A program made the translations under genes and the position numbers. The notes under the pieces are model-generated. The model made no database searches and had not been told where the DNA came from. It saw only the letters and a program-made list of their open reading frames with translations. DNA of 34,666 nucleotides from a virus, in IMG/VR virus record IMGVR_UViG_3300030118_002519, positions 1 through 34,666 of that record; one strand, written 5' to 3'. Positions 1 through 34,666 of this stretch are shown here, one piece after another (the stretch's first letter is position 1; each line of letters opens with the position of its first letter).

Positions 1-77
1 ATTTAAGAACAGCAGGTACAGATGCTATTACTATTAATTCATCACAAAATGTTGGTATAGGAACTACTTCGCCAAGT
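1..77. repeat. Left copy of 77-bp contig-end repeat
   Basis: Bases 1-77 are identical to 34589-34665. The next base differs (C at 78, T at 34666). Both copies lie in the same reading frame of the same tail-fibre protein family, and the flanking frames join without interruption. The simplest reading is that the contig closes on itself as a circular or circularly permuted genome. A fixed 77-base overlap is also what a k-mer assembler leaves at the ends of a circular contig. The alternative is a real duplication inside a repetitive gene. Confidence 0.85.
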
Positions 78-1526
78 CAGCCTTTAGAAGTTGCAGGTAA
101 CATACAAGCTACAGGCACAAGGTCTATATCAGCTCTTTATGATTCTAACCATTACATGAGACTTGAAGCTAATTCTTCAGGTGGTATTTTAAAAGGTACA
201 GATGGTGGAGTAATAACAACTCTAATTAGAACTTATGGCGGTTCATACTTTAATGGTGGCAATGTTGGTATCGGAACTACATCTCCTTCAGAACCATTAC
301 ACATATCAAATAGTGACCCTAAAATTAGATTACAAGATTCAGATGGTACTAATCAATTTTCAACAATATTTCAAAATGGTGGTGCGTTAAATTTATTATC
401 AAGAAATAATGTTAACAATGGTTTTATAACATTTAAAGCTAGTGATGGCACAACCACAACTGAGTTCGCTAGATTCAATATGTCAGGCAACTTTGGGATT
501 GGAACAACCAGTCCAGCAACTAAGTTAGAAGTTGCAGGAGATATAACCCTACCTTCTGATGGTCAAATAAAATTTAGAGGAACAAATCATTATCCAAGAA
601 TCTTTGCATCAAGTAACGACCTTTTAATAAATTTAGATGATGGTTCTGGTACTAACTTTACAGCATTTAAAATAGATAATGCTACAGGTAATGTTAGTAT
701 CGGCACTACTTCGTCATCGGGTAAGCTAATGGTAAGAGAAGATACTGGTGGAAGTCCAACAAGAATAATTGTTAGTAATGGTGGAAGTGTACAATCAGGA
801 ACTTCATCAAGACTATCTTTTTATGAAGGAACAACTGAAAAAACTTATATAGAAAGAAGAAGAGATGGTTCTGGGAAAACTGCTTTTGTAACACCAGCAG
901 ACGATAATCCGTTTGTTTGGGAAAATGCAAGTGGCGAGTTTATGAGATTCACTAGTTCTAATGTAGGTATAGGAACTACTTCGCCTAGTGAGAAGTTACA
1001 CGTTGACGGCAACATAAAAACAACAGGTATTATCTATTCAGGGGGTTCTTTAAGGGGTAGTAGTGGTAGTGCAACTAAATTGATATTAGACGCTACATCA
1101 ACCACAACTGAATTACACGCAGCTGGCACTACAGGAATAATATTCAAAAATAATGGTAATGCTGAACGCATGAGACTAACTGATACAGGTCTAGGCATAG
1201 GAACTACTTCGCCTACTCAAGCACTTCATGTTGTAGGTAATGGTTTATTTACAGGTGGTTTAACTGTTGGTGATAGTGCTGCTGATACTTTTATAACAAG
1301 AGGACATACACACTTAGCAACTAGTGGAAATAACGTAGGTATAGGCACAACTTCGCCAGATGCACCATTAGACATTAATGGTAATAGATTAAGAATAAGA
1401 ACAGCAAGAACAATAACCAATGCAGATGACAATGGTGAAGTTGGTGAAATTTCATGGGATGCAAATTATCTTTATGTTTGTGTCAACACCGACACATGGA
1501 AACGAGTTGCATTAAGCACATGGTAA
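3..1526 (+). CDS. Tail fibre protein, C-terminal part (5' end cut by contig start)
   Basis: The frame is open from base 3, so the first ATG at 156 is internal and not the start. The 507 residues carry seven copies of a repeat with core GIGTTSP, followed by a short linker such as SEKLHV and a variable segment of 40-100 residues. This pattern is typical of phage fibre shafts and collars. The protein ends with a compact domain ending WKRVALSTW and has no S74 chaperone. Joined in frame to the partial gene that starts at 31999 it would be about 1371 residues. Its role is host-surface recognition on the virion, inferred from the repeat family and the neighbouring tail genes. The next gene is a second fibre-like protein 50 bp downstream. 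Confidence 0.85.
   Translation, partial: LRTAGTDAITINSSQNVGIGTTSPSQPLEVAGNIQATGTRSISALYDSNHYMRLEANSSGGILKGTDGGVITTLIRTYGGSYFNGGNVGIGTTSPSEPLHISNSDPKIRLQDSDGTNQFSTIFQNGGALNLLSRNNVNNGFITFKASDGTTTTEFARFNMSGNFGIGTTSPATKLEVAGDITLPSDGQIKFRGTNHYPRIFASSNDLLINLDDGSGTNFTAFKIDNATGNVSIGTTSSSGKLMVREDTGGSPTRIIVSNGGSVQSGTSSRLSFYEGTTEKTYIERRRDGSGKTAFVTPADDNPFVWENASGEFMRFTSSNVGIGTTSPSEKLHVDGNIKTTGIIYSGGSLRGSSGSATKLILDATSTTTELHAAGTTGIIFKNNGNAERMRLTDTGLGIGTTSPTQALHVVGNGLFTGGLTVGDSAADTFITRGHTHLATSGNNVGIGTTSPDAPLDINGNRLRIRTARTITNADDNGEVGEISWDANYLYVCVNTDTWKRVALSTW
54..1357 (+). repeat. Dispersed 20-bp fibre repeat, left group (7 copies)
   Basis: Copies of GGTATNGGAACTACTTCGCC or close variants lie at 54-73, 267-286, 495-514, 696-715, 966-985, 1194-1213 and 1338-1357. 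They encode GIGTTSP in frame. The copies at 54 and 966 are identical, and several others differ at one or two bases. The rarely used TCG codon is kept in most copies, so identity at DNA level exceeds what the protein requires. Confidence 0.85.
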
Positions 1527-1576
1527 AAATAACAGAAAATAATGTATAATTTTATGAATAACAAAAGGAAATAACT

Positions 1577-2791
1577 ATGCCATCATATACAACTAATTTA
1601 AACCTAGCTAAACCAACAGTCGGTGGTGATACTAACCAGTGGGGTGGCTATCTTAATACAAATACAGATACCCTGGATGGTATTTTTAATGGTGCTGGTA
1701 CAGGAACATCTGTAGGCCTACAAGTTGGCTCTGGCAAAACTTTAAAAGTTGGTGGTACATTAACAGCCACAGGCGTAGTGCAATTAACAGGATCTCAAAA
1801 CGAACTTAGATTTTTTGAAGCTATTGGTGGTGCTGACAACTATGTAGCACTTAAAGCACCAAACGAAATGAGTGGGAATAATAATTACTCATTAGTTTTA
1901 CCTGCTGCTCAAGGTACAGCAGGACAATTCTTAAAACTATCAAGTTTATCTGGTTCAGAAGGTTTGTTACAATTCGCTGATGCAGGCGGTCAAGCCGATA
2001 ATTATTTTGCTAGTTCTGGTTTATTAAACAAAGACTTGGGAGTTGGGCTTCATCTTAAGATAGCTGATACAGGAGCTAGTGTAAGTTCTAATGCTGATGA
2101 ATTAGTTATAGAAAATACAAGTGATGCAGGTTTATCAATCCTAACAGCTAATGATGCTGGTGGCTATGTTAAGTTTGGTGATCCTCAAGATGATAATGCT
2201 GGTGAAATTGCTTACACCCATGATGACAATAATCTTACTTTTAGTAGTGGTGGTGTAATTAATTTTAAAACTAATAACACCAATAGAATGAGTATTGCTA
2301 GCGATGGAGATTTAAATTTTGCATCAGGTCAATTACAATTACTTGCTGATAACTCTGCTGCAACAACAACAGCAAAATGGGATAGGGGTGCTGGACAAGG
2401 CGGAAATACTTCTATAGCTTTACAATTTTGTCATGGTGGAAGTGTAAAAGGAAGTATTGGTTATAATGATGGAAGCACCTCATATAATACTTCTTCAGAT
2501 TACAGACTTAAAGAAAATGAAGTAGCTATATCTGATGGCATAACAAGACTTAAAACTTTAAAACCTTACAGATTTAATTTTAAAACCAACCCAGATAAAA
2601 CAGTAGATGGTTTTTTTGCACATGAAGTTACAGCAGTACCAGAAGCAATTACTGGTGAAAAAGATGGTGAAGAAATGCAAGGCATTGACCAATCTAAACT
2701 TGTGCCTTTAATTACCGCAGCACTACAAGAAGCAATAACAAAAATCGAGTCACTAGAAAGTGAAATAGACCAACTAAAAGGAGTAAACTAA
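1577..2791 (+). CDS. Tail fibre protein with C-terminal S74 intramolecular chaperone
   Basis: This is a 404-residue protein. Residues 1-40 (TTNLNLAKP, WGGYLNTNTDTLDGIF) match the N-terminus of the larger fibre starting at 31999 ([25 protein letters not shown]), which suggests a shared virion-anchoring domain. The C-terminal 100 residues (about 306-404) begin with SSDYRLKENE, contain FFAHEV, and end in an amphipathic helix. This is the Peptidase_S74 / endosialidase-type chaperone that trimerises fibres and then cleaves itself off at the Ser of the SD motif. The middle is beta-rich and variable. The SD AAAGGAAAT precedes the ATG. It probably forms a trimeric fibre or spike; its receptor is unknown. 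Confidence 0.85.
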   Translation: MPSYTTNLNLAKPTVGGDTNQWGGYLNTNTDTLDGIFNGAGTGTSVGLQVGSGKTLKVGGTLTATGVVQLTGSQNELRFFEAIGGADNYVALKAPNEMSGNNNYSLVLPAAQGTAGQFLKLSSLSGSEGLLQFADAGGQADNYFASSGLLNKDLGVGLHLKIADTGASVSSNADELVIENTSDAGLSILTANDAGGYVKFGDPQDDNAGEIAYTHDDNNLTFSSGGVINFKTNNTNRMSIASDGDLNFASGQLQLLADNSAATTTAKWDRGAGQGGNTSIALQFCHGGSVKGSIGYNDGSTSYNTSSDYRLKENEVAISDGITRLKTLKPYRFNFKTNPDKTVDGFFAHEVTAVPEAITGEKDGEEMQGIDQSKLVPLITAALQEAITKIESLESEIDQLKGVN

Positions 2792-2792
2792 A

Positions 2793-3137
2793 ATGGCTAT
2801 AGAATATAATTGGGATTGTCAGACAGTTGACTATTATCCCGAACACGATGACCACTCACAAGTGGTATTTAATGTGCATTGGAGAATCAATGCTGTCAGC
2901 GATGAAAAAGACAGTGAAGATAATTTTTATGCAGCAAGCGTATATGGTACACAATCTTTAAATGTAGATGATATTGAAAACTTTATCCCTTACGCAGACT
3001 TAACCAATGAAATTGTTACTGGTTGGGTTGAAGGTGTAATGGGTGAAGAAGAAGTTCAGAACTTAAAAGATAGTTTAGCAAAACAAATTGCTGATTTAAT
3101 AGATCCAAAAGTCGTAACAGGCCATATCGGAAGTTAA
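2793..3137 (+). CDS. Small conserved protein beside tail fibres, unknown function
   Basis: This is a 114-residue acidic protein starting one base after the fibre stop. It has a beta-rich first half (YNWDCQTVDYY, VVFNVHWRINA), then ENFIPYADLTNEIVTGWVEGVMG and a C-terminal helix. The layout of a short strand region, then 'PYADLT.E.V..W' and a helix ending in Gln/Ile repeats, resembles small proteins that sit next to fibre genes in many marine phages. I recall such a family as DUF7936-like, but the assignment was not checked. There is no signal peptide or catalytic motif. Placement suggests a fibre-assembly helper or minor structural protein; this is inference. Confidence 0.75.
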   Translation: MAIEYNWDCQTVDYYPEHDDHSQVVFNVHWRINAVSDEKDSEDNFYAASVYGTQSLNVDDIENFIPYADLTNEIVTGWVEGVMGEEEVQNLKDSLAKQIADLIDPKVVTGHIGS

Positions 3138-3141
3138 GTGA

Positions 3142-4914
3142 ATGGCATTAATCCCCGTTACACCACCAGCAGGTATCGTTAAGAACGGTACTGAGTATGC
3201 AACTAAAGGTCGTTGGGTAGATGGGGATTTAGTTCGTTTTGAAAACGGCTATCTCACTCCAATCAAGGGGTGGAATAAACTTAGACCAAATCCAGTAGGT
3301 AGAATATTTAGTGGTACAGTTAGTACCACTGCTAGTAGTTTTATTATTACTATTACTACCACTACCGCACATGGAGCAATAGTAGGTGAAAAAATTAATT
3401 TACATGGTTTTGCTGCAACAGGCGGTATGCCAGCTAGTCAAATAAATCAAACCTATACGATTGCTTCAGTACCAAGTACTACAACTTTTACTATCAATAC
3501 ATTTCAAACAAATGTGCCAAGCATTGCTGCTACTTCAACACACACATCAAGTGCTTCAGAGGTTGTCTTAACAGCTACACCAACAGGCATGTATGCTTAC
3601 TACGATAACGATGGTAAAGAAGTTTTAGCTGTTGGCACAAGAAACGGTGTTTTAATTTACTATGAAGAAGTTTGGTATGACATTACCCCAACAGGTTTTG
3701 TTGGTGATGATACTTTATCACCACTTGGTTTTGGTGCTCACCATTTTGGCGTAGAAGATTTTGGTGATGCTCGTTCACAGTCAGGTTTATCTTTTGATAC
3801 CACAACTTTTTCTTTTGATAACTTTGGTGAAATATTATTATTCTGTTCGCCCTCTGATGGCAAAATATATGAGTGGAATCCTAATGCCCCAGCAACGATA
3901 GCAAGTGTCGTTACAGGAGCACCAACAAACTGTGAAGGTGTGTTAGTTACAAATGAAAGGCATGTTGTGGCCCTAGGAGCAGGTGGCGATCCTAGAAAGA
4001 TTGCTTGGTCATCAAGAGAAACACTAAACACTTGGACAGCTTCAGCCACTAACACAGCAGGTGATTTACAAGTACCAACAGGAGGCAGAATTATTGCTGG
4101 TATTAAATATCAAACAGATATTATCATTTATACCGATACTGGTATTGCCAGAATGTACTATACAGGTTCTCCTTTTATTTATGGTATTCAAGATGCAGGT
4201 ACAAACTGTAAGGCAATTAGCCCTAGAACAATTATTTCTGCTGGTTCTTTTTTAGCCTGGATGGGTGAAAACTCATTTTTTATATACAACGGTGCAATAA
4301 AAGAAATTAAATCAGATGTGCATGATTTTATATATGACAATATAAATTACACTTATAGACCTACTTCCTGTGGTGGACACAATTCTAATTACAATGAAAT
4401 GTGGTTTTTCTTTCCAACAGGCGTGAGTCTTGTGCCAAATAAATATGTTATTTGGAATTACATTGATAATGTTTGGTCTATTGGTTCTATGGATAGATCC
4501 TGTTGGATAGATCAGGGTGTATTTAATTTACCGATTGCTTGCGATAGTCTTGGTAATGTTTTTGAACATGAAAGCGATGTTGCTTTAAACAACTCTGAGA
4601 ATGTTGGTATTCAAGTACCCTTTTGTGAAACAGCACCAATGGAAATTGCTCAAGGCAGTAATTTAGTACAATGCAATCAAATTCTTCCAGATGAAGATGC
4701 TAATACTTTACCAGGTGTTACTATTAGTTTTAGGGGCAGGTTTAACCCATTAGGTGCAGAAACAAACTTTGGTAATTTTAATTTTGATGCAGATGGATAT
4801 ACTGATGCTAGGTTCACAGCTAGACAAGTACAAATGAAAGTTACAGGTGATGGTTCACAACCATTCCAAGTTGGTAATATACGATTAGATGTCAAAAAGA
4901 GAGGTAAAAGATAA
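3142..4914 (+). CDS. Tail hub / DNA-stabilisation-like structural protein
   Basis: This is a 590-residue protein. The N-terminus (PPAGIVKNGTEYATKGRWVDGDLVRFENGY) is typical of large podovirus tail proteins annotated as stabilisation or P22 gp10-like hub proteins. A Thr/Ser-rich strand region (residues about 55-140) is inserted before a body with repeated beta-blade-like stretches (WNPNAP, WSSRETLNTW, MWFFFPTG, VIWNYIDNVWSIG). That composition fits a beta-propeller closing the tail tube. It lies between fibre and ejection-protein genes, the usual place for tail-hub genes. The stop overlaps the next start (TAATG). The exact P22 equivalent is uncertain, but the structural role is fairly secure. 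Confidence 0.7.
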   Translation: MALIPVTPPAGIVKNGTEYATKGRWVDGDLVRFENGYLTPIKGWNKLRPNPVGRIFSGTVSTTASSFIITITTTTAHGAIVGEKINLHGFAATGGMPASQINQTYTIASVPSTTTFTINTFQTNVPSIAATSTHTSSASEVVLTATPTGMYAYYDNDGKEVLAVGTRNGVLIYYEEVWYDITPTGFVGDDTLSPLGFGAHHFGVEDFGDARSQSGLSFDTTTFSFDNFGEILLFCSPSDGKIYEWNPNAPATIASVVTGAPTNCEGVLVTNERHVVALGAGGDPRKIAWSSRETLNTWTASATNTAGDLQVPTGGRIIAGIKYQTDIIIYTDTGIARMYYTGSPFIYGIQDAGTNCKAISPRTIISAGSFLAWMGENSFFIYNGAIKEIKSDVHDFIYDNINYTYRPTSCGGHNSNYNEMWFFFPTGVSLVPNKYVIWNYIDNVWSIGSMDRSCWIDQGVFNLPIACDSLGNVFEHESDVALNNSENVGIQVPFCETAPMEIAQGSNLVQCNQILPDEDANTLPGVTISFRGRFNPLGAETNFGNFNFDADGYTDARFTARQVQMKVTGDGSQPFQVGNIRLDVKKRGKR

Positions 4915-5141
4915 TGGCTAGAAGGTCTTTACAAAAACCATCTGGAAATTTTGATATTGATTACCAAAATTATTTAGTCTCTGAAATAGAATACCGAGAT
5001 GGTTTATCTTTTAAGAAAGGTGAGCGAATAGAAGTGGGTGGAGGCGATTTAACAGAATTAGTATTAGTAAGTCCAAATGGAACAAAATATAAAATTAGTG
5101 TCGCAAATGACGGAACTCTCTCAGCTACAGCAACAATCTAA
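4914..5141 (+). CDS. Small hypothetical virion-module protein
   Basis: This is a 75-residue protein whose ATG overlaps the preceding stop codon. The basic N-terminus (MARRSLQKPSG) is followed by a beta-strand-rich part (LVLVSPNGTKYKISVANDGTLSA) that looks like a small beta-sandwich or a strand-loop-strand unit. There is no membrane segment or enzyme motif. The 3' end overlaps the next gene by 35 bases in another frame. Tight coupling to the hub gene suggests a tail accessory protein. I do not recognise the family. Confidence 0.7.
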   Translation: MARRSLQKPSGNFDIDYQNYLVSEIEYRDGLSFKKGERIEVGGGDLTELVLVSPNGTKYKISVANDGTLSATATI

Positions 5142-5511
5142 AATATTAGAGCCGTGGGAGATAGAGTGGCAAAGGTGTAAACCTTGGATTGAAAAAGCGG
5201 TTAAACACCAAGATATGTATAGTATCGAGGATGTAGAAGAACAAATTAGTAAGGGCATTTTTGCTTTATGGCCTGGGAAAAATAGTGCTATAATAACGGA
5301 GATAGTTGTCTTTCCCCAGATTAAGACACTTAACATACTGTTCTGCGGGGGAGATTATTCAGAACTACAATCAATAGTTGACACTTCTATTGAACAGTTT
5401 GCCAAACAATTAGGAATTAAACGCCTCTACGGTGGAGGCAGGAAAGGATGGCTTAGAAAGCTAAAAGGCAAAGGCTGGAAAAGCGAATATTTAATAAGTA
5501 AAGAATTATGA
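5107..5511 (+). CDS. GNAT-like small phage protein of the tail module
   Basis: I use the ATG at 5107 (MTELSQLQQQ). An in-frame ATG exists at 5077 but gives a longer overlap with the previous gene. The product is 134 residues. The pattern WIEKAVKHQDMYSIEDV, FALWPGKNSAIITEIVVFPQ, LNILFCGGDY, KRLYGGGRKGWLRKLKGKGWK matches a common phage family with an acetyltransferase-like (GNAT) fold that sits between tail and ejection genes. Substrate and activity are unknown, and a classical acetyl-CoA loop is not evident. It ends in an ATGA overlap with the next gene. The family resemblance is from memory. Confidence 0.75.
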   Translation: MTELSQLQQQSKILEPWEIEWQRCKPWIEKAVKHQDMYSIEDVEEQISKGIFALWPGKNSAIITEIVVFPQIKTLNILFCGGDYSELQSIVDTSIEQFAKQLGIKRLYGGGRKGWLRKLKGKGWKSEYLISKEL

Positions 5512-6323
5512 GCAAAGGAAAATCAACAACAACCACAACCACTGATCCAGCAATCGCAGCAATGCAAACAGACCTATATAATAGAGCTAAAGGCATTGCA
5601 GCTTTACCTTTTACACCCTACACAGGGCCAAGGGTTGCAGGATTCAATCCAGATCAATTAGCTGGCTTTGATGCAACTAGAAATATGTTTGGCCAATCAA
5701 TGGCTTTAGACCCAAGAGGTCAATTAGCTGGTATGGGCCAAGCACCATTAGACATAAACTCTTTTTACAATCCATACCAAGAACAAGTTATAGATAATGC
5801 TATGGCTGACTTAAATAGAGGGAGACAATTACAAATACAATCAGACCAAGATGCAGCCATCGGCAGAGGTGCTTTTGGTGGATCTCGTTCAGCAGTCTTA
5901 GAAGCAGAAACAAACAGAAACTTTGCAGACAGAGCAGGTAATATTGCAGCCAATTTAAGACAACAAGGTTTTGATAGTTCTGTTGCTAATGCTATGGCAG
6001 ACAGAAACTTTCGTTCTGGTATTAACCAAGGTTTGCTTAGTGACCAGTTTAGAAACTTAGGTTTACTATCTGGTATTGGTGCACAACAACAGGGCTTACA
6101 ACAAGGAGCTATGGATGCAGGTTACAATGAGTTCTTGAGAGGTATTAATTATCCAGCACAACAGCTTGGTTTGCTTGCTCAAGGTGTTAGTGCATTGCCT
6201 AATCAACAATCTAAAACACAAAGTTACAGACCTGGTTTTGGTGACTTCTTAGGTGGTGCTGCTGGATTAGTAGGCTCTATGTATGCTGGTGGATTTAACC
6301 CATTTGGACTTTTTAAAACTTAG
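5508..6323 (+). CDS. Internal virion / DNA ejection protein A
   Basis: This is a 271-residue protein overlapping the preceding gene by ATGA. The N-terminus is Ser/Thr/Lys-rich (MSKGKSTTTTTTDPA). A Gln/Ala/Asn-rich helical body follows (NPYQEQVIDNAMADLNRGRQ, GAFGGSRSAVLEAETNR), then a Gly-rich tail (FLGGAAGLVGSMYAGG). Such proteins are found at this place in podovirus genomes as internal or ejection proteins that form part of the trans-envelope DNA conduit. It is followed by two larger genes of the same type, giving the three-protein set expected for P22- or T7-like ejection. Function is inferred from composition and order. Confidence 0.7.
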   Translation: MSKGKSTTTTTTDPAIAAMQTDLYNRAKGIAALPFTPYTGPRVAGFNPDQLAGFDATRNMFGQSMALDPRGQLAGMGQAPLDINSFYNPYQEQVIDNAMADLNRGRQLQIQSDQDAAIGRGAFGGSRSAVLEAETNRNFADRAGNIAANLRQQGFDSSVANAMADRNFRSGINQGLLSDQFRNLGLLSGIGAQQQGLQQGAMDAGYNEFLRGINYPAQQLGLLAQGVSALPNQQSKTQSYRPGFGDFLGGAAGLVGSMYAGGFNPFGLFKT

Positions 6324-6329
6324 AAAACA

Positions 6330-7610
6330 ATGACTGAATTAGAAAAATTTAATTTAATGTTACAGGGTGGTTATAACCCTATGGGCGGTGGTATTAACAC
6401 CAACCAAATGAATGACTTTATAGCTGCTGGTTTTAGAAAACCTTTTGATAACAAACCAGTAATGCAAAATCTTTTTAATACACAACAATTTAGTCAAAAT
6501 GTTGAAGATAAAAAACAAGCAGACCAAAGACTTAAAAACCAACAACTTGGTAATTTTCTTTTGGCTTTTAGTGATACTTTAAGAGGTGTTAATCCAGCTC
6601 AAGGTGTTTTACAAAGACAAGAAATATTTCAACAACAAGCAGATGAAAGAAAAGCTGAAGAAGAAAGAAATAGAATATTAGCTAGTATGTCAGATGACGT
6701 AAGAAAAATATTTGAAACTTATGGGCCTGTTGCAGCATTTCAATATAAACAAGCTCAAGACAACGCTGAGATCACTGCTTTACAAAAACAAAGAGAAGCA
6801 CAGGCATTTAGAGATGCAGGGCTTGATGAAAGAAGTATATCTTTATTTACAGACACAGATTTAAGTGTTGATGAAATTTTAAAACTTACTGGCCCATCAG
6901 AAAATGAACAAAAAATTGCAGATTTAATAGCGAGCGGTTTGACAGAAAATCAAGCAAAACTCAAAGTTGCTGGAGTCAGCGATAAATACGTTTTTGAAAT
7001 TAATAAAAATGGACAAATTAAAAAATCAATAGACGATTTAGATAAAGAAATTAATGAACAATATATTTCTTCAGAAGGACTACAAAAAATAGATCAAGGT
7101 TTTGGTCTTAAAGACACAATAGACAATATCGCTAACCAAGCTCTTGGCCCTATAGTTGGAACACCAGCAAAAGATACCAATAAAGCAATCGCTGCAAAAA
7201 AAGTTTTAAATGAAAATTTAAGAGAAAGATTTGTTAATCAATATTCAGGCAGACCAAGCGTTTATTTAAACCAAAGAATTGATGCTTTATTACCACAAGA
7301 TGTTTATATGCCTGAGTTCGATGCACTACAAAGATATACAGAAATTAGTAGAGTTTTAGTTCAAGCAAAACAAGAGCTTAAAGAAAATATTGAGAGTGGT
7401 TTATATGAGGGTTTAGATTTACTAAATTTACAAAATGAATATAAAAGCACATCAATACTTTTAAAAGACTTAGCAGTAGCTACAGGAAACTTAAAAGGTG
7501 ATGAAAAAGTATCATTAGAACAAGTTAATGAAAATTTTTCCTCTACAGGTAAATATGCTAAAGGACAATATGATCCTGTATTTTTAAACAATACAAACAA
7601 AGAAGAATAA
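6330..7610 (+). CDS. Internal virion / DNA ejection protein B
   Basis: This is a 426-residue protein, strongly helical and rich in Lys, Glu, Gln and Asn. Residues about 75-120 (FSDTLRGVNPAQGV, QRQEIFQQQADERKAEEE) look like a coiled coil. There is no membrane segment. It lies six bases after ejection protein A and two bases before the large ejection protein, so the three are probably co-translated and co-packaged. I have no sequence-specific family name; the role is inferred from position and coiled-coil content. Confidence 0.65.
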   Translation: MTELEKFNLMLQGGYNPMGGGINTNQMNDFIAAGFRKPFDNKPVMQNLFNTQQFSQNVEDKKQADQRLKNQQLGNFLLAFSDTLRGVNPAQGVLQRQEIFQQQADERKAEEERNRILASMSDDVRKIFETYGPVAAFQYKQAQDNAEITALQKQREAQAFRDAGLDERSISLFTDTDLSVDEILKLTGPSENEQKIADLIASGLTENQAKLKVAGVSDKYVFEINKNGQIKKSIDDLDKEINEQYISSEGLQKIDQGFGLKDTIDNIANQALGPIVGTPAKDTNKAIAAKKVLNENLRERFVNQYSGRPSVYLNQRIDALLPQDVYMPEFDALQRYTEISRVLVQAKQELKENIESGLYEGLDLLNLQNEYKSTSILLKDLAVATGNLKGDEKVSLEQVNENFSSTGKYAKGQYDPVFLNNTNKEE

Positions 7611-7612
7611 AC

Positions 7613-9604
7613 ATGGCTACTTTTCAAGAGCTTAAAAATAAAGAAGAAGCACAAGAGATATTTAATCAAGTAAAACTTGATGGTTCTCGTTTACTTAGAG
7701 AAGGCAAAATAGATAAAAAAACTTATTATGCCAAAACAAGAAAAGCTGGCATTGAACTTGGTTTAATAGATCCTAATGAATATCCAGGTAGATTGCCTGC
7801 TTGGGTAGAATCAGCATTTGAAATAGGTGGTGGTATTGCAGGAACAATCGGTGGTGCGTTTGCAGGAAGCCTTCCTGGTGCGGTAGCTGGTGCAACAGGT
7901 GGTACTGCTGCGGGTTCATTAGCTTATGATTATTTAGGTGATTTACTTGCACCTGATATGCCATCTCCAAGCACAAAAGAAAGATTTATTGATGCAGGTA
8001 TTACAGGAGCAACATCTGGAGCTTTAACAGCAGTAGCTCCAGTAGTGGCAAGACCAATAGAAGCAGCAGTAAGAGGCATAGCATCTGGTGTTAAAAGTGG
8101 TAGCAAGTTTGCTTCAGATAAAATTAAAGGTGTTACTCCTAGTGCAGATAAATCAGTTGGTGTAGTCGAAAGAGGTTTAGGTATAACAGATGATGCTGTA
8201 GCTAAAGCAAATCTGCTAGGCAAAGAAGGTGTTGAACTTTCTGTCGGGCAAGCAAGCTCATCACCTTTAATACAAGGTGCATATAATCTTACAAGTCGTA
8301 TGCCTATTGTTGGTAAACCAGGATTGGATCAAATGAGAAAATCATTTGGACAAATTGATGAAGCCCTGAAAAAAAGAACAAAAATAGACAAGCCTCTAAC
8401 AGAATCAGAAAGATCAGACCTAATTAACAAGTTTGGTAAACAAAAATTTGATGAATGGCGAAAATCGTATCAAGCACTTTATCAACAAGCTGATGATTTG
8501 AATATAGCTAAAGGTGATTTCTTTGATGCTTCAATAATATCTAGTATTGCAAACAACACAATTAAACAAAAAAGCAAACTCGCAGTTATGCCAAAAGATG
8601 TAACAACAACACTTAAAAAAATCAAAAAATTAAAAGACGAACAGTTAGCTTTTAAAGATGTTGATGCTTTAGATACAAGACTTACTGATTTAGCTAAAAA
8701 ATACGATCCAGCTAGAAGTCAAATTCCTAATAATACTGCATATCAAGCTGTTATAAGGTTACAAAAACAACTTAGTAAACAATTAAAAAATCCAAACGAT
8801 GAAGCTGGTAGATTGTATCAGCAAGCAGACAAGCAATTTGCAAGTTTTATGAAGTTTGTTGATGAAACAAGTCTTGGTAGAGAGTTTCAAAAAACTGTCG
8901 GTAGAGGTGCATTAAGACCTGGCATTGGCAAACCACCAATTAAAAAAGCAGAAGATTTATATAAAAATGCTTTTGGTGAAAATAAGAGCCCTCAAGCCAT
9001 TAAAGAATTAAGAGAGCTTATTGGTGATGAACAGGTTGATGTTTTAGCAGCAAACTACTTAGATGATATTTTTACCAAATACATAAGATCAGACAAAAGA
9101 AACTTTACTAAATTATATGATGAGCTTGGTTTTTCAAATAAATCTTCTTTGAACTATGAAGCAACAAAAGAACTTCTTAAAACATATAAAAATACTAGCG
9201 TTAAAGATTTAGAAAATTTCTTAGGAGCAATCAAACAATTCCCAGAAATTTTGCCAGATGTAAACACATTTATTATGAGATCAGGAGCTTTGCGAGCAGC
9301 TTCTAATCTTGGGCCTAGTGCAGTTGTTGGGGCTGCTGGTGCTGGTTCAGGTGTTGCTGGTGTTGGTTTGCTTTATGTTGTTAATAGATTTTTAGCACAA
9401 CCATTTAATAAAGAATTAGTTAAAAAAGCGGTTGGTAATAATAAGTCTGCTATGGCAAGACTTATGGAAAGATTTAGAAACTTCTTACCACAATCATTGC
9501 CTGGTGGAGCTTCTCAAGAGCTTGCCCCACAAATAGGTGCACAATTCTTACAGCCAGTAGTTGTGCCAGAAACCCAACAATTATTGTTAGACTCAATGAA
9601 ATAA
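7613..9604 (+). CDS. Large internal virion / DNA ejection protein C with glycine-zipper segments
   Basis: This is a 663-residue protein. Residues about 71-105 form a Gly/Ala-rich hydrophobic stretch (GGGIAGTIGGAFAGSLPGA), and a second one lies near residue 560-600 (VVGAAGAGSGVAGVGLLYVV). Both look like glycine-zipper membrane-inserting helices. Between them is a long basic helical domain (about 180-550). This is the expected architecture for a podovirus protein that leaves the capsid and lines a channel across the host envelope. No lytic transglycosylase motif is seen. The stop overlaps the nuclease start (TAATG). Confidence 0.7.
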   Translation: MATFQELKNKEEAQEIFNQVKLDGSRLLREGKIDKKTYYAKTRKAGIELGLIDPNEYPGRLPAWVESAFEIGGGIAGTIGGAFAGSLPGAVAGATGGTAAGSLAYDYLGDLLAPDMPSPSTKERFIDAGITGATSGALTAVAPVVARPIEAAVRGIASGVKSGSKFASDKIKGVTPSADKSVGVVERGLGITDDAVAKANLLGKEGVELSVGQASSSPLIQGAYNLTSRMPIVGKPGLDQMRKSFGQIDEALKKRTKIDKPLTESERSDLINKFGKQKFDEWRKSYQALYQQADDLNIAKGDFFDASIISSIANNTIKQKSKLAVMPKDVTTTLKKIKKLKDEQLAFKDVDALDTRLTDLAKKYDPARSQIPNNTAYQAVIRLQKQLSKQLKNPNDEAGRLYQQADKQFASFMKFVDETSLGREFQKTVGRGALRPGIGKPPIKKAEDLYKNAFGENKSPQAIKELRELIGDEQVDVLAANYLDDIFTKYIRSDKRNFTKLYDELGFSNKSSLNYEATKELLKTYKNTSVKDLENFLGAIKQFPEILPDVNTFIMRSGALRAASNLGPSAVVGAAGAGSGVAGVGLLYVVNRFLAQPFNKELVKKAVGNNKSAMARLMERFRNFLPQSLPGGASQELAPQIGAQFLQPVVVPETQQLLLDSMK

Positions 9605-10026
9605 TGTCCTTATATAAAGTCGGTAGGGCAGGAGAACATTTAGCTGCCTACTTCCTCCTTCAATATTTTGACGAAATCTTTGAACCCAACCCACTAGCTA
9701 GATACGATTTTTTGGCTATGAAAGATGATATTCCATACAAGATTCAAGTCAAAACATCTGAGTCAACCTTTCACCACAGAAAAAAAGAATTGGTTAGGTG
9801 GGATATAAAGAAAAGAGTCAACAGAATTAAAAAAGACTATGATGAAAACGAAGTAGATATATTTGCTTTTTGTTATCTGCCCTACGACCAAATAGAATTT
9901 CAACCTAACAGAAACATGAAAGCCACTTGGCAGAAAGAATTAGACTACATCAAAGAAGTAAACCCTAGAAAATCCCTAGAAAGATCAATCACTATTATAA
10001 ATGCGTTGAAAGAAAACGACATTTAG
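9604..10026 (+). CDS. PD-(D/E)XK nuclease, Holliday-junction-resolvase-like
   Basis: This is a 140-residue protein. The motifs fit the Hjc-like branch of the PD-(D/E)XK superfamily: E11 in GRAGEHLAAYFLL, D35 in ARYDFLAMKDD, and QVK at 48-50 in YKIQVKTS. Length and motif spacing match stand-alone resolvases and related small nucleases. It is the last gene of the late block, translationally coupled to the large ejection protein, and lies 85 bases upstream of the attP core. Possible roles are resolving branched DNA before packaging, or acting on host DNA after ejection; the position does not decide between them. Confidence 0.8.
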   Translation: MSLYKVGRAGEHLAAYFLLQYFDEIFEPNPLARYDFLAMKDDIPYKIQVKTSESTFHHRKKELVRWDIKKRVNRIKKDYDENEVDIFAFCYLPYDQIEFQPNRNMKATWQKELDYIKEVNPRKSLERSITIINALKENDI

Positions 10027-10111
10027 TTTATTGAACTACCTGGTAACAACCAAAGAAAATGAGGTCTTTTTTTTGGCTGATTTCTGGGCTTGAAGGTGCT
10101 AAATCATAGTG

Positions 10112-10156
10112 CTTTTAAGGAATGGGTCACAGGTTCGAATCCTGTAGGGCTCACCA
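10112..10156 (+). other. attP core: 3' part of a tRNA-Lys(UUU)-like gene
   Basis: From CTTTTAA, a Lys(UUU) anticodon loop, the sequence continues as the 3' anticodon strand GGAAT, variable loop GGGTC, T-stem ACAGG, T-loop TTCGAAT, CCTGT, acceptor strand AGGGCTC, discriminator A and CCA. Upstream bases (TAGTG) do not pair with GGAAT and no 5' acceptor strand is present, so this is not a working tRNA gene. Phages that integrate into tRNA genes carry exactly such a 3' segment to rebuild the host tRNA. The integrase starts 134 bases downstream. The tRNA identity is inferred from the anticodon loop alone. Confidence 0.8.
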
Positions 10157-10182
10157 TAATTTCCCAGTTTTCTCTTGAAAAC

Positions 10183-10212
10183 TTGACCTGATTTTCAATA
10201 TTTTGTTATCAT
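10183..10212 (+). promoter_or_regulatory. int: Candidate sigma70 promoter for integrase
   Basis: TTGACC (10183-10188) and TATCAT (10207-10212) are separated by 18 bp; each matches the consensus at five of six positions. A start near 10219 would give a leader of about 70 bases containing the motif at 10229-10242 and the two right arm sites, so integrase binding could feed back on its own transcription. Confidence 0.5.
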
Positions 10213-10228
10213 AAATATACGCTATGTT

Positions 10229-10242
10229 TCTATTTTGTTCAC
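10229..10242 (-). promoter_or_regulatory. Motif shared with the early control region (GTGAACAAAATAGA)
   Basis: Read on the minus strand this is GTGAACAAAATAGA. Nearly the same string, GTGAACAAATAGA, occurs on the plus strand at 12011-12023 in front of the excisionase-like gene. Both lie just downstream of, or within, candidate promoter regions of the two genes that would control integration. It may be an operator for a common regulator. Confidence 0.35.
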
Positions 10243-10289
10243 GGTAAAACTAGAGCAAAATACAACCACAGCACAACCAGAGAGAGAAA

Positions 10290-11351
10290 ATGAAATTTAA
10301 AAGAGATAACAAAGACTCAAACATACTTATATATCCATCATGTTATACCTTTGCCTACATCATTAATGGCAAAAGAAAACAAAACAAATTAGCTGACATC
10401 AATACACCTATTGAAGCTGTCAGAATTAAAGCAGCCAAACATCATGCCTTAGTATTAGAAGGTATAGATCCTTTTGGTAAATCAAATAATAAAATTATGA
10501 CAGTACAAACTTTTGCTGACTCATGGTTTAGATATTTAGAAAAAACTAAGGGCCTGAAAAGTAGAAAGTCTTTTGAAAATATATATGACAACTATTTAAA
10601 AAAAATCTTCGGCACAAGAGATATAAAAACCATTACACATCAAGAAGTTAAAGATTGGTTTTATGATATTGATAAACAAAGCATGGCCAATAAATCTTTG
10701 ATGGTGTTCAAAAAGGTGTTCAATGAAGCAAAGGCTTCTGAGTACACAGAGAAATATCCTTTCAACCTGGTTAAGAAATATACTGAAACAATTAGAGAAA
10801 ATTATCTAACTTTAGATCAACTTGTCGAAGTTATAAAAGAATTAAATAGCCGATATGAAATATACCGCAAGAGATCATCAGTAGATTTTATTTGGGCCTG
10901 TATCTTAACAGGAGCAAGATCCGCTTCTGAAATAGGCAATGCTAAATGGAGCGATTTCAGAGGAGATAGGATAGTTTTAAACGAACATAAGACTGCAAAC
11001 AAAACAGGTGATAAGCGTGTGATTTATCTTAATGCTCAAGCACAAAAGATAATAGAGCGACAGCCTAGAACTAATGGTAAAAGAAGTGAATATATTTTTA
11101 GCATTAAAACACCTTATCGTATGTGGAAAAACATTAGAGCAAAGTTTGGTTTAGATCACATTACACTACACGATCTAAGACATAGTTTTGCCAGTCATTG
11201 TATTTCGTATCAGAAGATGACACTAAAAGAAGTAGGAGATTTGTTAGGACACAAATCAACCCAAACAACAAATAGGTATGCTCACTTATTAGAAGAAACC
11301 ACTATTGATAATATCAATAAAATAGGTGAGTTCCACTCTAAGTTTTTTTAG
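10290..11351 (+). CDS. int: Tyrosine recombinase (phage integrase)
   Basis: This is a 353-residue protein. The N-terminal part (1-65) is an arm-binding-type domain (SCYTFAYIINGKRKQNKL). A SAM-like core-binding domain follows (about 70-165). The catalytic domain carries R210 (LTGARSASEIGNAKW), K234, H294-R297 (ITLHDLRHSFAS), H321 (LLGHKS) and nucleophile Y330 (TTNRYAHL). All expected residues are present, so it should be active. It catalyses site-specific integration between attP at 10112-10156 and a host tRNA gene. The SD-like AGAGAG lies 5-10 bases before the ATG. It converges with a small minus-strand gene at its 3' end. Confidence 0.95.
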   Translation: MKFKRDNKDSNILIYPSCYTFAYIINGKRKQNKLADINTPIEAVRIKAAKHHALVLEGIDPFGKSNNKIMTVQTFADSWFRYLEKTKGLKSRKSFENIYDNYLKKIFGTRDIKTITHQEVKDWFYDIDKQSMANKSLMVFKKVFNEAKASEYTEKYPFNLVKKYTETIRENYLTLDQLVEVIKELNSRYEIYRKRSSVDFIWACILTGARSASEIGNAKWSDFRGDRIVLNEHKTANKTGDKRVIYLNAQAQKIIERQPRTNGKRSEYIFSIKTPYRMWKNIRAKFGLDHITLHDLRHSFASHCISYQKMTLKEVGDLLGHKSTQTTNRYAHLLEETTIDNINKIGEFHSKFF

Positions 11352-11496
11352 CTTTAAACTTTTCTATTAAAAAGTGTTTGTTTGCTCTAAAGTAATCAAG
11401 CACTGTTTTGTATGGTTCTTCGTTGTAATACTTAACTTTATTTCTGTTACAGTCATAAAATTTAGCTGTAACGAAAGCTCTAAATAATCCTTTCAT
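11338..11496 (-). CDS. Small hypothetical protein (52 aa)
   Basis: A 52-residue frame starts at ATG 11496, overlaps the end of the upstream DUF3310-like gene by 17 bases, and ends within the last 14 bases of the convergent integrase gene. The product starts MKGLFRAFVTAKFYDC and is basic and aromatic-rich (KYYNEEPYKTVLDYFRANKHF). There is no recognised domain. Overlap with the upstream gene and the absence of any other use for this stretch favour a real gene. Confidence 0.55.
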   Translation of the reverse strand: MKGLFRAFVTAKFYDCNRNKVKYYNEEPYKTVLDYFRANKHFLIEKFKAKKT

Positions 11497-11935
11497 CTTT
11501 ATATCTCTCTTTTAAATCAGCTTCATTTTCTTTTAGCCATTCATCATAATCTAAAATTATTTCACCTATGTTTTGCTGGTAGTAAAAAAGATATTGTTTA
11601 TCTAAAAAGATACCCCAATCTATTTTTTCACAATCAATATTTTTAGCAGTTAAAGGTTTTCCATTAGGATCTACATTGTAAGTGTGCTGCAACTCAAGCT
11701 CAATGTAATGTATAGCTTTTTGCAGGTCTTTAATGTGATCTTTTCTTTTACCCTTTTTACCTGACCTGGTGATATATTTTATACTGTTCCCAAGACACCA
11801 ACTTATGTTGTTCTTGATTATATATTCTATTGGTTGTGCTCTACCCTTATAGTGATTGCCACCAACCTGTCGTTCTGTTGCAAGTTCTTTATTAACACTA
11901 TCCCACTGTTCAGGTGTGACCTTATCAATACTCAT
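11480..11935 (-). CDS. DUF3310-family protein
   Basis: This is a 151-residue protein. The stretch RQVGGNHYKGRAQPIEYII, WCLGNSIKYITRSGKKG, HIKDLQKAIHYIELELQ is the hallmark of DUF3310 (SaV-like), a small helical phage family often placed with nucleotide-metabolism or replication genes. The conserved GGNHY and GN.IKYI.R motifs are intact. The C-terminal 55 residues are acidic and specific to this lineage. The SD AGGAG precedes the ATG. It is transcribed away from the excisionase-like gene from a shared 126-bp control region. Biochemical function is unknown. Confidence 0.85.
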   Translation of the reverse strand: MSIDKVTPEQWDSVNKELATERQVGGNHYKGRAQPIEYIIKNNISWCLGNSIKYITRSGKKGKRKDHIKDLQKAIHYIELELQHTYNVDPNGKPLTAKNIDCEKIDWGIFLDKQYLFYYQQNIGEIILDYDEWLKENEADLKERYKDERII

Positions 11936-12061
11936 GTTGCTTTCTCCTATTAAAATTCATTATGAGTTTTTTCCTCTTACTACTTGATATTACTTCTTTT
12001 TTTTCATAAAGTGAACAAATAGAGAACATTTAAGTATTACTAATACATATAAGGAAGAAAA
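11936..12061. promoter_or_regulatory. Divergent control region between DUF3310 and excisionase-like genes
   Basis: A 126-bp AT-rich spacer with genes leaving in both directions. On the plus strand TTGATA (11984-11989) and TAAAGT (12007-12012) at 17-bp spacing form a modest promoter. GAACA occurs at 12013-12017 and 12024-12028, exactly 11 bp apart, within a segment matching the integrase leader motif. The SD AAGGAAG (12051-12057) serves the gene at 12062. MerR-type excisionases bind direct repeats at helical spacing, so this could be an autoregulatory operator. Confidence 0.4.
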
Positions 12062-12256
12062 ATGAAAGAACGAAATTTCATAGATCAAGGACAATTAGCA
12101 GAGCGTTGGAAACGTAGTGAAAGAACTTTAGAAAACTGGCGAAGCCGTGGCAAAGGAATAGCTTACTACAAGATTGGTGGCAAAGTGTTGTACGATTTTG
12201 ATGAAGTTATAGCTTACGAGAACGAGCAATTACAACAACCTATTAATGAGGAGTAG
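12062..12256 (+). CDS. Excisionase-like helix-turn-helix protein
   Basis: This is a 64-residue protein. FIDQGQLAERWKRSERTLENWRSRGKGIAYYKIGGKVLYDFDEVIAYE is a MerR-type winged HTH of the kind in excisionases and small phage regulators (HTH_17). The helix QLAERWKRSERTLENWR, a wing around YYKIGGKVLYD and a final DEVIAY helix are all present. It is the first gene of the early operon and is divergent from the DUF3310 gene. In a phage with an integrase nearby it may direct excision, repress early genes, or both. The MerR fold is clear; the excisionase role is inference. Confidence 0.8.
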   Translation: MKERNFIDQGQLAERWKRSERTLENWRSRGKGIAYYKIGGKVLYDFDEVIAYENEQLQQPINEE

Positions 12257-12273
12257 TTATCTCGCACTCAATA

Positions 12274-12996
12274 GTGTCGCCTTCAGGGTTTGATAAACTT
12301 TGGAGCAAGTGTCCAGCTAGTGCAACACTGAGCAGCAAAGCTCCGTATGTTGCCAGCGAAGCGACTGTGAGTGGTAGTGCTTGTCACTGGATGGCTGAGA
12401 AAGTTTTAAAAAAACAATTAATAGATTTAGACCCGACAACACATTTTGTCGGGCAGAAGTATAAAGATGGAGATGTTGAAGTAACAATAGATGATAAGTT
12501 GGTAAAAAAAGCACTAGCTTACTCAGACTATGTTTTGAAAAAACAAGAAGAAATGGGGGCTGAAATGTTGATTGAAGAAAAACTTTATGTGCATGAAGTA
12601 AACGACCATTTGTTTGGCACAGCAGATATTATTCTTATTGGCAAAGACAAGATTAGTTTAATTGATTTGAAGTCGGGTAAGTGGCCAGTAGAGGTCATTG
12701 ATAACGGACAGCTAAAGATATACACGCTAGGGGCAGTAGCGAGATGGGGTGGTGACTACCAATATGAAAATGTAATTTTTCAAAACGGTAGAGCTAAAGA
12801 GACAATTCTGGATCTACATGAACTTGTAGATTGGGGTTTAGGGTTTTTGAAAGACTGTGTAGATGCAGCGTTAGAAAAAAATCCGAAAGAAGTAGTGGGG
12901 CAACAATGTTTGCTCTGCAAGGGAAAGACTTATTGTAAGTCTTATAATGATTTTACAGAAAATGGAGGAAAGATTTTATGGAAACCAACCCGATAA
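12274..12996 (+). CDS. Cas4/RecB-like Fe-S exonuclease (DUF2800 type)
   Basis: Positions refer to the GTG start at 12274. PD-(D/E)XK motifs: EEKL (101-104), GTAD118, IDLKSGK with D131 and K133, then GQLKIY150. Four cysteines, C13, C212, C215 and C221, follow the Cas4/AddB pattern of one N-terminal and three C-terminal ligands of a 4Fe-4S cluster. It should be a 5'-3' DNA exonuclease feeding the Sak4-like ATPase encoded just downstream. The start is odd: the GTG has no SD at proper distance, while GAGGAG (12248-12253) is spaced for an ATC codon at 12259, which would add SHSIV, a common start of this family. It overlaps the next gene by 19 bases. Confidence 0.85.
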   Translation: MSPSGFDKLWSKCPASATLSSKAPYVASEATVSGSACHWMAEKVLKKQLIDLDPTTHFVGQKYKDGDVEVTIDDKLVKKALAYSDYVLKKQEEMGAEMLIEEKLYVHEVNDHLFGTADIILIGKDKISLIDLKSGKWPVEVIDNGQLKIYTLGAVARWGGDYQYENVIFQNGRAKETILDLHELVDWGLGFLKDCVDAALEKNPKEVVGQQCLLCKGKTYCKSYNDFTENGGKILWKPTR

Positions 12997-13259
12997 TTAC
13001 GATGGATGGTCGTGACATATTTGAGCATGATCTGACACATGAGAGCCGACCAGTTGTTCAAGACTTGGTAGGAGTATTGCAAGAAAAGCAAAGCCTTATG
13101 GCCGAAGCACAAGAAGCAGCTAAAAAAGTAGCTCACTTTAATTCGTTACTTAAAAACGAACAATTATTAGTTGAGAAACTTAAACCAATGCTTCCCGAAC
13201 TTCCTGAAACTGATGATAAAGAAGTCGTCACTGATAAAATCGGGAAGGAGGACAAGTAA
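12978..13259 (+). CDS. Hypothetical coiled-coil protein
   Basis: This is a 93-residue acidic protein. METNPIITMDGRDIFEHDLT is followed by a long helix with heptad-like spacing (VVQDLVGVLQEKQSLMAEAQEAAKKVAHFNSLLKNEQ), then an acidic tail. It lies between the Fe-S nuclease (19-base overlap) and the Sak4-like ATPase (TAATG coupling), so it may be a partner of the recombination proteins. SD AATGGAGG lies upstream of the ATG. The family is not recognised. Confidence 0.75.
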   Translation: METNPIITMDGRDIFEHDLTHESRPVVQDLVGVLQEKQSLMAEAQEAAKKVAHFNSLLKNEQLLVEKLKPMLPELPETDDKEVVTDKIGKEDK

Positions 13260-13999
13260 TGGCTTTTTCACTTGCTGATATAAAAACCAAAGCTACTTTA
13301 AAACCGCCAAGAATTTTGATTCACGGTAAACCTGGGGTTGGTAAAACGACCATTGCTTCAGAGTTTCCTGAACCAATATTTCTTATGACTGAGGACGGTT
13401 TAGGTGTTATTGATGTAGCACATACTGATTTATTAAAAAATTATGATGATATAATTGAAATACTAAAATCATTACTTGCAGAAGATCATAAATATAAAAC
13501 TTTGGTTATTGATTCATTAGATCATTTAGAACCAATTATTTTTGATAAGACTTGTAAGGTTGAGGGTTTCAAAGACATTAATGAACCTGGTTATGGTAAA
13601 GGTTTTAGTTTAAGCCTGAAATACACTAGGGAAATAATTGACTTGTTAAATCAATTACGAGAACAAAAAGGCATGATTATCTGTATGTTAGCTCATTCAG
13701 TAATCAAGCGTTTTGAAGATCCTACCTCAGAAGCCTACGATAGATATGAGATTAAATTAAATGCCAAGCATGGTTTTTTATATTTAGAAGTCTCAGACAT
13801 CGTTGGTTTTGCTGATTTTAAAACTGGAACAGTTGTGGAAAAAAGCAGAGGTGGCGAGAGGACTCGAGCAGTTTCTACTGGTCAAAGGGTACTCCACGTT
13901 GAAGAACGCCCAGCGTTTTTAGCGAAAAATAGATATAGCTTACCTGCTGAGTTACCTCTTAAATGGGATGCTATAAAAAAAGCCATTAAAAACAACTGA
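13259..13999 (+). CDS. Sak4-like RecA-fold ATPase
   Basis: This is a 246-residue protein. Walker A is GKPGVGKT at 23-30; Walker B is TLVIDSLDHL with D85; a sensor-like MIICMLAHS follows. Size and layout match phage AAA_24 / Sak4 ATPases that promote single-strand annealing recombination together with an SSB. An exonuclease and a DUF669-like protein flank it, so the three probably form a phage recombination set. The C-terminal third (VEERPAFLAKNRYSLPAEL) is typical of the family. It starts within the stop of the previous gene. Confidence 0.88.
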   Translation: MAFSLADIKTKATLKPPRILIHGKPGVGKTTIASEFPEPIFLMTEDGLGVIDVAHTDLLKNYDDIIEILKSLLAEDHKYKTLVIDSLDHLEPIIFDKTCKVEGFKDINEPGYGKGFSLSLKYTREIIDLLNQLREQKGMIICMLAHSVIKRFEDPTSEAYDRYEIKLNAKHGFLYLEVSDIVGFADFKTGTVVEKSRGGERTRAVSTGQRVLHVEERPAFLAKNRYSLPAELPLKWDAIKKAIKNN

Positions 14000-14057
14000 T
14001 GTTTTTTCGTATGAAAATTTATTGGATTTTTAATGGTTAAATATTGTTAGATAAATA

Positions 14058-14261
14058 ATGGGTAAACCGAAACCAATCGACATTCCTAAGACTCTTATGA
14101 GAGTGCGTAGAACTTTGCAAAAAGTTTTAGACGACCCTAGAGCAACTTACGAATTAGATACGATTTATCCAGTCGGTGTAACAGAGAGCATTGAGGAGAC
14201 TATTGAGGGATTGGATAACACTATCGAATACATCAATGATCCTCGCTCCTACACTGGTTAA
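14058..14261 (+). CDS. Small hypothetical protein of the replication operon
   Basis: This is a 67-residue protein (MGKPKPIDIPKTLMRVRRTLQKVLDD... IEETIEGLDNTIEYINDP). It is mostly helical, with a basic first half and an acidic second half. There is no known motif. The 58-base gap before it is the largest within the recombination genes and has no clear promoter. It is followed 18 bases later by the DUF669-like gene with a good SD. It is probably a real early gene of unknown function. Confidence 0.65.
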   Translation: MGKPKPIDIPKTLMRVRRTLQKVLDDPRATYELDTIYPVGVTESIEETIEGLDNTIEYINDPRSYTG

Positions 14262-14279
14262 TAAATAGGAGAAAAGTAA

Positions 14280-14741
14280 ATGGCAGATTTGTCAAAACAT
14301 TTCGAGGGTGGGATAAAAGAACCTACTGACGACAGACCTCAACTGGAAGAGGGTAGATATAATTTAATATACTCACATACAGAACATAAACCATATCAGA
14401 ATGGTGGTTCTGGTCTTAAATTACACTTTAAAGTGGAAGATACCAACATAACAGTTGGAGCATTATTTACAGTAGAGGGTAGCGAGAAAGCAAAGCAAGT
14501 TGCTGAAAAGAGTTTGTACCTGTTAGCAAAAGCAGCAGGTATAGATAACTTTTCCGATACAGACCTCCTTGCAGGTAGAACTGTAAGCTGTGATCTTAAA
14601 AGAAACGATAATGGTTATTTAGAAATAAATGACAATTATGGTTCAAACTGGGAGGAAGCTATTCTGCCTGGTGTTGGAAAAGAAAAGCCTAAAGTTACAG
14701 AAACAAAAACTGAAACTGAGGGCGATAATGCTGAGTGGTAG
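14280..14741 (+). CDS. DUF669-like single-strand DNA-binding candidate
   Basis: This is a 153-residue protein. After the N-terminal FEGGIKEP come beta strands of an OB-like type (EEGRYNLIYSHTEHKPYQNG, GLKLHFKVEDTNITVGALF), a helix (AKQVAEKSLYLLAKAAGI), more strands (GRTVSCDLKRNDNGYLEI) and an acidic C-terminal tail (ETKTETEGDNAEW). This is the layout of DUF669 proteins, which accompany Sak4-type ATPases and probably bind ssDNA. The acidic tail is a common SSB-like partner-binding feature. SD TAGGAG lies upstream of the ATG. The DUF assignment is by pattern. Confidence 0.75.
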   Translation: MADLSKHFEGGIKEPTDDRPQLEEGRYNLIYSHTEHKPYQNGGSGLKLHFKVEDTNITVGALFTVEGSEKAKQVAEKSLYLLAKAAGIDNFSDTDLLAGRTVSCDLKRNDNGYLEINDNYGSNWEEAILPGVGKEKPKVTETKTETEGDNAEW

Positions 14742-15109
14742 AAAACAACTACCCCAGCTTGTGTCAATGTGGTCGCCCAGCATTGCCATTTTTAGTCATA
14801 AAAGGCGAAGGGCGATTTGTGTATGGAGCGTGTTCAATGGAACATCAAGAAAAAATCAATAGTGGAGAGCTTGTGAGAAATATCGCAAGAGTTTCTGATG
14901 CTGGTGTGGAATACGCTCTAACAAATTTGAAAGATACTTTTTACGAAATAACAAAGAAAGAGAAAACAGGACAAATGAATCAATGGTCGAGAGAGAGCAA
15001 ACTTGCATTTGTAAATGATGCAATCAGACATTTTCTAAACCATCAAAATCATGTGGCGGAGACAGGAGAGTTAAAACCTAAAGAGAATGAAATTAAACCA
15101 ATACTTTGA
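14735..15109 (+). CDS. Hypothetical cysteine-containing early protein (GTG start)
   Basis: This is a 124-residue protein starting at GTG 14735, overlapping the DUF669-like gene by 7 bases and the primase gene by 23. The N-terminus has CQCGRPALPFLVIKGEGRFVYGACSMEHQ; three Cys and a His could form a small zinc site. The rest is helical. A sandwiched position suggests a replication accessory protein. The family is not recognised. Confidence 0.7.
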   Translation: MVENNYPSLCQCGRPALPFLVIKGEGRFVYGACSMEHQEKINSGELVRNIARVSDAGVEYALTNLKDTFYEITKKEKTGQMNQWSRESKLAFVNDAIRHFLNHQNHVAETGELKPKENEIKPIL

Positions 15110-16928
15110 TGGCGGCATAAAATTAGACAACTCAATTAAATTTGCTCAAGATAGCAATACTGTTGATGATCTTCTCAATGCAATGCGTGACTTTGGTTTG
15201 CGTGTTGATTTTTTAAAAGAAGGTTCACTACAAAGAGTGGGTGTTAATGCTGTTGGTGGCCAAAGACCTGATAAGTCAGGCGAGACTAGCGGATGGTATA
15301 TTTATCATCAGATCAATGCAGACTATGCTTGTTGTGTCTATGGTAATTGGCGAACAGGTGAAGAAAAGAAATTCTTCACAGGCTCAACAACAAGTCTATC
15401 TAAACAAGAACAAAAACAACTATACGTTAAACTAGAAGAAGTTAAGGCAAAAGCTGCCGAAGATAAAGCAAGAAAGCAAGAAGAAACTGCTGAATACGTT
15501 AAAGATAAGTTTAATAAAGCAATTAAAGCAACAGCACACCCATATCTGGAAGCAAAACAAATAGGATCTTATGGCATCAAAGAAGTTAATGGTAATTTAT
15601 TAATACCAATGTATCGGCTACACCCTCAAACAAAAGAGTTAGATTTACGCTCATTACAATACATAATGCCTGATGGTCAAAAAAGATTTGCGAGTGCAGG
15701 AGAAACTAAAGGTAGTTTCTTTTTGATCGGCACAGACCTTGATTCAGTTAGCCAGGTAGAAAAAATAGCAGTTTGCGAGGGCTATGCTACTGCGGTAAGT
15801 ATTTATGAAAGTTGCAACATTCCAGTCTTGGTTGTGTTCTCAGCAAATTTTTGTTTGGAGGCTCTGACAAGATTTAGAAAAATTTATAATGGTCAATTTA
15901 TTTTGGCACTTGATAATGACGATTCAGGTGTTGGTCAAGACCGAGCCAAGGAGGTTCAGTCCGCAATCTTTAACTGTGTTACCCGAATACCCTCTGTAAA
16001 AGGTGATTATAATGACTTATTTTTAAACTTTGGGTCTGAGAGGGTCAGAAATGAGTTGTATCAAACGGGATTCCAAATCCGAGGGTTTAGTATTCGTAAC
16101 TTACAGGGAAAGCCCTTAGAGCGTGAATATGTAGTCAATGATTTGATCCCAAAAGAAGTCGCAGGAGTTTTTGCTGGTTTAGGTGGCATAGGCAAATCTG
16201 GATTGCTGTTGGACTTGGCCCTGAAGGTAGCAAGTGGCAAAGGTAGGTGGTTGAATCAACCAATTATGTCGGGTGGTGATGTAATTTTTTTGACAGGGGA
16301 GGATTCACAAGACGAAATTCATCATAGGTTACATTCATTAGACCCAAATGAAAAAAGGTTTGGCTATCCGAATAATGTTTATGTGTATTGTGTGCCAGAT
16401 AATCAACCCATAAATATTATTTCGGAAGATAATCAAGGTTTAAGAATTACAGATGCAGGGTGGTCACTGCAAGAGGAGTTGATGTCATTTCATTCTCTAA
16501 GTCTCCTCATCATTGACCCTTTGAGTAGTTTCTGCTCTGCATCTGTATCTTCTTCAAACGAAGTTGGTCAGTTGTGGGGAACTTATGTTGCTGGTTTAGC
16601 CAAGAAAACAAATAGTGCGGTGATAACTTCGCATCACATGAGCAAGTCAGCTTTTAGTGCTACCGATAGTTTTGGTTTTAGAGCAAGTATTAGAGGTGCT
16701 TCAGCAATCGTTGATTCGGCAAGGTGGGCGGCAGTTTTAACACATGTTAAGGAAGAGATAGCCGAAGAAATATGTTTAGAAAATGATGTTGAGCCTGATA
16801 TAAATAGGGTGGCTCAATTTGCTATGGTTAAGTCTAATAGTAAAGCAGACTTCACGCCTAAAACATTATTTAGAAAAGATGTTATCCTAGAACCTATTGA
16901 ACAAAGTAAAACAAAAGACCAATGGTAA
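15087..16928 (+). CDS. Bifunctional TOPRIM primase / RepA-type helicase
   Basis: This is a 613-residue protein. Residues 1-140 form a DNA-binding-type N-terminal part with a charged helix (KLEEVKAKAAEDKARKQEE). TOPRIM: E231 in AVCEGYATAVSIYE and D276xD278 in LALDNDDSG. The AAA/RecA helicase has Walker A GLGGIGKS (364-371), FLTGEDS (401-407), Walker B LLIID477 and the sensor TSHHMSK. This is the TraC-like primase fused to a RepA/AAA_25 helicase seen in many small phages. It would unwind DNA and prime for host DNA polymerase, since no phage polymerase is present. The N-terminal YFDGGIK resembles HFEGGIK of the DUF669-like protein. Confidence 0.9.
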   Translation: MKLNQYFDGGIKLDNSIKFAQDSNTVDDLLNAMRDFGLRVDFLKEGSLQRVGVNAVGGQRPDKSGETSGWYIYHQINADYACCVYGNWRTGEEKKFFTGSTTSLSKQEQKQLYVKLEEVKAKAAEDKARKQEETAEYVKDKFNKAIKATAHPYLEAKQIGSYGIKEVNGNLLIPMYRLHPQTKELDLRSLQYIMPDGQKRFASAGETKGSFFLIGTDLDSVSQVEKIAVCEGYATAVSIYESCNIPVLVVFSANFCLEALTRFRKIYNGQFILALDNDDSGVGQDRAKEVQSAIFNCVTRIPSVKGDYNDLFLNFGSERVRNELYQTGFQIRGFSIRNLQGKPLEREYVVNDLIPKEVAGVFAGLGGIGKSGLLLDLALKVASGKGRWLNQPIMSGGDVIFLTGEDSQDEIHHRLHSLDPNEKRFGYPNNVYVYCVPDNQPINIISEDNQGLRITDAGWSLQEELMSFHSLSLLIIDPLSSFCSASVSSSNEVGQLWGTYVAGLAKKTNSAVITSHHMSKSAFSATDSFGFRASIRGASAIVDSARWAAVLTHVKEEIAEEICLENDVEPDINRVAQFAMVKSNSKADFTPKTLFRKDVILEPIEQSKTKDQW

Positions 16929-17071
16929 GAAAAGCTAAAATAGTTAATACTTATAGATCAGCGACACCAGGACGAGGTAAAAAAACTTCTCAGGGTAGAA
17001 ATAATGTTGGACATGCAACTATGAATAAGGACATGAAAAGAAGTTGGAAGAAATATCGAGGGCAAGGTTAA
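16922..17071 (+). CDS. Small basic hypothetical protein (49 aa)
   Basis: The ATG at 16922 overlaps the primase-helicase stop. The product is highly basic (MVRKAKIVNTYRSATPGRG, then KKTSQGRNN and MKRSWKKYRGQG), with Lys and Arg spread throughout and no hydrophobic core, so it is probably a nucleic-acid-binding or disordered peptide. Too short for a confident call from sequence alone, but position and overlap suit a translationally coupled gene. Confidence 0.6.
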   Translation: MVRKAKIVNTYRSATPGRGKKTSQGRNNVGHATMNKDMKRSWKKYRGQG

Positions 17072-17095
17072 TTTAGAATTAGTCTAATTAAAATT

Positions 17096-17227
17096 ATGGC
17101 AGGTAAAGGATCAGATCAAAGACCAAAACAAATCACAGACGAAGAGTTTAAAAATCGTTGGGATTCAATATTTAAATCTCCGCACAAAAAGCATTGGAAA
17201 AAAAATAAACCTACTAAAAATAAATAG
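17096..17227 (+). CDS. Small conserved phage protein, MAGKGSDQRP type (43 aa)
   Basis: This is a 43-residue protein starting MAGKGSDQRPKQITDEEF with NRWDSIF following and a Lys-rich tail. The opening MAGKGSDxRP followed by a Trp-containing helix recurs in small proteins of many phages, which I recall without a function. It lies 24 bases after the previous small gene and immediately before the promoter/palindrome region. Confidence 0.72.
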   Translation: MAGKGSDQRPKQITDEEFKNRWDSIFKSPHKKHWKKNKPTKNK

Positions 17228-17236
17228 GTTATTAAT

Positions 17237-17265
17237 TTAATATTATCTCTATGTAATGTTATAAC
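17237..17265 (+). promoter_or_regulatory. Candidate promoter of the winged-helix gene at 17281
   Basis: TTAATA (17237-17242) and TATAAC (17260-17265) at 17-bp spacing. The -10 element lies inside the perfect palindrome 17254-17269, so a dimeric protein bound there would block transcription. The leader would be only about 10 bases and contains the SD GAGAGGGAGAG. Confidence 0.4.
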
Positions 17266-17269
17266 ATTA
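17254..17269. promoter_or_regulatory. Perfect 16-bp palindrome, candidate repressor operator
   Basis: TAATGTTATAACATTA reads the same on both strands. It lies 12 bases before the start codon of a gene for a MarR-like winged-helix protein and covers its likely -10 box. Size and symmetry suit a dimeric winged-helix repressor that controls its own gene. Confidence 0.6.
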
Positions 17270-17280
17270 GAGAGGGAGAG

Positions 17281-17658
17281 ATGGAGGACTTATTTTATTT
17301 TAATGTATTGCAAAAACTTAATGAGAGATTAAAAAACTTTAACAAAAACAAAAAATTCAGATTTATTTTTCAAGATAAATTATCTTTTGCTGTTACCAAT
17401 TTAATAGCCAAACAACAATTCAAGCATAAGCCAATATATTATGAAGAAATTTGTCGTTTAGTTCCACATTATTTTGGCTCAAGATCCACCATACAATTAT
17501 TACTAAATGATGGTGTTGTTTTAGAGATTTACCACAAAACAAATCATGTCACTGATAAGCGATTACGGGTCTATAATATTCATAAAAATTTCATGCCAGA
17601 ATATAAAACTTGGCTTGATTTTATTGCTTCACGAACAACAAAACATGCCCAATATTGA
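17281..17658 (+). CDS. Winged-helix regulator, MarR-like
   Basis: This is a 125-residue basic protein. Residues 52-62 (IYYEEICRLVP), 67-78 (SRSTIQLLLNDG) and the hairpin 79-100 (VVLEIYHKTNHVTDKRLRVYNI) have the order helix, recognition helix and wing, with a D-x-R in the wing as in MarR-type DNA-binding domains. The N-terminal 45 residues are helical and could dimerise. A perfect palindrome overlaps its promoter, so autoregulation is likely. Its 3' end runs into a 21-bp tandem repeat that supplies its last codons and stop. With no XRE-type repressor in the window it is a candidate lysis/lysogeny regulator. The fold is inferred by eye. Confidence 0.7.
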   Translation: MEDLFYFNVLQKLNERLKNFNKNKKFRFIFQDKLSFAVTNLIAKQQFKHKPIYYEEICRLVPHYFGSRSTIQLLLNDGVVLEIYHKTNHVTDKRLRVYNIHKNFMPEYKTWLDFIASRTTKHAQY

Positions 17659-17691
17659 TACAAACATGCCCAATATTGATACAAACATGCC
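17641..17691 (+). repeat. 21-bp tandem repeat with internal CAATATTG palindromes
   Basis: The unit AAACATGCCCAATATTGATA+C is repeated exactly at 17641-17661 and 17662-17682, and its first nine bases again at 17683-17691. Each full unit holds the palindrome CAATATTG (17650-17657, 17671-17678), spaced two helical turns. It lies just upstream of a candidate promoter. The repeat also opens a possible 29-residue leader peptide at 17645-17734 starting MPNIDTNMPNIDTN, with no SD. Confidence 0.8.
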
Positions 17692-17699
17692 AACACGGG

Positions 17700-17729
17700 T
17701 TGTCATATATCCTATTTATATCCTATCAT
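17700..17729 (+). promoter_or_regulatory. Candidate sigma70 promoter for the HTH gene at 17787
   Basis: TTGTCA (17700-17705) and TATCAT (17724-17729) are separated by 18 bp, each matching five of six consensus bases. The same -10 and spacer length occur in front of the integrase. A start near 17736 gives a leader of about 50 bases consisting mainly of the hairpin at 17743-17773. An alternative -10 is TATAAC at 17730-17735. Confidence 0.45.
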
Positions 17730-17742
17730 TATAACCTAAGAG

Positions 17743-17773
17743 ATGATGGCGAACTTTAGGTTCGCCACATCAT
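17743..17773 (+). promoter_or_regulatory. Leader hairpin before the HTH gene
   Basis: GGCGAAC (17748-17754) pairs perfectly with GTTCGCC (17760-17766) around a five-base loop TTTAG. ATGAT (17743-17747) pairs with ATCAT (17769-17773) after a two-base bulge, giving 12 bp in all. No U-tract follows, so it is not a simple terminator. It sits directly before the SD AAGAGAG and could affect translation or mRNA stability. Confidence 0.6.
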
Positions 17774-17786
17774 AAGAGAGAAAATT

Positions 17787-18236
17787 ATGTGGTGGATTCA
17801 ATACGGCTTAAAGAACGACAGGAAGCAAGGCGGGTGTAGCAAGGAATTGTACTTTGAACTGACGAAGAAGAATTATAGGACAAAGTTATGGCGGTGGGGC
17901 AGGAAGCAGATCGGCAGGAAGGATTTAACTGTAAGTGAGAGGTTGGCAGCATGGTCTTTAGTTGAGAGATTCAGATTAGAAACATTTAGTAGTCATGATG
18001 CGGTGAAATATTATGCTCTTATGACGGGCATGAGCAGGAATAGTTTTAGCAAGGCCATTAATGGTTTAATTAGTAAGGGTGTAATTAAGTTGGTTAAGGA
18101 AGCGGAAGAGGGCAAGGTATTTGAGAGCCTGGAGAGGGGCGGGAGGAGACATTTTTTATTTGTTGGTTTAGCATACGAGTTCAGCAAGAGGGGCAGGGAG
18201 AGGGCAACCCCTCAAGCTCTATATTTGGGAGAGTGA
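17787..18236 (+). CDS. Winged-helix DNA-binding protein, possible replication initiator or regulator
   Basis: This is a 149-residue basic protein. Residues 48-105 (LTVSERLAAWSLVERF, HDAVKYYALMTGMSRNSFSKAINGLISKGVIKL) match the HTH_36-type winged helix of replication initiators and plasmid Rep proteins. The recognition helix is about 84-97, with a wing to about 128. Codon use differs clearly from its neighbours: AGG, AAG, GGC, GGG and TGG are frequent, making the coding strand G-rich. The gene contains repeats of G(A/G)CAGGAAG (17817, 17898, 17913). Initiator genes often hold the origin internally, so both may apply. It is the last gene of the early block and has its own promoter and leader hairpin. 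Confidence 0.65.
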   Translation: MWWIQYGLKNDRKQGGCSKELYFELTKKNYRTKLWRWGRKQIGRKDLTVSERLAAWSLVERFRLETFSSHDAVKYYALMTGMSRNSFSKAINGLISKGVIKLVKEAEEGKVFESLERGGRRHFLFVGLAYEFSKRGRERATPQALYLGE

Positions 18237-18268
18237 GCAAGAAAGGCAGCCCAAGAGATGGGGCGGGG

Positions 18269-18364
18269 TTAAGTTAGCCCTAAAACCCAACACCAGAAAA
18301 GCATTAAGCAGACAAGGATTAAAAACCATATAAAGGCTTTCTCAAGATCGTATTTAGTTTTCAT
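18269..18364 (-). CDS. Tiny single-membrane-helix protein (31 aa)
   Basis: A 31-residue frame starts at ATG 18364, inside the TAATG overlap with the upstream gene. MKTKYDLEKAFIWFLILVCL continues into MLFWCWVLGLT, one strongly hydrophobic helix after a short charged start. It is the last gene of the ten-gene minus-strand operon and ends 33 bases from the convergent HTH gene. Very short, but start coupling and clear membrane character support it. Confidence 0.5.
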   Translation of the reverse strand: MKTKYDLEKAFIWFLILVCLMLFWCWVLGLT

Positions 18365-18540
18365 TATTTCACCTCTCTTACTTCATGGTTTTGCCAGTCT
18401 CCTTTATGGAGTAGTTTAAACTTAGATCCACCCGTTGCTTCTGCTTTCTGCATGACTTCAATTTTATCTTTAGCCATTACATCCAGGTAATAATAAACAG
18501 GCTGCATAACTGTAACTCTATATTTTTTTGGTTTAGTCAT
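18364..18540 (-). CDS. Small hypothetical protein (58 aa)
   Basis: This 58-residue protein starts in an ATGA overlap with the upstream gene (MTKPKKYRVTVMQPVYYYLDV, then AKDKIEVMQKAEATGG and WQNHEVREVK). The pattern is strand, helix, strand with a basic N-terminus. It resembles neighbour 18537-18764 in general form: a strand-rich start of the type YR/YKI-T-x-E/Q, then a short helix. The family is not recognised. Confidence 0.7.
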   Translation of the reverse strand: MTKPKKYRVTVMQPVYYYLDVMAKDKIEVMQKAEATGGSKFKLLHKGDWQNHEVREVK

Positions 18541-18764
18541 AATTTTTCTCCTGTAATATTTTCATCTTCGTTCCATATATCCACTATATTCCCATCAACC
18601 TCATAAACATATTCTCTACAAGTTAAGTCTGAATCATTCGATAGAGTATAAGAACAATGGTCATCAATAGTACCATCCGTATATAAAGCTCTCATTTCTG
18701 CATTATCTTTTGCATCAACTTCAATACAAATAGTTTCGATTCTTGTAATTTTATAAGTTTTCAT
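18537..18764 (-). CDS. Small hypothetical acidic protein (75 aa)
   Basis: I chose the ATG at 18764 (MKTYKITRIETICIEVDAKD) because AGGAGAG lies 3-9 bases upstream; an in-frame ATG at 18776 has no SD and lies deeper in the upstream gene. The product starts with a strand (YKITRIETICIEVDA), then a helix (NAEMRALY), and ends very acidic (DIWNEDENITGE). It overlaps the upstream gene by 14 bases. Unknown function. Confidence 0.72.
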   Translation of the reverse strand: MKTYKITRIETICIEVDAKDNAEMRALYTDGTIDDHCSYTLSNDSDLTCREYVYEVDGNIVDIWNEDENITGEKL

Positions 18765-18960
18765 TACTCTCCTCAAAATCGGGATTTTTTATATCTACCC
18801 AGTCACCAGCTTGTGCAGTATCAAAAGAATCAACCTGTTCAGTTTCACCACCATTGGTTGTAAATAATTCGACTGCTTCTTCATAAGAATTAGCCATAAC
18901 AGAAGTTTCTTGTGCAATATTTAGAGTATGCCCAAATATATATTGTTTCTTAATAGACAT
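18751..18960 (-). CDS. Small hypothetical acidic protein (69 aa)
   Basis: This 69-residue protein runs MSIKKQYIFGHTLNIAQETS, then MANSYEEAVELFTTNGGETEQVDSF and DWVDIKNPDFEESNENL. The strand-helix-strand start with 'A.SYEEAVE' resembles small proteins that convert side-chain-rich strands to a short helix, as in its neighbours. It is acidic with no cysteine. It overlaps the upstream gene by 11 bases. Not recognised. Confidence 0.72.
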   Translation of the reverse strand: MSIKKQYIFGHTLNIAQETSVMANSYEEAVELFTTNGGETEQVDSFDTAQAGDWVDIKNPDFEESNENL

Positions 18961-19147
18961 TCTTCACCTCTACTAAATCTTGCATAGTCATATCTTCACA
19001 AAGATATTCAAGCGGTTTTAATCTACCTTTGCAGTAAAATTCTTTGATGCTGCCATCTTCATTTGTCAGTTCATTACCATCTTCGTCACAAACATAAAAC
19101 TTTATATCTAAAACATTTACATTAAGTTCCCCGTACATGTTTTTCAT
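18950..19147 (-). CDS. Small hypothetical protein (65 aa)
   Basis: This 65-residue protein starts in an ATGA overlap with the zinc-ribbon gene upstream. MYGELNVNVLDIKFYVCDED is followed by GNELTNEDGSIKEFYCKGRL and an acidic end (EYLCEDMTMQDLVEVKNVY). It is mostly strands with three scattered cysteines that do not form a CxxC pair. Unknown function. Confidence 0.7.
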   Translation of the reverse strand: MKNMYGELNVNVLDIKFYVCDEDGNELTNEDGSIKEFYCKGRLKPLEYLCEDMTMQDLVEVKNVY

Positions 19148-19311
19148 AAACTCTCCTCATATTCTTTATTGGTTCTTTCGTCCGCCCATAAGCCGTCAGT
19201 AGAGCCACAAGACAGACAAGTATCAGTAGTAGTATCTACATCCCTACTACCACAACATATACAACATAACGGCATTTCTGCTATCTCTTGCCAACTATAT
19301 GATTTTTTCAT
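19144..19311 (-). CDS. Small zinc-ribbon-like protein (55 aa)
   Basis: I start at ATG 19311 (MKKSYSWQEIAEMPLCC), which has GAGGAGG about nine bases upstream; an in-frame ATG at 19335 lacks an SD. The product has CCICCGSRDVDTTTDTCLSCGS: two CxxC pairs 12-16 residues apart, a typical zinc-ribbon knuckle pattern, followed by an acidic tail. It probably binds zinc and may contact RNA polymerase or nucleic acid. It overlaps the upstream gene by 17 bases. The zinc site is inferred. Confidence 0.7.
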   Translation of the reverse strand: MKKSYSWQEIAEMPLCCICCGSRDVDTTTDTCLSCGSTDGLWADERTNKEYEESL

Positions 19312-19513
19312 CTTCACTTTCCTCCTCAATTTCATTTACAACCTTTTCACAACAAGACATACAAAACCAATCACATAAATCTATATTTGTGTTATTGGCT
19401 TCCCATTGTTCAATTGTTTCTTCTGAACATTCTAATATTTCAACAATATTCATAATCATATTTTCATACTTATTTTTCGTATTACATACATTACAAATTC
19501 TTATATCGCTCAT
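19295..19513 (-). CDS. Small protein with two CxxC motifs (72 aa)
   Basis: This is a 72-residue acidic protein. CNVC (7-10) and CMSC with an extra Cys (about 51-55, WFCMSCCEKV) could form one zinc site around a helical insert (MNIVEILECSEETIEQWEANN). The C-terminus is Glu/Asp-rich (IEEESEDEK). Its ATG overlaps the upstream stop (ATGA). Together with its neighbour it makes two adjacent zinc-ribbon-like genes in the operon. Unknown function. Confidence 0.7.
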   Translation of the reverse strand: MSDIRICNVCNTKNKYENMIMNIVEILECSEETIEQWEANNTNIDLCDWFCMSCCEKVVNEIEEESEDEKII

Positions 19514-19668
19514 CTCTTCACCCTCACAAAGTCTATAAAGTCTGACTGTTCCCGTTTGGTCATTTCAACCCATTTAATTTGGTTAAATGGTTTATCGTAC
19601 TTCCTAGACATTCTGCGAATAAATAAGTTGTGCATGAATACGTCTATATGGTTTTTAATGTGTTTCAT
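19510..19668 (-). CDS. Small basic hypothetical protein (52 aa)
   Basis: A 52-residue frame with ATGA overlaps at both ends. The product starts MKHIKNHIDVFMHNLFIRRM and continues SRKYDKPFNQIKWVEMTKRE to a basic end VRVKR. It is basic, helical and rich in aromatic residues, unlike its acidic neighbours. Both overlaps strongly support a real gene. Function unknown. Confidence 0.72.
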   Translation of the reverse strand: MKHIKNHIDVFMHNLFIRRMSRKYDKPFNQIKWVEMTKREQSDFIDFVRVKR

Positions 19669-20051
19669 GCGGCCTCCTCTTCAAGTTCTTCTTCTAGTTT
19701 AAGAATCATAAAAGCCATAAAGTTCCAATAATTTTCACAAATACGGTCCTCTTGTGTGTTTGTTAAATCGTTATTGACTGAACCCATATTTTTAGCTAAC
19801 TGAATAATATCGTAATTACAGTATGGGATATTAATAGCAAGACCGCTTAACCATTCAGCAATTACTGACTGTTTAGTGTCTTGTTTAGTTCTTCCAATCT
19901 TCCAACCATATTCAGAATTAAATCTATTAAATAGATATTTAATTTTTTCTTCTCTTGATAAGTTTTTACCAATCAATGCATCTTCATTATCTAAACAGGC
20001 AAGAATATAATTTTTATAGTTTTCTTGGTATTTTGTGTAGTGTAATTTCAT
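19665..20051 (-). CDS. Hypothetical helical protein (128 aa)
   Basis: This is the largest product of the minus-strand operon. It is helical (YQENYKNYILACLDNED, SREEKIKYLFNRFNSEYGW), with a central SVIAEWLSGLAINIPYCNYDIIQLAK and an acidic C-terminus (LEEELEEEAA). It resembles small phage proteins in which a helical domain carries 'F.SEYGW' and 'EWL.GL.I..P', which I cannot assign to a function. It has ATGA overlaps at both ends. Confidence 0.75.
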   Translation of the reverse strand: MKLHYTKYQENYKNYILACLDNEDALIGKNLSREEKIKYLFNRFNSEYGWKIGRTKQDTKQSVIAEWLSGLAINIPYCNYDIIQLAKNMGSVNNDLTNTQEDRICENYWNFMAFMILKLEEELEEEAA

Positions 20052-20284
20052 CTTAACTCCTTAGAACTAATAAAGTCAGTCATAGTATTTCCAACATATT
20101 TAAAAGTAATTCTAGTATTTTCATAACTAGAACATGGCATTAAACCATAAACCCAACCTGCGTTAGCTTCTGTTTTGAATACTGTACCATCATCAAATTT
20201 GAAGATGTATCTAGGGTTTCCACATAATGAGTTTTTACCTCTAAAACACTTTATGCAGTCTCGAATTGATATATATTTATTCAT
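20048..20284 (-). CDS. Hypothetical protein (78 aa), first gene of the minus-strand operon
   Basis: This is a 78-residue protein beginning MNKYISIRDCIKCFRGKNSL. Three or four cysteines (CIKC, LCG, PCSS) and strands (PRYIFKFDDGTVFKTEANAG) suggest a small fold possibly holding a metal. A strong SD (AGGAGGAG) and a -10 box TATAAT lie upstream. It is coupled to the next gene by ATGA. The family is not recognised. Confidence 0.72.
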   Translation of the reverse strand: MNKYISIRDCIKCFRGKNSLCGNPRYIFKFDDGTVFKTEANAGWVYGLMPCSSYENTRITFKYVGNTMTDFISSKELR

Positions 20285-20323
20285 TCTCTCTTTCTCCTCC
20301 TACTTAATTGTAGGTATGAAGTA

Positions 20324-20353
20324 ATTATAAGTGCAAAAGTAAAGAAATTACAA
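20324..20353 (-). promoter_or_regulatory. Candidate promoter of the minus-strand small-gene operon
   Basis: On the minus strand TTGTAA (20353-20348) and a perfect TATAAT (20329-20324) are separated by 18 bp. The start would be near 20317, about 33 bases before the first ATG, with AGGAGGAG in the leader. It is the only clear promoter for the ten genes. Confidence 0.55.
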
Positions 20354-20449
20354 GAGATGGGGAGAAATAATTTTATCAAATAGTTATTAAATCTCTGTAA
20401 AGTGTTATTATTAAAGGCATCAAAAGCATGAAAAAAAGTTAAAAAAAAT

Positions 20450-20938
20450 ATGCAAATGACGGAAAAAAAGAGAAAAAAACCAGGAAGAAAGCTCATAAAT
20501 ATAGATTTAGAACAGGTTGAGCGTTTGGCATCTCAAGGACTAGGAACAACACAAATTGCACGAGCATTAGGCGTTTCATGGAATACTATTGATAGAAATA
20601 GAAAGCGTTCTGGTGATTTTGAAGATGCTATAAAAAGAGGAACAGCAAGAGGACTGGCCACGGTTACAAACTCGTTATATCAATCTGCCAATGATGGCAA
20701 TGTTACCGCCCAGATATTCTATTTAAAGAATAGAGACAGCAACGCTTGGGCGGATAAAGTAGAGACAACCTTTAATGTTGATCTAAAAAACGTCATAGAT
20801 AACGCTAGAGAACGACTAGAAAACAACCAAAATATAATAGAGGGTCAAACAGTAGATATAAAAAGCGTTAAAGCAACAGGGTCAATTCCTAATAAAGGAG
20901 TAAGCCATAAGAACCAGGAGGACAAAGACAAGAAATAA
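20450..20938 (+). CDS. terS: Terminase small subunit
   Basis: This is a 162-residue protein. The basic N-terminus (KKRKKPGRK) is followed by a homeodomain-like HTH (LEQVERLASQGLGTTQIARA, LGVSWNTIDRNRKRSGDF), then helices (AIKRGTARGLATVTNSLYQSA, AQIFYLKNRDSNAW) usual for small terminases of the phBC6A51/Terminase_5 kind. It recognises the packaging site and brings in the large subunit. A second in-frame ATG at 20456 is equally possible; neither has a strong SD. It is the first gene of the late block, divergent from the minus-strand operon. Confidence 0.82.
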   Translation: MQMTEKKRKKPGRKLINIDLEQVERLASQGLGTTQIARALGVSWNTIDRNRKRSGDFEDAIKRGTARGLATVTNSLYQSANDGNVTAQIFYLKNRDSNAWADKVETTFNVDLKNVIDNARERLENNQNIIEGQTVDIKSVKATGSIPNKGVSHKNQEDKDKK

Positions 20939-20945
20939 ATAGGGC

Positions 20946-21006
20946 GGGGTCATTTATTCTCTCTCTCTTTTCAATTTTTACCCGTTGAAAATCACCGAAT
21001 GACCCC
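20946..21006. promoter_or_regulatory. Nested inverted repeat between terminase genes
   Basis: GGGGTCATT (20946-20954) is the exact complement of AATGACCCC (20998-21006); three more G-C pairs follow after one mismatch. Inside, TTTTCAA (20968-20974) pairs with TTGAAAA (20985-20991) around ten bases. A run of eight C (21003-21010) closes the right arm. It could be a packaging (pac or cos) recognition site, a terminator-like structure or an origin element. Neighbouring terS favours packaging. Confidence 0.5.
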
Positions 21007-21068
21007 CCCCTTTAGTTTGTCGGCAGTAGTATCGTATATGTAAGTGTTGCGATAATTTTTTTTTAGTT

Positions 21069-21281
21069 ATGAAAATAGATCAAAAAGCCATGCAAGAATC
21101 AGTCACCGACACAATACTAGGTGCAGCCTTTAACTTCCCAATCTCTTGGGCCACACTCGCTGCTTGTTTGGCATTTACAACAGATCCATTGAAGATTGCA
21201 GTTATACAACTTATGGTTCTAACATTAGCAGCAATTATAAGACGTTATTACACTCGTTTATATTTCAAAAATAAGGAATGA
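21069..21281 (+). CDS. Small two-helix membrane protein
   Basis: This is a 70-residue protein with hydrophobic segments at about 17-36 and 43-58 and a basic end (IIRRYYTRLYFKNKE). The pattern of a polar start with TDTILG, two helices, and an R-x-x-x-R-x-F end resembles small DUF7220-like phage proteins of unknown function, often near terminase or lysis genes. It could be a second holin or antiholin, but a dedicated holin exists at 26080. The 3' end overlaps terL by ATGA. Confidence 0.75.
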   Translation: MKIDQKAMQESVTDTILGAAFNFPISWATLAACLAFTTDPLKIAVIQLMVLTLAAIIRRYYTRLYFKNKE

Positions 21282-22810
21282 AATACTCAGCCAAACAAGA
21301 ACAAGAACTAATGACCGACATCTGGTCGCCTGCCGTCAAAGATAGTCCACTAAACTTCGTTAAGTTCATCTTCCCCTGGGGTCAGAAAGACACCCCCCTC
21401 GAAGATTTCACTGGCCCTAGAGCATGGCAAGAAAAAATTTTATTAGAAATTTCCAGACATATACAACGCAACCATGGCAAAGTTACCCCAGAAATGTTCC
21501 GCCTAGCCGTAGCCTCTGGACGGGGCATAGGAAAATCAGCCTTAGTCGCTTGGCTCATACTTTGGATGCTCTCTACCCGCATGGGGTCAACCATCATTGT
21601 TACCGCCAACACCGAACAACAGCTTCGCTCAAGAACCTGGGCGGAACTAGGTAAGTGGCTCACCCTCGCTATCAACTCGCACTGGTTTCAAAAAACAGCC
21701 ACCACCATCAAACCCGCAGCTTGGTATGAAGAGGCCCTGATCCGAGACTTACAAATCGACACTGGTTACTACTACGCTCAAGCCCAACTCTGGAGTGAAG
21801 AAAACCCCGATGCTTTTGCTGGTGTCCACTCCAACTACGGTGTCTTATTAATCATGGACGAAGCATCAGGTATTCCATCACCCATCTACTCAGTCTCGGA
21901 AGGTTTCTTCTCCGAACCAACCCAAAACAGATTTTGGTGTGCTTTCTCCAACCCCAGAAGAAACACTGGCCCGTTCTACGACAGCTTCCACTCTAACAAG
22001 AAATACTGGCACACCGAACAAATTGATTCCCGCTCAGTAGAAAACACTGACACCGAACTATTCAATCGTATGCTGGAACAATACGGAGAAGATTCAACCG
22101 TTGCCCGTGTTGAAGTCCTCGGTGAATTTCCAAGAGCCGATGACGATGCAGTAATCCCCATAGAATTAGCACGGGCAGCCGTTGATCGTGATGTCAATAT
22201 TACCGCTACCGATCCAATCGTCTGGGGGTTAGACGTAGCCAGGTTCGGTGGTGACAATACTGCCCTCTGCAAACGCCAAGGTAATACTGTTACTGAAATT
22301 AAAACTTTTAAATCTATGGATTTAATGCAACTATGTGGAGCGATTCATAATGAGTATGAAGAGTGTACGGCCTTAGAACAGCCACAAGAAATCCTAGTTG
22401 ACTCAATCGGTTTAGGATCTGGGGTGGTCGATAGACTAACTGAACTGAATTTACCCGCCAGAGGAGTAAATGTGTCAGAGTCTCCTGCTAGTAAAAAGAA
22501 ATTTATTAATTTGCGAGCCGAACTTTGGTTTCAAATTAAAGAGTGGTTGGCTCAAAGAAATTGCCGACTGCCAAGCGATGATGAGTTGATAGCTGAATTG
22601 GTTGCACCTAGCTATTCATATAATTCATCAGGTAAGATAAAAATAGAAAGTAAAGAACAAATGAAGAAACGTGGATTGAAGTCACCAGATAAAGCTGATG
22701 CTCTAGCGTTGACCATGGCAAGTTCTGCCGTAACTTTTTCGGGAAATTCGTCATTTATGGGGTATAATTTCAAAAGACCACTCAAATCAAAAATTTTTCG
22801 AGTAGGATAA
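21278..22810 (+). CDS. terL: Terminase large subunit
   Basis: This is a 510-residue protein. Walker A is GRGIGKS (81-87); Walker B is LLIMDE with D194 and E195; the coupling region is WCAFSNPRRNTG. The RNase H-like nuclease has D319 (GLDVARFGGD), D375 (EILVDSIGLGSG) and D471/D474 (SPDKADALALT). It packs DNA through the portal and cuts it. The first about 1000 bases are richer in C and use C-ending codons, whereas from about 22270 the gene is AT-rich like its neighbours. The change lies just after D319, near the junction of ATPase and nuclease domains. ATGA overlap couples it to the membrane protein. Confidence 0.95.
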   Translation: MKYSAKQEQELMTDIWSPAVKDSPLNFVKFIFPWGQKDTPLEDFTGPRAWQEKILLEISRHIQRNHGKVTPEMFRLAVASGRGIGKSALVAWLILWMLSTRMGSTIIVTANTEQQLRSRTWAELGKWLTLAINSHWFQKTATTIKPAAWYEEALIRDLQIDTGYYYAQAQLWSEENPDAFAGVHSNYGVLLIMDEASGIPSPIYSVSEGFFSEPTQNRFWCAFSNPRRNTGPFYDSFHSNKKYWHTEQIDSRSVENTDTELFNRMLEQYGEDSTVARVEVLGEFPRADDDAVIPIELARAAVDRDVNITATDPIVWGLDVARFGGDNTALCKRQGNTVTEIKTFKSMDLMQLCGAIHNEYEECTALEQPQEILVDSIGLGSGVVDRLTELNLPARGVNVSESPASKKKFINLRAELWFQIKEWLAQRNCRLPSDDELIAELVAPSYSYNSSGKIKIESKEQMKKRGLKSPDKADALALTMASSAVTFSGNSSFMGYNFKRPLKSKIFRVG

Positions 22811-22814
22811 TTTT

Positions 22815-24935
22815 ATGAAAGAATACAAAGATCAATTTGAAAACGCAAGTTTTGAAGAATTAGAAAGCGTTTTAAAATCCGAATACGATGATGCCAAAGA
22901 TTATATCGACCAAGTAGGCGAAGATAGAGCCGAAGCAACTGAATATTATCTTGGTCAAGAGCCTGAAGGTTCAAGCAATATGCAATCTGAATTTGTCTCA
23001 ACTGACGTTAGAGACACTGTGCTTTTTATGTTGCCATCAATTATGAGAACTTTTTTTGGTACTAAAAAATCTGTTGAATTTGTGCCAACAAACCCAGAAG
23101 ATATACCAGTAGCAGAACAACAAACAAACTTTATTAACTACATCATTCAGCAAAAAAATAATGGTTTCAAAGTTTTTTATGATGCTTTTAAAGATGCTTT
23201 AATAAGAAAGACTGGTTACGTTAAAGCGTTTTGGGATGATAGCATGTCAGTCAGCAATCACGAATACACAGGTTTAGACAAACAATCCAGAGATGCTTTA
23301 TTGCTCGATAAAGATGTTGAGATAGTTGAAGAAAAAGTTCAATCAGAAAAAATGATGGTTATGGATGAAGCAACTGGTGAACAAATAGAACAAGAGTTTC
23401 CAGTTAGTTATGATTTAAAAATTAGAAGAGTCAAAAAGAAAAACCAAGTGGTTATTGAATCAATACCACCTGAAGAAGTTTTGATAGCTAGAGATGCTAG
23501 AGACTTAGAATCTGCTAGTTATGTTGCTCACCGCATGATTAAAACTGTTGGTGAGTTGGTCGCTATGGGTTATGACCAAGAAGATGTCGAACAGTATGCA
23601 GGATCAGGTAATATGCTTGATGCTGATTCATACGATGAAGAAAGTGCTAGGAATCCATACGCTAATGATGAGTTTGATAGCCCTGACCCAAAAAATAAAA
23701 ACGTATTATACGTTGAACATTATTTAAACTATGATTTAGATGGTGATGGTATAGACGAAAGAATTAGAGTTTGTACTGCTGGTAACGGTGTAAACGTCAT
23801 GCACGTTTCGCCTTGGGATGATTTACCTATTGTTCTCTTTTCTCCAGATCCCGAACCTCACACTTCCATAGGTAGTTGTCCAGCAGACTATTTAATGCCA
23901 ATTCAAAGAGCTAAATCTCAAATTATGAGAGATACCCTTGATAGTCTAGGCCACGCCATCTTCCCAAGAATGGGAATAGTAGAAGGACAAGTTAATGTCG
24001 ATGATGTGCTTAATACTGATATTGGTCAGCCAATAAGAATGAGAGCACCAGGCATGGTTCAGCCCTTTAGTGTGCCCTTTGTCGGAAAAGAGGCCTTTCC
24101 AGTTCTGGGTTATTTAGATGAATCTAAAGAAAATAGAACTGGTGTATCAAAAGCATCTGCGGGCCTTAATGCCGATGCATTGCAATCAAGCACAAAAGCT
24201 GCGGTAGCAGCAACAATGTCAGGGGCACAGGGGCGTATTGAACTTATTTGTCGTCATTTTGCTGAAAGCGGAATGAAATCACTATTCAAATTAGTTTATC
24301 GTTTGGTAATTAAGCACCAAGAGCAACAAGAAATGGTCAGACTAAATAATGTGTTTGTACCAATAGACCCTCGTTTTTGGGATGCTGACAAAGATGTTTC
24401 TATTAATATAGCTCTTTCACCATCAAGCGATGAAGAAAAAGTACAATTCTTACTAGCCTTGTCACAAAAACAAGAACAAATCTTACAAACACTAGGGCCA
24501 AACAATCCGTTGGTATCACTACAACAATATGCCAACACTTTAGGTAAGGTAATTGAAATGTCAGGCTTCAAAGATGTTGATGCTTTTATCAATCCGCAAG
24601 TACCACCTATGCCACCACAACCTGAACAGCAAAAACCTGATCCTGCTGAACTATTAGCTCAAGCAGAAATTCAAAAAGCACAAGTTCAAGCTCAAAAGGC
24701 TATGATAGATGCTGAAACAGAGCGTATGAAAATCTTAATGGAAGATGATAGAAAACGTGATGAAGCTGAAGCAGACATTATGGTAAAGTCTGCTGAACTA
24801 CAAGCCAAGTTTGGTGCACAAGTAAATCAAGCTGAAATCAAAGCATTGATGGAACGTGATAGAGAAGTAATTAGACAAGTTGCTAAAACACAAGCACAAG
24901 GATTATTTAACAATGTCGGACAACAAGGTAGCTAA
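22815..24935 (+). CDS. Portal protein, P22 type
   Basis: This is a 706-residue protein. FVSTDVRDTVLFMLPSIMRT, FKDALIRKTGYVKAFWD, ESIPPEEVLIARDARDLESA and ASAGLNADALQSS are typical of the P22-like portal family, and the length matches. The C-terminal 100 residues are a long Ala/Gln/Lys-rich coiled coil (AQAEIQKAQVQAQKAMIDAE), as in the barrel of P22-type portals. It forms the dodecameric ring used by terminase and the tail. It follows terL after four bases. The small gene at 24913 overlaps its 3' end. Confidence 0.9.
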   Translation: MKEYKDQFENASFEELESVLKSEYDDAKDYIDQVGEDRAEATEYYLGQEPEGSSNMQSEFVSTDVRDTVLFMLPSIMRTFFGTKKSVEFVPTNPEDIPVAEQQTNFINYIIQQKNNGFKVFYDAFKDALIRKTGYVKAFWDDSMSVSNHEYTGLDKQSRDALLLDKDVEIVEEKVQSEKMMVMDEATGEQIEQEFPVSYDLKIRRVKKKNQVVIESIPPEEVLIARDARDLESASYVAHRMIKTVGELVAMGYDQEDVEQYAGSGNMLDADSYDEESARNPYANDEFDSPDPKNKNVLYVEHYLNYDLDGDGIDERIRVCTAGNGVNVMHVSPWDDLPIVLFSPDPEPHTSIGSCPADYLMPIQRAKSQIMRDTLDSLGHAIFPRMGIVEGQVNVDDVLNTDIGQPIRMRAPGMVQPFSVPFVGKEAFPVLGYLDESKENRTGVSKASAGLNADALQSSTKAAVAATMSGAQGRIELICRHFAESGMKSLFKLVYRLVIKHQEQQEMVRLNNVFVPIDPRFWDADKDVSINIALSPSSDEEKVQFLLALSQKQEQILQTLGPNNPLVSLQQYANTLGKVIEMSGFKDVDAFINPQVPPMPPQPEQQKPDPAELLAQAEIQKAQVQAQKAMIDAETERMKILMEDDRKRDEAEADIMVKSAELQAKFGAQVNQAEIKALMERDREVIRQVAKTQAQGLFNNVGQQGS

Positions 24936-25101
24936 TAAAAGTTATTTTATCGAAATACAAGATGGCGATGAAATTTACACAGGAGAAAACATAACAGCCA
25001 GAAATAAAGAAGAGGCTGAACTAAAAGCTATGATCTTATTTGGTTTTCTACTTTCAGACAGTGCCGAGATAATTACGTTTGAGGAGAACAAAATACACTA
25101 A
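24913..25101 (+). CDS. Small hypothetical protein (62 aa)
   Basis: I start at ATG 24913 (MSDNKVANKSYFIEIQDGDE), which overlaps the portal by 23 bases; an ATG at 24880 would overlap by 56. The product is strand (SYFIEIQDGDEIYTGENITA), helix (NKEEAELKAMILFGF), strand: the 'A.NKEEAE..A' form of a small bacterial/phage fold. The stop overlaps the next ATG (TAATG). Function unknown. Confidence 0.7.
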   Translation: MSDNKVANKSYFIEIQDGDEIYTGENITARNKEEAELKAMILFGFLLSDSAEIITFEENKIH

Positions 25102-25352
25102 TGGCTATTACTTACAGAGGTGAAAAATTTAGTGGTTACAACAAACCCAAAAGAACACCAGGAAAAAGCAAAAAGTTTGCTGTCTTGGCAAAAGTAAAAG
25201 ACCAAATAAAATTAATTCGTTTTGGTGATCCAAATATGACTATCAAAAAAGACGAACCCAAAAGAAGAAAGTCTTTTAGAGCAAGACATAAATGCGACAC
25301 CAATCCACCTAGTAAATTAACACCAAGATATTGGTCTTGTAAAAAATGGTAG
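25101..25352 (+). CDS. Small basic conserved phage protein (83 aa)
   Basis: This 83-residue Lys/Arg-rich protein has KRTPGKSKKFAVLAKVKDQI, LIRFGDPNMTIKKDEPKRRK, SFRARHKCDTN and YWSCKKW. This conserved arrangement is common in marine phages (I recall it as DUF6321-like), always near portal or capsid genes. The two Cys and HKCD could bind metal. It probably binds DNA or the inner capsid; no function is established to my knowledge. Confidence 0.82.
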   Translation: MAITYRGEKFSGYNKPKRTPGKSKKFAVLAKVKDQIKLIRFGDPNMTIKKDEPKRRKSFRARHKCDTNPPSKLTPRYWSCKKW

Positions 25353-25361
25353 GAGTATATT

Positions 25362-25505
25362 ATGGCTAAGAGTCCAAAACCAAAAAACCCAGCTTTATAC
25401 GCTAGAGTAATAGCAGCAGCAAAAAGAAAATTTAAAGTTTGGCCATCAGTTTATGCTTCTGCATGGGTTGTTCGTGAATACAAAAAGCGTGGTGGTAAAT
25501 ATTAA
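25362..25505 (+). CDS. Small basic conserved protein (47 aa)
   Basis: This 47-residue protein begins MAKSPKPKNPALYARVIAAA and continues KRKFKVWPSVYASAWVVREY to KKRGGKY. The block 'NPALYARV...KRKF.V.PS.YA..W.V.EYKKRGGKY' is highly conserved in phages and some large DNA viruses. SD TAGGAG lies seven bases upstream. It overlaps the next gene by one base (TAATG). It is probably DNA-associated; function unknown. Confidence 0.85.
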   Translation: MAKSPKPKNPALYARVIAAAKRKFKVWPSVYASAWVVREYKKRGGKY

Positions 25506-25765
25506 TGTCTTTAAAGAAATGGTTTGCAGAAAACTGGGTTGATATTGGAGCACCAAAAAAAGGCGGTGGTTACAAAAAATGTGGCAGGTCTAAACAAAAA
25601 AAAGATGCTAAAAGAAAATACCCTAAATGTGTGCCAGCAGCAAAAGCAGCTAGAATGACAAAAGCACAAATAAAATCTGCTGTTTCAAGAAAGAGAGCAA
25701 AAAAACAAGGGGTGGGTGGTAAACCTACCAATGTTAAGACTATAATAAAGAAAAGGAGAAAGTAA
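25505..25765 (+). CDS. Small basic conserved protein (86 aa)
   Basis: This 86-residue protein reads MSLKKWFAENWVDIGAPKKG, then GGYKKCGRSKQKKDAKRKYPKCV, PAAKAARMTKAQIKSAVSRKRA and a Lys-rich end. The 'LKKWF...WVDI..PKKGGG...CGR...YPKCVPA.KA..M' pattern recurs in phages and eukaryotic large viruses (DUF5872-like, from memory). The two conserved Cys may bind zinc. With its neighbours it forms a set of tiny basic proteins next to the portal, suggesting DNA packaging or condensation. Confidence 0.85.
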   Translation: MSLKKWFAENWVDIGAPKKGGGYKKCGRSKQKKDAKRKYPKCVPAAKAARMTKAQIKSAVSRKRAKKQGVGGKPTNVKTIIKKRRK

Positions 25766-25809
25766 TGTACGGTTACAAAAAGAAAAAAAAGAAAAAGAAA
25801 GGAAAATAA
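25765..25809 (+). CDS. Fourteen-residue polylysine peptide
   Basis: MYGYKKKKKKKKGK, with SD AAAGGAG before the ATG and one-base overlap (TAATG) with the previous gene. It ends one base before the next start. Similar short peptides with an aromatic start and a Lys tail are common in marine phages between the portal and lysis genes. A real product seems likely from the SD and spacing, but a gene this short cannot be proven from sequence. Confidence 0.5.
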   Translation: MYGYKKKKKKKKGK

Positions 25810-25810
25810 A

Positions 25811-25933
25811 ATGCCATACAGCAAATATTCACCTAAACAAAAAAAATTAGCTGCGGTAGCTAAACCTAGTAAAAAAATTACAGGTGCAGATTTTAAAAAA
25901 TTAAAAAAACTAAAAAACAAGAAAAAGAAATGA
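25811..25933 (+). CDS. Small basic conserved protein, KYSPKQKKLA type (40 aa)
   Basis: The 40-residue product has MPYSKYSPKQKKLAAVAKPS, then KKITGADFKKLKK and a Lys-rich end. The pattern 'Y.KYSPKQKKLA..A.P..KITGADFK.L' recurs in small proteins of marine phages. It overlaps the next gene by ATGA. Very basic, so DNA or RNA binding is likely; function unproven. Confidence 0.82.
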   Translation: MPYSKYSPKQKKLAAVAKPSKKITGADFKKLKKLKNKKKK

Positions 25934-26073
25934 AAATAAAAGCACCAAAAGGCTATCACTTTATGAAACAAGGAAAGACTATTTCCTTAATGAAACATGG
26001 TAAAAAATATGTTCCCCACAAAGGAGCAAGTTTAAGCATGGATTTTAAAGTAATTAAACAACACAAAAAATAA
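25930..26073 (+). CDS. Small basic conserved protein, KAPKGYHFMK type (47 aa)
   Basis: This 47-residue protein reads MKIKAPKGYHFMKQGKTISL, MKHGKKYVPHKGAS, LSMDFKVIKQHKK. The 'KAPKGYH.M......LM.H....PHKGAS....F.V...HK' pattern is conserved in marine phages. It has an ATGA start coupling with the previous gene and is the last of six small basic genes before the holin. His-rich and Lys-rich; function unknown. Confidence 0.82.
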   Translation: MKIKAPKGYHFMKQGKTISLMKHGKKYVPHKGASLSMDFKVIKQHKK

Positions 26074-26079
26074 TCCCCG

Positions 26080-26466
26080 ATGAGTGTCATCGAAAAATTA
26101 ATAGATCCTGTATCAACAATCTTGGATAAGTTTGTTGCTGATAAAGATTTAAAACAAAAACTAGAACATGAACTTAAGACAGAATTACATAGAGCTAATA
26201 TGGCCCAAATTGAGCTTAATAAAGTTGAAGCTGGCCATCGTAGTATATTCGTTGCAGGGTGGCGACCTTTTCTTGGATGGTGTCTTTCGTTTGCTATGGC
26301 ATACCACTTCATTTTTCAGCCGATTGCCGTTTTTGCAATATCTGTTGCAGGCTTATCATACGATTTACCAGAGTTTGATATGAACTCTTTAATGACCGTC
26401 TTGCTTGGCATGCTTGGTTTGGGAGGCATGAGAACTTATGAGAAATCTAAAGGGCTTACCAAATGA
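26080..26466 (+). CDS. Holin, three-helix type
   Basis: This 128-residue protein has a helical cytoplasmic part (1-55), then three hydrophobic segments at about 61-77, 79-94 and 102-117. The motif 'AGHRSIFVAGWRPFLGW' before the first helix and 'GLGGMRTYEKSKG' at the end identify the three-helix holin family known from gene-transfer agents and phages (GTA_holin_3TM). It makes the inner-membrane hole for lysis and is followed by spanin-like and endolysin genes. It overlaps the next gene by ATGA. Confidence 0.88.
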   Translation: MSVIEKLIDPVSTILDKFVADKDLKQKLEHELKTELHRANMAQIELNKVEAGHRSIFVAGWRPFLGWCLSFAMAYHFIFQPIAVFAISVAGLSYDLPEFDMNSLMTVLLGMLGLGGMRTYEKSKGLTK

Positions 26467-26771
26467 GCGAGCTAGGAAAAGTTAATGATAAATCTTCTTT
26501 AAATATATCTCTTTCTTATTTAGCTCAAATCATAGTTCTTAGCTCTGTTGTTGTTTGGGGTTACGCCAGCATTAATGAAAGAATAGATACAAACTTGCAA
26601 GAAACAAAAAAACTTAGAGGAAATCAAAATAACTACCTGTTTCCAGACATCAGAACCCTTGAACAACAAGTGATACAATTAGAAAAAGAAGTTTTAATCT
26701 TAAATACTGAAATAGAATTTTACAAAAAAGAAATGGAAAATGAGGAGTTAAATCTAAAATGTCTTGGTTAA
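26463..26771 (+). CDS. Spanin-like membrane-anchored coiled-coil protein
   Basis: This 102-residue protein has one N-terminal membrane helix at about 17-37 (LSYLAQIIVLSSVVVWGYAS) followed by a periplasmic coiled coil (about 60-98, TLEQQVIQLEKEVLILNTEI). Size and topology match an Rz-like inner-membrane spanin. No lipoprotein partner with a lipobox was found, so a unimolecular or unknown partner mode remains open. It lies between holin and endolysin and overlaps both, which supports a lysis role. Confidence 0.65.
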   Translation: MSELGKVNDKSSLNISLSYLAQIIVLSSVVVWGYASINERIDTNLQETKKLRGNQNNYLFPDIRTLEQQVIQLEKEVLILNTEIEFYKKEMENEELNLKCLG

Positions 26772-27136
26772 ATTTTAAAAAAGAAGAGTTTGCGTGTAAA
26801 CATACAGGCGAAAATAACATTTCACATGAATTGATAGATAAGTTACAATCTTTAAGAAATAAAGTTGGATTCCCAATAATAATCAATTCTGGTTATCGTT
26901 CAAAGGAACACCCAATAGAAGCTGCCAAAGAAAAACCAGGTATTCATTCAGAAGGCCTAGCAGTAGATATTAAGGTAGGTGGAGCAGAAGCATACGAAGT
27001 GGTAGGTTATGCTCTTGAGTGTGGTTTTACTGGCATAGGCGTTAGCCAAAAAGGAGGTTATGCTACACGCTTTATACATTTAGACATAGCAAAAAACAGC
27101 TATGATAGACCAAGACCTCATATTTGGAGTTATTGA
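26759..27136 (+). CDS. Endolysin, M15 D-Ala-D-Ala peptidase
   Basis: This 125-residue protein has the zinc-peptidase M15_3 motifs SGYRS (44-48), H63-x-EGLAVD70 and the final H107-L-D109. All three expected zinc ligands (H63, D70, H107) are present. It cleaves peptidoglycan cross-links after the holin opens the membrane. There is no signal peptide, so it depends on the holin. It overlaps the spanin-like gene by 13 bases and the next gene by one. Confidence 0.92.
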   Translation: MSWLNFKKEEFACKHTGENNISHELIDKLQSLRNKVGFPIIINSGYRSKEHPIEAAKEKPGIHSEGLAVDIKVGGAEAYEVVGYALECGFTGIGVSQKGGYATRFIHLDIAKNSYDRPRPHIWSY

Positions 27137-27378
27137 TGGATGATTTAAGCCCTGTTATTTTTTGGAACATTATTTTAACCTTGGTGTATGCACCATTGAT
27201 TTATGGCATTAGACAAAACGCTAGTGAATTAAAAAGAATTGATATTTTGGTAAACAAAACTAGAGAAGAAATGGCTAAACATTATGTAACCAAAGATGAT
27301 CTTGAAGAAGATTTAAAAAGAATATTTGACTATCTGGATAAATTAGATGGTAAAATAGATAAACTGATACAAAATTAA
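27136..27378 (+). CDS. Small membrane-anchored coiled-coil protein
   Basis: I chose the ATG at 27136 (TGATG overlap with the endolysin stop); a TTG at 27124 would overlap more. The 80-residue product has an N-terminal hydrophobic helix (VIFWNIILTLVYAPLIYGI) and a charged coiled coil (YVTKDDLEEDLKRIFDYLDK). The form resembles a second spanin or holin accessory. Adjacent to the lysis genes, it is probably part of the cassette; function inferred. Confidence 0.7.
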   Translation: MDDLSPVIFWNIILTLVYAPLIYGIRQNASELKRIDILVNKTREEMAKHYVTKDDLEEDLKRIFDYLDKLDGKIDKLIQN

Positions 27379-27379
27379 T

Positions 27380-27772
27380 ATGAATAGTTTTTTAAACCCT
27401 TTTATTTACAACCCACTAATTAATTCAATGAATGACTTGGGCCAAATGAATGGTCTTTTTAATCAACCACAAAGTTATGTTATGCCAAGCTCAGATCCTA
27501 ACTATACGTCAGGAATTGATTTTGCAAAATCTATAGCTGGTGGACAAAACATTGCCAACATGATTGCACCTGGTATCAGTTATTCGCAAGCACAACCAAT
27601 GGGCTTTTCAATGTTTGGCCCTGTGACACCACCAGTAGCACCTGTTGAACCACCAATGCCAATGCCAATGCCACCAATACCACCAGTTGACAATCCTATT
27701 ATGCCTCCTGGAAGTGTGGGCGGTGGAGGAATGATTGATTTCGATTATGAAAGATTCACTCAACCCTTTTAA
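27380..27772 (+). CDS. Pro/Met-rich hypothetical protein
   Basis: This 130-residue protein starts Asn/Phe-rich (MNSFLNPFIYNPLINSMNDL) and has a low-complexity Pro/Met stretch in the last third (PVEPPMPMPMPPIPPVD) before a Gly-rich end (GSVGGGGMIDFDYERF). This composition is typical of disordered minor virion proteins. Stop and next ATG overlap (TAATG). Family not recognised. Confidence 0.7.
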   Translation: MNSFLNPFIYNPLINSMNDLGQMNGLFNQPQSYVMPSSDPNYTSGIDFAKSIAGGQNIANMIAPGISYSQAQPMGFSMFGPVTPPVAPVEPPMPMPMPPIPPVDNPIMPPGSVGGGGMIDFDYERFTQPF

Positions 27773-28026
27773 TGTCAGATAAACAAAAACAATTACAACA
27801 AGGTCACGAAGCAGAAACTATTTTAAATAGCGATGTATTCAAGTTGGCTTTTGCAAATCTTAAAAATGAATATTTAAAAATGTGGGAAGATTCAAAAGAG
27901 TTAGATTCAGCTTTAAGAGAAAAATTATATTTAGCCATTAAAAATTTAACTACTGTAGAGAAACATTTACGCATATTGGTAGAAAAGGGTAAAATTACAA
28001 AAAGTCAGTTAGAAAAAATAAAGTAA
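27772..28026 (+). CDS. Small helical hypothetical protein (84 aa)
   Basis: The 84-residue product is helical and charged: QLQQGHEAETILNSDVFKLA, FANLKNEYLKMWEDSKELDS, then REKLYLAIKNLTTVEKHLRI and a basic end. It resembles small phage proteins encoded just before the scaffold, with a Trp in the 'L...W..S' helix and a 'R..L......L..V...L' helix. Possible head-assembly factor. Function unknown. Confidence 0.75.
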   Translation: MSDKQKQLQQGHEAETILNSDVFKLAFANLKNEYLKMWEDSKELDSALREKLYLAIKNLTTVEKHLRILVEKGKITKSQLEKIK

Positions 28027-28092
28027 TTTTATTTTTATTTCATCTTAAATTCTTTAAAATACATATAACAATTAACTTTATAGGATTAAAGT
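28027..28092 (+). promoter_or_regulatory. Intergenic gap before the scaffold; possible late promoter
   Basis: This is a 66-bp AT-rich gap, the only sizeable one between terL and the capsid gene. It holds TATAAC (28064-28069) and TTTATAGG near the start, with no good -35. It may give extra transcription of scaffold and capsid genes. The SD-like TAGGA lies nine bases before the ATG. Confidence 0.25.
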
Positions 28093-29091
28093 ATGAGTGA
28101 ACCCAGCAACGTAGAATCGACTGGATTTAAAACCGAATTACAAAAAACGGCTGCTCAATTTGAGAATCTTATGACTCCTGCTGAAGAAGTAGATGAGCAA
28201 CAAGTAGAGCAAGTTGAAGAAGCTGAAGAAGAAGCTGTAGAAGATGTTGTCGAAGATGATTATGACATTGACGAGGATATTGAAGAAACAGAAGAAGAAG
28301 TAGAATTAGACGAACAAGAATCGTTTGAGGAAGAAGAACAACCAAATGTTTATACCGTTAAAATAGACGGACAAGAACAAGAGGTCACGTTAGAAGAACT
28401 CCAACAAGGTTATTCACGTCAACAAGACTACACTCGTAAAACTCAGGAATTGTCGCAACAAAGAAAAGACTTTGAAACACAACAAGCAGAGTTAACGAAA
28501 AAGGATGCGATTTACAAAGAATTGCTACCTAGGATGGAAAAGTCACTAGAAGGTGAACTCGCTAATGAACCAGACTGGAAAGCTCTCTATGAATCTGATC
28601 CCATTGCTTATGTAAGGGAAAAAGATGTATGGAATGAGAAGAAAGAAAAGTTTAAAGCTGTTCAGGCTGAACAACAAAGACTTAAACAAGAAGAGATGAC
28701 CAAACAACAGGCTCAAATTAAAGAAGCTATAGAACTTGGTAATCAGAAACTTCTTGAAGCTGTTCCTGAATGGAAAGATGCTAATGTTGCTCTTAAAGAG
28801 AAACAAAGTATTGCAAAGTACGCTATGGATGTGCTTGGTTATTCGCAAGATGAAATCAATCAGGTCTATGATTACAGAGCATTACTTGGTTTAAGAGATG
28901 GCTGGTTACATCACCAAACAAGAAAAGCTATTAAAAAGAAGCCAGTTGAAAAAGCCCCAGCAAGAAGTGGTAAGCCTGGCAGTGCTAACAAACCTAGATC
29001 AGCAACTCCTTTGAAAAAAGCAAAACAAAGATTGGCTAAAACAGGCAAATTGCGTGATGCAGCTAAAGTCTTTGAAAATTTATTAGATTAA
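28093..29091 (+). CDS. Capsid scaffolding protein
   Basis: This 332-residue protein has a very acidic N-terminal third (about 30-95, Glu/Asp/Val repeats), a central LEELQQGYSRQQDYTRKTQE motif found in many phage scaffolds, a long charged coiled coil (about 115-215), and a basic C-terminus (KKKPVEKAPARSGKPGS onward) expected to bind the capsid protein. It lies directly before the major capsid gene. It should guide procapsid assembly and leave the shell later. Confidence 0.88.
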   Translation: MSEPSNVESTGFKTELQKTAAQFENLMTPAEEVDEQQVEQVEEAEEEAVEDVVEDDYDIDEDIEETEEEVELDEQESFEEEEQPNVYTVKIDGQEQEVTLEELQQGYSRQQDYTRKTQELSQQRKDFETQQAELTKKDAIYKELLPRMEKSLEGELANEPDWKALYESDPIAYVREKDVWNEKKEKFKAVQAEQQRLKQEEMTKQQAQIKEAIELGNQKLLEAVPEWKDANVALKEKQSIAKYAMDVLGYSQDEINQVYDYRALLGLRDGWLHHQTRKAIKKKPVEKAPARSGKPGSANKPRSATPLKKAKQRLAKTGKLRDAAKVFENLLD

Positions 29092-29118
29092 CTTTTTTAA
29101 CTTTTAGGAGTACATAAA

Positions 29119-30060
29119 ATGGCAAAAGTAACAAATGCTTTTGATACATATTCAGCAACGGCTGACAGAGAAGCATTATCCAATGTGATATATAACATCT
29201 CTCCATCAGCTACACCGTTTATGTCATCAATCGGCAAAAATAACGTAAAAAATGTAGTATTCGATTGGCAAACTGAATCACTTCCAACAGCAAGTGGAGC
29301 AGGTCAACTCGAAGGTTTTGAACTTTCAAGAAGTGCCTCAACAGCAACAACAAGAGTTTCAAACGTATGTCAAATCTCATCAAGAGATGCAACAGTAACA
29401 GGTTCACAAGAATCTTCAGATCCAGCAGGAAAAAATTCTGAAATGGCTCACCAGCTTTCTATTATGAGTAAAGCTCTAAAGAGAGACATGGAAGTAGCTC
29501 TTTGTCAGAAAGGTGCAAAAACAACTGGTAATGCTTCAACAGCAAGAGTAACAGGTGGTTTTGAATCATGGATGACATCTAATGTATCAAGAGGTACAGG
29601 CGGATCTGGTTCAGGGGGCGGTGCTGCTCCTACTGATGCTTCTAATGCTAATAAGAGAGACTTAACAGAAGCACTATTAAAAGGTGTTCTTCAGTCTTGT
29701 TTCTCAAACGGTGGTGAACCATCAATAGCAATCTGTGGCCCAGTTAACAAACAAGTTATTTCTGGTTTTACAGGTAGATCACAAGCAAGACAGTTTGTTG
29801 ATGTCAACACTGTAGAAGCATCTGTTTCAATCTACTCATCTGATTTTGGTGAACTAAAAATTGTTCCATCAAACCTAAGTAGAGAAAGATCATTATTATT
29901 AGTAGATCCTGAATACGCAAAAGTTTCTTTCCTAAGAGACTTCCAAGTTCAAGATATTGCTAAAATTGGTGATGCTGAAACTAAAATGGTTCTGGCTGAG
30001 TACGGATTAGAAATGAGCAACGAAGCTGCTCACGGTATAGTCGCTGACTTAAACGGATAG
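29119..30060 (+). CDS. Major capsid protein (SU10/DUF5309-like)
   Basis: This 313-residue protein reads NAFDTYSATADREALSNVIY, NISPSATPFMSSIGKN, VFDWQTESLP, and a conserved C-terminal region (VDPEYAKVSFLRDFQVQDIA, KIGDAETKMVLAEYGLE). This is the SU10-type HK97-fold major capsid family. A Gly/Ser-rich loop (about 152-166) may be surface exposed. SD TTAGGAG precedes the ATG. A strong terminator follows directly, fitting high expression separate from downstream genes. Confidence 0.93.
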   Translation: MAKVTNAFDTYSATADREALSNVIYNISPSATPFMSSIGKNNVKNVVFDWQTESLPTASGAGQLEGFELSRSASTATTRVSNVCQISSRDATVTGSQESSDPAGKNSEMAHQLSIMSKALKRDMEVALCQKGAKTTGNASTARVTGGFESWMTSNVSRGTGGSGSGGGAAPTDASNANKRDLTEALLKGVLQSCFSNGGEPSIAICGPVNKQVISGFTGRSQARQFVDVNTVEASVSIYSSDFGELKIVPSNLSRERSLLLVDPEYAKVSFLRDFQVQDIAKIGDAETKMVLAEYGLEMSNEAAHGIVADLNG

Positions 30061-30069
30061 TTTTGATTA

Positions 30070-30096
30070 GGGAGGCCTCGGCCTCCCACTTTTTTT
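30070..30096 (+). terminator. Rho-independent terminator after the capsid gene
   Basis: GGGAGGC (30070-30076) and GCCTCCC (30081-30087) pair perfectly around CTCG; AC and seven T (30090-30096) follow. It starts nine bases after the capsid stop. The next gene's ATG begins at the base after the last T, so the structure must be read through for the connector genes to be expressed. Confidence 0.92.
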
Positions 30097-30408
30097 ATGC
30101 CAAAGAAAACAACCGTAACGGACAATAAAAAAGATTTTAAATCTGCTCTTGTTACACAAGATTTAGACAGAAACACCAATACTGCTTATCACGTTCACAC
30201 TGTTCAAAATATTGAACCAGTTCTAAAGCACGTTAAAATGCTTGAAGAGAATAAACCTGGTAAAGATTTTCGTCATGTCGCAGAAGTGCCAATAATAATT
30301 TATAATAAAGCTGTGCGAGAGGGTTGGGTTAACGATCCTAAAGCATGGAAAAAATGGTTAAACAATCCAGACAACAAACCCTTTAGGACATGGAAAGGTA
30401 AAGTATGA
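30097..30408 (+). CDS. Head-module protein, unknown function
   Basis: This 103-residue basic protein has a helical region (NIEPVLKHVKMLEENKP) followed by FRHVAEVPIIIYNKAVREGWVNDPKAWKKWLNNPDNKPFRTWKGKV. That C-terminal block is well conserved in podoviruses of marine bacteria at the same place. Its ATG lies directly after the U-tract of the capsid terminator; no SD is at normal distance, and the nearest, GGGAGG (30070-30075), is inside the hairpin. It ends in an ATGA overlap with the adaptor gene. Possibly head completion or decoration; function unknown. Confidence 0.78.
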   Translation: MPKKTTVTDNKKDFKSALVTQDLDRNTNTAYHVHTVQNIEPVLKHVKMLEENKPGKDFRHVAEVPIIIYNKAVREGWVNDPKAWKKWLNNPDNKPFRTWKGKV

Positions 30409-31049
30409 ACTACTCAGAACTCAAAACTAACATTGCAAACTACTTAAATAGATCAGACCTAACAGGTCAAATGGATATGTTTATTGACAATGTTGAAGGA
30501 GAGTTGAACAGAAGGGTTAGAACAAAAGAAATGATTAAAAGAGCTACTGCCACAGCAGATGCTCAATACTTATCATTACCAACTGATTGGTTAGAAGGCA
30601 TTAATGTTGAAATAGCATCAAATAACTTTAGTCCTTTGTTTCAACAATCAGTTGAAAGTTTAGATGTTTATAGAAAATCAATAAACAACTCTACAGGGCA
30701 ACCAGTGTATTATGCGTTTGTCGATTCAACAATCGAACTTGCCCCTACACCTGACAGCAGTTATACGTTACAATTAACCTACTACGCAAAAGTTGATGCT
30801 TTAAGCGATAGCAATACAAGCAACTTTGTTTTAGCTAATCATCCAGACGTTTATCTGTATGGTGCACTAAAGCACGCATCTATCTATTTAATGGAAGATG
30901 ACAGAGTAGCAATGTTTTCTGCTCTATTTGAAAAGGCCCTTGAGGAAATCAAAATGGAACAAGAGAAAGCTGAGTTTGGTAAAGGCTCTTTGATGCAAAG
31001 AAGAAGAACCTACGGCAAATCAAAAAGAAACATACATCACATGAAGTAA
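30405..31049 (+). CDS. Head-tail adaptor / tail tubular protein (gp4-like)
   Basis: This 214-residue protein reads NYSELKTNIANYLNRSDLTG, MFIDNVEGELNRRVRTKEM, then AQYLSLPTDWLEGINVEIAS, and the later LANHPDVYLYGALKHASIYL. This is the phage adaptor / P22 gp4-T7 gp11 class that joins the portal ring to the tail. No lytic motif is visible. It starts in an ATGA overlap. Confidence 0.85.
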   Translation: MNYSELKTNIANYLNRSDLTGQMDMFIDNVEGELNRRVRTKEMIKRATATADAQYLSLPTDWLEGINVEIASNNFSPLFQQSVESLDVYRKSINNSTGQPVYYAFVDSTIELAPTPDSSYTLQLTYYAKVDALSDSNTSNFVLANHPDVYLYGALKHASIYLMEDDRVAMFSALFEKALEEIKMEQEKAEFGKGSLMQRRRTYGKSKRNIHHMK

Positions 31050-31059
31050 GGAATAAATT

Positions 31060-31452
31060 ATGGCAGGATTTTCAGATTATTTAGAGGACAAAGTTTTAAA
31101 ACACGTTTTTGGTGGCAGTGCTTATACTGCACCGTCAACATTATATGTAGCACTTTATACAGTTGCTCCTACCGATACAGGTGGTGGTACTGAAGTATCA
31201 GGTGGTGGTTACACCAGACAAACTGCTGCTTTTACTGTGTCAGGTACAAACCCAACACAAGCAAGCAATACGGCAGCAATAGAATATCCAACTGCAACAG
31301 CCAACTATGGCACAGTTGTAGCTGTTGGTGTTTTTGATGCTTCTTCCAGTGGCAACTTAATGGCTTATGCAAATTTAACTTCATCTAAAGTTGTTAGCAC
31401 AGGAGATGTTTTCAGATTCAATGCTGGTGATTTAGATATTACCTTGGCATAA
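31060..31452 (+). CDS. Conserved tail-module structural protein
   Basis: This 130-residue protein starts FSDYLEDKVLKHVFGGSAYT and continues TLYVALYTVAPTDTGGGTEV, SGGGYTRQTAAF. It has mostly beta strands and a compact C-terminus (GDVFRFNAGDLDITLA). The 'L..H.FGG.AYTAP.TLYVALYT..PTD.GGGTEVSGGGY.RQ' pattern is a widespread phage virion family, often annotated as tail fibre or minor tail protein. SD AAGGAA lies upstream of the ATG. Its exact place in the tail is unknown. Confidence 0.82.
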   Translation: MAGFSDYLEDKVLKHVFGGSAYTAPSTLYVALYTVAPTDTGGGTEVSGGGYTRQTAAFTVSGTNPTQASNTAAIEYPTATANYGTVVAVGVFDASSSGNLMAYANLTSSKVVSTGDVFRFNAGDLDITLA

Positions 31453-31455
31453 CAC

Positions 31456-31998
31456 ATGGCCAGCATAGGCTACAGTAGAGGCTTTTACGGCAGGTCTAAA
31501 TGGAACAACCTGTCTATTCAGGCAACCTCAACTATTGCAGCCACAACTTCTGGTGCTGGCACACTCACACAAGTTCACGTTGAAACAGCAGTCATAGCTG
31601 CTACTTCTGGTTTTAGTGCAGAAGGCACACAGATTGATAAAGCGACAGCAACCATACAAGCTGTTTCAGGTTTTAATGCTCAAGGCACACAAATAGATCG
31701 TGCTCAAGCAACCATAGCCGCAAACTCAAACTTTATTGGTGTTGGCTTTATCACAGCCAAAGGCGAAGCGGTTGTTGCACAAAACTCAGGCTTTATTGCA
31801 AGTGGTGGTATAATATTTTCAGCAGCTTCAACCATTGCTGAAACAAGTTCACTTATAGCAATAGGTGGGCTAAAATGGGAAGATATTGTAGTTCCATCGG
31901 ATACTTGGACAAACCAAACAGTTGCTACAGCAACATGGACTAATCAAACAAATCCATCAACTACTTGGACAGAATTAGATAAACAAAAGGCAGCATAG
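31456..31998 (+). CDS. Repeat-containing virion protein
   Basis: This 180-residue protein is built from about five repeats of 20-23 residues, e.g. AVIAATSGFSAEGTQIDK, ATIQAVSGFNAQGTQIDR and ATIAANSNFIGVGFITAK, followed by a Trp-rich end (DTWTNQTV, ATWTNQTN, TTWTEL) of three shorter repeats. The alternating small and hydrophobic residues suggest a beta-solenoid-like or fibrous fold. It ends directly before the tail fibre ATG. Probably a fibre-associated virion protein; the family is not recognised. Confidence 0.75.
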   Translation: MASIGYSRGFYGRSKWNNLSIQATSTIAATTSGAGTLTQVHVETAVIAATSGFSAEGTQIDKATATIQAVSGFNAQGTQIDRAQATIAANSNFIGVGFITAKGEAVVAQNSGFIASGGIIFSAASTIAETSSLIAIGGLKWEDIVVPSDTWTNQTVATATWTNQTNPSTTWTELDKQKAA

Positions 31999-34666
31999 AT
32001 GGCAGATACATTTACAACAAACTTAAACCTAACTAAACCCGAACCAGGAGCATCCGAAGATACCTGGGGTGATAAACTCAATACCAACTTAGATACCATT
32101 GATGCCATTTTTGGTAATGGTGGTACATCTGTTTCACTTGGTAATGTTTCTGTCGATCAGTTGGATCTAGGCGACAACGAAAAGATTAGACTAGGTACAG
32201 GTAATGATTTACAAATTTCACATGATGGTACTGATAGTCAAATTATAAATTTCGGTGGTGACTTAATATTAAGAAATGGTGCTACTGATAAAGACATTAT
32301 TTTTCAATCAGATGATGGTAGTGGTAGCGAGACAACATATTTCTTATTAGATGGTAGTCAAGCTCAAACTAGATTTGAAAAAAATGCCCAGTTTGGTGAC
32401 AGCGTAAGAGCTAAATTCGGTAGTGCTGGAGATTTAGCAATCTACCATGATGGTTCTAATAGCTACATTTGGGAGAATGGCACAGGTAACTTAATACTTC
32501 GTGCTACTGATTTTAGATTACAAGACAGTTCTGGTAATTCAATGGCAGTTGCAAATTCTGGGGGTGGTGTAGGTCTTTATCATAACGCATCTATAAAACT
32601 AGATACCACTTCTACAGGTGTACAAATAACAGGCACACTTGATGTAGATGTTATTAGTAATGCTTCAGGTGTAGTACATCTTAACGATACTCTTTTTTTC
32701 CAAGACAATAGCAAAACAGTCTTTGGTGATTCCTCAGATTTACAAATCTTTCACGATGGTTCAAATTCAATTATAGATAATAATACAGGCGATTTAGTTA
32801 TTAAGTGTGATAGTGACGATATAAAAATCTTATCAGAAGATGATGTTGTTATAGGTGATAATGATGATTCAACAAGATTTGCAACATTTATTAATCAAGG
32901 CCCAGTTTACCTTTTTCATAATGGCAATCAAAAGTTTCAAACAACCAACACAGGTGTAGATGTTACTGGTGGAATTGATACTAGTGGCGACATTACAATA
33001 AACACACCTACTTTTAGTTCTAAAAATATTATTTTTAATGAAAATGGTTCTGATGTTATAGGTTTTAAATATAATGGTGATGTATCTGGAAATCCTTTAG
33101 ATATCTATAATTTTTCAGGAGTAGGTACAACATTAGTCCGTGTTACAGAATCAGGCAATGTCGGTATCGGAACTACTTCGCCAAGTGAGAAGTTACACGT
33201 CAACTCAGGCACAACAGATAAAGTAGCCATTTTTGAGAGTAGTGACACTACAGCCACTATAGAGCTTAAAGACCCAACAGCTAGTTCACAAATACTCAAC
33301 TCAGTTGGTATGTTGATACTAAAAGCTGACCCTAGTAATGCTTCAAGTAGCACTAGAATTGGTTTTGAAGTTGATGGTGCTGAAAAAGCTAGAGTAAGTT
33401 CAAACAGTTTATTAGTTGGTAAAACTTCTGGTGACTTTGGTGCAACAGCTGGTGCTGAATTTAGAACTAGTGGCAACTCTTATATTACTGCTTCTGATAA
33501 TCAAGCTCTTAGATTAAGTAGATTAAGCACAGACGGTAATATTATTGTATTTAAAAAGGATAGTTCAGATGTAGGTAGTATTGGTAATCTTGGTACTAGA
33601 CCTTACTTTGCTTCTACGGATTGTGGTATTCGTTTAGGTGCTGCTGATTTATTACCTGCAACAAGTACAGGTAGTGTTAGTGATAATGTTGTTAGTTTAG
33701 GCTCATCATCAGGTAGATTTAAAGACCTTTACCTCGGTGGTAACATTGAACTTTATGATGGCTCTAATAATTATGGTCGTATTTTTGCTAATTCAGAAGG
33801 TTTAAATTTAGATACTGTTGCCAATAGGCACATGAGATTTTTTAAATCTGGTACTGAAGTCATGCGTATAAGTACTTCAGGCAATGTCGGTATCGGAACT
33901 ACTTCGCCAAGTTCTAAACTTCATGTAAGTGGCTCTAGCAATGTAGAAGCCAAGGTTGAATCAACTAACGATAATGCTATTTTAAGAATATCAGCAGATT
34001 CAGGTGGTACAGGTACAGGTGCTAATCAAGACCCATTTTTAATATTCCAAAGTGGTGGTACTGATGTAGCAAGAATTTACCACGATAATTCAGTAAACGC
34101 TTTAATATTTGATAATAATGATACTACTGAACGCATGCGTATAGACGCTTTAGGCAACCTTGGTATAGGAACGAGTTCGCCTAGTTCTAAGTTGCATGTT
34201 GTAGGCACAGCTAACATATCAGGCATAACAAGGATAGGTGATACAGCAACAGGTTTAAAGTTTGCTATTGATTCAACTGATATTTTTAAAATTGATGGTG
34301 TTGATACTGGCGAAAATGGTTTTAATTCTATTCATCTAAGAGCTGATGGTACTGATGGTTTATTTATAGAAAAAGATACAAACAACGTAGGTATCGGAAC
34401 TACTTCGCCTTCTTCTTATTGGTCACAAGCAGATGACCTTGTAATAGCTGGTAGTAGTAACAGGGGTTTAACTATCCAAGCAGGAGCAAGTGGGAATAGC
34501 AGACTTGTTTTTACTGACCAAACAAGCAGTAATCCTGGTTTTACTGATGGTGGTCAAGTTCATTATGACCACACTAATGATGCGATGAATTTAAGAACAG
34601 CAGGTACAGATGCTATTACTATTAATTCATCACAAAATGTTGGTATAGGAACTACTTCGCCAAGTT
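31999..34666 (+). CDS. Tail fibre protein, N-terminal part (runs off the contig end)
   Basis: ATG 31999 follows the previous stop without a gap. At least 889 residues are encoded. The first 40 ([28 protein letters not shown]) match the N-terminus of the smaller S74 fibre at 1577. Next comes a region of repeats with DLQI.HDGSNS cores (about 70-260), then GIGTTSP repeats. The frame is open to the last base and continues in phase at base 3 of the window. The joined protein would be about 1371 residues. Host-binding role by family and position. Confidence 0.88.
33151..33912 (+). repeat. 36-bp exact direct repeat inside the fibre gene
   Basis: Positions 33151-33186 and 33877-33912 are identical over 36 bases, beginning TCAGGCAATGTCGG and ending TTCGCCAAGT. 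They encode the same repeat core and could recombine to delete or duplicate 726 bp (242 codons, in frame). Confidence 0.85.
33163..34661 (+). repeat. Dispersed 20-bp fibre repeat, right group (5 copies)
   Basis: Copies at 33163-33182, 33889-33908, 34162-34181, 34390-34409 and 34642-34661. Three (33163, 33889, 34390) are identical (GGTATCGGAACTACTTCGCC). The last lies in the contig-end repeat and is the same copy as 54-73 if the map is circular. Confidence 0.85.
34589..34665. repeat. Right copy of 77-bp contig-end repeat
   Basis: This segment is identical to bases 1-77, with one further base (34666, T) that differs from base 78 (C). Other fibre repeats also read AAGTT at this point, so the last base may come from a wrong branch of the assembly. 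Confidence 0.85.

What the first reader, a model, noticed from the sequence alone, without database searches (positions are those of the whole stretch)
18269..20284. Ten overlapping tiny genes on the minus strand, all unassigned
One promoter (TTGTAA-18-TATAAT) precedes ten genes of 31 to 128 codons, each overlapping the next by 1-17 bases. Two encode zinc-ribbon-like proteins, one a single membrane helix, several very acidic proteins. The tight coupling and opposite orientation suggest an early host-takeover or defence-countering set.
Basis: partly seen in the sequence, partly recalled or inferred. Interest (0 to 1): 0.62.

Follow-up and report, generated by a model that had tools for sequence, protein, structure and literature searches.

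The report
Swappable tiny-gene operon in marine phage
Ten tiny overlapping genes on the minus strand of a marine phage form one real operon whose genes are swapped one at a time between related and unrelated ocean phages, probably as a changeable toolkit for taking over, or evading, the host bacterium; what each protein does is unknown.

Summary
Ten minus-strand ORFs (31-128 codons, overlaps of 1-17 nt, each with a Shine-Dalgarno site) fill 18269-20284 behind one promoter-like site. The chain scores 109, against a maximum of 16.7 in 300 shuffles.

The same place, between gU1 and TerS, carries such an array in 59 of 65 distinct marine islands. Their 583 ORFs fall into 91 shared families and 143 singletons. 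Two near-complete relatives with 98% TerL keep all 26 plus-strand genes tested but only 3-4 of the ten array genes. Homology blocks end at start codons 61-68% of the time, against 14% at random. g1-g2 and g8 are about 91% identical in DNA to copies in distantly related or unrelated phages. Most testable frames are under purifying selection.

New here: the leader holds a hairpin with a near-invariant AATTAA loop and a covarying stem.

Most likely this is a variable early host-takeover or counter-defence operon. Early timing and function are inferred, not shown. No product matches a characterised protein; g9's model weakly resembles T7 Gp2. The main rival is a prophage-expressed accessory operon, since the phage has an integrase and a likely attP.

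The parts
20324..20353 (-). promoter-like site TTGTAA-18-TATAAT; the best site lies at a constant place in many relatives
20299..20314 (-). leader hairpin CCTAC-AATTAA-GTAGG, abutting the Shine-Dalgarno site of g1; stem covaries in relatives
20048..20284 (-). g1, 78 aa, basic; dN/dS 0.19-0.26
19665..20051 (-). g2, 128 aa, all-helical model (pLDDT 89.5), phrog_11100 (unknown function); found in HTVC010P, Pseudoalteromonas phage HM1 and Phapecoctavirus; within the first three called ORFs in 12 of 12 arrays
19510..19668 (-). g3, 52 aa, basic, clade core gene; dN/dS 0.02-0.1 against its closest copies
19295..19513 (-). g4, 72 aa, acidic, two CxxC pairs (zinc-ribbon-like by spacing only)
19144..19311 (-). 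g5, 55 aa, acidic, two CxxC pairs
18950..19147 (-). g6, 65 aa, acidic; relatives in other arrays
18751..18960 (-). g7, 69 aa, acidic; relatives about 47% identical, plus one in an unrelated phage
18537..18764 (-). g8, 75 aa, acidic; DNA 84-91% identical to copies in phages without a related TerL
18364..18540 (-). g9, 58 aa, basic, clade core gene; two strands-helix-strand model, weakly like eL20/LX and T7 Gp2
18269..18364 (-). g10, 31 aa, single membrane helix, clade core gene, last in the array; dN/dS 0.03-0.16
17787..18236 (+). gU1, convergent flanking gene and left anchor of the island
20450..20938 (+). terminase small subunit, divergent flanking gene and right anchor of the island

Best explanation
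The ten ORFs are one operon, read from a single host-type promoter divergent from TerS. It is a hypervariable cassette array: the unit of exchange is one tiny gene plus the Shine-Dalgarno site that lies in the 3' end of its upstream neighbour, so a cassette can be swapped at the start-codon seam without breaking translational coupling. The transcript is predicted to begin with a covarying AATTAA-loop hairpin abutting the first ribosome site; I infer that it stabilises the mRNA or controls entry of ribosomes. The products most likely act soon after infection (or induction) on host machinery or defences, which would explain why they turn over far faster than the rest of the genome. Shown: operon layout, conserved frames, gene exchange, seams, hairpin covariation. 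Inferred: early timing, host-directed function, and recombination (perhaps by the phage's own exonuclease and Sak4-type annealing protein) as the shuffling route.
For: Chain far beyond shuffles. Same minus-strand array at the same place in 59 of 65 islands, 91 families plus 143 singletons, with clade-specific core genes such as g3, g9 and g10. All 26 tested plus-strand genes but only 3-4 of 10 array genes shared with two TerL-98% relatives. Homology blocks end at start codons, 61-68% against 14% at random. DNA of g1-g2 91% identical where TerL DNA is 77% (L002); g8 about 91% in phages with no related TerL. Purifying selection. Promoter position kept. Hairpin in 10 of 11 clade-A leaders, all five pairs with compensatory changes. 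g2 relatives sit in tiny-gene arrays of HTVC010P and Phapecoctavirus. All early genes of pelagiphage HTVC027P have unknown function (PMC12753301), though they are not homologous to these. The phage encodes an exonuclease and a Sak4-like annealing protein.
Against: No transcription data exist for this phage group. No array protein matches a characterised takeover or anti-defence protein. The phage carries an integrase, so expression in the prophage is possible. The promoter alone is only p = 0.04 against shuffles in the window and is unclear in some relatives. dN/dS gave no sign of positive selection; turnover is by gene replacement.
Confidence: 0.6

Rival explanations
1. A prophage-expressed accessory ('moron') operon: the genes are read from their own promoter in the lysogen and serve superinfection exclusion or defence against other phages.
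For: Integrase in 17 of 20 of the TerL relatives checked, window included; a tRNA 3'-end-like attP next to the integrase; own promoter, opposite strand and high turnover are typical of morons; g10 is a tiny membrane protein.
Against: Scans of 125 array proteins against PADLOC gave only weak single hits. No HTH_3 repressor above cut-off in 20 records. g2 relatives occur in Phapecoctavirus and HTVC010P, which I take to be lytic from general knowledge. Ten coupled tiny genes are unlike known one- or two-gene morons. The array lies 8 kb from attP.
Confidence: 0.22
2. Housekeeping accessory genes for replication or packaging (middle genes), variable because they co-vary with the neighbouring TerS and gU1.
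For: TerS and gU1/gU2 are also unusually divergent among TerL-98% relatives; one relative array holds a deoxyribonucleotidase-like ORF and others HNH-like ORFs.
Against: Gene content, not just sequence, turns over; homologues sit in phages with unrelated TerL; no replication or packaging domain in the ten products.
Confidence: 0.12
3. Not genes: chance or decaying ORFs in an AT-rich stretch.
For: All are short and few have family matches.
Against: Chain score 109 against shuffled maximum 16.7; dN/dS 0.02-0.3 in most testable frames; Shine-Dalgarno sites and coupled starts throughout.
Confidence: 0.02

Closest known systems
Hyperplastic small-ORF regions of T4-type phages shuffled by PeSL elements (Arbiol et al. 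2010; cited in PMC4503421)
   Same: Small unknown genes, fast turnover, shuffling between related genomes, stem-loops involved
   Different: Here one promoter and one leader hairpin serve ten genes; genes overlap, with no intergenic promoter or terminator; the seams are start codons with the Shine-Dalgarno site inside the upstream gene; the hairpin follows the promoter
ORFanage region of cyanophage S-PM2 (PMC4503421)
   Same: A block of ORFans behind a host-like early promoter, variable between related phages
   Different: Here the place, strand and coupling are conserved across many genomes and the families recur
Metaviromic islands of marine phages (PMC3909814)
   Same: Localised hypervariable regions of marine phage genomes; terminase genes are among those affected
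   Different: Those islands were mainly attributed to host recognition and terminase genes; this one is a non-structural tiny-gene operon
Right-end minus-strand tiny-gene cluster of Pelagibacter phage HTVC010P
   Same: Begins with a g2 homologue (45-59% identical to members of the family), then tiny minus-strand ORFs
   Different: The other genes are not related; different genome plan
T7 Gp2, inhibitor of host RNA polymerase
   Same: g9's predicted fold aligns to it (Z 5.5, rmsd 2.3, 48 residues); both are tiny
   Different: Ribosomal eL20/LX scores higher (Z 6.7); Foldseek E above 0.5; no sequence match

Membership tests
Early host-takeover gene region | transcribed first after infection | not testable with these tools
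   no transcriptome for this phage group
Early host-takeover gene region | host-type (sigma-70) promoter ahead of tightly packed small genes | tested here: met
   TTGTAA-18-TATAAT at 20353-20324; similar position in many relatives; sequence match only
Early host-takeover gene region | at least one product homologous to a proven takeover or anti-defence protein | tested here: inconclusive
   no Pfam, PHROG or PADLOC match of known function; the g9-Gp2 fold likeness is weak
PeSL-type shuffling cassettes of T4-like phages | small genes shuffled between related genomes | tested here: met
PeSL-type shuffling cassettes of T4-like phages | promoter plus stem-loop between successive genes | tested here: not met
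   genes overlap by 1-17 nt, so there is no intergenic room; the hairpin occurs once in the window
Prophage moron or defence island | phage is temperate | tested here: inconclusive
   integrase and likely attP present; no HTH_3 repressor over cut-off
Prophage moron or defence island | carries a known defence or exclusion protein | tested here: inconclusive
   PADLOC scan of 125 representatives gave only weak single hits
phrog_11100 (g2) | profile match over the whole length | tested here: met
   E 1.4e-30, residues 5-122 of 127
T7 Gp2 family (g9) | detectable sequence or clear structural match | tested here: inconclusive
   VIA Z 5.5, not the best row; Foldseek E 1.5; no sequence match
Zinc ribbon (g4, g5) | match to a zinc-ribbon profile or fold | tested here: inconclusive
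   two CxxC pairs each; no Pfam or PDB sequence match; not modelled

The most novel reading that the evidence does not exclude
A coupled-gene cassette system of marine phages: single tiny host-targeting genes are traded at Shine-Dalgarno/start-codon seams into one operon headed by a covarying AATTAA hairpin that acts as a shared expression module, giving each phage lineage its own set of takeover or counter-defence proteins.
Probability: 0.35. Interest if true: 0.7.

Novelty: new variant of a known kind. Interest (0 to 1): 0.52.

Why it matters
It marks a fixed address in an uncultured marine phage group where hundreds of tiny gene families, most of unknown function, collect and swap. If they are takeover or counter-defence proteins, this is a ready catalogue of candidates, and the seam rule and leader hairpin give testable hypotheses for how phages exchange single genes without breaking an operon.

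Tried and rejected
Close isolates: no phage record matches the window by DNA; best TerL identity is 50%. Host by prophage search: only two distant MAG contigs, so the host is not assigned. Homology of the array to genes of HTVC027P: none beyond weak short matches. Paralogy of g7, g8 and g9, suggested by a shared sequence pattern: not supported by profile comparison (probability 14.6 for g9 against g7); a first all-against-all run timed out. g2 against PDB 7bu0 (E 0.0012, 49 residues): a Legionella deubiquitinase, judged coincidental. g2 fold: no PDB match of note, best Z 3.3. Rfam: nothing. Terminator scan: none found between g10 and gU1.

Full report
Check of the observation. The ten ORFs lie where reported, with 78, 128, 52, 72, 55, 65, 69, 75, 58 and 31 codons and overlaps of 4, 4, 4, 17, 4, 11, 14, 4 and 1 nt. 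Scored as a chain of Shine-Dalgarno-led, coupled ORFs the region reaches 109 with 97% coverage; 300 dinucleotide shuffles reach at most 16.7 and the opposite strand 5.5. The promoter TTGTAA-18-TATAAT is at 20353-20324. g4 and g5 each have two CxxC pairs, g10 is one hydrophobic helix, and g4-g8 have pI 4.1-4.3.

Context. The window is an uncultured virus record of 34,666 bases, 36% GC. Plus-strand genes include an integrase, an exonuclease, a Sak4-like annealing protein, a primase-helicase, TerS, TerL and a portal. No phage record matches it by DNA. The array is convergent with gU1 and divergent from TerS.

The array in relatives. From TerL, TerS, primase and g2 searches I took every locus with both flanks: 84 loci, 65 distinct islands including the window. 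In 59 of 65 a minus-strand chain covers at least 70% of the island, with 3-14 ORFs. The chaining score favours coupling, but the plus strand of the same islands, scored the same way, is far lower in nearly all (L149 is an exception). Of 518 junctions 71% overlap and 51% are of the -4 or -1 type; the median length is 62 aa. The 583 ORFs form 91 families and 143 singletons. Each clade has its own core: in the window's clade these are g3, g9 and g10.

Turnover. Against two near-complete TerL-98% relatives all 26 plus-strand genes tested are present but only 3 and 4 of the ten array genes. TerS, gU1 and gU2 are also more divergent than the rest. DNA homology blocks between islands end within -25 to +5 of a start codon in 68% (left ends) and 61% (right ends) of 1,717 cases, against 14% at random; the cases are not independent, since many pairs share ancestry. 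The g1-g2 block is 91% identical in DNA to L002, whose TerL is 77%. g8 is 91% identical to copies in L168 and L169, which have no related TerL in the record held. In those phages the copies also lie in tiny-gene arrays; L170 and L171, likewise with g8, show runs of 24 ORFs. In L096 and L116 a g3 gene has a foreign N-terminus joined to the conserved last 16 or so residues, that is, to the stretch that carries the next gene's ribosome site.

Selection. dN/dS against relatives is 0.19-0.26 for g1, 0.12-0.27 for g2, 0.02-0.10 for close g3 copies, 0.22 for g5, 0.16-0.29 for g9, 0.03-0.16 for g10 and about 0.5 for g4. g6 has only distant relatives, and g7 and g8 were tested by the existence of intact relatives alone.

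Promoter and leader. In many islands the best promoter-like site lies at a constant place, its -10 ending 30-50 nt before the first ATG, including phages whose TerL is only 75-82% identical; one by one only 24 of 65 reach p of 0.05. In clade A and part of clade B a hairpin with loop AATTAA (rarely AATGAA or AATAAA) stands just upstream of the first Shine-Dalgarno site. It is present in 10 of 11 clade-A islands and 4 of 10 clade-B islands, plus L002 and L005, and in none of clades C, D and E. On 17 distinct sequences all five pairs show changes on both sides, 39 compensatory cells, 100% paired; shuffled pairing gives 57%. These sequences were chosen partly for pairing, so the fairer evidence is the clade-A count and the control loops: AATTAA hairpins precede a ribosome site and ATG in 15 distinct cases against 0-4 for the other 14 loops of the same composition. 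It is the only one in the window. L119 has a second copy directly before its g2 homologue, and L004, a phage without a related TerL in its record, has one too, so the leader itself may travel. No Rfam family matches.

Products. Pfam and PHROGs give nothing of known function for the ten. Among 125 representatives of the wider pool there are HNH-like ORFs, one deoxyribonucleotidase-like ORF, and otherwise unknowns; PADLOC gives only weak single hits. g2 has a confident all-helical model with no PDB match and only uncharacterised viral neighbours. Its relatives sit in tiny-gene arrays of HTVC010P, Pseudoalteromonas phage HM1 and Phapecoctavirus, and it lies within the first three called ORFs of all 12 arrays that have it. 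g9's model (pLDDT 77) has two strands, helices and a strand; the best structural rows are ribosomal eL20/LX (Z 6.7), with T7 Gp2 lower (Z 5.5), and there is no significant Foldseek match. I treat the Gp2 likeness as a lead only.

Mechanism and rivals. I read the locus as a hypervariable operon of host-directed genes exchanged singly at start-codon seams. The steps that are shown are layout, frames, exchange, seams and hairpin covariation; early timing and target are inferred. A parallel from the literature is that all early genes of pelagiphage HTVC027P are of unknown function (PMC12753301), but they are not homologous to this array. The main rival is a prophage-expressed accessory operon: 17 of 20 checked records of this TerL group have an integrase, and a tRNA-3'-end-like sequence stands before the window's integrase. 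Expression data would separate these.

Novelty. Hypervariable small-gene regions and stem-loop-linked shuffling are known in T4-type phages and cyanophages (PMC4503421), and variable islands in marine phages (PMC3909814). New in what I could find are the fixed address with near-complete gene overlap, the start-codon seams and the covarying leader hairpin. I searched only the held library of papers.

Noticed in passing
window 10118-10156 (+): Sequence like the 3' end of a tRNA gene (GGTTCGAATCC...GGGCTCACCA) about 130 bases before the integrase: a likely attP core that could identify the host. ARAGORN finds no whole tRNA.
   Followed up: partly
window 20450-20938, 17281-17658 and 17787-18236: TerS (45-93%), gU2 (60-71%) and gU1 (60-95%) are far more divergent than TerL (98%) among close relatives, so variability spreads to both flanks of the array.
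   Followed up: partly
L119:2151 (-) and L004:4111 (+): Further copies of the AATTAA leader hairpin: inside an array directly before a g2 homologue, and in a phage without a related TerL in its record.
   Followed up: partly
L170 and L171, about 2276-7273: Runs of 24 tiny coupled ORFs in marine phages without a detected related TerL that share families with this array.
   Followed up: partly
L096 and L116, g3 homologues: Chimeric g3: a foreign N-terminus joined to the conserved C-terminal residues that carry the next gene's ribosome site.
   Followed up: no
L115 array, ORFs 7 and 8: Two tandem copies of the g10 membrane-peptide family.
   Followed up: no
L149 island: Plus-strand ORFs score higher than minus-strand ones (62 against 44), unlike nearly all other islands.
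   Followed up: no
L177 (Pelagibacter phage HTVC106P): A run of small plus-strand genes starts beside the HTH-type gene at the other record end, divergent from the packaging genes, if the genome is read as a circle: a similar layout in a cultured phage.
   Followed up: no
BFVD A0A2Z4PZ79: A 289-residue viral protein with a g2-like domain (TM 0.77, 40% identity) and extra sequence; the fused part might hint at function.
   Followed up: no
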